Shown here piece after piece: positions 1 to 45,187 of a stretch of 45,187 nucleotides of DNA (within the stretch, counting starts at the first letter, position 1; each line of letters starts with the position of its first letter). The notes under the pieces are model-generated. The model ran no database searches. It worked only from the letters and a program-made list of their open reading frames with translations, and was not told the origin of the DNA. The translations under genes were made by a program, and so were the position numbers. Source of the stretch: Verrucomicrobium sp. BvORR034 (lineage in GTDB: Bacteria; Verrucomicrobiota; Verrucomicrobiia; Verrucomicrobiales; Verrucomicrobiaceae); assembly GCF_000739635.1 (NCBI RefSeq), contig NZ_BATQ01000170.1, positions 1 through 45,187 of the forward strand, written 5' to 3'.

Positions 1-2
1 GT

Positions 3-207
3 TCCAGTGCGTCAGTGCGTCAAGGTGTCGGAGACGCAGTTGTACGGAGTACAGGCTTCAGCCTGCGGGAGACTGGGCCACTGAAGATTGTCGTGATCTG
101 AAGCGGGACTTGGGGACGCCATGCCCCTGATTCAAAGCTTCCTCCCGTCTCAGGTCTTCTGTCTTCTGTCTTCTGTCTTCCAGTCTTGTGTCTCCCGCGC
201 AGCGGGT
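3..207 (+). repeat. Left arm of a long inverted repeat flanking the Y1 transposase gene
   Basis: This stretch reappears as its reverse complement at about 808-999, on the other side of the transposase gene. Matching landmarks are CCAGTGCGTCAAG, GGCTTCAGCCTGCGGGAGAC, TGGGCCACTGAAG, CATGCCCCTGATTCAAAGCT and GTCTCCCGCGCAGCGGGT. The match is imperfect, with small gaps such as a TCTTCTG repeat at 157-180. The repeat may begin before the window, so its outer edge is unknown. Confidence 0.85.
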
Positions 208-227
208 CGCAGCAACGTCCGCCCCTG

Positions 228-674
228 TCAATCAAGGTATTCCGGCTTGAAGGCAACCCCCGCTTTGACCAGCATTTGCACCAGCTCTTCCCTGAACGAT
301 TTCACCCGATGATGCTCCGGCTGCTGTGCAATGTACTCTTTGACCGCCTCCCGTGAAGTGGCGCTGACAGAGAATGCTGAATACCCTTCCTGCCAGGCGA
401 AATGGTTCAGTCCGACCTCTTGGTGCACCCATATGGATGATGCCTTTTTCAACTCCCGCATAAAGTCGGAGAGACAGTGCGTGGGTTTCAGGCCGATCAA
501 CAGATGCACATGATCATTGATGCCTCCGACCCCCTGGCAAAATCCTCCGAGTCCGTGCACCGTACCACCTAAATACTCGTGCAATCGGGGAAGCCACTCC
601 GCACCGATCAGAGGCTCCCGGTTCTTGGTACTGAAGACGACATGGTAGTGCAGCGAGACATAGGTGCCGGACAT
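228..674 (-). CDS. REP-associated / IS200-like Y1 tyrosine transposase
   Basis: This is a 148-residue HUH (Y1) single-strand transposase. It has the histidine pair of the HUH motif in NDHVHLL (His55 and His57) and a candidate catalytic tyrosine, Tyr114, in VKEYIAQQPEHH, the usual arrangement in IS200/IS605 TnpA and REP-associated tyrosine transposases. Such enzymes nick and rejoin single-stranded DNA at hairpins. I chose the internal ATG giving MSGTYVSLHYHVVFSTKN, because family members begin at that point; the frame is open 18 codons further upstream. The gene looks intact. It lies between the arms of a roughly 200 bp inverted repeat and beside REP-like hairpins, which fits a self-propagating or domesticated REP-mobilising enzyme. 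Whether it is active cannot be told from sequence. Confidence 0.9.
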   Translation of the reverse strand: MSGTYVSLHYHVVFSTKNREPLIGAEWLPRLHEYLGGTVHGLGGFCQGVGGINDHVHLLIGLKPTHCLSDFMRELKKASSIWVHQEVGLNHFAWQEGYSAFSVSATSREAVKEYIAQQPEHHRVKSFREELVQMLVKAGVAFKPEYLD

Positions 675-726
675 GTTTGATGATGCGTGGAGAAAGAGGA
701 TCTTGCTGGCATCCCCTTCGGGATGC

Positions 727-807
727 AAATTTCTTTCTGCTTTCCGGAGGTATCAGTCGCTACGCTCCCTCAACCGTCCGGCTAATGGCTGCGATGCCTC
801 CGGCATC
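727..807 (+). repeat. REP-like palindromic unit, copy 1
   Basis: The unit starts with CCGGAGGTATC and ends with GATGCCTCCGG, which pair into a hairpin around a GTCGCTACGCTC...CGGCTAATGGC core. A second copy lies at 1033-1117 in the same orientation, with CCCT/CCTT and TAAT/TAAC substitutions. Short hairpin repeats next to a REP-associated transposase are the expected substrate of such enzymes; that link is inference. Confidence 0.75.
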
Positions 808-999
808 ACCCGCTGCGCGGGAGACACAAGACTGTAAGACACGAGACAGAAGACCTGAGACGAGAGGAAGCTTTGAATCAGGGGCATGGCCGTCCCCAAG
901 TCTCGCTTCAGGTCACGACAACCACTTCAGTGGCCCAGTCTCCCGCAGGCTGAAGCCCGTACTTCTCACAACCCCACCCCCAACATCTTGACGCACTGG
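808..999 (-). repeat. Right arm of the long inverted repeat flanking the Y1 transposase gene
   Basis: This is the reverse-complement partner of 3-207. It is bounded on both sides by the REP-like unit (727-807 and 1033-1117), as if the arm had been inserted between two copies or a composite element had duplicated. IS200/IS605 elements normally lack terminal inverted repeats this long, so the structure is unusual for the family. Confidence 0.8.
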
Positions 1000-1032
1000 A
1001 GCTGCGACCTTGCTGCCACCCCTACCGGGGTG

Positions 1033-1117
1033 GAAATTTCCTCTTCTACCCTTCCGGAGGTATCAGTCGCTACGCTCCTTCAACCGTCCGGCTAACGGCT
1101 GCGATGCCTCCGGCATC
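1033..1117 (+). repeat. REP-like palindromic unit, copy 2
   Basis: Near-identical to 727-807 over TTCCGGAGGTATCAGTCGCT and the following 45 bases. The terminal CCGGAGG/CCTCCGG pairing is preserved. Confidence 0.75.
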
Positions 1118-1172
1118 CAGGTGCGTTGATCACATTCTCGCGTCGTGCCAGCGCCAACCAAGCCCGCACCCA

Positions 1173-1220
1173 TGCAGGCTGAAGCCTGTACTCCGTACAA
1201 CTTCGGCTCCAACACCTTGC
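1173..1220 (-). repeat. Dispersed GTACAGGCTTCAGCCTG-type repeat
   Basis: Reads on the minus strand as GGTGTTGGAGCCGAAGTTGT followed by ACGGAGTACAGGCTTCAGCC. The same block occurs at about 24-67 (plus), 944-985 (minus) and 9548-9593 (plus). Its core CAGGCTTCAGCCTG is a short palindrome. It lies between genes and produces only spurious short reading frames. Confidence 0.75.
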
Positions 1221-1223
1221 CGC

Positions 1224-1279
1224 ACTGCCTACTGCCCACTGCCCACTGCCCACTGCCCACTGCCCACTGCCCACTGCCC
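1224..1279 (+). repeat. Heptanucleotide tandem repeat (ACTGCCC)n
   Basis: Seven perfect copies of ACTGCCC (1231-1279) follow one degenerate copy, ACTGCCT (1224-1230). The array ends 77 bases before the GTG start of the ternary-system operon, so it lies in the likely promoter or leader. A 7-bp unit would change spacing, not a reading frame, if copy number varied. Heptamer arrays are known in other bacteria, but no function can be claimed here. Confidence 0.95.
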
Positions 1280-1356
1280 CCCGACGCACCGGCACTTTTT
1301 TCCGTATCCTTCACTGCCCAGTTGCCTCCCGCCTCCCGGAGCGGGATACTTTTCCT

Positions 1357-1992
1357 GTGATCGAATTTCTCCAATCTCTCCTCGATCAGGGCTTCGCCGT
1401 GGTGAAGCTCGGTCCGGCTGACCCGGCAACCCCCGAAGAGATGGCGGAACTGCTGGCGGAATTTGACCAGCGGCAGCGTGACAACCTCGCCCACGACGCC
1501 CCGGTGCTGGACCTTCCGGCCGCATCTTGGGCTGCTGGACTGCTCTACCAGGCGATTCACCTGCTCGCCGCGCGCGACGTCGATGCGGTCGGCATGGAGG
1601 TCGCTCTGTCTGAGCCGTGCCCCGTACCGCGCAGCGCCTCGGTGGACTACTCGGTGGACCTCCTCTTCCAACACCTGCCGGAGGTGGCCAAGTTCGCCGC
1701 CCGCATGGCCCCGGATGACCCCTTGGTGGCCCGGATCAAGAAACTGGGGGCCGCCTGGCCGCTCAGCTCCGTGGGCATGATGCTGGAATCCTGGAACGGG
1801 GTGAAACCCATCGTGAATCACCCCTGCCTTCTCGCGCTCTACACCGACCGTATCCTCCGCACCGCCGATCTGGCCCGTCTGGAGGAGTCCGCTGTCCGAC
1901 AGGCCGCGGAGGACACCGTGGGAGCATATTCTGATCTCAGTCCCAAGGTGGCCCAGCATCTGCGCTTGCCTCTGATGGACGTTCCGCTTTGA
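1357..1992 (+). CDS. Small accessory protein of the MoxR-vWA-propeller operon (bpX-like)
   Basis: This 211-residue acidic soluble protein has no signal peptide or membrane segment and no motif that I can tie to an enzyme. It begins at a GTG, with no convincing Shine-Dalgarno, and is the first gene of a same-strand series ending at 9517; the gap to the MoxR gene is only 27 bases. Known MoxR-vWA-beta-propeller ternary systems carry small partner domains named bpX beside the ATPase, and I infer that this is one of them. I cannot say which bpX family. The C-terminal half, from about residue 110, is helical with conserved-looking blocks such as GMMLESWNGVKPIVNHPCLL. A recruitment or adaptor role is a guess from context. 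Confidence 0.65.
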   Translation: MIEFLQSLLDQGFAVVKLGPADPATPEEMAELLAEFDQRQRDNLAHDAPVLDLPAASWAAGLLYQAIHLLAARDVDAVGMEVALSEPCPVPRSASVDYSVDLLFQHLPEVAKFAARMAPDDPLVARIKKLGAAWPLSSVGMMLESWNGVKPIVNHPCLLALYTDRILRTADLARLEESAVRQAAEDTVGAYSDLSPKVAQHLRLPLMDVPL

Positions 1993-2019
1993 ATTAGAAA
2001 AAACACCGCCATTATCTCC

Positions 2020-3201
2020 ATGACATCGCCTGATTCTTCAGACGCGTCGCACATCGCCGCCCGCCTCCAGACGGAGGTGTTGCAAGGCCTCCGCCAGTCT
2101 TTTGTCGCCAAAGATGAGGTCGTGGACCTGCTGGGCGTCTGTCTCGCAGCGGGGGAGAATCTTTTCATCCTGGGTCCGCCCGGCACGGCCAAGAGCGCGC
2201 TCGTGCACGCTCTGGGTCAAAGGCTGCGGGGTGATACGTTCTCGTACCTGCTCACCCGCTTCACCGAACCCAACGAGCTCTTTGGCCCCTTCGACATCCG
2301 GCGTCTCCGCGAGGGGGATCTGGTGACCAATACCGAGGGCATGCTCAGCGAGGCGTCCCTCGTGTTCATGGACGAACTGCTCAATGCCAACAGCGCCATC
2401 CTCAACAGCCTCCTCACGGTGCTGAACGAGCGCGTGCTGCATCGCGGGCGCGAGCGCCTGAAGGTGCAGGCCCTCATGTTTGTGGGCGCCAGCAACCACC
2501 TGCCGGAGGAAGACGCCCTGCGCGCCCTCTTCGACCGCTTCCTCCTGCGCGTGCGCTGCGATGCCGCCCCGGAAGACCGCCTCATGGAGGTGCTGGACGC
2601 TGGCTGGCGGCTGGAGTCCACCCCGCCGGAGATGTCCTCTCTGGGGCCGGAGCACATCCGCCTCATTCAGCAGGCCACATCACGGGTCTCCCTGAAGCCG
2701 GTGTTGAAGGACTACGTGGACCTCGTCCACCGCATCCGCCACGCGGGCATTGCTTTCTCAGACCGCCGCGCCGTGAAGGTGCAGCGCCTGGTGGCCGCCA
2801 GTGCCCTGCTCTGTGGCCGCATGGAGGCCCGGCACTCTGACCTCTGGGTGCTGCGCTACCTCTGGGACCGGGATGAACAGATGGAAGTGCTGCGCTCCCT
2901 GGTTCAGGAATCAACCAGCCGGGGTGAGGACACCTCCGATGCCACCGATCACCCGCGCGCCTCTGCCAGCGGGCAGCCGGATGCCGAAGCCCTGGCCCGC
3001 AGCCTGACCTGGCTGGAAGGCCGTCTGGACCCCGGTGCCGCTGCATCGAGCCAGGCCTACCTGCGCGACCGGCTGGCCATTCTGGAAGGCAGCGTGCAGT
3101 GGGTGCAACGGACCGATCAGCGCGAATTCCTCCAGTCCCGCATCCATCAGCTCTGGGGTGCCCTCAAAACGAAGGAACCCGAAGCGCTGGCCGGTGTCTG
3201 A
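2020..3201 (+). CDS. MoxR-family AAA+ ATPase
   Basis: This 393-residue cytoplasmic AAA+ ATPase of the MoxR branch has Walker A GPPGTAKS (52-59), the MoxR hallmark FTEPNELFGP (81-90), Walker B VFMDEL (115-120), and the sensor-1 region GASNHLPEEDALRALFDRF (156-174) with likely arginine-finger residues nearby. A C-terminal lid follows to about residue 290. Another 100 residues, predicted helical, end in QRTDQREFLQSRIHQLW and may be a partner-binding tail. MoxR ATPases are chaperone-like and usually work with a vWA protein; the 3996-6686 gene supplies one. The ATPase motor is intact. RavA is the nearest well-known relative in architecture, but the flanking propeller genes mark this as a ternary system, not RavA-ViaA. 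Confidence 0.95.
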   Translation: MTSPDSSDASHIAARLQTEVLQGLRQSFVAKDEVVDLLGVCLAAGENLFILGPPGTAKSALVHALGQRLRGDTFSYLLTRFTEPNELFGPFDIRRLREGDLVTNTEGMLSEASLVFMDELLNANSAILNSLLTVLNERVLHRGRERLKVQALMFVGASNHLPEEDALRALFDRFLLRVRCDAAPEDRLMEVLDAGWRLESTPPEMSSLGPEHIRLIQQATSRVSLKPVLKDYVDLVHRIRHAGIAFSDRRAVKVQRLVAASALLCGRMEARHSDLWVLRYLWDRDEQMEVLRSLVQESTSRGEDTSDATDHPRASASGQPDAEALARSLTWLEGRLDPGAAASSQAYLRDRLAILEGSVQWVQRTDQREFLQSRIHQLWGALKTKEPEALAGV

Positions 3202-3243
3202 TGTCTTGACCGATCGCATCTCCCATCGACAAACCCTCGCCCC

Positions 3244-3999
3244 ATGACTGCGTCGCCCCCTGCGCCTGTCGCCCCCTCTGCCACCTCCTGGGTGGCAAGA
3301 CTGGCCGTTCCCTTGGCGGCGACGCTGGATCCGCTCCGGCTGCTGCCCGGTCTGGAAGGACGGCTCACTGGCGCGTGGATCTGGGTGAAGGGCGGCCCCC
3401 TCACCGACTCCCAGCAGGCGCTCTATGCCACCGTGCCGTGGCACAACCGTTTTTCCTCCGCTGCGGAGGGCTGGCTTTTTGAGTCCGATCAGGCGCTGCC
3501 TTGGGGAAAGCTCCCAGAGGGTCCCTGGCGTCCCCTGGCCGAGCTCCTGGTACCGCTGGCTCCGCCCTCGTCCTTCCCCGGGGAGTTGCGCAACCGGGCA
3601 CTGCTGGAAATCCAGCGCAGTGACCTCGCCACTCCCGCCGCCCTGCTCATGCTGCCCGCCGCGGACTGGTACGAGTATGCGCATAGCGCCCCGGCCCTGC
3701 GGCTGGAGCGCCTCAGCTTTGTGCTCAACGAAGCCCAGGGCCAGGTCCTGGTTTGCGGTGAGCCCCTGCCCCCGCTGCCCGGTCGCCGTTATTATTTCCA
3801 CGGTCCCGCCGCCATCCCGTGTGGACATGCGCCCTTTCCCGCACTCCAGCCCTCCACCCTGGCCTCCTGGCTGCGTCTGGCCGAAGGCGAGACCGCCCTC
3901 TTCGATGAAGACGGCACGTATGCCCGCATCAGCGCGGACCTCTGGCGGCCCGCCAGCCGCAGCGCCATCCGCGCCAACTGCGCCCCCTTGAAGCGATGA
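3244..3999 (+). CDS. Second accessory protein of the ternary system (bpX-like)
   Basis: This 251-residue soluble protein has no recognisable catalytic motif. It is rich in aromatic and proline residues, with blocks such as GAWIWVKGG (43-51) and PAADWYEYAHS in mid-protein. It overlaps the vWA/propeller gene by ATGA (3996-3999), a pattern of translational coupling that argues for equimolar partners. By position between MoxR and vWA it matches the accessory bpX proteins of MoxR-vWA-beta-propeller systems; this is a family-level inference from context and general look, not a match to a profile I could run. Confidence 0.65.
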   Translation: MTASPPAPVAPSATSWVARLAVPLAATLDPLRLLPGLEGRLTGAWIWVKGGPLTDSQQALYATVPWHNRFSSAAEGWLFESDQALPWGKLPEGPWRPLAELLVPLAPPSSFPGELRNRALLEIQRSDLATPAALLMLPAADWYEYAHSAPALRLERLSFVLNEAQGQVLVCGEPLPPLPGRRYYFHGPAAIPCGHAPFPALQPSTLASWLRLAEGETALFDEDGTYARISADLWRPASRSAIRANCAPLKR

Positions 4000-6686
4000 A
4001 CACGGTGGTTTCCAAAACCGGATTCAGCGGGGAGATGGCCAACGCCGCCGCCTGGCTGACCCCTGCCATGGAGGCGGACTGGCACTGGGACCTGGACGGC
4101 AGCGCGATCCTGTGGGAGGACGACACCACCGTGGTCATGGCCGAGGAGCTGGCGATCATCTGCGAGCGTTATCACCATGAACCCCCGCCGCCCCTCTCCG
4201 CCATCGTCTCCGCGCTGGCCATGTTGAAGGGCTGCCGCGGCCCTTCCATCCCCCCAAGCCCAGAGAAGGCCGCGCCCCACTGGCCGGCAGATCTGCTGAA
4301 GACTCCTGCCGCCAAGCACGCGTTGCTGGACCTGATGTTCCACCAGTTGGAGGATCCCCTGCCCGCCTCCGGGGACACCATCGCCCAACTCATCCGGATC
4401 AACTGGCGGCCCGGTGTTGAAGACCGTCTACAACGGCAAAACACCCGCTACACGAGCCGCGAGCGCATCCGCGTGGCGATCAGCCGCGTCTCTCCTGAGC
4501 AGCTCCGGCTGCGCCTGGAAACAGGGGTGGAGGGCATGGTCCAGGCCGCGCCGGACCTCCCCAAACCGGAAGGCTACTCGCCCCAGACGCTCATGCGAGC
4601 GCTCGCGCAGGATCCAGAGACCGCTGGTCTCTCCCTGCTGACGCGGGACATCATGGCGGCACTCACTTTGCCCCAGGTCATGTCGCTCAAGGAAGAACGC
4701 GCCACCTCCGGTGTGTCGGACCTCAGCAACCGCGGCCCCATTCACCGGCTGCTCCTCTCTGAGCTGGCGCATGACGATGACATGCTGGCCGCCCGGCTGG
4801 CTCTGGGCGAGGCCCTCTATCTCCAACCGGAGCCTCCAGCTCACCGGCCCCCGGGCACTCAACTGCTGGTGATGGACAGCGGGCTGCGCCTCTGGGGTGC
4901 GGCCCGCATCTTCGCCCTCTCTGCCGCGCTCGCCCTGCGGCTCAAGGCCAAGGCTGGCACCAGTAACGAGGTCTGGCGGGCCAAAGGGGTGTACTGGGAG
5001 AAAGTGGACCTGGACTCCGTGGAAGGCGTCAAGAACCAGCTCAAGGTCCTGGAGACCTCCTACGACCTGACCGGGGCCCTGGCCAATCTGCCGGACTACT
5101 TGCCGGAGACTCCCGACCGCGCCCAGGACCTGGTCCTGGTGATTCACGATGCCACACTGCGTGACCCCGCTTTTCGCAAGGAGCTGGCCGCGCATCTGGA
5201 CGCCTGTTGCCCGCTTCACATCGTCGCCGTGGATGCCGAGGGACGTCTGACCCTGCACCAGTACTCACGCCAGGGCATCAAGCTGCTGCACCAGGCCCGC
5301 TTGAAGCTGGAGAAACTCCTGTCCCTGGACCCAGGAAACAATCGCTCCGGCACCCGGCTCCGCGCCATGCGCTCGTGGCCGGCCGTCTTCGGCCCCGCCC
5401 AGCTGCCCTTCCTCCTCGCGCCGGCATCGCCCATCGTGGCCGCCCTCACCCTGCGGCACGACAGCCGCCAGACGACCTTTGGCCTCACTCAGAGCCGGGA
5501 GATCTGGTACATGCGCAATTTCCTCACCGGTGCCCGCCCCATGCCCATCGAGCCCCTGCGCGGGAAGGTGCTGGAGTTCTGCGCGCGCCAGGAGCCGGAG
5601 AAGGATCTGGTGGCGGCCTCCTGGGACCAGGACCGCGCCCAGGTGCAGGTGGTGGTGGTCCCAGCCCCCGCCAGCGATGAGCCCCCTCTCCCCAAGTCCT
5701 GGGTGCTGGATGGCGTGGACTCCCATCCCCGCGCCTGCTGGGTGGATGGTGACTGCCTGGTGGTCCTCACCTCCCGCACCCTCCGTGCCGTGCACCTCAG
5801 CAGCGGCGCAGAACTCCCCAGCCTGGATCTGCCGCCCAATCTCCACCATCTGGGGGAACGCCATTTCTACTCCGGCAGTGCGGAGCCGTACACCGTGCAC
5901 CACTGCCTGGTGCAAGGAAACAGCATCAGCCTGCCCGCCTTTGGCACCACCAAGATCACCCGCCCGGTCCTCGCCTTCCATCGCAAGGGGCAGCTCGGCA
6001 TGTGGAGCGTGGGGGCCAATGGCGTGATCATCTCGCCTTCCGGGAACCATCACATGGAGGGACTCTCCTTCCCCCACCGCCTCTCGGCCGCCAAGGCCAG
6101 TGCCGATGGCAAGAAGGTCTGGATGCGAACCCAGCAGGGCTCCTGCTTCACCAGGGATCTGGACACGGGCCAGCTCAGCTCCAACGCCGTCGACCAGGGC
6201 CAGTGGCTCTTCTTCGTGGAGAAGACGGCCTTCGCCCAGTTCTCCATGCGCACGCGGTTTGAGGCCGTTGGCCTCACCCCGGGCGGGGAGGTCGCCCTCC
6301 GCACCTCACGCGGACGCACCGCCATCGTCACCCTGTCCAACACCTGGTTCCGTCTGGAGCACAAGGCAGACGCGGTGGTGCAGGACTGGCGCACCTTCGG
6401 TGAACCGGAGCCCACCGGACACTTCTGCACTGTCCGCATCGCCGAATGGCCGGGCGGCAGCCGCGCCTTCCTGGATGATCGCGGCATCCTCCATCTCCAG
6501 GCGTCCAATCCCGCCCTGGCGGAGGTCAGCATCGGCCTGCCCGCCAACATGATGCTGCCCGCCTGGAGCTCCGACGGCCTGCTGGTGGGACCCGCCGCCT
6601 CCATGGACAGCGGACGCCCCGTCACAGGACACGCCCAGGCCATCGAGCGCCACATCCGTCGCTTCGTCACGGAGACCCTCACATGA
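3996..6686 (+). CDS. vWA-like and beta-propeller protein of the ternary system
   Basis: This 896-residue cytoplasmic protein has three visible parts. Residues 1-280 are a helical N-terminal region. Residues about 288-445 resemble a von Willebrand A domain: a hydrophobic strand QLLVMDSG (289-296), an alternating strand-helix pattern, LTGALANLPDYLPE, and a later strand LVLVIHDATLRD with Asp385. The MIDAS is degenerate: D294-S-G-L-R298 replaces DxSxS, so metal binding is doubtful. Residues about 460-890 are repetitive strands with WD/PQQ-like turns (ASADGKKVWMRT, GLTPGGEVALRT), read as a beta-propeller. The usual ternary system has MoxR, vWA and propeller as partners; here the last two appear fused. 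Both neighbours overlap it by ATGA. The propeller call is the least certain part. Confidence 0.75.
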   Translation: MNTVVSKTGFSGEMANAAAWLTPAMEADWHWDLDGSAILWEDDTTVVMAEELAIICERYHHEPPPPLSAIVSALAMLKGCRGPSIPPSPEKAAPHWPADLLKTPAAKHALLDLMFHQLEDPLPASGDTIAQLIRINWRPGVEDRLQRQNTRYTSRERIRVAISRVSPEQLRLRLETGVEGMVQAAPDLPKPEGYSPQTLMRALAQDPETAGLSLLTRDIMAALTLPQVMSLKEERATSGVSDLSNRGPIHRLLLSELAHDDDMLAARLALGEALYLQPEPPAHRPPGTQLLVMDSGLRLWGAARIFALSAALALRLKAKAGTSNEVWRAKGVYWEKVDLDSVEGVKNQLKVLETSYDLTGALANLPDYLPETPDRAQDLVLVIHDATLRDPAFRKELAAHLDACCPLHIVAVDAEGRLTLHQYSRQGIKLLHQARLKLEKLLSLDPGNNRSGTRLRAMRSWPAVFGPAQLPFLLAPASPIVAALTLRHDSRQTTFGLTQSREIWYMRNFLTGARPMPIEPLRGKVLEFCARQEPEKDLVAASWDQDRAQVQVVVVPAPASDEPPLPKSWVLDGVDSHPRACWVDGDCLVVLTSRTLRAVHLSSGAELPSLDLPPNLHHLGERHFYSGSAEPYTVHHCLVQGNSISLPAFGTTKITRPVLAFHRKGQLGMWSVGANGVIISPSGNHHMEGLSFPHRLSAAKASADGKKVWMRTQQGSCFTRDLDTGQLSSNAVDQGQWLFFVEKTAFAQFSMRTRFEAVGLTPGGEVALRTSRGRTAIVTLSNTWFRLEHKADAVVQDWRTFGEPEPTGHFCTVRIAEWPGGSRAFLDDRGILHLQASNPALAEVSIGLPANMMLPAWSSDGLLVGPAASMDSGRPVTGHAQAIERHIRRFVTETLT

Positions 6687-9517
6687 TCCCCCGTACGCTC
6701 CACCTCGAACCCGCCCGCCATCCCGCGGGCACGCCCGCCACCGCCTGGTGTCTGCCCGGGGCGGAGGCGGAGCATTGGATCGATGAAATCACACGCTGGC
6801 AGCTCAAGGACGAGTCCGCACTCAGGCTGTACGTGCTGCCAGCCTCCATCCGGTCTCGTGAACCTGCGGGATTGTTTGTCATCCCCGCCACAGGAGAAGT
6901 CCCCCAAGTGCGGCCTGCAGCCCTGGGCTTCACCTGCATTGGACGCGCGCTCTATGTACCGGTGGATGCCCTCCTGCTGCCGGCGGTGACTCCAGCAGAG
7001 GCGGACGCCGTGAACTCCTATTCCGGTGCGCTGGTTTTTCATCCCGGCCTCGGCGCGGTCGGCTTTGATGCCGGGGAGGAGTTCGCCCTTGGAGACCTCC
7101 TGATCCCACCTCCAGAGAGAGTCGAGGAATGGACGACCCCGCTGCCCGGCGTCGCGCCCCTGCCGCGTCTGCAGTCCGTGCTGGTAAAGGCCCCGTCACT
7201 CGAGAACCTCTTCGGTGATGACTCCCTTGAGATCGGCTCGGATCCCGCACCAGAGTTTCAGAATCCACCTGCCGGGGAGACGGCGGGCAAAGCCCCAGGC
7301 AAGACGCCCTCCAAGGCAGCCAGTGCCTTTGCCATACCCTTCCTCTGGCTGGCGCAGAAAATTGTCCAAAGCCTTCCCCGCACGGGCGGTCAACGCACCT
7401 TCTGGAATGATCTGGAAGACTGGGTGAACCGCAAGCTCTCCGGTCCGGAGCGCAGTCTGGGCGAGGACCGGAACCGGGCCTTGCAACGGCTGCTGGATGA
7501 ACTGAAGAACAATCCGGATGAAGGCCTGAAACACGCCCTGCCGCTCACTGGCAGCGGCATGCATCGCGGCACCGCGCCGCCTTCCTCCAAGCTCGGGACC
7601 CGAGCGCCGAACTTTGACCTCGGCCGCCTGGGCGGCGGACGCGCCATCGATGCGTGGGATGTCTCACAGCAGCACCAGCAGGAGCTGCGCAGGCAGTACA
7701 TGGAGCTGGCCAGCCGCGAGGTCCAACTGGGCCGCCATCGCCGCGCCGCGTACATTTACGCCGAGTTGCTGGGAGACCTCAGCACCGCCGCCATCGTGCT
7801 GAAGAACGGCGGACATCATGCAGAAGCCGCCGTGATTTTCCGCGATCACCTGCACCGCCCGTTGGAAGCCGCAGAATGCTTCGCCTTGGGTGGCCAGATC
7901 GCTGAGGCGGTGAAGCTCTATGAGGAAGGGCGGCGCTGGGATAAGCTGGCCTCCCTCTATGGCGAACTGGGGGAGGAGAAGAAGATGCGCGAGGCGTATC
8001 AGACCTGGATCGCCGAGCTGGTCCGGGCGGATGATCTCCTGCAAGCGGCAAGCCTGACCCTCAATGAACTGCAAGACCGCCCCGGCGCACTGAAGCTGCT
8101 GGAAGATGCGTGGCCCACCAGCCGCCTGGCCATGAACTGCATCGAGCGCGCCCTGGAGCTCCGCGGGGCCGCTGGTGAGCACCATGAGGCCACCCGTCTG
8201 CTGGAATCTCTGCCGCATCATCACGATGCCTCCAAGATGCAGCAGATGCTGAGCGTGTACGGCAATCTCCAGCGCACGTATCCAGACCGAACCGTCAAAG
8301 CCCGCGCCGAGGACTTGGGACGTCGCGAGATTGCCCGCCTCCTGCCCACCGTGCCGGACGGCCAGCGCAGCACCCTCATGCGACTGCTCCAGTGCCTGAG
8401 CCCCGCGGATACCCTGCTGGCCCGCGATGGACGCCGTCACCTGGACGAACACCAGGCCACACGCCGCCCTTCCCTCCCGCAACGCAACCCGAAGATCGCC
8501 CCTGCGGGCAGAGTGGATCTGGTGTCCATCTTCAGCGCCAGCCTGCCCTGGAAGAAACAGGGGCTCAAGGTGGTGCAGGCAGCCGCTGTGCACGACAGCT
8601 TCTGCCTGCTGGCCTACGATGCCAGGCAGCCCCGACTTCTCGGCCTGCATGCGGGCTTCCGTGAGACCTCCACCGCCCGGCAGATCGAGTGGAACCTGTC
8701 CAGCGATGACTGGTCCGCCGCCCCCATGCCCCTGCTGGTGGCCGCGCGGAACACGAGGAAATATCTGGTCCACCTGCCCCAGTCACCCACAGTGGTGCAT
8801 CTGCACTCCCTGCCGGGCAGTGTGTCAACGGACCCCCAGGTGGAGATTGGCACCCCGGGCTGGCTCACCGATCCCATCTGGGCAGCCGCCTATGATGCCA
8901 ACGGCTACCTCTGGGCACTGCGACTCACCCGAGTGGGCTGGCGGCTCAGCCAGTTCTCCCCCCAGGGCACCATCTCCAACGACCGCCTCGTCGAAGGTCT
9001 GGACGACCTGCCCATTCCCACCGCCCCGCTGCCCATGGTGGTGACCGCCACACACGTCGTCCTTGCCGCCGTGAACCGCGTCATCCTCATGCCGCTGGGG
9101 AGCGCCCCTCAACGGGCTTTCGAGGAAATCACCTTCGACGCCCCGGTGCGCTCCCTCGTGCCCGCCCCCGCCTGGAGCAGCCCCCGCGTCGCCGTCGCCG
9201 CCGGCGCAGAGGCCCACGTCCTCTGGCTCAGCGGCGCCCAGCCCCACGCCATGCTGGTGGCGTCAGACCTCGAACCCACCGCCGTCACCTCCTTCACCAA
9301 CGACGGCGCCCTGCACGTCATCAGCGGCAGCCAGGGCACCATCGTCCTCGCCAACCACACCGGCTCCATCCAGCGCTGGCAGTTCGACCTTCCCAGACGG
9401 GTCACCGCCGTCATGCCCTGCGCCGACCTCTGGACCTTCGCCACCCTGGACGAGGAGTCCACTCTTGCTCTGTGGCGGTATGAGGGGAGGAATTTGCAGC
9501 AGAAGAGGAGTCAGTAG
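6683..9517 (+). CDS. Accessory-domain, alpha-solenoid and beta-propeller protein of the ternary system
   Basis: This is a 944-residue protein, last in the operon, coupled to the preceding gene by an ATGA overlap. Residues 1-170 form a beta-rich domain of bpX type (LRLYVLPASI, GRALYVPVDALLLP). Residues 180-215 are a low-complexity linker with lysine/alanine/proline repeats. Residues about 218-300 are helical (WLAQKIVQSL, FWNDLEDWVNRKL). Residues about 320-585 are tandem helical hairpins (AAYIYAELLGDLSTAAIVL, AAECFALGGQIAEAVKLYEE) typical of a TPR or intraflagellar-transport-like solenoid. From about residue 605 to the end, strand-turn repeats look like a second beta-propeller. With two propeller proteins and a solenoid, the operon has the parts of a large scaffolded complex driven by the MoxR ATPase. 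Confidence 0.75.
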   Translation: MIPRTLHLEPARHPAGTPATAWCLPGAEAEHWIDEITRWQLKDESALRLYVLPASIRSREPAGLFVIPATGEVPQVRPAALGFTCIGRALYVPVDALLLPAVTPAEADAVNSYSGALVFHPGLGAVGFDAGEEFALGDLLIPPPERVEEWTTPLPGVAPLPRLQSVLVKAPSLENLFGDDSLEIGSDPAPEFQNPPAGETAGKAPGKTPSKAASAFAIPFLWLAQKIVQSLPRTGGQRTFWNDLEDWVNRKLSGPERSLGEDRNRALQRLLDELKNNPDEGLKHALPLTGSGMHRGTAPPSSKLGTRAPNFDLGRLGGGRAIDAWDVSQQHQQELRRQYMELASREVQLGRHRRAAYIYAELLGDLSTAAIVLKNGGHHAEAAVIFRDHLHRPLEAAECFALGGQIAEAVKLYEEGRRWDKLASLYGELGEEKKMREAYQTWIAELVRADDLLQAASLTLNELQDRPGALKLLEDAWPTSRLAMNCIERALELRGAAGEHHEATRLLESLPHHHDASKMQQMLSVYGNLQRTYPDRTVKARAEDLGRREIARLLPTVPDGQRSTLMRLLQCLSPADTLLARDGRRHLDEHQATRRPSLPQRNPKIAPAGRVDLVSIFSASLPWKKQGLKVVQAAAVHDSFCLLAYDARQPRLLGLHAGFRETSTARQIEWNLSSDDWSAAPMPLLVAARNTRKYLVHLPQSPTVVHLHSLPGSVSTDPQVEIGTPGWLTDPIWAAAYDANGYLWALRLTRVGWRLSQFSPQGTISNDRLVEGLDDLPIPTAPLPMVVTATHVVLAAVNRVILMPLGSAPQRAFEEITFDAPVRSLVPAPAWSSPRVAVAAGAEAHVLWLSGAQPHAMLVASDLEPTAVTSFTNDGALHVISGSQGTIVLANHTGSIQRWQFDLPRRVTAVMPCADLWTFATLDEESTLALWRYEGRNLQQKRSQ

Positions 9518-9878
9518 TCGGTGAGTCAGTGGGCAGTGCGTCAGTGGTCAAGGTGTTGGGGGCTGAGTTGTACGGAGTACAGGCTTCAGCCTGCGATACT
9601 TGCAGGAGCCGGAGTTCCTCCGCCCCCAACCTCTGGCGACGAAGTCGCTATGGAGTGCATGCGGGAACCGCCGCTTTCGCGGACCCAAAACGCTTCATCG
9701 AGCCCAAACAGACTGACGTTCCCGGCAAGATGCCGGGAACACATCAATGTATTGGGGAGCGCAGGCCGCTGACCTGCCATTCCTGGCGACTCGCCGGGGA
9801 CTCAAGCTTCCCAGGCGCGACATTCCCGGACTCAAATGGGGAAACCGCCCCCATCCAACGGGCTCATTGCGGCACCTT
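9518..9878. other. Intergenic repeat cluster between convergent genes
   Basis: No gene is supported here. The stretch begins with CAGTGGGCAGTGCGTCAGTG and a GTACAGGCTTCAGCCTG repeat (9548-9593). It continues with CCCCCAACCTCTGGCGACGA (compare 17350-17369 and 22614-22633) and then a perfect hairpin (9718-9740). It lies between the ends of the ternary-system operon and the convergent channel gene, where transcription from both sides would stop. Confidence 0.7.
9718..9740 (-). repeat. REP-like hairpin (10-bp stem, 3-nt loop)
   Basis: Perfect inverted repeat GTTCCCGGCA / TGCCGGGAAC around a 3-base loop. On the minus strand it reads as stem, GCATCTTGC core, stem, then GTCAGTC, the same layout as the hairpins at 17271, 22531 and 33751. 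Confidence 0.85.
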
Positions 9879-10643
9879 TCAACTGTTCTCCTTCCGTCCA
9901 GCCTCTCCCGCCAGGCGGGCCTCCACCGCCTCCAGCTTCCGCTCCACGCTCTCCAGCTTGGCCAGCACCGCCTTCAAATCCCCCACCTCCTTCTCCGCAT
10001 CCTTCTTCAAAAGGTTCGATGAAAGATACGCGGTCAACGAGCCGAACAGCCCGATGCCCATGATCATGAGGCACGCGGCCACCAGACGCCCCTGCGGAGT
10101 CACCGGGTAGTGATCACCATAGCCGACGGTAGTCATCGTCACCACCGCCCACCAGAAGGCGTCTTGCACGGTCTGGATGTTGGAGCCCGTCACGCCTTTC
10201 TCAAAGTGGAGCATCGCCATCGCGCCCACATCCACAATGAGGAAGCAGCCAAAGAGCACGCTCAACAGCAGGCTCTGCGCCCGGCTCTGCCGCAACACCA
10301 GCATGATCTGCCGGCCAGAGCGGATGATGCGCAAAATGCGGAACAGGCGGAAGAACCGCCCCCAACGAAAGATATCCAGCGAGGGGATGCTGGAAACAAA
10401 ATCGATCCAGCCCCACTTCAAGTAAGCCAGCCGGTTCGGCGCGGTGGCCAGGCGGTGGAAGAAGTCGCCCAGAAAAATGAAACACATCAAGTTATCCGTG
10501 AGGTTCAACCCCCACCGGATGTCGTCATCCAGATCCAGAATCATCTCCACCCCCAAAGCCACCAGGAGGTAGATGGAGAGCAGCGCCAGCACCAGGTCCC
10601 AGACCCGGAGTTTGGTCTCTGAAGGATTCCAGGAGCGACTCAT
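9879..10643 (-). CDS. Voltage-sensor-type potassium channel
   Basis: This 254-residue integral membrane protein with six predicted helices follows the Kv plan. An S1-S3 region is followed by an S4-like segment with spaced arginines (FFRLFRILRIIRSGRQ), then S5, a pore helix, the selectivity filter TTVGYGD, and S6. A cytoplasmic C-terminal coiled coil (KAVLAKLESVERKLEAVEARL) probably assembles the tetramer. The start chosen, MSRSWNPSETK, overlaps the stop of the upstream DUF3592 gene in ATGA, so the two are probably co-translated; the open frame extends further upstream without support. Role: selective K+ conduction across the inner membrane, possibly voltage-gated. Gating cannot be judged from sequence. 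Confidence 0.92.
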   Translation of the reverse strand: MSRSWNPSETKLRVWDLVLALLSIYLLVALGVEMILDLDDDIRWGLNLTDNLMCFIFLGDFFHRLATAPNRLAYLKWGWIDFVSSIPSLDIFRWGRFFRLFRILRIIRSGRQIMLVLRQSRAQSLLLSVLFGCFLIVDVGAMAMLHFEKGVTGSNIQTVQDAFWWAVVTMTTVGYGDHYPVTPQGRLVAACLMIMGIGLFGSLTAYLSSNLLKKDAEKEVGDLKAVLAKLESVERKLEAVEARLAGEAGRKENS

Positions 10644-11152
10644 GACGTGGACGTGGGCGTGCCCCCTGGCGAAGCTTTGGGCCGGAAGAAAGCGGAAACA
10701 ATCATGCCGAACCCGCCTACCACAAACAACAGCGGGAACCAGATGCTGTAAATCCCGTAGTCCGGCGCATGCTTCAGGATGGCCTTGGTGTGATCGGCCG
10801 GATCCACATAGCATGTTACCGTCTTGCCCACGGCGAAGTTCTTCACATTCTCCAGCGCGCGGTCGGTTTTGTTGGATGGGCCGTCCGCGCCCAGGCGGGT
10901 GCCAGTGTAGGTCTTGTCATCCACCGTGTAGCGATAGTGCACCTCCGCCCGGTAGTAGAGCGGCGAGTGCGGCGTGGGGCGGTCCGTCAGCATCTGGGAG
11001 CTGATCACCACCGCCTCCACCGACTGCCAGTGCCGGGTTTCCTCCGCCTTCTGGTAGGTGTACCACAGCCAGCCCGTCCCACCGCAGCCCATCAGGACCA
11101 GAGACAGGCCGAGGAGCACTTTGATGAGACAGGAACCCTTGCTGGAAGTCAT
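10640..11152 (-). CDS. DUF3592-type membrane protein
   Basis: This 170-residue protein has one N-terminal helix (LIKVLLGLSLVLMGCGGTGWL, split by glycines) and one near the C terminus (YSIWFPLLFVVGGFGMIVSAFF region). Between them is an extracytoplasmic beta domain containing YRAEVHYRYTVDDKTYTGTR and VTCYVDPADHTKAIL, the recognisable signature of DUF3592. Function is unknown in the family. It is the first gene of a two-gene unit with the potassium channel, coupled by a 4-base overlap, so an accessory or regulatory role for the channel is possible but unproven. Confidence 0.88.
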   Translation of the reverse strand: MTSSKGSCLIKVLLGLSLVLMGCGGTGWLWYTYQKAEETRHWQSVEAVVISSQMLTDRPTPHSPLYYRAEVHYRYTVDDKTYTGTRLGADGPSNKTDRALENVKNFAVGKTVTCYVDPADHTKAILKHAPDYGIYSIWFPLLFVVGGFGMIVSAFFRPKASPGGTPTSTS

Positions 11153-11290
11153 GCCTGATGGTGCGCGCGAACCCCCTTCTGTCGAGCGACAAGATGCCAC
11201 TCTCCCCACCTCGGAAACAAAAAAGACATGTACGCAGGCTCCACAACCGCTAGGGTGAAAACTCTCCCTCTCTGCCGCCGTCCTCTCCTC

Positions 11291-13012
11291 ATGCCCAACT
11301 CCTCTCAGAAAGCCGTCCGCTGGATCTTGGAACCCGTTGATCCCGAGGTTCTGACCAGTCTGAGGGGCACGGCGCTGGGAACCACGTTGCCGCCGCTGCT
11401 GGTGCAGCTCCTGGCCCTGCGCGGCCTGGCCACGGAGGCCCAGGCCAAGGGCTTCCTGCAACCCCGTCTGGCCGAACTAGGCGACCCCTTCGTCCTGCCG
11501 CAGATGCAGCAGGCCGTGGACCGCATCCTCCTCGCCGTGGACCGGCAGGAGCAGGTGGTGCTCTATGGGGACTATGATGTGGACGGCGTCACCTCCCTCA
11601 CCCTGATGACGCTGGTGCTGCAGGCCTACGGTTTGCAACCGCACGCCTTCCTCCCCCTGCGCATGGAGGAGGGCTACGGCCTCAGCCACGACGGCCTCGT
11701 CCGCTGCTTCGAAGAGCACGGCAAGCCCGCCCTACTCATCGCCATGGACTGCGGCACCGTCTCCGTGGCGGAGGCCGACTGGCTCCAGCAAGAGGGGGTG
11801 GACTGCATCATCGTGGACCACCACGAACCCGCCGACCGCCTGCCCACCTGTGTGGCGCTGGTGAACCCCAAGCTGGAGGCCCACACCGGGCTCACCTACT
11901 TCTGCACCGTGGGGCTTGTCTTCAAGCTCACCCACGCCCTGCTTAAGACCCGCAGGCTGGACACCTTCGATCTCAAGGAGCATCTGGACCTCGTCGCCAT
12001 GGGCACCGTGGCGGACCTGGTGCCGCTCAAGGATGAAAACCGCGCTCTCGTGCGCAAGGGCCTGGAAAAGCTCGCCACCACCCGCCGCGTCGGCTTGTGC
12101 GCGCTCAAGCAGGTCGCGGGCGTGGACGGCTTCATCCAGGCCCATCACATCGGCTATCGCCTGGGGCCCCGGCTCAACGCCGCCGGTCGCCTGGATACCG
12201 CGCAGACCGCGCTGGACCTTCTGCTGTGCGAGGATCCGCAGTTTGCCCGCGAGTGCGCCGACCTGCTGGACGCCCACAATCGCGAACGCCAGGACGTCGA
12301 GTCCGTCGCTCAGAAGGAGGCACAAGCCATGATGGCGGCCGATCCGAGCCTGGGCGAAGCCGCTTGCATTGTACTCGGCTCCCGCACCTGGCATCAGGGC
12401 GTGGTGGGCATCGTCGCCTCACGCCTCATGCGCGATCACCATCGGCCCACCCTGCTCCTCGCCTTTGGGCAGGATGGCCATGGCAAAGGCAGCGGTCGCA
12501 GCGTCACCGGCATTTCGCTGGTGGCCGCTCTGGATCAGTGCCGCCATCTCCTGCTGAAAGGCGGCGGTCACCCCATGGCCGTGGGCGTCTCCTTGAAGGA
12601 GGAAAATCTCGCCGACTTCCGCGCCGCCATGAGCGCCGCCGTGGAGCGCCAGATCACCGCAGACGAGCTCACGCCCCGGCTCCACCTCTCCGCGGAAATC
12701 TCCCTCGCCGACCTCACCCCGCGCTTCCTCGAGCAGTACATACTCCTCGAACCCTTTGGCATGGGCAACCACGAGCCCGTCTTCCTCTGCCGCCGCATGG
12801 AGCCCGTCCTGCCCGGCCAGGTGCTCAAGGAAAAACACTGGAAACTCACCCTCCGCCAGGGCGGCCAGTCCCGCCCCGCCATGTGGTTCAACGCCCCCCT
12901 CAACGACGTCCCTCCACCTCCCTGGGACGTCGCTCTCAAAGTCCAGCGTCAAGTCTGGCGCGGACAGGAGTCCTGGCAGCTCATGATCAGCGAGGTGCGC
13001 GAAGCGGAGTGA
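11291..13012 (+). CDS. recJ: Single-stranded-DNA-specific exonuclease RecJ
   Basis: This is a 573-residue cytoplasmic DHH-superfamily 5'-3' single-strand exonuclease acting in recombination and mismatch or base-excision repair. Motifs are in order: DYDVDG (94-99), DCGT, DHH (176-178), a conserved GPRLNAAGRLD block, and the DHHA1 signature GGGHPMA (424-430), followed by the C-terminal OB-like domain. Length is typical. I start it at MPNSSQKAVRW, since the frame upstream is open but composition is not gene-like. It is divergent from the DUF3592/channel pair, with about 140 bases between starts, so the two promoters must lie back to back there. Confidence 0.96.
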   Translation: MPNSSQKAVRWILEPVDPEVLTSLRGTALGTTLPPLLVQLLALRGLATEAQAKGFLQPRLAELGDPFVLPQMQQAVDRILLAVDRQEQVVLYGDYDVDGVTSLTLMTLVLQAYGLQPHAFLPLRMEEGYGLSHDGLVRCFEEHGKPALLIAMDCGTVSVAEADWLQQEGVDCIIVDHHEPADRLPTCVALVNPKLEAHTGLTYFCTVGLVFKLTHALLKTRRLDTFDLKEHLDLVAMGTVADLVPLKDENRALVRKGLEKLATTRRVGLCALKQVAGVDGFIQAHHIGYRLGPRLNAAGRLDTAQTALDLLLCEDPQFARECADLLDAHNRERQDVESVAQKEAQAMMAADPSLGEAACIVLGSRTWHQGVVGIVASRLMRDHHRPTLLLAFGQDGHGKGSGRSVTGISLVAALDQCRHLLLKGGGHPMAVGVSLKEENLADFRAAMSAAVERQITADELTPRLHLSAEISLADLTPRFLEQYILLEPFGMGNHEPVFLCRRMEPVLPGQVLKEKHWKLTLRQGGQSRPAMWFNAPLNDVPPPPWDVALKVQRQVWRGQESWQLMISEVREAE

Positions 13013-13030
13013 AAAGCCAAAAAATTGGGA

Positions 13031-13139
13031 AATTAGGAATGATGAATTAGGAATGGAATTCCTTGAGGCACCTGGATTGCAAGTGACGCCCAAATCTCCG
13101 CTCCCCACATTCATAATTCCTAATTCATCATTCATAATT
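13031..13139. repeat. Inverted repeat of AATTAGGAATGATGAATTAGG type
   Basis: Left arm 13031-13054 pairs with 13116-13139 (ATTCCTAATTCATCATTC...), with two mismatches, around a 61-base loop. It is AT-rich in a GC-rich context, which suggests an acquired palindromic element or a strong transcript hairpin after recJ. It is followed at 13149 by GTGCCTCTGTGGTTTAA, part of the repeat family at 14184. Confidence 0.75.
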
Positions 13140-13262
13140 TCGAATTCCCTGTGCCTCTGTGGTTTAATCCAATCGGTACAAATATGACTTCTTCCTATTC
13201 TTTGCCCAGCGCTTCCAACGTTTGACCTTTACGCCCGACGGCAATCGCCCAATTTGCCCTCC

Positions 13263-14165
13263 ATGTTCGATCTCCAAGTCAACGGATACGCCGGCACCGA
13301 CTTCAACCGCGATGGCCTAACGGCGGAAGCCCTGCACCACGCCTGCGAATGCCTGAAGGCGGATGGTGTTTCCGGCATCCTCGCCACCATCATCACGGAT
13401 GAACTGCCGGCCATGGAGAACCGGCTCGCCACTCTGGCCCGTTTGCGTGAGGCTGATCCGCTCGCGCAGGAGATCATCGCAGGTTTTCACATTGAAGGCC
13501 CCTTCATCAACCCGGAGAAAGGCTATGTTGGTGCCCATCCTCCCCACGCGGTCAAGCCCGCTACGGTGGACAATGCCCGCCGCCTGCTGGATGCCTCCCA
13601 AGGCCTTGCCAAACTCGTCACCCTGGCCCCGGAGCACGATGCCGGATTTGCCACCACCGCCTGGCTCACCCTCCAGGGCGTGTGCGTCTCCGCGGGTCAC
13701 TGCAATCCCACCTATGAAATCCTGCGTGAGTCCACGAACCACGGGCTAAAGATGTTCACGCACGTGGGCAATGGCTGCCCCATGCTCATGCACCGGCATG
13801 ACAACATTGTGCAGCGCGCCCTCAGTCTCCGCGACCGCCTCTGGCTCTGCTTCATTCCTGATGGCGTGCACATCGAGTTCTTCGCCCTCCAGAACTACCT
13901 CCGCGCCGCCGGCGTGGAGCACAGTATCTTCGTCACTGACGCCATCTCCGCCTCCCGTCTCGGCCCCGGTAAATTCACCCTCGCTGGCTGGGACATCGTC
14001 ATCGGCGAAGACCTCGTCGCCCGCTCCCCCGATGGCTCCCACTTCGTCGGCTCCACCGTCACCTGGCCCCGCATCCAGGAGAACAACACGAATCACCTCG
14101 GCCTGAGCGAGGAAGACTTGCACACCCTCTCTGTGGTGAACCCGCGGAAAGCGCTGGGGCTTTGA
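13263..14165 (+). CDS. nagA: N-acetylglucosamine-6-phosphate deacetylase-like amidohydrolase
   Basis: This 300-residue TIM-barrel amidohydrolase resembles NagA, which deacetylates GlcNAc-6-phosphate during amino-sugar and cell-wall recycling. Family landmarks are present: DLQVNGYAG near the start, EGPF with metal ligand Glu78, AGHC with His146, THVGNG with His167, the substrate loop DGVHIEF, and catalytic Asp226 in VTDAIS. It is shorter than the usual ~380 residues because the N-terminal beta-sandwich strands are absent and the protein opens directly with the barrel. The ATG at 13263 gives MFDLQVNG; a TTG three codons earlier is possible. No nagB or sugar transporter is adjacent. Substrate is inferred and could be a different N-acetyl sugar. 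Confidence 0.85.
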   Translation: MFDLQVNGYAGTDFNRDGLTAEALHHACECLKADGVSGILATIITDELPAMENRLATLARLREADPLAQEIIAGFHIEGPFINPEKGYVGAHPPHAVKPATVDNARRLLDASQGLAKLVTLAPEHDAGFATTAWLTLQGVCVSAGHCNPTYEILRESTNHGLKMFTHVGNGCPMLMHRHDNIVQRALSLRDRLWLCFIPDGVHIEFFALQNYLRAAGVEHSIFVTDAISASRLGPGKFTLAGWDIVIGEDLVARSPDGSHFVGSTVTWPRIQENNTNHLGLSEEDLHTLSVVNPRKALGL

Positions 14166-14183
14166 GACAGCAGAGAATTCGAC

Positions 14184-14371
14184 TTAACCACAGAGACCAC
14201 AGAGACTGAAACTGAGGTTTAGACAGAATTAACAGAATTTACGGAATTAGGTTTAGCTTCCAGATGACGGTGTTAGCGCAGGCCTGTTCGAAGCTAAAAC
14301 CTGAATTTTGATAATTCCGTTAATTCTGTCTAAAAAGCATTCCTCTGTGTTCTCTGTGCCTCTGTGGTTTA
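14184..14371. repeat. TTAACCACAGAG-family palindromic element
   Basis: Two oppositely oriented copies of one unit, 14184-14248 and 14313-14371, form a long imperfect hairpin. The unit carries TTAACCACAGAG, GTTTAGACAGAATTAAC and GGAATT. A third copy at 15438-15510 lies on the far side of the toxin-antitoxin genes in the orientation opposite to the first. Partial copies are at 13149 and 33362. Confidence 0.88.
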
Positions 14372-14396
14372 ACCCCATATCCTTTGCACCCCACCA

Positions 14397-14416
14397 AGTG
14401 ATACTCTAGTATCACT
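14397..14416. promoter_or_regulatory. Probable autoregulatory operator of the toxin-antitoxin pair
   Basis: Perfect 9-bp inverted repeat AGTGATACT / AGTATCACT with a 2-base spacer, ending three bases before the antitoxin ATG. Phd/YefM antitoxins bind such palindromes to repress their own operon. No Shine-Dalgarno fits between it and the ATG, so the transcript may be leaderless or the operator may double as the initiation region. Confidence 0.75.
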
Positions 14417-14419
14417 TTC

Positions 14420-14677
14420 ATGAGAACCGAGCTCGTCACGACGCTCAAACGCAAGGCAACCGAACTCATCAGCGAGGTGACCGCTGACCATCAACCCGTG
14501 CTCATTACCCAGCATGGACTGCCCGCCGCCTACCTGGTGGATGTGGCCACGTTTGACGCCATGGAGGCCCGACTTCAGCTTCTGGAAGGCATCGCCAAAG
14601 GAGAGAAAGCCATTCAGGAAGGCCGCACGGTCAGCCACAAGGAAGCAAAGAACCGGCTCTCCCGATGGCTCGAATAG
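14420..14677 (+). CDS. Phd/YefM-type antitoxin
   Basis: This 85-residue DNA-binding antitoxin has the Phd/YefM fold: an N-terminal block (residues 1-55) with helix TLKRKATELISEV and strands PVLITQHGLPAAYLV, the DNA-binding dimer part. A C-terminal helix (AIQEGRTVSHKEAKNRLSRWL) would clamp and neutralise the toxin. It overlaps the toxin gene by 13 bases, the usual coupling in type II modules. The palindrome directly before the ATG is the likely operator. The pair sits between inverted copies of a repeat, as expected of a mobile module. Confidence 0.93.
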   Translation: MRTELVTTLKRKATELISEVTADHQPVLITQHGLPAAYLVDVATFDAMEARLQLLEGIAKGEKAIQEGRTVSHKEAKNRLSRWLE

Positions 14678-14973
14678 TCTGGGCCGAACCCGCCCTTCAG
14701 GACCTGGATCAGATTGCCGACTACATCGCGCTGGACCACCCGCCCGCCGCGAAAAAGCTCGTGCAGCGTGTCTTCAAGAAGGTGGAGATGCTCCGCACCT
14801 TCCCGGAACTCGGAACCACACCCCACGACCTTCCTGATTCACGCTACCGGCACCTGGTCATCAACCCGCTTCGCGTGTTTTACCGGGTTGCAGGTAATAC
14901 CATCTTCATCGTCTACGTGATGCGGGCCGAACGACTGCTCCAACTGGGCGATCAGGAATCGAGAGACCCGTAG
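14665..14973 (+). CDS. RelE/ParE-type toxin
   Basis: This 102-residue toxin of the RelE/ParE superfamily shows the N-terminal strand and helix pair (RIVWAEPALQDLDQIADYIALDHPPAAKKLV), the PELGTTPHDLPDSRYRHLVI strand region, and the C-terminal RVFYRVAGNTIFIVYVMRAER sheet. The segment DLDQIADYI and the conserved arginine in RVFYRV favour the ParE/YoeB-like side; target (ribosome or gyrase) cannot be decided from sequence. It is co-translated with the preceding antitoxin. Length is normal and the frame is intact, so the module may be functional. Confidence 0.93.
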   Translation: MARIVWAEPALQDLDQIADYIALDHPPAAKKLVQRVFKKVEMLRTFPELGTTPHDLPDSRYRHLVINPLRVFYRVAGNTIFIVYVMRAERLLQLGDQESRDP

Positions 14974-15552
14974 CGTCTCGAGCTGATCGACAACATCTCC
15001 GCCATCCCATTTCCAAAAGCAGGGTTGGAATTCCGCGTTTAGGCGGTCAGGACTCACCGTCCATAGCACCTCGAACCCGCACCAGTCAAGCTTGGCACCC
15101 TGGCACAAGACCAACGCAGCAGACGCTTCAGTGAGTGCCTCCTCACGTCGACAACTACATGGCCGCTGGGTGGTTGATCACCAAACACCAGTGGGGAAGC
15201 ACCACAGCGTCAGCCGTCAGCTTGCCTACGGCTCCATCAGCCCGCGAGACCTTCCCTTCTGCCCGAGCCCTCACAACACGACCGTAGTTGTCGACGTGAG
15301 GAGGCACTTATTTCCTCGTATGTGGCATTTGATTCACGGAGCACGATCATGCTCCCAAGGGGTACCACCTTGTCGCAAGGGGAATGCACCCTCAACAACC
15401 TGCCCCCAACCTTCCAGCACCCCAAAACCGAAACTCCAATTCCGTAAATTCTGTTAATTCTGTCTAACCCTCAGTTTCAATCTCTGTGCCCTCTGCGCCT
15501 CTGTGGTTAAACCGCTTCCCTCACCGCCCTGCCGATTTACCGTCCTGCCGAA
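14974..15552. other. Intergenic repeats, including a perfect 24-bp inverted repeat
   Basis: No gene is supported. At 15022-15050 lies GGGTTGGAATTCCGCGTTTA, also seen in altered form at 33512-33535. A perfect 24-bp inverted repeat has arms at 15135-15158 and 15284-15307 (GTGCCTCCTCACGTCGACAA and four more bases) with a 125-base interior. Related words occur at 33563 and 34063. It looks like a small non-autonomous element. Confidence 0.7.
15438..15510 (-). repeat. TTAACCACAGAG-family repeat, distal copy
   Basis: Its reverse complement matches 14184-14248 nearly base for base (TTAACCACAGAG, GAAACTGAG, TTAGACAGAATTAACAGAAT, TTACGGAATT), with a small insertion in the CACAGAG run. Together the two copies enclose the toxin-antitoxin genes in inverted orientation. 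Confidence 0.9.
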
Positions 15553-17154
15553 TTACTGTTTTACCGACATCACTTCCTTCAACCTCCCCTCCCCTTCCTT
15601 CCCCGTCATCACCTTCGCCCGGTGCCCGCCCTTGGCCAAATCCTCCTCGGCGCACAACACAAAATCAAAATGCCGCCCGCCGGTTTTGAAGTGGTAGTTC
15701 ATCACATCATCCGCGCTCAACGTGGGATGTCCGCCGCGCTTGGTCAGGGCAAAACGAATGCCCTGTCTCCCATCCAGTCCGCGATAGATCACCTCCGTGC
15801 AGACCTGCCGTGAGGCATCGGCGAAGTCGAAGAGGAAGTCATACGCATCGCCCTGATAGGCGAACACCTCCGTCACAAACGCCGCCCGGTCCGCCTCGGA
15901 CAGCCGTGGCCGCAGCACCGCCAGGCGGTTCACATGCGTGTCCATGATGTGGCCCAGGTTATTGAAAATAACTCCCTCCGCCACCGCCTCAATCACATCC
16001 GCCTTCTGCCCGCTCACTGTCTCCCGCTGCTGCAGACGCTGCCGCACCGCGGCCTTCTCCGGCGCGGCCAGTTCGGGCAACCGGTCCACACTCACGCCCG
16101 CTGCCACACGCTGTTCCGGTGTGCCCACATAGGTGATGCCGTGCTTGAAGGCTCCGGGGATGAACACATCGCTCATGTACCCCGCCGTGTAGGTCAGGAT
16201 CACATCCCCCGGCTGCAGCAGCGACTCTACCTCCGCATGCTGGGCCTTGCTGAACTGGATCACCTTCACGCGTGGATTCTTCATGCGGCTCACCACCTTG
16301 AACAACAGCGACCGCGCCGAGTACGCCAGATCTCCGCCTTCCGCCCCCAGTTCGCGGGCCACCTTGGCCGCCTCTGTGTGCGACATGCGGTTCTCCGCGG
16401 ACGCCTTCAATCCCGGTCGCAACCCCTGCGCACGACGCACCGCCGCCACCGCGCGCTCATGATCCTGCGGCGCCCGCGACAGCAAACGCTCATACCCCGG
16501 ACTGCTCAGCAATGACGCACCCGTCCCCTGCTTTGCGGCCTGCGTTTCCTTTTCAAACAACACCTGTGATGCCTCCAACCGCCGCTCCAGATCTGCGGCG
16601 GTCACATTCAGTTGCAACGTCTCGAAACTGCCTGCGGGAAGGTGCGATTCGAACTGCGCCTCATTCAGCTTTGCCATCGACACCTTGTCCCCGGCGAACA
16701 AGGCCACCAGGTCCGCACTGTGCCGTACCAGCACCCACTGGGCATCCACCGTGAGCAGATGCGCCGCGCGCGCCTCCTCAGCCGTCGCACCCGCTGGCAG
16801 CGATCGCTTTCCTCCCAGTGTGGCGACCATCTCGCACAACACCTCCCGCGCCGTCATGTACTTGAAGAGGAGCGTCTCCATGCGGTCACTCTCCCCCGCA
16901 TCCAGATACCCCCGAGCTCTCCACGCACCGCCGGAGCGGGCCGATAGTTTCCTGAACTCCGCCAGGATCTCGTCCATCTGCGTTGAGACCGACTCCAGCC
17001 GCTCCGGCCCCCGCCGCAGGTCATCCATCACCTGACTAGCCGGGACCGCTGCCCGCCGCTTCTCGCCCTTCTGCTGGAACCCTGCACAACTGGAACCCAA
17101 GGCCAGCAAAGCCAGCAGCAACAACCGGGAGCAGATCGAATTGACGTTCCTCAT
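15553..17154 (-). CDS. Lipoprotein with permuted papain-like (YiiX/YaeF-type) domain
   Basis: This is a 533-residue predicted lipoprotein. The start MRNVNSICSRLLLLALLALG gives a signal peptide ending in lipobox LGSSC (Cys23). Residues 30-330 are mostly helical and unrecognised. From about residue 335 a permuted NlpC/P60-papain domain of the YiiX/YaeF type follows: the motif GDVILTYTAGYMSDVFIPGAFKHG contains the likely catalytic histidine, and the later block RQVCTEVIYRGL contains the likely nucleophile cysteine. Such domains are thought to act as thiol hydrolases or acyltransferases on peptides or lipids in the envelope. The large N-terminal helical region is longer than in simple YiiX proteins. 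It is not in an operon; 518 bases of repeats separate it from the next, divergent gene. Confidence 0.82.
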   Translation of the reverse strand: MRNVNSICSRLLLLALLALGSSCAGFQQKGEKRRAAVPASQVMDDLRRGPERLESVSTQMDEILAEFRKLSARSGGAWRARGYLDAGESDRMETLLFKYMTAREVLCEMVATLGGKRSLPAGATAEEARAAHLLTVDAQWVLVRHSADLVALFAGDKVSMAKLNEAQFESHLPAGSFETLQLNVTAADLERRLEASQVLFEKETQAAKQGTGASLLSSPGYERLLSRAPQDHERAVAAVRRAQGLRPGLKASAENRMSHTEAAKVARELGAEGGDLAYSARSLLFKVVSRMKNPRVKVIQFSKAQHAEVESLLQPGDVILTYTAGYMSDVFIPGAFKHGITYVGTPEQRVAAGVSVDRLPELAAPEKAAVRQRLQQRETVSGQKADVIEAVAEGVIFNNLGHIMDTHVNRLAVLRPRLSEADRAAFVTEVFAYQGDAYDFLFDFADASRQVCTEVIYRGLDGRQGIRFALTKRGGHPTLSADDVMNYHFKTGGRHFDFVLCAEEDLAKGGHRAKVMTGKEGEGRLKEVMSVKQ

Positions 17155-17270
17155 AGACGACAAAAAGGGGGCTGATTTTCGGAGAGTATGAGACCATGCC
17201 AGCATGGAGGCAATCCTCGTTTGCCGACGCCTCAACCAAAATCTCAGGGACCGCGCGCTTCCAGCGTGCC

Positions 17271-17595
17271 GGCTTCTGCATCTTGCAGAAGCCATCAGTC
17301 AAACGTCCCCCAACCTCACCAGCCCCTCGACTCTCCCCCAATCCCACCGCCCCCAACACCTGGCGACGCAGTCGCTTTGGGACTGCGGTGAGCATCACCG
17401 CTTTGGCTACGCCCTGTGAAGTTCGAGCCCCTCACCACCCCCAACGAAGCCCAATGCCCCCATCAAGCCTTCGTGCCTTTGTGCCTTCGTGTGAGACCCT
17501 CCCTTTCCCCTCCGCTCACCATTGCCGATTGCCAATCCACGCAACAACCACTCCCCACCCCAGCGCAGCGTCTCAACCAGCGAAGCGTCTCAACC
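17271..17595 (+). repeat. Long direct repeat upstream of the cytochrome/DUF1501 pair
   Basis: Begins with a perfect hairpin (GGCTTCTGCA / TGCAGAAGCC, 17271-17293). It then runs through CATCAGTCAAACGTCCCCC, CAACACCTGGCGACG, GAGCATCACCGCTTTGGCTA, CTTCGTGCCTTTGTGCCTTC and AGCGAAGCGTCTCAAC. The second copy at 22531-22850 has the same order of blocks. No gene is seen from 17155 to 17672. Confidence 0.88.
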
Positions 17596-17672
17596 CTCAT
17601 CGCAAGGACCCGGCATCCCATGGCGTAATGATCACCCGCAACGGTTGATCTGAATCTCATGCTGCCCCTGCG

Positions 17673-20600
17673 ATGAAACTTCTCCGCATCAGCCCCTGCT
17701 TGCTGCTTCTCCTAGGCAGTGCGCCTGCGGGCCAGATTCACGCTGTGGACGCTGGCACTGAAACCAAGGACAATGCCGCAGGGCTGGCTCTCTTTGAGGC
17801 GAAGATCCGGCCCATGCTCATTGAGCACTGTTACGAATGTCATTCGGCCGAATCTGGCCAGACCAAGGGCGGGCTGCTGCTGGACTCAAAACAGGGCTTG
17901 CTCACCGGCGGGGACAGTGGCCCGGCCATCGTCCCTGGCGCTCCGTCCGCGAGCCTGCTGCTGACCGCCATCTCCCACACGGATCCGCATCTGAAGATGC
18001 CGAAGAAGAAGGCGCAACTCCCTCCCTCCGTGATCGCGGACGTGGGGACCTGGATCAGCCTGGGCGCCCCGGACCCTCGCGAAGGCAGGACGAAGATCAC
18101 GGTGAAGTCCCCGGCCAAGGTCGGACCGGAGCCGCAATACTGGTCCTACCGGAAGCCGGTGCATCAAGATCCGCCGGAGGTGAAGCAACCTGCGGCGGCC
18201 CTGGGCGATCTGGACCGTTTCATCCTGGCGAAGCTGGATGCCGCCGGCCTCTCCCCCTCTCCGCCTGCGGGCAAGGTGGCGCTCATCCGACGGGCCACGT
18301 TTGATCTCACCGGTTTGCCACCTTCTCCTGCGGAGGTGGAGGCGTACTTGCGGGATGACTCCCCGGAGGCCTACGCCCGGGTGATCGAGCGTCTGCTGGC
18401 CAGTCCCCACTATGGAGAACACTGGGCCCGGCACTGGCTGGATGTGGCGCGCTATTCCGACACCAAGGGTTATGTCTATGCCCGTGAGGAAAAACGCTTC
18501 GTCCATGCCGCTCCCTACCGTGACTGGGTGGTGAAGGCGCTCAACGAGGACATGGGCTACGACCGCTTCCTCCTCCGACAGATTGCTGCGGACCAGGTGG
18601 AGCCCGCCGGTTCACCGCACTTGGCGGCCATGGGGTTCCTGACGTTGGGACGCCGTTTCCTTGGAGTCACTCATGACATCATTGACGACCGCATCGACGT
18701 GCTGATGCGCGGCACGCTGGGGCTCACCGTGGGATGCGCCCGGTGCCATGATCACAAGTTTGACCCCATCCCCACGCGGGACTACTACGCGCTCTACGGG
18801 GTTTTCCAGAGCTGTGCCGAGAAGCTCGTGCCCAGTGCGCCCCCCTCCCGGGATGAGGCCTTCGCCTCGAAGCTCCATGCGCTGGAAGCCAAACTTCAAA
18901 CGACCCTCCGACTGCGCCGGGATGAACAGGCTGCTCGCGTGCGGGCCACCCTCTCGCAGCACCTGACCGCCCAACTGGAGTTGGAGAAATATCTCGAGGA
19001 AGCCTTTGGACAGCTCCTGGATGCGCAGGACCTCAATCCGGTGGTGGTCCGACGCTGGCAACGCCATCTGGAAAAAGCGCGGGTGCGCCATGACCCGATA
19101 TTCACCGCGTGGCATGCCTTTGCCAAACTCACTCCCGCGGACTTCCCACAACAGTCCGCGGCTGTTTCCTCTAACCTGGCTCACCGTCAAGATGAAGGGC
19201 ATCCTCTGGTGACAGCGCTCTTCACGAAGCCGCCTGCGAGCATGGTCGAGGTGGCGGAGCGCTACGGTGCCCTGTTTGTCGATCTCGAGAAGCAATGGCA
19301 AGCCCACTTGAAAGTCCACCCCGAGGCCGAGGCCCTGCCCGATCCCTCTGCGGAAATGCTGCGGCAGGTGCTCTATGGGCCGGATTCGCCCTGCCTGGTG
19401 CCGGATGAAGCGATTGCGAACATTGAGATGTTTTTTCCCAACAACGTCGTCGTGGAGCTCTGGCGGCTTCAAGGCGAGGTGGACAGGGTCCTCATGGAGC
19501 CCTCCCACGCTCCCGCCCATGCCGTCATCCTTGAGGACCGCGCCCAGCCAGTCACCGCGCGGATCTTCAAGCGAGGCAACCCGCTGACCAAGGGCGATGA
19601 GGCACCGCGCCAGTTCCTCCAGGCGCTTTCCGGTGACACGCCCCGCCTTTTCACCCGTGGCAGCGGCCGGTTGGAGCTTGCCCAATCCATCACCGATCCC
19701 GCCAACCCGCTCACCGCCCGCGTCATGGTGAACCGCGTGTGGATGCACCACTTTGGCCAGGGCCTGGTGACCACCCCCAGCGACTTCGGCGTGCGGGCGG
19801 AACCGCCCAGTCATCCGGAACTGCTCGACTGGCTCGCCCTGCGCTTCATGGACAGGGGCTGGAGCATCAAGGAGCTGCACCGGCTCATCATGCTCTCGTC
19901 CACCTATCAACAAAGCTCGCAAGGCCCAGACCATCCCGCAGCGCTCCGGCTGGCGCAGGAGCGTGATGCCGACAACCGGCTCCTCTGGCGCATGAATGTG
20001 CATCGCCTGAGCTTTGAAGAGGCCCGCGATGCATGGCTCGCCGCCGCAGGCCATCTGGATGGGCGTGTCGGCGGCCGCCCCCAGGATCTGTTCGCTGACT
20101 CCAACACCCGGCGCACCCTCTATGCCACGGTCGATCGCGAGGATCTTGCTCCGGTCTTGCGCACCTTTGATTTTGCCAATCCCGACCTCTCCATTCCCCG
20201 GCGCACGGAGACCACGGTGCCCCAGCAGGCCTTGTTCGCCATGAACCATCCCTTCCTCGCGGCGCAGGCCCGGGCTCTGGCCGGCCGGAAGGAAGTCCAG
20301 GCCTGCCGCACGGATGCAGAACGGATTGCCCTGATCTATGCTCTGCTTTATCAGCGAAGCCCTGAGTTCGAGGAGCTACAGGCGGCACTGGACTATGTGC
20401 GTGATGCCGCAGTGCCGGAGCGTCTCGCCATACGCGAAACGGCCAAGGCCTGGCAATACGGCTACGGCGGGTGGGATGAAGCAGCGGGACGCCTGAAAAG
20501 CTTCACGGCCCTGCCCCAGCTCAAAGACCGCGCCTGGCAGGGCGGAAGCCACTGGCCGGATGTGAAGCTCGGGTGGGTGCAGCTCACGCCCAAGGGAGGC

Positions 20601-21044
20601 CATCCCGGCAATGACAAGGAGCACGCCGTGGTGCGTCGCTGGACAGCGCCTGCCGATGGCGACTACATCGTGGAATCCCTCCTGAAACACGAGCCGGCGG
20701 CCGGTGACGGGATTCGCGCCTTCGTCAGCCAGGGCTCCCGGGGTCAGTTGCGAGCCGTCACCCTGCATCAGTCGGAATCGGTGATGAACCTCGACGGACT
20801 CTCCCTCAAGGCAGGCGACACACTCGACTTCGTGGTGGACATCGGCAACGGACTGAACAGCGACCAGTTCCTCTGGTCACCCCGGATCCGTTCCGCCGGG
20901 AGTGCAGGGTCCGGGGGCGATGTGGACGCCCAGGTGTGGGATGCGGAAGCTGATTTCCCTGAACACACCGACGGTGCCCTTGATCCCTGGGCCCAGCTCG
21001 TGCAGGTCCTGATGCTGGCGAATGAATTCATGTTTGTGGACTGA
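17673..21044 (+). CDS. PSCyt1/DUF1549/DUF1553 secreted cytochrome-like protein
   Basis: This 1123-residue exported protein begins with a Sec signal (residues 1 to about 25). A PSCyt1 domain carries the haem-binding motif CYECH (53-57) and GGLLLDS. DUF1549 (about 160-380) carries a second CxxCH, CARCH (355-359), followed by DHKFDPI. DUF1553 (from about 680) includes NRVWMHHFGQGLVTTPSDFG. The closing DUF1553 motif, MLANEFMFVD, comes only at the very end. About 170 residues before it, from roughly residue 925, form a beta-rich module (KEHAVVRRWTAPADGDYIVE, LKAGDTLDFVVDIG) that looks like an inserted carbohydrate-binding-like sandwich. The family is abundant in Planctomycetes and Verrucomicrobia and is linked by context to polysaccharide use. 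The next gene begins on the base after its stop. Confidence 0.93.
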   Translation: MKLLRISPCLLLLLGSAPAGQIHAVDAGTETKDNAAGLALFEAKIRPMLIEHCYECHSAESGQTKGGLLLDSKQGLLTGGDSGPAIVPGAPSASLLLTAISHTDPHLKMPKKKAQLPPSVIADVGTWISLGAPDPREGRTKITVKSPAKVGPEPQYWSYRKPVHQDPPEVKQPAAALGDLDRFILAKLDAAGLSPSPPAGKVALIRRATFDLTGLPPSPAEVEAYLRDDSPEAYARVIERLLASPHYGEHWARHWLDVARYSDTKGYVYAREEKRFVHAAPYRDWVVKALNEDMGYDRFLLRQIAADQVEPAGSPHLAAMGFLTLGRRFLGVTHDIIDDRIDVLMRGTLGLTVGCARCHDHKFDPIPTRDYYALYGVFQSCAEKLVPSAPPSRDEAFASKLHALEAKLQTTLRLRRDEQAARVRATLSQHLTAQLELEKYLEEAFGQLLDAQDLNPVVVRRWQRHLEKARVRHDPIFTAWHAFAKLTPADFPQQSAAVSSNLAHRQDEGHPLVTALFTKPPASMVEVAERYGALFVDLEKQWQAHLKVHPEAEALPDPSAEMLRQVLYGPDSPCLVPDEAIANIEMFFPNNVVVELWRLQGEVDRVLMEPSHAPAHAVILEDRAQPVTARIFKRGNPLTKGDEAPRQFLQALSGDTPRLFTRGSGRLELAQSITDPANPLTARVMVNRVWMHHFGQGLVTTPSDFGVRAEPPSHPELLDWLALRFMDRGWSIKELHRLIMLSSTYQQSSQGPDHPAALRLAQERDADNRLLWRMNVHRLSFEEARDAWLAAAGHLDGRVGGRPQDLFADSNTRRTLYATVDREDLAPVLRTFDFANPDLSIPRRTETTVPQQALFAMNHPFLAAQARALAGRKEVQACRTDAERIALIYALLYQRSPEFEELQAALDYVRDAAVPERLAIRETAKAWQYGYGGWDEAAGRLKSFTALPQLKDRAWQGGSHWPDVKLGWVQLTPKGGHPGNDKEHAVVRRWTAPADGDYIVESLLKHEPAAGDGIRAFVSQGSRGQLRAVTLHQSESVMNLDGLSLKAGDTLDFVVDIGNGLNSDQFLWSPRIRSAGSAGSGGDVDAQVWDAEADFPEHTDGALDPWAQLVQVLMLANEFMFVD

Positions 21045-22460
21045 ATGGCTATGAACCCAATTCTCACGCCCCCTCTTCCGCTCTCGCGACGCGAGTTCCT
21101 GCGCCGCTCCGGGCTTGGCTTCGGCATGATGGGACTGGCGGGGCTGGTGGCTTCGCCTGAACGACTGGCCGTGGCCAGCACGAGCGCGGGGCAGCTCAGT
21201 CACATCGCACCCAGGGCCAAACGCGTCATTCATTTCTTCCTCAATGGTGGGCCCTCTCATGTGGACACCTTTGATCCCAAGCCCGCATTGGCCCGGTATG
21301 TGGGCAAGACCCTTCCGCAGACCCGCCTCACTGAGCGGAAGACCGGAGCAGCCTTCCCCTCCCCGTTCACCTTCCAGCGCTACGGTCAGAGCGGCATCGA
21401 GGTCAGCGAGCTCTTTGCGAAGACGGCCGCCCACATGGATGACATCGCCGTGATCCGCTCCATGTACGCCCAGGTGCCCAACCATGAGCCGTCCCTCATG
21501 CTCATGAACTGTGGCGACTCGGTGCAGCCGAGGCCCAGCCTCGGATCCTGGCTCATGTACGGTCTGGGCACGGAGAATGAGAACCTCCCGGGCTTCATCG
21601 CCATGTGCCCCGGCGGCCAGCCGATCAAGAGCGCGGAGAACTGGCAGTCCGCCTTCCTGCCCGGCATCTACCAGGGCACCTATGTGGACACCCAGCACCG
21701 TGAACTGGACCGGCTCATCGAGAACATCCGCAGTCCCCATGCCACCGCCGGGGTCCAGCGTCGACAGTTGGATCTGCTCCAACGGATCAACCAGGCCCAT
21801 CGCCAGGACCGGCTCGATGTCCGGCTTGACGCCCGGATCCAGTCCTTTGAGCTCGCCTTCCGCATGCAGACAGAGGCAGCGGACGCCTTTGACCTTTCGC
21901 ATGAGCCTAAACACATCACCGACCTCTATGGCAATGGCGTCCACGGCCGGCAGACGCTGATCGCCCGCCGTCTGCTGGAGCGCGGGGTCCGATTCGTGCA
22001 GCTATGGCACGGCGCGGGCCAGCCCTGGGACAACCATGAGAAGATCGAGGAAAACCATCGCAAGCTCGCCGCCGAGATTGACCAGCCCATCGCTGCCCTG
22101 CTCAGCGACCTGAAACAGCGTGGCCTGCTGGATGAGACCCTCGTCATCTGGGGCGGCGAATTTGGCCGTACCCCCACCGTGGAGATGGGCGGCGGCACCT
22201 CCAAGCTGGGCCGCGACCACAACCACTATGGCTTCACCGTCTGGATGGCTGGCGGTGGCATCAAGGGCGGCACCGTCCATGGCAGCACCGACGAACTCGG
22301 CTTCGCCGCCCAGGAGAAGCCCACCAGCGTCCATGATCTTCACGCCACCATCCTGCATCTCATGGGCCTCAATCACGAACACCTCACCTACCGCTACGCC
22401 GGCCGAGACTTCCGTCTGACAGACGTGTATGGAGAGGTGCTGCGGGAGATCATTGCCTGA
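21045..22460 (+). CDS. DUF1501 (alkaline-phosphatase-superfamily) Tat-exported protein
   Basis: This 471-residue protein starts with a twin-arginine leader (SRREFLRRSGLGFGMMGLAG), typical of DUF1501. The body is sulfatase/phosphatase-like: HFFLNGGPSHVDTFDPKP near the N terminus, then GVRFVQLWHGAGQPWDNH, GLLDETLVIWGGEFGRTP, and the late motif DHNHYGFTVWMAGGGIKGG. These supply candidate metal ligands (Asp, His, His). The enzyme activity of DUF1501 is unproven. It directly abuts the PSCyt1 gene, and this pairing occurs very widely in the phylum, suggesting joint export and function. Two in-frame ATGs lie two codons apart; I took the first, which follows the preceding stop without a gap. Confidence 0.93.
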   Translation: MAMNPILTPPLPLSRREFLRRSGLGFGMMGLAGLVASPERLAVASTSAGQLSHIAPRAKRVIHFFLNGGPSHVDTFDPKPALARYVGKTLPQTRLTERKTGAAFPSPFTFQRYGQSGIEVSELFAKTAAHMDDIAVIRSMYAQVPNHEPSLMLMNCGDSVQPRPSLGSWLMYGLGTENENLPGFIAMCPGGQPIKSAENWQSAFLPGIYQGTYVDTQHRELDRLIENIRSPHATAGVQRRQLDLLQRINQAHRQDRLDVRLDARIQSFELAFRMQTEAADAFDLSHEPKHITDLYGNGVHGRQTLIARRLLERGVRFVQLWHGAGQPWDNHEKIEENHRKLAAEIDQPIAALLSDLKQRGLLDETLVIWGGEFGRTPTVEMGGGTSKLGRDHNHYGFTVWMAGGGIKGGTVHGSTDELGFAAQEKPTSVHDLHATILHLMGLNHEHLTYRYAGRDFRLTDVYGEVLREIIA

Positions 22461-22530
22461 GCCGCCTGCCCGGTGATGGTCCATCCGCCATCCAGCGAGA
22501 TTTCAGGAAATCACCACTTTCGGCCCGGCT

Positions 22531-22850
22531 GACTTTTGCATCTTGCAGAAGCCCTCAGTCAAACGTCCCCCCGACATCACCAACCCCTCGACACTCCCCC
22601 AATCCCACCTCCCCCAACACCTGGCGACGAAGTCGCTGTGGAGTGCGGTAAGCATCACCGCTTTGGCTACACCTTGTGAGGTTCGAGCCCCTCACTACTC
22701 CCAACGAAGCCCATTGCCTCCATCAACCCTTCGTGCCTTTGTGCCTTCGTGCCTTCGTGTGAGAACTTCCCTCCTGCCCATCCCACGCTGCAGGAGCCTC
22801 AACCAGCCGCCGCCCCGGGGCGGCGTCTCAACAAGCGAAGCGTCTCAACG
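22531..22850 (+). repeat. Long direct repeat downstream of the cytochrome/DUF1501 pair
   Basis: Same orientation and block order as 17271-17595, with many point differences and one extra GCCTTCGT unit. The hairpin at its start (22531-22553) has a GACTTTTGCA left arm that pairs less well than the upstream copy. Coverage ends just before the stop of the next minus-strand gene. Confidence 0.88.
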
Positions 22851-22868
22851 TGCCGCTTGCGGCACACC

Positions 22869-24200
22869 TCAACTTCCCTTGCCCCCTCCGCTCACCGAAT
22901 CCATCCACTCCACCACACGCTCGGTGAGTTTGAACGAGCCCGTACGGTTCACGTGATCCGCATCATAAAACTCGTCGGGCGGATAGTCATGATTGCCCCC
23001 TTGATTGAAGTCGTGGAACCAGCTCAGGGGCAGGTCCTTGTCCAGCGCCTCCAGCCGTTTCACCATCTGCGCCATGGCCTCGTGCGTGCTCCAGTCCGGA
23101 TCTGCGGCCGGTGCGTCCTTCACCCAGGGGTGCATGGGGGTCACCAGCAGGAGGACCTTCACGCCTTTCGCATTGAGCGCCTTCACTGTTTCCACGAACT
23201 CCGTCCAGCGCTCTTCGCTCCATTCGAAGTTCGCGGTCTTGAACGTCTCATTGATATAGGTCCGCAGCTTTTCGGGCTCCGTCGCATCCGGCATGCCGCC
23301 GCGCTTGCGACCTTCCCAACCCCAGTCGTCAAAGTTGTTCACCTCCAGCTGGCGCACTTCATCCACGGTCACGGGTGTGGTCGCCGCCGGCACCGGCCAG
23401 AGCTTGGCCTTGTTCTCCTGATCATAGTGCCAGCCCGGACTGGCCAGAAACTCCGAAAGCTTCCGCGGATCCTCCCGCTTCGCATTGAAGCTGCGCGGGC
23501 TCACGCCCCACACCACCCACTCCAGCTTGGGTAGCGGCAGCACATACTCCCGCACTACCAGGCACTGCATGGCGTTGTTTGCCCCGGCCGGGGCCAGATT
23601 CAGCGCCACGGGCGTGCCCTGATTGATCTGCCGGTAGAACATGCGCGTGGAAATGCCCTTGGTCACCAGCGAGTTCCCCATGGCCACGACCCGCAACTGG
23701 GGACGCAGCTTCCAGTAAAGCCGCATCTGCTCTGAGAAGAAGCCGCCGTAGTCCTCCCGCAACACCAGGGGGGCCTCCTTGCCCTTCGGCAGCGGTGTCA
23801 TGTCCAGGTACTTGGGCAGGTCCTCGGTCACGTCGAGGTCATCACTCTGGCTGACGTCTTCCAGCTCTTGTTTTTCCGCGAACGGCCGGAGGTTCAGCGT
23901 CACTTCCTCCTCCAGCTTCTCATTCACCGGCACCTCCTTGGCCGCCGCCACACACCAGTGGGCCACCCGGATCTTTGGCTCGTCACACACGCCGTACATC
24001 ACCTTTTTCACCGCGTACTCGTGCCACACGAGGGCATCATCATACGGCAGGATGTCGGCAGGCAGCTTCTTCTTGGAGATGGCCACCCTCGTGGCGACCA
24101 CCTGAAGATCTGCCCCCGGCACCCTCTCCACGCTCTTTTTCTCGCGACAACCCACCAGCAGGGCCAGGAGCCAGAGGGAACAGAGCAAGCGGGGAGTCAT
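22869..24200 (-). CDS. SGNH-hydrolase-like lipoprotein, paralogue A
   Basis: This 443-residue predicted lipoprotein starts MTPRLLCSLWLLALLVGC with the lipobox cysteine at 18. Residues 45-125 form a small domain with YDDALVWHEYAVKKV. An SGNH-like fold follows: block I MGNSLVTKG (Ser177), a downstream LNLAPAGANN, VKVLLLVTPMHP, and the closing block DADH (Asp413, His416). Such proteins act on acyl or acetyl esters, and AlgX/DltD-like members help acetylate exported polymers; the substrate is unknown here. It is a tandem paralogue of the 24332-25636 gene, alignable end to end with the same motifs. The two are co-oriented with a 131-base gap. The upstream ATG options were rejected because only this start gives a clean lipoprotein leader. 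Confidence 0.8.
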   Translation of the reverse strand: MTPRLLCSLWLLALLVGCREKKSVERVPGADLQVVATRVAISKKKLPADILPYDDALVWHEYAVKKVMYGVCDEPKIRVAHWCVAAAKEVPVNEKLEEEVTLNLRPFAEKQELEDVSQSDDLDVTEDLPKYLDMTPLPKGKEAPLVLREDYGGFFSEQMRLYWKLRPQLRVVAMGNSLVTKGISTRMFYRQINQGTPVALNLAPAGANNAMQCLVVREYVLPLPKLEWVVWGVSPRSFNAKREDPRKLSEFLASPGWHYDQENKAKLWPVPAATTPVTVDEVRQLEVNNFDDWGWEGRKRGGMPDATEPEKLRTYINETFKTANFEWSEERWTEFVETVKALNAKGVKVLLLVTPMHPWVKDAPAADPDWSTHEAMAQMVKRLEALDKDLPLSWFHDFNQGGNHDYPPDEFYDADHVNRTGSFKLTERVVEWMDSVSGGGKGS

Positions 24201-24331
24201 TGAAGGGCAATCTGAAACAAATCCCATCGCATTCAAGCCCGGTCAAACCGGCCTGATGCCCTGCGGAATCAATTCGAATCCAAACTGATCCAATCGATTC
24301 ACCCCCCATCGAAACGACGCCACCCCCTTTT

Positions 24332-25636
24332 TCACTTGCCCTCGCAGGTCGCCATCCAGGCAACGATCCGCTGGGTCAGCTTGACCGAGCCTGCCCGGTT
24401 CATGTGGTCGGCGTCATAAAACTCTTCGGGAGTGAAGTCATGGTGGCCCGCCAGGTTGTAGTCCCGGTACCAGCTCCCAGAGAGCTCCTGGTCCAGGCCC
24501 TCCAGCCGCTTCACGAGCTGTGCCATGCCTTCGTGGCTCGTCCAGTCCGGGTCGGCAGCCTCGGTTTCCTTCACCACCGGGTGCATGGGCGTGGTCACCA
24601 GCAGCACCTTCACCCCTTTGGCATTCAGGGCCCGCACGGTTTCCACGAACTCCTGCCAGCGGTCTTCCCCCCAGGAAAAGTCGGGCTCCTTGAACTCCTT
24701 CTTGATGAAAGCGCGGCGTGTCTCCGCATTGCTGGTGCTGGGCAGGGCGATTTGATCGCGCCCCTCCCATCCCCAGGCGTCAAACTTGGCCACCTTGAGC
24801 GAGGCAAGCTCCTCCACCGTCACGGGCGCGGTCGCGGGGGCTGGCCAGAGTTTGGTTTCATTCTCCTGATCATAGTTCCATCCCGGACTGGCCAGGAAGA
24901 CCTCCAGCTTCATGGTGTCCTCCCGCTCCGCATTGAAGGCCCGGGGACTCACTCCCCAGACCACCCACTCCAGCTTGGGCAGCGGCAGCACATACTCCCG
25001 CACGATCAGGCACTGCAGCGTGTTGTTGGCACCGGCCGGGGCCAGGTTCAGAGCCACCGGAGTACGCTCATTCTCGGCCGGGAAAAACAGGCGGGGGTTG
25101 ATCCCCTTGGTCACCAGGGAGTTCCCCATCGCCACGAGCCGGAGCTGGCTGCGCAGCTTCCAGTACAAGGTCATCTGCTCAGAAAACAGGCCGCTGTAGT
25201 CCAGCCGCAGGGATTTGGGAGTCTTGTCCACGCGCAGGGTCTGCCCCAGATCGATAAAGCGCGGCACCTCCTCATCAAAGGCGAGGTCATCGCTCTGCGC
25301 CACCTCTTGCAGGGCCGAGTTGGCCTCGAAAGGCCGCAGACTCAGGGCCAGTTCGTTGCCCACCTCTTCGTCCACCGGCACCTCTTTGGCCCCGGCCACA
25401 CTCCAGTGAGCCACGCGGATTTTCTCGGCCTTGCAGTCCCCAAACCAGACCTTCTTCACCTGGTATTCATGCCAGACCAGCGCGTCATCATAGGGCACCA
25501 CATCCATGGGTTTCTTGGCCTTGGAAACCGCCGTGCGCTCTGCCAGCACTTGCAGTTCAGCCCCAGGAACACGCTCCTCCCGACAGCCTTGGACAGCTAA
25601 AAGCACCAGCACAAGGCCCAAACGGGTGGCAATCAT
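24332..25636 (-). CDS. SGNH-hydrolase-like lipoprotein, paralogue B
   Basis: This is a 434-residue lipoprotein with leader MIATRLGLVLVLLAVQGC. It shares with its downstream neighbour the RVPGA start of the mature protein, YDDALVWHEY.VKKV, MGNSLVTKGI, LNLAPAGANN, REYVLPLPKLEWVVWGVSPR, KVLLVTTPMHP and DADHMNR. Most differences are conservative, so the pair arose by tandem duplication with both copies kept functional-looking. The candidate catalytic Ser, Asp and His are present in both. The gene is divergent from folA, with 86 bases between the start codons. Role in envelope polymer modification is inference from the fold. Confidence 0.8.
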   Translation of the reverse strand: MIATRLGLVLVLLAVQGCREERVPGAELQVLAERTAVSKAKKPMDVVPYDDALVWHEYQVKKVWFGDCKAEKIRVAHWSVAGAKEVPVDEEVGNELALSLRPFEANSALQEVAQSDDLAFDEEVPRFIDLGQTLRVDKTPKSLRLDYSGLFSEQMTLYWKLRSQLRLVAMGNSLVTKGINPRLFFPAENERTPVALNLAPAGANNTLQCLIVREYVLPLPKLEWVVWGVSPRAFNAEREDTMKLEVFLASPGWNYDQENETKLWPAPATAPVTVEELASLKVAKFDAWGWEGRDQIALPSTSNAETRRAFIKKEFKEPDFSWGEDRWQEFVETVRALNAKGVKVLLVTTPMHPVVKETEAADPDWTSHEGMAQLVKRLEGLDQELSGSWYRDYNLAGHHDFTPEEFYDADHMNRAGSVKLTQRIVAWMATCEGK

Positions 25637-25722
25637 CTGGTGCCACTCTGGAGCAAGTCCTGTCCCGCGCAACCACCGGAAAACCAACATTGCGCCACAC
25701 GTCCCGCCTCCTAGATTGGCCC

Positions 25723-26226
25723 ATGCCTTCCCCGCTCGCCCCGGACGTCCAGCTCATCGCCATCGCCGCCATGGCCTCCAACCGTGTGATCGGCCGGAAC
25801 GGCACTCTGCCCTGGCACTTGCCGGAGGATCTGAAGTTCTTCAAAAAAACGACCGCTGGCCACCCGGTGCTCATGGGGAGGAAGACCTTCGAATCCATCG
25901 TGGCCGCCTTGGGCAAGCCTCTGCCGAACCGGCGCAACATCGTCCTCAGCAGCACCCTTGCACCGCAGGAAGGCATCGAGGTCATCCCAGACCTCGCCAG
26001 CCTTTCCCAACTGTCCGCCCTGACCTCACCCGTGTACCTCATCGGCGGCGCCCAGCTCTACTCCGCGCTGCTGCCCGTCTGCGATGAACTTTTGCTCACG
26101 TGGATCGACCAGGCCTATGAGGGCGATGCGTTTTTCCCGGCCTTTGAAGGGGATTTCACCCTGCAGGAGGTGCTTGGCCGCGGAGAGGGCTTCGAGTTCC
26201 GCCGTTACGTGCGAAGCGGCAGATAG
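25723..26226 (+). CDS. folA: Dihydrofolate reductase
   Basis: This 167-residue cytoplasmic enzyme reduces dihydrofolate to tetrahydrofolate with NADPH. DHFR motifs are clear: IAAMASNRVIGRNGTLPWHLPEDLKFFK with the catalytic acidic Glu in PWHLPEDLK, VLMGRKTFESI, the NADPH-binding PNRRNIVLSS, and YLIGGAQLYSALLP with the adjacent-glycine turn. Start at MPSPLAPDVQLIAI, since the frame upstream adds no DHFR sequence. No thymidylate synthase gene is adjacent. A signal-peptide hydrolase gene follows after 73 bases on the same strand. Confidence 0.96.
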   Translation: MPSPLAPDVQLIAIAAMASNRVIGRNGTLPWHLPEDLKFFKKTTAGHPVLMGRKTFESIVAALGKPLPNRRNIVLSSTLAPQEGIEVIPDLASLSQLSALTSPVYLIGGAQLYSALLPVCDELLLTWIDQAYEGDAFFPAFEGDFTLQEVLGRGEGFEFRRYVRSGR

Positions 26227-26299
26227 GGTCTCGCGGGCCGGGACGTTAGACTGCTCCGCGCTTGGCGAAACCGGGCGCGTGCTTTCTTTTCTCCCACTC

Positions 26300-28387
26300 A
26301 TGAAACCATCTGCCTCGATCCTCCTCGCTCTGGCGCTGGCCACCGCTACGGCTGGCCCCGCCTTCGCCGACGGCCCCAAAGACAACATCCCCACCAACGT
26401 CCGCCCCATCCCGCCCGTGGGAGTGGAGGTCCCCCAGGCCGACCGCGAGGCCATTGAAAAAGGACTGCAGGAGCTCAAGGCCGCCATCGAGGATGCGAAG
26501 AAGGCTCAGGCCAAGAACCCCCAACTGGCCGACCTGTTGCCGGATGTGGAAGTCTTCTACAAGGCCGTGGACTGGGCGCTGCGTTACCAGCTCTTCAGCA
26601 AGCCGCCAGAGATCAAGCTCGCCTTTGAGCAACTGGCCGAAGGCAAGTCCCGCGCCGAAGCGCTGAAGAAAGGCGACGCCCCGTGGACCCGCCAGAAGGG
26701 GCTCGTGGTTCGAGCCTATCGCTCCAAGATCGACGGCTCCGTACAGCCCTATGGCCTGGTCATTCCCGACAGCTACGACACCAGCGGCGGCGCCCCGGTG
26801 CGCCTCGACTTCTGGATCCACGGCCGCGGCGAGACGCTCAGCGAGCTCAGCTTCGTGGATCAGCGCATGAAGCAGAAGGGTCAGATTCTGCCGAAGGACG
26901 CCATCGTCCTGCATCCCTACGGCCGCTACTGCTGCGCCAACAAGTTCGCCGGTGAGGTGGACCTCTTTGAGGCGCTGGAGCACGCGAAGAAGTTCTACCG
27001 CATCGATGAAGACCGCATCGTCATGCGCGGCTTCAGCATGGGCGGTGCTGCCGCCTGGCAGTTTGCTGCGCATTTTGCCGACCAGTGGTGCGCCGCCAAT
27101 CCCGGAGCCGGGTTCGCGGAGACTGCGGAGTTCCTCAAGGTCTTCCAGACGGAGGACGTGAACACCGTCCCCTGGTGGCACAAGAAGCTCTGGGGCTGGT
27201 ATGACGCCACGGACTATGCCGTGAACCTCATGCAGTGCCCCACCGTGGCCTACAGCGGCGAGATCGACAAACAGAAGCAGGCGGCCGACATCATGGACCG
27301 GTTCCTGAAGGTGGAAGGCCTGGACCTCACCCACATCATCGGGCCGCAGACCGCGCACAAGATCCATCCGGACAGCCTCATCGAGATCGAGCGACGCCTG
27401 GCCGACATCGTCGCACTGGGCCGCAATCGCACGCCTGCGGAGGTGCACTTCGCCACCAAAACCCTCCGCTACAACCAGATGAACTGGGTGACGGTGGACG
27501 GACTCGAAGAGCACTGGGAAAAAGGCCGCGTGGATGCCGTGGTGAAGGGCGACGCCTCCGTGGAGGTGAAGACCAGCAAGGTCACTGCGCTCACGCTCAA
27601 CTTCGACGCCGGGCACAGTCCCTTCCATCTCCAGAAGAAGGTGACCGTCACGCTGGATGGCACCCCCTTCACCACCAGCACGACCAAGCTGGACCGCTCC
27701 TTCACCGCCGCCTTCCAGAAGAAGGACGGCAAGTGGCAGCTCGCGGAAACAACTGCCGCCGGCCCTGCCCCCGCCGCTGGCAACGTGCTGGCCAAGCGCC
27801 ACGGCCTGAGCGGCCCGGTGGATGACGCCTTCATGGACGCCTTCCTCTTTGTCACCCCCACCGGCCCGGCCCTGAATCCCGCCGTGGAAAAATGGGTGGG
27901 CAGCGAGCTCAACCACGCCGTGGTGGAGTGGCAGAAGCAGTTCCGCGGCGACGCCCCGCAGAAGAAGGACACCGAGGTGAAGGACGAGGACATCGCCCGC
28001 AACAACCTCATCCTCTGGGGTGACCCCTCCAGCAACGCCGTGCTCAAGAAGATCGCCGACAAGCTGCCCATCAAGTGGACCGCCGAAGGCCTGGAAGTGA
28101 ACGGCAAAAAACACGCCCCCGGCGAAAACGCCCCGGTGCTTGTTTACCCGAACCCGCTGAACCCCGCCCGCTACGTGGTGATCAACAGCAGCTTCACGTA
28201 TCGCGAGTATGACTACCTCAACAACGCCCGCCAGGTGCCCAAGCTGCCCGACTGGGCCGTGGTGAACTTCAGCGAAGCGCCCAATGTGGTGTCGCCTGGC
28301 AAGATCACTGACGCGGGCTTCTTCAATGAAGCCTGGCAGTGGAAGCCCGCCCCCGCGGAAGCCAAGACCGCCGCGACCAAGCCCTAA
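26300..28387 (+). CDS. Secreted alpha/beta hydrolase (prolyl-oligopeptidase/esterase-like)
   Basis: This is a 695-residue exported protein with a Sec signal (MKPSASILLALALATATAGP, cleavage near AFA-DG). A helical region (about 45-125) precedes an alpha/beta-hydrolase core: strand VRLDFWIHGRGE, HPYGRYCCANKFAG, and the nucleophile elbow GFSMGGAAAW with Ser246. The candidate aspartate and histidine lie in YSGEIDKQKQ and GPQTAHKIHPDS. The C-terminal 300 residues form a beta-rich extension typical of S9-like secreted hydrolases in this phylum. Substrate could be peptide, polyester or sugar ester. No partner gene is visible. A perfect hairpin follows the stop. Confidence 0.85.
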   Translation: MKPSASILLALALATATAGPAFADGPKDNIPTNVRPIPPVGVEVPQADREAIEKGLQELKAAIEDAKKAQAKNPQLADLLPDVEVFYKAVDWALRYQLFSKPPEIKLAFEQLAEGKSRAEALKKGDAPWTRQKGLVVRAYRSKIDGSVQPYGLVIPDSYDTSGGAPVRLDFWIHGRGETLSELSFVDQRMKQKGQILPKDAIVLHPYGRYCCANKFAGEVDLFEALEHAKKFYRIDEDRIVMRGFSMGGAAAWQFAAHFADQWCAANPGAGFAETAEFLKVFQTEDVNTVPWWHKKLWGWYDATDYAVNLMQCPTVAYSGEIDKQKQAADIMDRFLKVEGLDLTHIIGPQTAHKIHPDSLIEIERRLADIVALGRNRTPAEVHFATKTLRYNQMNWVTVDGLEEHWEKGRVDAVVKGDASVEVKTSKVTALTLNFDAGHSPFHLQKKVTVTLDGTPFTTSTTKLDRSFTAAFQKKDGKWQLAETTAAGPAPAAGNVLAKRHGLSGPVDDAFMDAFLFVTPTGPALNPAVEKWVGSELNHAVVEWQKQFRGDAPQKKDTEVKDEDIARNNLILWGDPSSNAVLKKIADKLPIKWTAEGLEVNGKKHAPGENAPVLVYPNPLNPARYVVINSSFTYREYDYLNNARQVPKLPDWAVVNFSEAPNVVSPGKITDAGFFNEAWQWKPAPAEAKTAATKP

Positions 28388-28423
28388 GGCTCCCGTCACA
28401 AGGTCCCATAAACGCAACTCCTC

Positions 28424-28452
28424 GCTCCATCACCGCCCGCCGGTGATGGAGC
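28424..28452 (+). terminator. Hairpin after the hydrolase gene
   Basis: Perfect 12-bp stem (GCTCCATCACCG / CGGTGATGGAGC) with a 5-base loop, 37 bases after the stop. There is no T tract, so it may be a factor-dependent terminator or an mRNA-stabilising stem. The rest of 28453-28618 holds TTGACGCACTGCCCACTGAC-type repeats and no gene. Confidence 0.6.
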
Positions 28453-28618
28453 ATGGGGGAAGGGATAAGCAAGCTCACCAAGAGCCACCCCTGGCCCCCG
28501 CAAGCTGAACCCCTGCCCTCCAGACCACTCCGCCCCCAACACCTTGACGCACTGCCCACTGACGCACTGACACACTGGATTCTCTTGCTCCGCGCCAGAA
28601 ACGAAAGATAATTGCGCC

Positions 28619-29329
28619 ATGCGTTTCCCCATGCTCCAGCTGCTGCTCGCATGGTTGCTGGCCGTCACCACCCAGGCTGCGCAGGAGGAGCCCCCGCCCC
28701 TGTCGCCCACGAGTATCCAGGACGACGCCCGGCTGTTCAATCCTGAGCAGACCGCGAAACTCACCGCTCTGCTTGCCACCACCCGGCAGCAAACGGGCGT
28801 CAGGATCACCGTTGCCACCTTCACCTACACCAGCGGCATCACCGTCAGCCAACGCGCCCAGAGACTGGCCGCCGCCTGGTTGGGAAATGAGCCCGGCCTC
28901 GTCTTCGCTTTTGACCGTGGTTCCTCCCAACCCGCCATCGCCGTCTCCCCCGGGCTCTGGAACACCTACCCGGCGGATGACATCACCATGATGGTCCTGC
29001 GAAACAGCACCGTCTTCACCCAGGGGAACCCCATTCCAGATGAGCGCATGGTCGCCGCGATCGAAGCCTCCGCCCACCAGATTGGCAGTCTGGAAACGAT
29101 CCGCCGCCAGCGGCTGAAGGTCTTCACCAAAGACGACCGCCAGCTGGCCACCGTGGTCATCATCGTGCTTGCCGTGCTCGGCTTCGCCTCCCTCTGGTTT
29201 TCCCGCCGCATCCGGCACAAACGCGCCGTTCAAGAGGAAACCTACCTGTTTCCCGACGTCCACGTCGGCCTGCGCCTCGGCGCCCCCTTTGGCGGAGGCA
29301 CGGCTGCCGAAGTCAAAGGCCGGGAGTGA
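28619..29329 (+). CDS. TPM-domain membrane-anchored protein
   Basis: This 236-residue protein has an N-terminal signal (MRFPMLQLLLAWLLAVTTQA). A TPM/Psb32-like domain (about residues 35-165) follows, with the usual DDARLFNPEQTAKLTALL opening, RITVATFTYTSG and GLVFAFDRGSSQPAIAVS. A transmembrane helix comes at about 180-197 (LATVVIIVLAVLGFASLWF). The cytoplasmic tail is short and ends in a glycine-rich segment. TPM proteins are periplasmic membrane-tethered modules of uncertain role, in photosystem repair or envelope maintenance. It stands alone between repeat blocks. Confidence 0.88.
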   Translation: MRFPMLQLLLAWLLAVTTQAAQEEPPPLSPTSIQDDARLFNPEQTAKLTALLATTRQQTGVRITVATFTYTSGITVSQRAQRLAAAWLGNEPGLVFAFDRGSSQPAIAVSPGLWNTYPADDITMMVLRNSTVFTQGNPIPDERMVAAIEASAHQIGSLETIRRQRLKVFTKDDRQLATVVIIVLAVLGFASLWFSRRIRHKRAVQEETYLFPDVHVGLRLGAPFGGGTAAEVKGRE

Positions 29330-29620
29330 GGAACTCCTGACGCCCCACTTCCAGGCAAACTGGTCTTCACGGCAGGATGCTCCACCAAAGAAGAAGAACT
29401 CCCGTCCCCAAGGTCAGCGAAACTCGGGGACCACATGCTTCCAGCGCGTCGCCTTCAGCATCCTGCAGAAGGCCTCAGGGTCGCAAACACCGTCCTAGAT
29501 CTTCCCACCCCAATGTCCACCAGCTGCGGGCGGCCGCACCACTCCCGCAATACCCTCGAACCCCAACTGACGCACTGACGCACTGGTTTACCGAATTACC
29601 GAATCACCGAACCCCCGTCC
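29330..29620. other. Intergenic repeats with a REP-like hairpin at 29451-29473
   Basis: The stretch contains GCCTTCAGCA/TGCAGAAGGC (29451-29473), a member of the hairpin family seen at 17271, with TCC as its loop. Its 5' flank, GCTTCCAGCG, matches the flank of the 17271 hairpin. GACGCACTGACGCACTGG at 29569 belongs to the GTGCGTCAAGG repeat group. No gene is seen. Confidence 0.7.
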
Positions 29621-29926
29621 TCAATCCTCCTCCGCTCCTTTGGGCGGCAATCCCAACTGCAACCTCATCTCGCCCAGGCGGATATCCATCTCCTCCACAA
29701 AACGCCAGGGCAGGCGCTTGCGTTGGTACTTGCGCCAGAGCACGTCCCGCAGGGCCTCATAGTGCTCCAGCTTCGGCTCAAGCAGCGGCTCCCACTCATC
29801 CATCTGATTCGTCGTGTGGAAGAAGTGCCACTTTCTCGCATCCCAGCAGGCGCGGAAGTGCAGACGGCGGTGGTCTTCATCCCGCTCATGCCATTCATGG
29901 GTCTGGGAGTGGAGTTTTACTTTCAT
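29621..29926 (-). CDS. Small conserved protein of unknown function
   Basis: This is a 101-residue charged, tryptophan-rich cytoplasmic protein (WHERDEDHRRLHFRACWDAR, KYQRKRLPWRFVEEMD). No membrane segment or known motif is visible. Amino-acid makeup and a clean ATG suggest a real gene. It lies 132 bases after the response-regulator gene on the same strand, separated by a hairpin. Function unknown. Confidence 0.7.
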   Translation of the reverse strand: MKVKLHSQTHEWHERDEDHRRLHFRACWDARKWHFFHTTNQMDEWEPLLEPKLEHYEALRDVLWRKYQRKRLPWRFVEEMDIRLGEMRLQLGLPPKGAEED

Positions 29927-29992
29927 GGATAACGAAGCGGAAGGGGGCTGAGCGAGCGGGTGTCACACACCTCTTGCAGCCAGTTCAGGCCA

Positions 29993-30026
29993 GATGCAAG
30001 CCCGGCCTGCCTGACCGGGCCTCATG
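29993..30026 (-). terminator. Hairpin after the response-regulator/metallo-beta-lactamase gene
   Basis: Arms GATGCAAGCCCGG and CCGGGCCTCATGC pair around a 9-base loop, starting about 33 bases past the stop at 30059. Pairing is imperfect at the base and there is no T run, so this is a modest terminator candidate. Confidence 0.5.
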
Positions 30027-30058
30027 CCCCCCTGGTGATGGCAGCCCCCCCGAGCACC

Positions 30059-31414
30059 TCAAAGAAACTCCGTCATCCCGTCAAAGCCGTGCGAGACCGG
30101 GATGGCGTGGCCGATGTCCTCCAGGATCTGGCGGGTGAGGCACAGCTTCCGGTCCAGGAACACGTCATCATGCATAGGGTCGTGATGGGTCACAATCCAG
30201 CGCTGCACCCGGGCCAGCTTCATCAGAGCGCACGCATTCGGCAGGGAGCAGTGGCCCCAGCCGATCCGGGACGGGTACTCGTCTGCCATGTATTGGGCCT
30301 CGTGCAGCACCACATCCACCCCGTTCAGGAAGGAGACGATTTTTTCAAACGGTGCCACCTGGGGGTGATACCGGCTCAGGGCGTGGGGAGCGCCAGTGTA
30401 GCCCTGGAGGAACTCGTCATCCGGCATCCACACCACCGACTGCTCGCCCGTCTCCACCTTGTAGCCCACCGTCGGCAGCGGATGGTGGGAGAACTCCCAG
30501 GTCACCCGCACATTGCCGATCTCCACCGGCTTCTCGCCGATGTGCTGGAAGCGCAGATTCGACCGCATGTCCTCCATCTGCACAGGGAAGTAGTCCCGGT
30601 CGAGCTGACCGCGGAAGAGCGCCTCCAGGTTCTTCCCAAAACCCGTGGAGCCGTACACCGTGATGTCGAAGCCCGGCAGATAGGCTGGGGTGAAGAACGG
30701 GAAGCCCTGGATGTGATCCCAGTGGGTGTGGGTGATGAAGAGGTGCAGCTTGCGCGGCCCGCCTTCCAGAATGTGGTTCCCCAACTCGCGAATGCCGCTG
30801 CCCGCGTCAAAGATGAGCAGGTCATTCCCCACCGCAAAGGACATGCAGGACGTGTTCCCGCCATACCGCTGGAACCGATGCCCCACGGTGGGCGTGGACC
30901 CGCGGGTGCCCCACAGGGTGAAATGCGTGCGCCGCGTATCCAGCACCGGCTGGTAGCTGATGGGCACCGCCGAGGCGGGCAGCACACCTGCTCCCGCCAC
31001 CCGGGCATCAGCCACCATGGTGCCGCCCAGGGCAGCAGAAACTTTGCGCACCAGATCCGCGGGATTGAAAGGCTTGATCAAGTAGTCCAGCGCTCCCAGC
31101 TCTGCCGCCGCCTGACGCTCGGTCTTGAAGTCCTTCGCACTGCACACGATCACGGGCAGGTCCTTCGTCTTCTCGTCCGCGCGCAGGATCTTGAGCGCCT
31201 CGATGCCGTTCATCTTCGGCATCATGATATCCAGCAAAATCAGGTCCGGCAGATCCTCCCGCACCTTCACGATGCACTCCTCGCCATCCGCCGCCAGTTC
31301 CACATGAAAACCCGCCCCCTCCAGGGCGTAGCTCATGGCTAGCGCGATGATATTGGCATCTTCAACCACGAGGATGCGCGCGGGTTTGGTACGTGCAGGG
31401 GGATTTTGGCTCAC
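30059..31414 (-). CDS. CheY receiver fused to a metallo-beta-lactamase-fold hydrolase
   Basis: This is a ~451-residue cytoplasmic fusion. Residues 12-130 are a receiver domain: acidic pair in VVED, phospho-acceptor Asp62 in LILLDIMMPKMNG, Ser92, and Lys114 in YLIKPF. After a short linker comes an MBL-fold domain: FTLWGTRGSTPTVG, GGNTSCMSF, FDAGSG, and the metal site THTHWDH (His229, His231, Asp233, His234). PDDE, LHEAQ and the final VTHHDP supply more ligands. The MBL part resembles the RNase Z-like/cAMP-phosphodiesterase group. A phosphorelay-controlled hydrolase acting on a nucleotide or signal is likely; no histidine kinase gene is nearby. Start is uncertain: GTG at 31414 was chosen over TTG at 31450. 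Confidence 0.92.
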   Translation of the reverse strand: MSQNPPARTKPARILVVEDANIIALAMSYALEGAGFHVELAADGEECIVKVREDLPDLILLDIMMPKMNGIEALKILRADEKTKDLPVIVCSAKDFKTERQAAAELGALDYLIKPFNPADLVRKVSAALGGTMVADARVAGAGVLPASAVPISYQPVLDTRRTHFTLWGTRGSTPTVGHRFQRYGGNTSCMSFAVGNDLLIFDAGSGIRELGNHILEGGPRKLHLFITHTHWDHIQGFPFFTPAYLPGFDITVYGSTGFGKNLEALFRGQLDRDYFPVQMEDMRSNLRFQHIGEKPVEIGNVRVTWEFSHHPLPTVGYKVETGEQSVVWMPDDEFLQGYTGAPHALSRYHPQVAPFEKIVSFLNGVDVVLHEAQYMADEYPSRIGWGHCSLPNACALMKLARVQRWIVTHHDPMHDDVFLDRKLCLTRQILEDIGHAIPVSHGFDGMTEFL

Positions 31415-31596
31415 TGGGGTGAAACAAAGGCGGCTGTCGCGCGGGCGCAACCCCCAAAATGAGGGGGCACCACCAAACGGAACCGTCAGAAATTGGATTG
31501 CAAGATCTCCAGCGACCAGCTTGTTTGTTTGTCTGCGCTTATGCGCATATAGACGATATCATTCTCACTCTCAGATCCATCCACCGCACTTCCTCA

Positions 31597-32262
31597 ATGA
31601 ATACACGACTCCTGGTCGCTCTCTGCACTGCCCTGGCCGCCCCCATGGCCTTCGCCACCCCGAGCGGCCTCAACAACATCCCCACCGCCGACGTCACCCC
31701 TCCCGGCGTGCTGGTCATCCAGAGCTTCACGAACTTTGGCAACGACAAGGACGCCGACCTCACTCTCGGCTTCAAGACTGGGCTCGACCTCTTCGGCCAG
31801 AAGTTCGAGTTTGGGGCAGACTCCCACATCGTTCCTGACAAAGGCGGCCCCATCGTCCTTCAGGCCAAGTACAGCCTCCCGCTGGGTGAAGGCCTCCCCA
31901 CCCTCGGCCTGGGCGTCGCCAACATCGCCATCACGGAGGACGACCGCGCGGGCGATCCCTTCAGCTACCTGGTGCTTTCCCATGACTTCGGCGGCCTCTT
32001 CCGCGCCCATGCCGGTTACGGCTTCCAGACAGACAACAACAGCGTCCTCCTGGGCTTGGACAAAACCGTGAAGCTCTTCGAGCGCGACCTCACCCTCCGC
32101 AGCGACTTCATCCAGATCCAGGACGAGTCCCAGTGGATGGGCAGCCTCGGCTTCCTCTACGCCCTGCATGAGAACGTCGTGCTCGAGTCCTGGGCCAGCC
32201 AGCCCTTCGACGACGGCGACACCATCTACACCGTGAAGCTGAACTTCGTCTTCAAGTTCTAG
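31597..32262 (+). CDS. Small outer-membrane beta-barrel-like protein
   Basis: This 221-residue protein has a Sec signal (MNTRLLVALCTALAAPMAFA). Alternating hydrophobic strands (GVLVIQSFTNFG, DADLTLGFKTGLDLFG, KFEFGADS, VVLESWASQPF) follow, and it ends in NFVFKF, a terminal phenylalanine as recognised by the outer-membrane BAM machinery. Cargo or pore role is unknown. It precedes the rhodanese gene by 66 bases on the same strand, so the two probably share a transcript that stops at 33314-33346. It is divergent from the receiver-MBL gene. Confidence 0.75.
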   Translation: MNTRLLVALCTALAAPMAFATPSGLNNIPTADVTPPGVLVIQSFTNFGNDKDADLTLGFKTGLDLFGQKFEFGADSHIVPDKGGPIVLQAKYSLPLGEGLPTLGLGVANIAITEDDRAGDPFSYLVLSHDFGGLFRAHAGYGFQTDNNSVLLGLDKTVKLFERDLTLRSDFIQIQDESQWMGSLGFLYALHENVVLESWASQPFDDGDTIYTVKLNFVFKF

Positions 32263-32328
32263 ACCACACACGGTACCCCCCTCCTTTTCCTCAACCGCAA
32301 ACCTGCCCCAATCCTTAGCCAACCACCC

Positions 32329-33267
32329 ATGAAACCCACATCATTCGTTGCCGCCCTCGTCGGCATCACCACCCTCCTGGCCGGCATGGCCCAGGCTGAA
32401 ATCGGCCTCATCACACCCGCCGACGCCAAGGCCCTCATCGAGAACCCGGATCCCGCCAAGCGCCCGATCGTGCTCGACACCCGCGGCGGCTACAAGGACT
32501 ACTTCCGCGGCCACCTGCCCACCGCCCACCACATCAACTTCGACACCCTGCGTGGCACCGACCACGCCGTGCCCGTGCAATACCTGCCCGAGGACATCAC
32601 CAAAGCCCTCCTCGTGCGCGCCGGTGCCGACAAGGACCGCCTCCACATCGTGTACGCCACCGGTGAAGCCCTGCCCAACGACGAGATCCTCAGCGCCACC
32701 ATGGTGGTGCATGTGCTCGAGAAGGAAGGCATCAAGAACATCCGCATCCTCGATGGCGGCCTGCCCGCCTGGAAAGCCGCCGGGTTCAAGCCCACCCAGG
32801 AATACTTCGGCAACCCCGCGGGCAAGCTCCCGGAAAAAGGCAACCCTGAAGTCGCCCTCACCGCAGATGAAGTGATCGCCAAAAAGGACAAAAAAGGCGT
32901 TATCCTTGTGGATGCCCGTCCGATCAACGAATACCTCGGCCAGGACGAAGTCTGGCTGCGCAAGGGCCACATCCCAGGCGCGGTGAGCTTCCACTGGGCC
33001 CGCCTCACCGAGAAGGACAACACCCACAAGTTCAAACCCTTCTCCGAAGTGAAGGCCGACCTCGAAGCCGCAGGCATCACCAAAGACAAGGAAATCATGT
33101 GCTACTGCGGCACCTCCCGTGAAGGCAGCCTCCTGCGCTTCTACCTCAAGCATGTGGCTGGCTACCCCAACGTCCGCCTCTACGAAGGCGCCTGGAAAGA
33201 ATACGTCTGGCTCAAGGACAAGTCACTCCCCGCTGAGACCGAGGCACCAAAAACCGCCGCCAAATAA
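32329..33267 (+). CDS. Periplasmic tandem-rhodanese sulfurtransferase
   Basis: This is a 312-residue exported protein with signal MKPTSFVAALVGITTLLAGM. It has two rhodanese domains. The first (about 28-155) retains VLDTRGGYKDYFRGHLPTA, but its active loop reads YATGEAL without cysteine, so it is structural. The second (about 170-300) has LVDARPINEYLG, GHIPGA and the catalytic loop CYCGTSREGS with Cys260 as the sulfur carrier. This is the usual thiosulfate or mercaptopyruvate sulfurtransferase plan; export suggests detoxification or sulfur handling in the periplasm. A strong terminator follows. Confidence 0.93.
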   Translation: MKPTSFVAALVGITTLLAGMAQAEIGLITPADAKALIENPDPAKRPIVLDTRGGYKDYFRGHLPTAHHINFDTLRGTDHAVPVQYLPEDITKALLVRAGADKDRLHIVYATGEALPNDEILSATMVVHVLEKEGIKNIRILDGGLPAWKAAGFKPTQEYFGNPAGKLPEKGNPEVALTADEVIAKKDKKGVILVDARPINEYLGQDEVWLRKGHIPGAVSFHWARLTEKDNTHKFKPFSEVKADLEAAGITKDKEIMCYCGTSREGSLLRFYLKHVAGYPNVRLYEGAWKEYVWLKDKSLPAETEAPKTAAK

Positions 33268-33313
33268 GCTGCAGACCTGCACCGCCTCCGGTTTAGCTCA
33301 GGAATCATACCCC

Positions 33314-33346
33314 AAAGCATGCCTTCGCAAGAGGGCATGCTTTTTT
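33314..33346 (+). terminator. Rho-independent terminator after the rhodanese gene
   Basis: Perfect stem AAAGCATGCC / GGCATGCTTT around TTCGCAAGAG, running straight into a T-rich tract (TTTTTTGCTTT), 47 bases after the stop codon. This is the best intrinsic terminator in the window. Confidence 0.92.
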
Positions 33347-33649
33347 GCTTTGTGGGTTCAGGTTTAACCGCAGAGACACAGAGGGCACAGAGGTTTCGTG
33401 AAATCACCATCTGAAGGCAGGGCAGACGCCCATGGCTTTTGAGCCCGCGTTCCCGGCGGAAGAGCTCCTTCTAGCCAAAGCGCAACCTCTCATCCCCTCG
33501 AAGTCCGCAAACAGGGTTGGAGTACCGCGTTTACGCGGCTCACTCTACAAGCCACCCGTGACGTCTCCTCAATCGACAACGTCTGGAGTCTTGATCCCCT
33601 TGGAGGCAGTTGGCAGCACCTCACGAGGGACACATCGCATAGCGGGAAT
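33347..33649. other. Repeat-rich spacer at the edge of the accessory region
   Basis: Contains a partial TTAACCACAGAG-family copy (33362-33393), GGGTTGGAGTACCGCGTTTA at 33515 (related to 15023) and GTCTCCTCAATCGACAACGT at 33563. No gene is supported. Confidence 0.65.
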
Positions 33650-34325
33650 CTAGTGCCTGCCAAGGAACCTGGGTGGCGAAACGCGGTCTGGCGATTTCTC
33701 AAAACGACCTGTGCCGGAGAAGCCAGGGGAGCGCACGCATCTGGAATGCTGTTTCCGGCATCTTGCCGGGAACATCAGTCAGCGCGGGGCCTCGCGAGGG
33801 GCAACCAAACATTCATGCCACATCGCATTCGAGCGACATGGAGGCGTTGAAGGTGGTGGGAGGAAATACGCATGTTGTCGGCCTTCCCACCTGAGTCTCA
33901 TCGTGGGACGGCACCCAACGTAGACTCGCTGGAAGCTCGTCAACGTTGGGCTTGTAGCCCCATCCTCTTCGAGGAAGAACTTCGAAACTGAGCCCAGTGG
34001 AAGTCGCCAGTTCTTTGGCAGCCACCTACTGGTCTTTGATCACCCTCCATCCCAGCGCCCCTGTAGTCGTCGACGTAAGGAGAACAGACCAATCGCGCGA
34101 ATTTTGGGTGGCCGCCAAGGAACCACCCGGAGGTGCCATTCTCAGTTCGAAGCTGATCCCCAGCGGGGATCTCTAACACAGCCCAACGTTGGACGAGCCC
34201 CAAGCGAGTCAACGTTGGGTACCCCCGCAGAGGATGATCAGGTGGGAAGGCTGACAGCATCTCCTTTCTCCCCACCGCCATCAACACCCCCACGTCAGTC
34301 CCCCCGGTTCCTTGGCAGGCACTAG
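33650..34325. mobile_element. 676-bp element with 20-bp terminal inverted repeats, no transposase
   Basis: Perfect terminal repeats CTAGTGCCTGCCAAGGAACC (33650-33669 and, inverted, 34306-34325). An internal variant GCCGCCAAGGAACC lies at 34111. The interior is a mosaic: a REP-like hairpin (33751-33773), TCGTCGACGTAAGGAG (34068), and a block 34153-34250 (GGGGATCTCTAACACAGCCC, GCGAGTCAACGTTGGGTACC) shared with 36209-36310. No reading frame in it looks like a protein gene, so if mobile it depends on enzymes elsewhere. Target duplications are not obvious. Confidence 0.65.
33751..33773 (+). repeat. REP-like hairpin with TTGCCGGGAAC arm
   Basis: GTTTCCGGCA / TGCCGGGAAC around TCT (one G-T pair), followed by ATCAGTC. 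It is the same sequence family as 9718-9740, in the opposite orientation. Confidence 0.8.
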
Positions 34326-34414
34326 CTGAAGCGTCTGCAAGCTTCGCCTTCTCACCGTATCACCAAGTTTCGAAAGACTCTGGTCCTCTACGCGAAAGAC
34401 GCTGGAGCAACCCC

Positions 34415-34786
34415 TCACTTCGCCTCTCCCTCATTCCCCTTGTCTTCCTCCAACGTCAGCGAATCAAAATAAGACCTCGGCGGCCAAATGCTGATCACAT
34501 GTCTCGGCTCAAACTCGATCACCTCACCAGTCCTGATAAACTCAATGTTTGACGCATCGTTGTCGAGCACCCCCTTGTAGCCCAACGACGTGTACCCGGT
34601 GACGCGCACCCACAGACGCTCCACCTCAGGATCACGATTAACGGGAAAGCGAAACATCAGCTTGCACCATTCTCCCACCTCCAGGCGCTGACGATTCCAC
34701 TCATCGGGCAACTCGAAGGTCGCCGCGTGTAGCTTCCGATACTCCACCGCATCAACAAGCTCATAACTGGGAACAAAATCCTCCAT
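34415..34786 (-). CDS. DUF2314-like small protein
   Basis: This 123-residue acidic soluble protein contains WCKLMFRF, then ERLWVRVTGYTSLGYKGVLDNDASNIEFIRTGEVIEFEPRHVISIW (segments), which matches the general plan of DUF2314: a WVxVTG strand, a GxLDND turn, then a G-x-V-x-F strand and DIxxW. DUF2314 proteins are often found near toxin-immunity and phage-like loci. It is the first of the long minus-strand run of small genes reaching to 44444. Exact function unknown. Confidence 0.72.
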   Translation of the reverse strand: MEDFVPSYELVDAVEYRKLHAATFELPDEWNRQRLEVGEWCKLMFRFPVNRDPEVERLWVRVTGYTSLGYKGVLDNDASNIEFIRTGEVIEFEPRHVISIWPPRSYFDSLTLEEDKGNEGEAK

Positions 34787-34849
34787 AACAGATGCGATAC
34801 GCCACTTTCACGCCTCCCCATCACCTTGCCCCGGCCCATCTCCCGCACA

Positions 34850-35257
34850 CTAAAATCCACGAAATACCCCGTCCTTACGAACGGCCTCGGCAAACTCCTC
34901 GAAGTCCATGTTTCCGATCGCAAGGTTGTTCTCAATTTCTGCCACATGCTTGGCAGCTGCCCGAAACTGCGCTCCGCGATTCTCGGCTAGATCTACCACC
35001 AGCAATGGGAACCTGGACTTCGACATCGCAATCGCATCCGCCACCACCAGGAAGCTGTGCGGATAACCATCTGGAGCCGCCGCAACCAGATCATCCACAC
35101 TGGCACCACTACGCTCAGCATCCTCCAGAACCTCCATCGTAAAGAAAAACGGGTCTATGGGGTCATTCACCTGCTCCATGAGGCGTTCCCAGGCTTCGTT
35201 GTCTGCAAAATCGGTGCGCACCAACAGTGCGTACTTGGTGATGGGGAGAGGATCCAT
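34850..35257 (-). CDS. DUF6924-like small protein
   Basis: This 135-residue soluble protein opens with KYALLVRTDFADNEAWERL, resembling the DUF6924 opening. Later blocks are HSFLVVADAIAMS and FPLLVVDL, followed by AKHVAEIENNLAIGNMDFEEFAEAV. The start at MDPLPITKY was chosen because the conserved sequence begins directly after it. Small acidic proteins of this kind are frequent among immunity or accessory genes; no activity is known. Confidence 0.72.
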   Translation of the reverse strand: MDPLPITKYALLVRTDFADNEAWERLMEQVNDPIDPFFFTMEVLEDAERSGASVDDLVAAAPDGYPHSFLVVADAIAMSKSRFPLLVVDLAENRGAQFRAAAKHVAEIENNLAIGNMDFEEFAEAVRKDGVFRGF

Positions 35258-35392
35258 ACGTGCTTTGTAAGAAGCATGGACCTTCGGCGCAAGAGCACCC
35301 CTGTCCAGCTCTCTCATTGGGACAGATCTAATCGGGCGCTTTCCACTTCTCACCCCTCACCCGCTCCACCATGTCTACATACGCCGCCTCGA

Positions 35393-35770
35393 TCAAAAGC
35401 CCGACCCCGGATTGAAATGATCATTCACCCGCTTTGAGAGCACAAGATAAACCCCGATCGCGGCCGAAAGCACGGCGGAGAAAAGCAGCCACAAACGGAT
35501 GATGGCGAAGAAGTTCACGTTCAGATTCCCCAGTTGAGTCCAGGAGGCAAACGTGAGGATGGCGCCCACACCACAACGAGCAGCCGTGATCCACCGCGCC
35601 CAACCCTGGCCAGAGATGAGAAACAGGGCCAGCACGACGTTGATCACCAGCCCCGCCACATTTCCGGCCAACCCACGGGTACCGACCAAGACGCCCCACA
35701 AGACAGCATTGAGCAGTGAGAAGCCGATGATCAAAAGGGCGATGCGGGTGACAAGAGCTTTGCTGTCCAT
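35393..35770 (-). CDS. Small four-helix membrane protein
   Basis: This 125-residue protein has four hydrophobic helices: RIALLIIGFSLLNAVLWGVLV, LAGNVAGLVINVVLALFLI, an aromatic third, and LWLLFSAVLSAAIGVYLVL. The segment ISGQGWARWITAARCGVGAI between helices two and three is charged. No family is recognised with certainty. The gene begins at MDSKALVTR; codons further upstream are not gene-like. It lies in the run of small minus-strand genes. Confidence 0.75.
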   Translation of the reverse strand: MDSKALVTRIALLIIGFSLLNAVLWGVLVGTRGLAGNVAGLVINVVLALFLISGQGWARWITAARCGVGAILTFASWTQLGNLNVNFFAIIRLWLLFSAVLSAAIGVYLVLSKRVNDHFNPGSGF

Positions 35771-36425
35771 AGTGAATTTCAGAGACGTGGTTGGAATGAA
35801 GAAAGGAAGAATTTCCAAAGCAAACTAGCCCACCTTCTGCCCAACCACCAGATCTATGACGGCCTATCGATCGAACAAATCGAAATCTGATCATGCCGTC
35901 CGCTCCAATACGCCGCTCCCTCTACCGTCTTCCTCCGAGTGGGGGAGGCCTGCTCAGTGCCAATTCCCAGAACTCCGTAACCCGGCTCCAAACTCACGAG
36001 CGCACCCGGACACGGACATCTACCACTCCACCCTACTATTGCCCTCTCTGCCCCCTCGTCCCGGAGGGACGCTGGACTGTAGCCGGTGGTGACAACCACC
36101 GGATCACACCATCCCACCGCCCTCGCGTCCCGGAGGGAAGCCGGATCGGCTTCACTCTACGCTCTCCAAGCCTCCGCCCGATCCTCGCTAAAAACACCTG
36201 GCACCGCTCGAAGCTCATCCCTGAAAGGGATATCTACCACAGCCCAGTGGTTGGATGAGCCCTATGCGAGTCAACCCTGGGTACCTCGCCACACGATCCA
36301 TCAGGTGTGAAGCCGACCACACTTGCTCTCCACCTCAAGACACTCACCGGAACCCATCATCCCCCGGCTCCACTAGCGAGGCTCCCAGCTCCGCTCATTC
36401 ACAGCAGTGCCAACAAAACCCAGCA
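35771..36425. repeat. Repeat block with TCCCGGAGGG and GGGATATCTACCACAGCCC units
   Basis: No gene is supported. GTCCCGGAGGGACGC...GTAGCCGGTGG...AACCACCGG (36058-36102) recurs at 44533-44579, and CGTCCCGGAGGGA occurs again at 36125. GAAGCTCATCCCTGAAAGGG through GCGAGTCAACCCTGGGTACC to AGGTGTGAAG (36209-36310) matches 34153-34250 with many differences. Every unit contains a short palindrome (TCCCGGAGGGA, CCGGTGG...CCACCGG). Reading frames across it are by-products. Confidence 0.75.
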
Positions 36426-36665
36426 TCACAATTGTTCCAAACAATCCTCCTCAAGCCGAAGGTCATTGAGAAAACCACCGAACCGTCCGTCCACGTCCAA
36501 GCTCACGTCGAGGACGCACAGCCCTCGATCTTCGACCTCTTTAACCAAATAAATTCTCCCCAAGCAGAATTCGAAGATGCGGCGGCTTTCCTCAGGAAGC
36601 TCATCCACCCAATCCGGCATCTTCACAAACCTGACTCTGCTGCCAGCTTGAATCACAATAGTCAA
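36426..36665 (-). CDS. Small conserved protein, SH3-like beta composition
   Basis: This is a 79-residue soluble protein with blocks SRVRFVKMPDWVDELPEES and FCLGRIYLVKEVEDRGLCVL, then SLDVDGRFGGFLNDLRLEED. The strand-rich make-up and the LGRxYxV turn suggest an SH3-like barrel. It seems a genuine gene: ATG start, and close spacing of 12 bases to the upstream gene. Function unknown; context suggests an immunity or accessory protein. Confidence 0.7.
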   Translation of the reverse strand: MTIVIQAGSRVRFVKMPDWVDELPEESRRIFEFCLGRIYLVKEVEDRGLCVLDVSLDVDGRFGGFLNDLRLEEDCLEQL

Positions 36666-36677
36666 GTACGAGTGAGA

Positions 36678-37475
36678 TCAGACCTCAGGCTGGGACACTG
36701 CGCCATTTGCTGTAGATGAAAACCAGATCCGCTCGTCGTGGTCGATCAAAAGCAGGTCACCGGTATCGAAAACGAACAGGATATCGGAAACTCCATCCAA
36801 CAGTCCAATCGGACGGCCGCCTTCCTGACGCTCAAACTCCTCCACGAACCGGGTAAAATCATCATCCGTCAACCGCAAAGGCAGGAGCGACACCATTCCG
36901 CAGTCCGGAATCACGATGACTTCCCGAGTTCGCGGCAGAATTCCAGGCAACACGTTTTCGATGATGAAAGTCTCAAGGTTGGAAGAGACATCCTGAACGA
37001 TGCGCTGAAAGCCGCCTGGAGCCGCTGCCATGATGGAAGCGACAGCATCGAAGCTAAGCTGCTTAAGCGTTTTCATGGAAGCAAATCCCGGCACCCACTT
37101 GGTCAAGGTTGCCAGCGCAACTTCCCATGACAGCGGCTCCGCTTTGTATCCGGTATGATCCGAAACCAAGTTTGCCGAATCACGGGCGGGCGGAGCAGGG
37201 TTCCGTTCATAGCAAATCTCCGACAGGCTGGCGACAAACTCTGTGACCTCCGCCGACGCTCTTTCAACGGACAAGGAGACCACCAATTCATCTTGAGGAA
37301 AACGTCCAAACATAGCTCCCTTCGGCACCGTCGAAGGAATGCCCTTGGCTGCAAAGTGCTGAAACAGCAGCCCCGATACCTCAATGGGGCAAAACAAACA
37401 CACGGTCTCATCATGAAGATCCTGAATAGCAATTTGCGCTCTCAGTCGTCCTCGATTGATCTGTTCGCGGGGCAT
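36678..37475 (-). CDS. Protein of unknown function, 265 residues
   Basis: This soluble protein has no signal peptide. The N-terminal half has VCLFCPIEVSGLLFQHFAAKG, and its middle is helical (AVASIMAAAPGGFQRIVQDV). The last 90 residues (VIVIPDCGMVSLLPLRLTDDDF, DILFVFDTGDLLLIDHDERIWF) are strand-rich and resemble SUFU- or SMI1-like immunity domains only in a general way. No catalytic motif is seen. Located 12 bases upstream of the 79-residue gene, probably co-transcribed. It is the largest unrecognised protein in the accessory stretch. Confidence 0.75.
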   Translation of the reverse strand: MPREQINRGRLRAQIAIQDLHDETVCLFCPIEVSGLLFQHFAAKGIPSTVPKGAMFGRFPQDELVVSLSVERASAEVTEFVASLSEICYERNPAPPARDSANLVSDHTGYKAEPLSWEVALATLTKWVPGFASMKTLKQLSFDAVASIMAAAPGGFQRIVQDVSSNLETFIIENVLPGILPRTREVIVIPDCGMVSLLPLRLTDDDFTRFVEEFERQEGGRPIGLLDGVSDILFVFDTGDLLLIDHDERIWFSSTANGAVSQPEV

Positions 37476-37602
37476 ACGACTCCAAGAATAGCCATACTTC
37501 CGAGATCAAGCAAAGTCAGTTCCCGACTCCACTTCGCACACCACCTCCCTCTCACCCCGCCGGATCGGCATCACTCCACTACTCCATCACTCCCCGTCCC
37601 CC

Positions 37603-38247
37603 TCACCGCCCCTCCACCAGCGCCAGCAACTCAACCGGCTCCGCCACACACGCAAACGCCCCCGCCGCATGCAGCTCCTCCCGCGTCCCATAGCCCCACA
37701 GAACACCCAGCCCCCTCACCCCATTGTGGTTCGCGCCTTTCATGTCGTACTCACGATCCCCAATCATCACTGCCTCCTCAGGACGGATGGCCTCCCGCTC
37801 CAGGATGTAGGCAATCAGCTCCGTCTTCTCCGTCCGCGTGCCATCCAGCTCGCTGCCGTCCACCGTGTGGAAATACTTGCTCAGCCCAAAGTGCTCCACG
37901 ATCCGCCGGGCAAAGACCGTCGGCTTGGAGGTGGCTACTCGGATGATGTGCCCGCTCTGCTGCAGCTGCTCAAGCGTCTCCACAATCCCGGCATACACCG
38001 CATTCTCAAACAGTCCGACGGTCCCAAACCGCTCCCGGTATTTTCCCAGCGCCTCCTCTGCCAGATGCTCCTTCTCCGGCCCCAACAGCGTAGCGAAGCT
38101 CTTCTTCAGCGGCGGCCCAATGCACCAGCCAAGGTTCTCTGCAGGAGGCGGCACCACCTCCAGGCTGGCCAGCGCATGCTGAATGCTCCGGGTAATGCCC
38201 GGAAAGGGATCAGTGAGAGTGCCGTCGAGATCAAAGAGGATGTGCAT
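37603..38247 (-). CDS. HAD-superfamily phosphatase (phosphoglycolate phosphatase-like)
   Basis: This is a 214-residue cytoplasmic hydrolase. HAD motif I DLDGTLTDP sits at the start (Asp6 and Asp8 as nucleophile and acid), with a helical C1 cap after it. Motif II is ATSKPT, motif III is the lysine in RTEKTELI, and motif IV is MIGDREYDMKGA. The pattern is of the Gph/PGP-like subfamily. Start MHILFDLDGT; the in-frame ATG 12 codons upstream adds nothing family-like. Unlike its neighbours it is a common housekeeping type, possibly carried along. Substrate could be 2-phosphoglycolate or another small phosphate ester. Confidence 0.92.
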   Translation of the reverse strand: MHILFDLDGTLTDPFPGITRSIQHALASLEVVPPPAENLGWCIGPPLKKSFATLLGPEKEHLAEEALGKYRERFGTVGLFENAVYAGIVETLEQLQQSGHIIRVATSKPTVFARRIVEHFGLSKYFHTVDGSELDGTRTEKTELIAYILEREAIRPEEAVMIGDREYDMKGANHNGVRGLGVLWGYGTREELHAAGAFACVAEPVELLALVEGR

Positions 38248-38343
38248 AGGGGAACAGGTAGCGGGCACCAAGGCAAACTTCACCGACTCATCGCCCGATT
38301 CGTCCGGATTGCAACAGACGACAAGGCTATCACCGTGTCCTGC

Positions 38344-38559
38344 CTACTTGGCCCTTTTGTCGGCGAGAATATGTTGAGTCAGCCCCCTCTGACGCAGTTC
38401 CGTCTCTATTTGCTGCAGCAGTTCGAGCTTCACTTTTGTCGGGCTGGGCAGTGGAGGCCCCATGCCTCGACGCACGCCAGTAGGCTTGTGTTCAATCCAA
38501 ATGCAATTTCCGCCCTCCGCTCTCGCGGACGTGATAATGATGTCTTCGACTCTCAACAT
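38344..38559 (-). CDS. Small conserved protein of unknown function
   Basis: A 71-residue reading frame from MLRVEDIIITSARAEG: strand VEDIIITSARAEGGNCIWIEH, a turn PTGVRRGMGPPLPS, and a C-terminal helix KLELLQQIETELRQRGL. The protein-like pattern supports a real gene, and I reject the longer upstream extension because it overlaps the zinc-ribbon gene. Function unknown. Confidence 0.6.
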   Translation of the reverse strand: MLRVEDIIITSARAEGGNCIWIEHKPTGVRRGMGPPLPSPTKVKLELLQQIETELRQRGLTQHILADKRAK

Positions 38560-38600
38560 AGCTCCCGTCGACACTAGCCGCAGTTTTCCCGCCTGCCACC

Positions 38601-38783
38601 TCAACCCTCCGCATCCTCCCGCTTCGGGACCAGCTTCAGTCGCGTCCAACAACTTGTGTGACGCTTGCCATCCCAGCTGCCATGGCGAAGCGCCGTAGAG
38701 AAGGTTCTTCCGCAATATGGGCACTTCGCATAGCCATTCTTGTTGACCGAAGCAGGCCGTCGTCGTCTAAAAAATCCACGCAC
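38601..38783 (-). CDS. Small zinc-ribbon-like protein
   Basis: A 60-residue basic protein with RGFFRRRRPASVNKNGYAK, then CPYCGRTF and, 17 residues on, KRHTSCWTRLKLV, giving ligands Cys, Cys, His and Cys. Start uncertain: GTG at 38783, or TTG at 38795. The single zinc site and basic N terminus suggest nucleic-acid or protein binding. One of three zinc miniproteins in this region. Confidence 0.6.
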   Translation of the reverse strand: MRGFFRRRRPASVNKNGYAKCPYCGRTFSTALRHGSWDGKRHTSCWTRLKLVPKREDAEG

Positions 38784-38804
38784 CCTGCTTAGCAACGCTC
38801 GCGC

Positions 38805-38954
38805 TCAAATCGGGAGTCCATTGCCATAGTTGTCCCAGAACACTGCTGTGCAGCCATTGGGACAGATTGAAGATCCGCCGCCCAATCCCGCGGCCCGGTC
38901 CATGGGAGCGCCACACTTCTCACACAGATATTGTTTTCTTCGGAAGATTCCCAT
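38805..38954 (-). CDS. Very short double-CxxC zinc-ribbon protein
   Basis: A 49-residue protein starting MGIFRRKQYL. Two metal-binding knuckles are visible, CEKCGAPM and, after a glycine-rich turn, CPNGC. The frame is open upstream to 39071, but that part overlaps no recognisable feature. Small size and clear cysteine spacing support it modestly. About 395 bases beyond (38955-39349) no gene is seen. Confidence 0.55.
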   Translation of the reverse strand: MGIFRRKQYLCEKCGAPMDRAAGLGGGSSICPNGCTAVFWDNYGNGLPI

Positions 38955-39349
38955 GATGTCCGGATTGATGATGTTCAATGATGCTTGCACGTGACGGATG
39001 CGGGCGCGCCATCGGTCAAGTCGATCCTCGCAGGTAGAGCACCACTTTATCCCGGGGCTCGAGTTGCACATTCACTTCTCCGTTCATCATGTCCCTGAGA
39101 CCCGAGTGAATCCAGATGTTTCATAGAACCACCATATGGACCGCCCTGGACCTACCCGACGGGCGAATGGGGATTGCCGTCGATCTGCTTCCGTCTTCAT
39201 AGACTTTTTTCTTCAGGGAACCCGTACATTCTGTCGGACCACATTTCCTGAATCAAGGTTCAAGATGCAGAACTCCAGTTGTATCATTAGGGTGCACTCC
39301 ACCCATCCGATCGGCCCTTGGCTATTGACATCTGGACAACTCGCCTCGC

Positions 39350-39757
39350 CTACTTCCTGAACTCAGCATACACGAGCTCATTCGGCTCCCCTCCAGCCCA
39401 GTGAGCCCCGATTCCGCTCACACAGGTGATGACCTCCGGTACACGACCTTCACCATGGTCGAGCTCTAACTGAGGCAACGCAGCGAAATCGATCTGGACC
39501 CTCGCCCGGATCTGATCAAAGGACTGGCCACCTGTGTGAGGAGCCGACCCCTTAAAGTAAGGTTGCAGTTCAGCCCAATTAGCAGGCAACCTCTGCTTGT
39601 CCTTTTGGTGAGCAATGATCAACTCCGCCGTCGCCCATTGCGCATAGCAATCCGGCACCGTCTGTTTGACTTGGTGGTGGAGCGCGACGGCCACAAACAC
39701 CGCGACCCCCAGGAGCCCAAGCAAACACCAAGCCAGAATTTTCTGCCATCTCTCCAT
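39350..39757 (-). CDS. Small membrane-anchored protein
   Basis: A 135-residue protein with one N-terminal helix (ILAWCLLGLLGVAVFVAVAL) and an extracytoplasmic tail: CYAQWATAELIIAHQKDKQRLPANWAELQPYF, GGQSFDQIRARVQIDF and ELVYAEFRK. The tail resembles the pilin-like or DUF-type periplasmic domains with a helix-then-strand order. It starts 19 bases after the end of the frameshifted gene upstream, suggesting a former operon. Function unknown. Confidence 0.72.
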   Translation of the reverse strand: MERWQKILAWCLLGLLGVAVFVAVALHHQVKQTVPDCYAQWATAELIIAHQKDKQRLPANWAELQPYFKGSAPHTGGQSFDQIRARVQIDFAALPQLELDHGEGRVPEVITCVSGIGAHWAGGEPNELVYAEFRK

Positions 39758-39776
39758 AAGATCCACTCGCGTCTTT

Positions 39777-40017
39777 TCAGCACCGGGCAACCCGCCGCCA
39801 ACGCCAAAATACACCCGCAGCCAGAGGGATGGCAAGCACGATGCTGACCATCCCCGTCAGCGTTGGTCGCTCCAGGCCGCCGCGATTCCAGAACAGCACA
39901 AGGTAATCAAAGTAGTGCGAAGAAGTCCGGACCGTTGATGCCGATGTACGCCAAGGTCCAGGCGACAAGGTAGCACGCGACCACGATGGCAAGACGCTTC
40001 ACAGTATTCTTCATCAT
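39777..40017 (-). pseudogene. Frameshifted small two-helix membrane protein
   Basis: Minus-strand frame 1 (40017 to 39907) encodes MKNTVKRLAIVVACYLVAWT then LAYIGINGPDFFALL and a stop. A second frame overlapping it, and open to 39777, encodes HYFDYLVLFWNRGG then a second membrane helix (MVSIVLAIPLAAGVFWRWRR). Joined by a one-base shift near 39910-39925, they make a sensible ~80-residue two-helix protein; the span of 241 bases is one more than a multiple of three. It is either a recent pseudogene, a sequencing error, or a rare programmed shift. The next gene follows after 19 bases. Confidence 0.7.
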
Positions 40018-40058
40018 GAGGTGACCGTTGCGTGAATGAACTCTCAAAATTGGGTTGT

Positions 40059-40481
40059 CTAAGGTGACTCCAACGATTGGCGAATCAACGCACCCGTCGC
40101 CTCCAGCGTCTCCCGCCCGGCCTGTTCACCAAACCGTCGCCACCCGAACCCATCACCCGTCGATCTCGGGATCACATGGAAGTGCACGTGAGGCACCTCC
40201 TGCCCCGCCGCCTCGCCATCGGCCAGGGACAACGAGATCCCCTCACACCCCGGCAGCGCCGCCTTGAGCCCACGGCCCACACGCCGCACCAGGTCAAACA
40301 CCTGATCCCCCTCCACATCCTCAAGCTCAGTGAACGACGCCACATGACGTCGAGGAACTACCAGCACATGCCCCGGATTGACCGGGCGAATGTCCAGAAA
40401 GGCAACCGCCCGGTCGCTTTCCGCGATGCGGATGGACGGGATCTGATGTGAAAGGATCTGGCAGAAGATGCAGACACACAT
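40059..40481 (-). CDS. HIT-family nucleotide-binding hydrolase
   Basis: This 140-residue cytoplasmic protein of the histidine-triad family starts MCVCIFCQIL, with a CxxC-like metal pair. The conserved FLDIRPVNPGHVLVVPRRH (split by a loop) is followed by the active motif HVHFHVIPR, near residue 104. The family hydrolyses dinucleoside polyphosphates or AMP-amines. Length and motifs are normal. It is a common housekeeping protein within the run of accessory genes. The frame is open for 70 codons upstream, but HIT homology starts at this methionine. Confidence 0.93.
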   Translation of the reverse strand: MCVCIFCQILSHQIPSIRIAESDRAVAFLDIRPVNPGHVLVVPRRHVASFTELEDVEGDQVFDLVRRVGRGLKAALPGCEGISLSLADGEAAGQEVPHVHFHVIPRSTGDGFGWRRFGEQAGRETLEATGALIRQSLESP

Positions 40482-40503
40482 AGAACGATCGTTGGGCAAA
40501 ACT

Positions 40504-40722
40504 CTACTCAATGAGTGCGAACGATTCAAGCCTTCCACAAACGGGACACCGATACGTGGCCACAGGAATCTGCAGGACCGGAACCTTGAGACCGCCGAGC
40601 CAGGAAGATTCTGGTGAGCCCGACACCCAAGTGGGCTGTCGGATAGACATCTTGTGATGATAGTCAGGTACAAATCCCTTTTCCATCTCAACATCGCATC
40701 GTTGGCACTTGGGAGTACTCAT
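40504..40722 (-). CDS. PF20097/DUF6487-like zinc-ribbon protein
   Basis: A 72-residue protein with CQRCDVEMEKGFVPDYHH, then WLGGLKVPVLQIPVATYR, and a second knuckle CPVCG followed by RLESFALIE. Four cysteines in two CxxC pairs hold one zinc. It resembles the DUF6487-type zinc ribbons found widely in bacteria. Gap to the HIT gene 22 bases. Function unknown. Confidence 0.75.
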   Translation of the reverse strand: MSTPKCQRCDVEMEKGFVPDYHHKMSIRQPTWVSGSPESSWLGGLKVPVLQIPVATYRCPVCGRLESFALIE

Positions 40723-40798
40723 CAGTTCGGTTTCCTTAAATCATTGGTTACAAGGTTTCTTGATCCAAATGGACAGCACTCCGGGCCACCATCAAATG

Positions 40799-41218
40799 TC
40801 ACCCTCTCACCCGCACCATCTGCACGAGCCTCGCCATGCCTGCAGCGGGAGCGCAGAGGAGGATGACAGCAATTGAATTCAACACCAATCCTCTCAGCAC
40901 TTCTCCCGCTGAGCTTCCTCTGACAAGAATCCCGTACCCGCTTGCGACCACCACCCAAACCAAAAAAGACACGATGGGAGCCAATAGGACGCACAAATGA
41001 GCGCGATGTGATTCCGGTTTCCAAATGACGCCCAAGACACCTCCAACCACATGCACACCGATCAACATCGCCACCACAAAACGCCATTCAGAAGGAGTCG
41101 TATCAGGTGTCGAAAAGATCACCCACAACAACAGAAGCGCTGGGAACCACGTCACAGCGATAAAGAACGCACTCGGAACCCATTGGGCCGAACCTCTCTT
41201 CATCGCTGTATCAGTCAT
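40799..41218 (-). CDS. Small four-helix membrane protein
   Basis: A 139-residue protein with helices near residues 16-36 (AFFIAVTWFPALLLLWVIF), 48-66 (VVAMLIGVHVVGGVLGVIW), 75-96 (VLLAPIVSFLVWVVVASGYG), and 108-128 (LVLNSIAVILLCAPAAGMA). No family is recognised. It has an ATG start and no neighbour overlap. Probably an inner-membrane protein of the accessory region. Confidence 0.75.
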   Translation of the reverse strand: MTDTAMKRGSAQWVPSAFFIAVTWFPALLLLWVIFSTPDTTPSEWRFVVAMLIGVHVVGGVLGVIWKPESHRAHLCVLLAPIVSFLVWVVVASGYGILVRGSSAGEVLRGLVLNSIAVILLCAPAAGMARLVQMVRVRG

Positions 41219-41254
41219 TGATTGTTGAATTTTGCAGTTTGAAGTTTTGAGCTT

Positions 41255-41809
41255 TCACCCCTTCTGCACCTCATAGCGCAGCTCCACCATGCTCGGCCCC
41301 ATCTGCCGCACCGCCGTGAGACGCAGCACGGGGCTCAACACGGTACGAGGAAAGAGCGGCCTGCCCTTGCCCAGGGTGACTGAGCCCACTTGCAGGATCA
41401 GCTCATCCAGAAGCCCTGCATCGTGGAACTGCCCCGCGAGATCCCCGCCTCCCACAACCCAGAGATTCTTGCCATCAGCCGCCGCCTTCATCTCCTCATG
41501 CACCGGGCGCACATCCCCCTGCACAAACCGGATGTCCGCCCCTGCGATACCAGGCAGCTTGCGACTGGTAAAGACCCAAGTCGGCTGAGTGTACGGCCAT
41601 GCCGAGCCGACCTCCGCCACGACCTTCTCCTCGTTGCGCAGCATCCATTCATAGGTGGTCGAGCCCATCACCAGCGCCCCCACATCTGCAATGAAGGCGG
41701 GATAGCTGGATTCATTCAGCTCCCCCAGGGGAAACAACCATTCCAGAGAGTCGTCCTCCGTGGCAATGAAACCGTCAAGTGTGGTCGCAGTGTAGTATTG
41801 GGTTTTCAT
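41255..41809 (-). CDS. RibD-C / dihydrofolate-reductase-like protein
   Basis: A 184-residue reductase-fold protein of the RibD C-terminal type. It starts KTQYYTATTLDGFIATEDDS, with the LDGFIA motif, then ALVMGSTTYEWML, the strand TWVFTSRKLPG, VVGGGDLAGQFHDAGLLDEL and a final MVELRYEVQKG. Such stand-alone proteins bind NADPH and reduce unknown pterin or flavin-like substrates. Start at 41809 (MKTQ); MATM at 41818 is possible. It differs from the true DHFR at 25723. Confidence 0.88.
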   Translation of the reverse strand: MKTQYYTATTLDGFIATEDDSLEWLFPLGELNESSYPAFIADVGALVMGSTTYEWMLRNEEKVVAEVGSAWPYTQPTWVFTSRKLPGIAGADIRFVQGDVRPVHEEMKAAADGKNLWVVGGGDLAGQFHDAGLLDELILQVGSVTLGKGRPLFPRTVLSPVLRLTAVRQMGPSMVELRYEVQKG

Positions 41810-42012
41810 GGTGGCCATCCTGTACTGCTCAGCAACCGGGATCAAGCATCAGATCATACGTCGTTGCTCATATCCTGACGCGATGCGTCTCATCGTTGTT
41901 CAAAGATCACAGCCATCCCAACCCTCACCAGTGCCACAAGAATTCGTCGTAGGCGCATCGAAATGTGGGCAGAGGAGGTTGATTGATTGTTTCTTGGTGG
42001 AGGCACATACCG

Positions 42013-42576
42013 TCAGGCTCCAGTAGTGTTCTTCTGAATGGCACCCGCTTTTCTATCTATGGGGGCACTCCCATCTTTCCTGGTCACATCCCGAAATTCA
42101 TAGGCCCCACGCAATTCCAAGGCGGGGTTGATCGAAAGCGATGCTCTTGTCATCCCGAATTGCTGCTGATCCAATGGACCGTGCAACTTCCTAGACTCGA
42201 CATCAAGGATCCAATAATCCACTTGTGAGGTATCTTCGACCTCGTAGGTGTCGGCCGGGTTGCCGGGACTACGCCGTTTCAAACCATGTCGTTCGGCCAA
42301 AATGTACCTGCCATCGGTAACGCACTGGGTAACAATAGTAGGAATGATCGGGTTCCCTTCACTTCGGCCAGCTTCCGACGCGATAATGATCTGGTAGGGA
42401 GAAGTCCGGTGCAGCCAATAATCTCCAGCAAGGTGACCGGAATAGTCCTGATTCCCAGGCCCTGGAAACCGCATCGGATGCTCCCGGACGCAACGACGCA
42501 CCAAGCCTGCCAGAGCAATGCAGACGAAGAGACCGACAGTCACTAAAACAAAAACCGTTGCTTTAAGTTTGTTCAT
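42013..42576 (-). CDS. Membrane-anchored protein of DUF3997-like type
   Basis: A 187-residue protein with an N-terminal helix (KATVFVLVTVGLFVCIALAG), so tethered and facing outward. The domain carries DYWLHRTSPYQIIIASE, IPTIVTQCVTDGRYILAERHG, DYWILDVESRKLHGPL and QFGMTRASLSINPALEL. This order recalls DUF3997 proteins, found near immunity genes, but the assignment is tentative. It begins with ATG at 42576. Confidence 0.7.
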   Translation of the reverse strand: MNKLKATVFVLVTVGLFVCIALAGLVRRCVREHPMRFPGPGNQDYSGHLAGDYWLHRTSPYQIIIASEAGRSEGNPIIPTIVTQCVTDGRYILAERHGLKRRSPGNPADTYEVEDTSQVDYWILDVESRKLHGPLDQQQFGMTRASLSINPALELRGAYEFRDVTRKDGSAPIDRKAGAIQKNTTGA

Positions 42577-42710
42577 GGTCTCACACTTATTTGGCACATG
42601 ACAAAGGATCCCGTACCGATAGAGGTCGTCAACACCCAATGTCGCAAGGTCAGGATTTCGGAAAGGTTGTTACGTGAGAAGGAGATGCAGGGAGCTCCTT
42701 CTGCAATCTG

Positions 42711-43133
42711 TCATCGTACGCCATCAATCCGCTCGGCATAGATTCCGTCTGACAAGATCAACCTCCGGTGAAGCATCTCGCAGCCAGTCATCACTCCATC
42801 GCTGATGCTATCCCAAACTTCGAAGTTGATCATCACGCCCTCAGGCATCGAGGGGTGCTCTGCCACAAGCCAGTTCCAAAGGCCCTGCCAGTCCATCGCG
42901 CGGTTTTGCAAAAGAATGCTCACCCCTCGATCTCCGAAGAAACCTACGGCTGTGCAGAAGTCCCATCCATTCTCCCATTTTTTGGACAGCTGTTCATAGA
43001 TTCGCTGCTCAATTGCCTCCTCCATGCCGGCGATCGATGGAGTCGCAGAATGCTGATGTTGGTAGCGCTGAGCAACTTCCATCCACTCCTGTGAAGTGAC
43101 GAATTGCAACGTGAACATTTTCTCGATAGCCAT
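42711..43133 (-). CDS. Small cytoplasmic protein, immunity-like
   Basis: A 140-residue protein with FTLQFVTSQEWMEVAQRYQ, KKWENGWDFCTAVGFFGDRG, then VMINFEVWDSISDGVMTGC. It is rich in tryptophan and acidic residues and lacks signals. I cannot name a family, though the composition is that of immunity proteins. The start is unsure: MAIEKMFTLQ at 43133, or the internal methionine at 43118. The frame runs on upstream over the VOC gene, which argues against an earlier start. Confidence 0.65.
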   Translation of the reverse strand: MAIEKMFTLQFVTSQEWMEVAQRYQHQHSATPSIAGMEEAIEQRIYEQLSKKWENGWDFCTAVGFFGDRGVSILLQNRAMDWQGLWNWLVAEHPSMPEGVMINFEVWDSISDGVMTGCEMLHRRLILSDGIYAERIDGVR

Positions 43134-43258
43134 CGCAGCATTGTCCAGTCCGCCACCCATGTCGTCTACTTCCCGATCTGTGACCAGAGCGCGTACTCTG
43201 GGATGACGCGCAACGTTGCCAGCCCTGGCTGGGGTAGAGACGCACCAGTTCGCAACCC

Positions 43259-43642
43259 TCATCCGTCGGATCCCCCACCAGTTGGCACTTCCACCAACTC
43301 GATGGAGTGCCCATCCAAATCTCTCACCACGGCCCGTCTTCCCCAAGGTGAATCTTTCGGTGGCGACACGATCTCCGCTCCCAGCTCAACAAAAGCTTTC
43401 AAAAGGGAATCCACCTGTTCTACAACGAACCCCAGTCTCGCCGCGGACGTCGGAGCATCGGTCGGCCGCAATGGATAGATCTCGAAGACCAATCCATCCA
43501 CTTCACAAGAGTAGTGCTCTGGGCCACTGCCATGGGCGTGCTTGGTGAATTGAAGCCCCAGGTTTTGATAAAAAAGCACGGCCCGGTCAATATCGGGAGA
43601 ACGAATCACCACGAGATTAAGAAATGGGGGAGAGGCTGGCAT
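43259..43642 (-). CDS. VOC-family (glyoxalase/bleomycin-resistance fold) protein
   Basis: A 127-residue protein of the vicinal-oxygen-chelate fold. It has the first betaalphabetabetabeta unit FLNLVVIRSPDIDRAVLFYQNLGLQF and a second unit ARLGFVVEQVDSLLKAFVELGAEIV, ending in VVRDLDGHSIELVEVP. The probable metal-site residues are a His/Glu set (EHY, IELVE). Members include isomerases, dioxygenases and antibiotic-binding proteins; which this is cannot be told. Confidence 0.88.
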   Translation of the reverse strand: MPASPPFLNLVVIRSPDIDRAVLFYQNLGLQFTKHAHGSGPEHYSCEVDGLVFEIYPLRPTDAPTSAARLGFVVEQVDSLLKAFVELGAEIVSPPKDSPWGRRAVVRDLDGHSIELVEVPTGGGSDG

Positions 43643-43668
43643 AGGAAGAACAATCAGGCTCCGGCACT

Positions 43669-43897
43669 AAGAACCTGTTTGGATAAAAACATCCGGGTGT
43701 GGCAGGTTCAATTAAGGGAATGAGATAAAAGCGGCTTCGCCGAGCCTGAGAACTGCCCCCTCCGGGTTGCGGTCCTTTTGAGCCTGGACTGCGTTGCTCA
43801 TCGGTTGTGAATCTCGATTCACGCCCTCTTCGCGCCTTGTCCAGACTCAAAATGCCTCGCAACACACCCAGCGTTTTTATCCAAACAGGTTCTAAGT
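43669..43897. mobile_element. MITE-like element with 21-bp terminal inverted repeats
   Basis: Perfect inverted ends AGAACCTGTTTGGATAAAAA and one more base (43670-43690 and, inverted, 43872-43892), bounded by TA-rich triplets. Inside, CCTTTTGAGCCTGGACTGCG (about 43776) pairs imperfectly with CTTGTCCAGACTCAAAATGC, giving a nested hairpin. No transposase is present. It sits between the VOC and Imm7 genes. Confidence 0.75.
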
Positions 43898-43922
43898 ACC
43901 GCTTCGGTTCGCAGATCTCGCT

Positions 43923-44444
43923 TCAACTGCTGATATGGGAAGCCCCAGCCACCTCGTCACTGAGCACTCGCTCATCAGGGTGAACCGGTTCCAGATCACC
44001 CTGGATCTGCCCCAAGAAAGGGTCTGGCAGCTCTTCCAGCACTCCCAGTTTCAAACGATGAACTCTGAAGACATTGTCAAAGTCCATCGGGGGATTCCGG
44101 TCATGACGCCCTCTGCCCATGGTGTCTTCATCATCGTGGCAATAAAACAACCCGTAACTACCCGGTGCATGAATGCGAATCCATTCAAGCATTGCCCAAA
44201 CCGAGGAAGTCCGGTGATTGCGGGAAAGGCAGAAGTTGAGCAACCCATGATGATTGTTCAGATCTTCAAAGAGGCTCCACTGGAGCCAGGGATCGCAGTG
44301 ATCCGCCATCCATGCTCTGAATTCAGCAAACAACCTTGCGTCAGCCGCGGCAATGCTGGCGTCAACCTCCGTGCCCCTGTCTATCGTGGCCGTGCGAAGA
44401 GGTTCGCGGGAAGACTGCAGGTGACACCATCCAAATCCGAGCAT
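43923..44444 (-). CDS. Imm7-family immunity protein
   Basis: A 173-residue soluble protein carrying the Imm7 pattern: a near N-terminal FGWCHLQSS strand, LNFCLSRNHRTSS, then the signature APGSYGLFYCHDDED, and FDNVFRVHRLKLGVLEELPDPFLG. Imm7 proteins neutralise nuclease or deaminase-type polymorphic toxins delivered by kin or rivals. No toxin gene is seen within the window, so this is an orphan immunity gene. It is the most upstream of the minus-strand run of small genes. Confidence 0.85.
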   Translation of the reverse strand: MLGFGWCHLQSSREPLRTATIDRGTEVDASIAAADARLFAEFRAWMADHCDPWLQWSLFEDLNNHHGLLNFCLSRNHRTSSVWAMLEWIRIHAPGSYGLFYCHDDEDTMGRGRHDRNPPMDFDNVFRVHRLKLGVLEELPDPFLGQIQGDLEPVHPDERVLSDEVAGASHISS

Positions 44445-44532
44445 GGTTTGTTAGCGGTTAAATCGAGCGGCTCTATCCTCTGCGAAGACACGCAACACGT
44501 CAACAGAGGGACGCTCGCATCAATGCATCCCT

Positions 44533-44667
44533 GTCCCGGAGGGGACGCCTGACGTTAGCCGGTGGCGTAAACCACCGGATTATCGCGCCCAACCCCAACT
44601 CTGCCCCATCGCAAATCACCCGACATCTCCTTCACCCCCCCCGCTGCCAAGAGCCGGGACGGCTCTT
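44533..44667. repeat. Palindromic repeats near the end of the accessory region
   Basis: GTCCCGGAGGGGACGC...GTTAGCCGGTGG...AACCACCGG (44533-44579) matches 36058-36102. A perfect hairpin AAGAGCCG/CGGCTCTT around GGA (44649-44667) follows. No gene is seen from 44445 to 44831. Confidence 0.75.
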
Positions 44668-44831
44668 CTACCTTTCCTCCACCACTCCATCACTCCCCGC
44701 TCACCGCTTACCGCTTACCACCCACCGCCCCATACTCCATTGAAAAAACCCTTTCATTAACCGCCCTTATTGCGAATAATGCGCTGGCACTCGCGCCCGC
44801 CCCTAGATCACCGGAATACCCACTGGTTCCC

Positions 44832-45187
44832 ATGAACAACGCCCTCCCGCTGTCCGCCCGCCTGGTATTGCTCTTCGTCCTGCTCTTTACCATCCCCGCC
44901 TGCCAGACCAAGCCCGTCTGGAAGCCACAGCACCGGCCTGACTACAAACAGCGCCTCACGCGAGGGTGCATCTTCTACATGGATGGTGCCGGGGGCGGCA
45001 CGGACAAATCCAACTACGCCGCGGGGGTCGTGGCCGGCATGTTGGATGCCGGGTACAACGGAGCCGGGGAACTCGTCACCTGGGAGACCGGCAAAGGCCT
45101 GATGGCCGACCAGGACGCCAGCGTGGAGTACAAGCGGGCCAAAGCAGCCCTGGCCGCCGCCAGCATCCTGAAGTACAAAACGAAATA
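44832..45187 (+). CDS. Putative secreted lipoprotein, truncated by the window end
   Basis: The open frame begins at ATG 44832 and runs past the end of the window (118 complete codons seen). The leader (ARLVLLFVLLFTIPAC) has a lipobox cysteine. The mature N terminus reads RGCIFYMDGAGGGTDKSNYAAG, with an aspartate-glycine-rich loop recalling the first strand and oxyanion region of alpha/beta hydrolases. LVTWETGKG and a helix of alanines follow. The rest is missing, so function is open. Confidence 0.8.
   Translation, partial: MNNALPLSARLVLLFVLLFTIPACQTKPVWKPQHRPDYKQRLTRGCIFYMDGAGGGTDKSNYAAGVVAGMLDAGYNGAGELVTWETGKGLMADQDASVEYKRAKAALAAASILKYKTK

Follow-up and report, generated by a model that had tools for sequence, protein, structure and literature searches.

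Gene content and domain organisation

The window, a stretch of 45,187 nucleotides, carries at positions 1357–9517 five open reading frames on the same strand (Table 1), with spacers of 27 nt between genes 1 and 2 and 42 nt between genes 2 and 3, and with ATGA overlaps at the 3/4 and 4/5 junctions. The list of open reading frames bears out the one-strand packing, and the ATGA joins of the last three genes, that a preliminary description of this DNA had reported. All five proteins matched Pfam families named for the "MoxR-vWA-beta-propeller ternary system", and the profile search returned bpMoxR and bpX1 to bpX4, each above cut-off. Judging by its sequence, the locus is a Verrucomicrobium copy of a class already published, as far as the available parts of the paper go, by Kaur et al. 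(2020, PMC7159879). The identity of the operon as such a system, proposed in the same description, is upheld by Pfam, by the AlphaFold models of genes 4 and 5 and by the recurrence of the cassette; since that cassette recurs in other phyla, it is more than chance.

Table 1. Genes of the cassette and features of genes 4 and 5, in window coordinates.
Feature	Position	Strand	Evidence
bpX4 protein (gene 1), 211 aa, GTG start	1357..1992	+	Pfam PF19920, 167 bits
bpMoxR AAA+ ATPase (gene 2), 393 aa, TAKS-type P-loop	2020..3201	+	Pfam PF20030, 301 bits
bpX2 protein (gene 3), 251 aa	3244..3999	+	Pfam PF19918, 167 bits
vWA-propeller-bpX1 protein (gene 4), 896 aa	3996..6686	+	Pfam bpX1, 40 bits, residues 815-891; AlphaFold model
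Putative finger, gene 4 residues 229-284	4680..4847	+	Conservation, hhalign, low pLDDT
Degenerate vWA-like alpha/beta domain, gene 4 residues 286-436	4851..5303	+	Model, alignment
Gene 4 beta-propeller, about residues 478-870, overlapping the bpX1 domain (815-891)	5427..6605	+	Model, fold match, Pfam
bpX3-solenoid-propeller protein (gene 5), 944 aa	6683..9517	+	Pfam bpX3, 118 bits, residues 6-178; model
bpX3 N-terminal domain	6698..7216	+	Pfam, model
Helical solenoid, gene 5 residues 329-593	7667..8461	+	Model; profile match to IFT144/WDR19 solenoid
Gene 5 C-terminal beta-propeller, residues 608-935	8504..9487	+	Model, fold match

The motifs of the bpMoxR ATPase, described earlier as intact, are indeed so: GPPGTAKS (Walker A), F-x-D-E, ASN, FDRF and SDRR are each invariant in 9/9 aligned sequences, as are 31 of the 37 positions of segment 76-112 between the Walker motifs. 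At E values up to 0.001 the sole solved relative of bpMoxR is RavA (PDB 3nbx, E 2.2e-35), and a single-sequence search with bpX4, run up to E 1, gave no protein of solved structure. Several similarities were set aside. A kinship of bpX2 with the bpX3 N-terminal part is suggestive and was not used (hhalign probability 39.7, E 3e-4, one of 45 pairs); the match of the bpX2 profile to large-toxin repeats in the PDB (E 4.4e-4, 41 residues) was rejected as short repeat similarity; an A5 match to an aminotransferase (E 9.5e-4) was taken as chance; and CobW_C matches (E 0.11 and 0.015) fell below cut-off and were rejected.

The AlphaFold models of the two large proteins have mean pLDDT values of 82.8 (gene 4) and 82.6 (gene 5) and pTM values of 0.54 and 0.45, respectively, and their domain arrangement is therefore uncertain. 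In gene 4, a helical N-terminal part is followed by an alpha/beta core with the strand and helix order of a vWA domain, and the propeller stands C-terminal to that core. The propeller resembles that of DDB1 (Z 13.9, 254 aligned residues, 3.9 Å, mostly residues 477-751, with low Foldseek TM-scores), in a fold search that was dominated by propeller matches and barely covered the region beyond residue 751. The model of gene 5 consists of a small alpha/beta N-terminal domain, a disordered linker (residues 140-255), the solenoid and the propeller. This propeller matches WD40 propellers (Z 22.7, 294 aligned residues, 3.7 Å) and the family profile finds the solenoid of IFT144/WDR19 (E 5e-9), so that model, fold match and profile together identify gene 5 as the third protein of the class, with its TPR-like solenoid and propeller.

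The vWA-like core of gene 4 has an incomplete MIDAS (DxSxS-T-D). Its first aspartate (D294) is kept in 61/62 aligned rows, while the serines are replaced, mostly by Gly (47/62) and Arg (51/62), as in the window protein (Gly296/Arg298); an aspartate at position 386 occurs in 32/62 rows and is absent from the window protein, and Trp300-Gly301 is invariant. Pfam vWA models found no match in the window protein, and ivWA matches among its relatives were few and weak (9/62 rows, best E 0.0045). These results agree with the earlier wording "degenerate vWA-like"; the propeller folds are present, and a vWA-like core is present in the model, just as the models and fold matches confirm the two propellers and the solenoid.

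Directly before the first vWA strand lies a 56-residue stretch that is conserved more strongly than any other part of gene 4 (entropy 0.93 bits at residues 241-270) and is poorly ordered over much of its length in the model (block pLDDT 42 at 231-250). This putative finger aligns with four proteins labelled ivWA by Pfam (hhalign probability 95.7, E 9e-9); it is the only part of gene 4 to do so, and the four other cassette profiles reached at most 0.2 against the same proteins.

Conservation and distribution of the cassette

Of the 80 nearest loci, 52 carry the complete set of five genes in one and the same arrangement, and neither gene order nor strand shows any exception. Short contigs explain 17 of the 28 incomplete loci; the other 11 have enough flank and yet miss one or more partners. 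Six of these are without bpX4 (one also losing bpX3 at the contig end), L059 is without bpX4 and bpX3, and L032, L056, L068 and L098 are without most partners; a sensitive re-check of the loci counted as missing partners gave no convincing partner (best E 0.2). Counted over loci with enough flank, a bpX4 homologue lies upstream of MoxR in 64/74, bpX2 is found in 71/74, the gene 4 protein in 60/64 and the gene 5 protein in 49/54, so that the partner genes are for the most part retained at homologous loci. For neither propeller is retention strict, because the vWA proteins of L036, L063 and L102 (460-469 aa) and the bpX3 proteins of L097 and L101 stop before theirs. This near-fixed five-gene cassette is an addition to the published description.

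The flanks of the cassette show no conserved sixth gene, the largest flank cluster covering 8 loci, and have only scattered families in common; Pfam families such as DUF1501 and the 3-keto-disaccharide hydrolase reach at most 4 of 141 ORFs. A VMAP system was also considered and set aside; one VMAP-C protein is encoded elsewhere in this genome, on a different contig.

The cassette spans four phyla, and it is carried by a Hymenobacter plasmid, in which all five genes were confirmed by profile; the system is also present in Chitinophaga and Niastella, outside the superphylum of Planctomycetes and Verrucomicrobia. The MoxR tree tracks the phyla, with 5 label changes where 4 is the minimum and shuffling gives a mean of 34.4, and two distinct lineages of the system exist inside one bacterial family. 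Counting the window's own genome, bpX2 is patchy (8/59 family genomes and 2/288 phylum genomes) and bpX3 occurs in 4/335 class genomes. Family genomes with bpX2 are larger (medians 7.95 versus 6.0 Mb, 8 versus 51 genomes, one-sided p 2.6e-4 with phylogeny ignored).

Selection, mobility and alternative roles

Kaur et al. (PMC7159879, in the passages available) proposed a conflict role from comparative genomics. A possible, if rather doubtful, reading of the locus is accordingly an anti-phage system in which the MoxR-vWA pair would set a threshold and the N-terminal part of gene 5 would be the effector near the membrane. Because no experiment on this gene class was found in the open-licence literature, among the matches listed, the conflict role rests on comparative genomics, in agreement with the preliminary statement that no role is established. 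The patchy presence of bpX2 and bpX3, the larger size of the carrier genomes in the family, a bias shared with accessory genes, the two separate lineages in one family and the single plasmid copy all speak for such a role.

Between the window and G001, a single-contig genome that bears the cassette, the gene 5 N-terminal domain evolves faster than the propeller (dN 0.050 versus 0.022, dN/dS 0.139 versus 0.115), and about 8/52 relatives have a strongly hydrophobic stretch within the N-terminal 330 residues, both of which favour a conflict role. Against it, the same domain has a lower dN/dS than the propeller in the comparison with G012 (0.097 versus 0.236) and is less variable than the propeller across relatives (domain entropy), the propellers being the most variable large domains; hydropathy predicts no membrane segment in the N-terminal part of the window protein. 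All five genes are under purifying selection (whole-gene dN/dS 0.026-0.146, highest domain value 0.236), with no sign of diversifying selection at the level of genes or domains, and no known effector domain was matched in the five proteins.

Mobility and genomic context likewise lean against conflict. None of 55 pattern matches on viral contigs was confirmed, and bpX2 was found in 0/50,697 phages. Among 72,556 plasmids, bpX2 was found in none and bpX3 in one, in a bpX2 search that is not very sensitive, because it missed the Hymenobacter plasmid copy. The flanks held 17 PADLOC families in 141 ORFs versus 43 in 144 control ORFs, a coarse comparison of families rather than proteins in which no excess of defence matches is visible. 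Taken globally, selection, mobility, flanks and effectors speak rather against a conflict system of the classic type, and the rare, patchy occurrence rather for an accessory trait.

We give slightly less credence to a chaperone that matures one particular enzyme or envelope complex, in the manner of NorQD, RavA-ViaA and CbbQO, although the MoxR-vWA pairs of known role are of that kind in the available text of PMC7159879. The ATPase, with RavA as its only solved relative, and the MoxR tree, which follows phyla, would fit such a function. However, no client gene keeps a stable linkage to the cassette, the flank families being scattered, presence is patchy, and we know of no MoxR-vWA chaperone with two propellers and a solenoid.

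Very improbable is a membrane-coat or trafficking scaffold akin to the propeller-solenoid coat proteins of Planctomycetes and Verrucomicrobia, coat-like proteins having been reported from V. spinosum (PMC2799638, in part). Gene 5 does combine a solenoid, with its IFT144/WDR19 match, and a propeller, but the coat architecture needs the propeller before the solenoid, and we reject membership because gene 5 has the reverse order. TPR-like solenoids, moreover, resemble each other broadly, and the system is present in Chitinophaga and Niastella.

Proposed mechanism and comparison with known systems

The reading that we prefer, and consider probable, is that the locus encodes a NorQD-like, ATP-driven remodelling scaffold, in which a MoxR ring with the gene 4 finger in its pore remodels a client complex. 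Mechanistically, the bpMoxR ATPase would form a hexameric ring, and the finger, which immediately precedes the vWA core, would enter the pore as the NorD finger does in NorQ. ATP cycles would then turn or pull the vWA-propeller protein, which would engage the solenoid-propeller protein; bpX2 and bpX4 would be partners in nearly every case, and the whole scaffold would assemble, open or release a client complex. With its MIDAS degenerate, the vWA domain may bind the client independently of metal, or client binding may have moved to the propellers.

The large ATP-driven scaffold envisaged in the preliminary description finds support in Pfam, the models and cassette conservation. In favour of the remodelling scaffold count the Pfam assignments, the ordered cassette, the conservation of the finger and of MoxR segment 76-112, purifying selection and propeller variability; against it count the propellers that are not strictly kept, the 11/80 loci without one or more partners and the positional nature of the NorD likeness. 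A bolder generalisation, which we hold only tentatively, is that the beta-propeller ternary systems are near-fixed five-part motors of the finger-in-pore type and not conflict systems that deploy effectors: the MoxR ring would twist a degenerate vWA by way of the finger ahead of its core, a finger common to FtsH ternary systems, exerting force on a solenoid-propeller scaffold, as an undescribed kind of ATP-powered bacterial adaptor. With a five-gene unit that hardly varies and a defined finger stretch, the class becomes a testable machine, and for V. spinosum, of the same genus, targeted deletion is established and a transposon library has reached saturation (PMC12283558, as partly available).

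With the class of Kaur et al., as described in the available text, the window shares the TAKS P-loop, a divergent vWA-like core with a propeller, the third protein with a TPR-like solenoid and propeller, and all named components. In that text a variable N-terminal region with a membrane span is typical of the third protein, though not strict (PMC7159879), whereas that part of gene 5 is without a predicted membrane segment and under purifying selection. In addition, bpX2 and bpX4, presumably the additional subset genes of the paper, are present almost throughout the 80 nearest loci.

The ivWA proteins, assigned to FtsH ternary systems by their Pfam label, have in common with gene 4 a GGxSxxxxRGxxxxLLxSxLA...ELLYxxR-like stretch before the vWA core; the differences are that no FtsH is present among the five genes and that the vWA core of the four compared ivWA proteins is left unaligned by profile. 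RavA-ViaA has a homologous ATPase, and is unlike the cassette in the architecture of the partner (ViaA) and in gene set. The PVC coat-like proteins, in the available part of PMC2799638, have a propeller and a helical solenoid as gene 5 does, in the opposite domain order, and gene 5 stands in an ATPase-linked operon.

As for NorQ-NorD, the available text places the NorD finger (residues 403-448) before MIDAS residues T534/D562 (PMC13036017) and describes it as entering the NorQ ring and required for remodelling (PMC13036017, PMC9976466). Set against this text, the NorD likeness of the gene 4 stretch is by position only, and a profile search of the PDB up to E 10 brought up no NorD chain. The second contact described for NorD, of its C-terminal end with the post-sensor-1 loop, must be different in gene 4, because the gene 4 vWA is internal, with a propeller after it; the MIDAS serines are lost and extra bpX proteins are present. 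What the two systems share is a MoxR ATPase with a vWA-type partner and, just before the vWA core, a conserved finger-like stretch.

The five-gene operon and its conservation

The operon is a real, well-preserved member of an already known class, the MoxR-vWA-beta-propeller ternary systems, with five genes arranged head to tail. NCBIfam returned only below-cut-off matches for its proteins, all to the ATPase and the best to RavA, while the sole PADLOC match (E up to 1) was the ATPase at 12 bits. The window forms the beginning of contig 31, and the 8.58 Mb genome encodes a single strong bpMoxR (303 bits; next 69).

Genes of the operon and their domain assignments
Gene	Domain	Coordinates	Strand	Assignment
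1	bpX4	1357-1992	+	Pfam, above curated cut-off
2	bpMoxR	2020-3201	+	Pfam, above curated cut-off
3	bpX2	3244-3999	+	Pfam, above curated cut-off
4	bpX1, at C-terminal end	3996-6686	+	Pfam, above curated cut-off
5	bpX3, in N-terminal part	6683-9517	+	Pfam, above curated cut-off

The MoxR alignment was scanned against genome contigs and the best 80 of at least 539 relatives were retained, so that the following figures describe the loci closest by MoxR and not the whole class. These 80 fall into Planctomycetota (36), Verrucomicrobiota (28), Bacteroidota (11), Wallbacteria (2) and Krumholzibacteriota (1), with two unplaced. Among those of the best 80 whose flanks were long enough, detection stood at 64/74 loci for bpX4, 71/74 for bpX2, 60/64 for the vWA protein and 49/54 for bpX3. 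The complete set occurs in 52 of the 80, spanning four named phyla and showing no exception in order or strand; short flanks account for 17 of the 28 incomplete loci, but not for 11. Gaps between adjoining genes mostly range from -30 to +60 nt, as in 78 of 84 MoxR-bpX2 pairs, a sample in which the window itself, duplicates and seven additional loci are also counted.

Departures from this scheme are of several kinds. Six loci lack bpX4 despite sufficient flank, one of them also lacking bpX3 at a contig end, and locus L059 has neither gene. In L033 about 1.3 kb separates bpX2 from the vWA reading frame, and L038 is split. Four bpMoxR relatives (L032, L056, L068 and L098) are found without most cassette partners, and may be decayed or using other partners.

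Domain anatomy and a putative finger

Genes 4 and 5 were aligned with the window included (62 and 52 rows, respectively) and both proteins were folded with AlphaFold. The gene 5 model comprises a small N-terminal domain, a disordered linker, a solenoid (329-593) and a propeller (608-935), the last matching solved propellers in a fold search with Z 22.7 (294 residues, 3.7 Å). In gene 4, a helical N-terminal part and a poorly ordered stretch (~231-280) precede an alpha/beta core (286-436), a propeller (Z 13.9, 254 residues, 3.9 Å) and a C-terminal helix. The modelled strand and helix order of the core would fit a vWA domain. Its MIDAS is degenerate: Asp294 is kept in 61/62 rows, Gly (47 rows) and Arg (51 rows) take the place of the serines, and the second Asp, at position 386, is found in only 32/62 rows and is absent in the window. 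Trp300-Gly301 is kept in all 62.

Conservation along gene 4, taken in blocks of 30 residues, peaks at 241-270, where entropy is 0.93 bits against 1.52-3.18 elsewhere, despite much of this block being of low confidence in AlphaFold. The ivWA domain, Pfam's vWA of FtsH ternary systems, was found in 4 of the 40 genomes searched, those of 40 loci among the best 80 of at least 539 relatives. In profile comparison with these four ivWA proteins, only residues 229-284 of gene 4 align (probability 95.7, E 9e-9); four other cassette profiles do not exceed 0.2. In the ATPase, segment 76-112 between the Walker motifs is invariant at 31 of 37 positions (9 sequences), as would be expected, judging from sequence, of a fixed docking surface.

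Genomic surroundings, descent and mobility

The position of the cassette is partly kept: the window shares an upstream IS200-like gene with two further Verrucomicrobium genomes, G001 (one contig, 8.22 Mb) and G012, and downstream channel and RecJ-like genes with G001; the channel gene was not found in G012 within 1.6 kb downstream of the cassette. The MoxR tree tracks phyla, with 5 changes for a minimum of 4. Within it, the window's lineage and other members of its bacterial family form separate clades, so descent there is not simple.

Immediately ahead of the operon, the IS200-like gene encodes a Y1 transposase (228-728, minus strand) and has a copy 97.6% identical to it in each of the two relatives (L017, 12715-13215; L018, 10462-10962); its flanking inverted repeats (13-86/925-998 and 118-172/836-890) presumably reflect a RAYT-type arrangement. 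A TGCCCAC heptamer array of ~8.7 copies (1218-1279) ends 77 nt before the operon and could affect its expression; at this site G001 has a different short repeat and G012 lacks such a heptamer run. A dispersed ~50-nt repeat (13-66, 945-998, 1174-1227, 9547-9595 and 28501-28554) has copies of either orientation ahead of the operon and a single copy shortly after it. The window also holds a tandem duplication (22901-25423; spacing ~1.45 kb, copies 71-79% identical), and contig 166 of the same genome encodes a VMAP-C protein (27886-28617, L105), the mark of another ternary system.

Neither the 72,556 plasmids nor the 50,697 phages searched yielded a bpX2 match; this search missed a Hymenobacter plasmid, typed non-mobilizable, on which profile searches place all five genes in order. 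Among viral contigs, none of 55 pattern matches was confirmed.

Possible roles: conflict system or remodelling scaffold

Kaur et al. (PMC7159879) proposed a conflict system from the variable N-terminal region of the third protein, with its membrane span, and from a tendency to multicellular hosts; they themselves remark that conventional effectors are lacking. A rare and patchy distribution speaks for this proposal, with bpX2 in 8/59 family and 2/288 phylum genomes and bpX3 in 3/4 genus and 4/335 class genomes (own genome counted), as do the larger genomes of cassette-bearing family members. Hydropathy predicted no membrane span in the N-terminal part of the window's gene 5; a loose cut is passed by 19/52 rows and a stricter one by 8/52. 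Comparing the window with G001 and G012 at whole-gene and domain level, dN/dS of whole cassette genes ranges from 0.026 to 0.146, and among domains the gene 5 propeller has the largest value, 0.236 (against G012); against G001, the gene 5 N-terminal domain outpaces the propeller (dN 0.050 vs 0.022). At a threshold of 1e-10, the 141 flank ORFs (drawn from 211 eligible ORFs at 66 loci) matched 17 PADLOC families and the 144 control ORFs (drawn from 252, in 20 stretches of 5 genomes) matched 43; since several families can match one protein, these counts show only that there is no visible excess near the cassette. Taken together, we regard a conflict role as rather unlikely and lean towards an ATP-driven remodelling scaffold.

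Mechanistically, such a scaffold would resemble NorQD, in which the NorD finger (residues 403-448), placed ahead of the MIDAS residues, reaches into the pore of the ATPase, and remodelling depends on it (PMC13036017, PMC9976466). By analogy, we infer that residues 229-284 of gene 4 would function as a NorD-like finger, inserting into the ATPase pore and being needed for remodelling, a mechanism both plausible and testable. Not every locus keeps the gene 4 propeller: in L036, L063 and L102 the vWA proteins (460-469 aa) end ahead of it, followed in L036 and L102 by a full-length bpX3 gene, although in the published class description the propeller is a strict feature (Kaur et al., PMC7159879).
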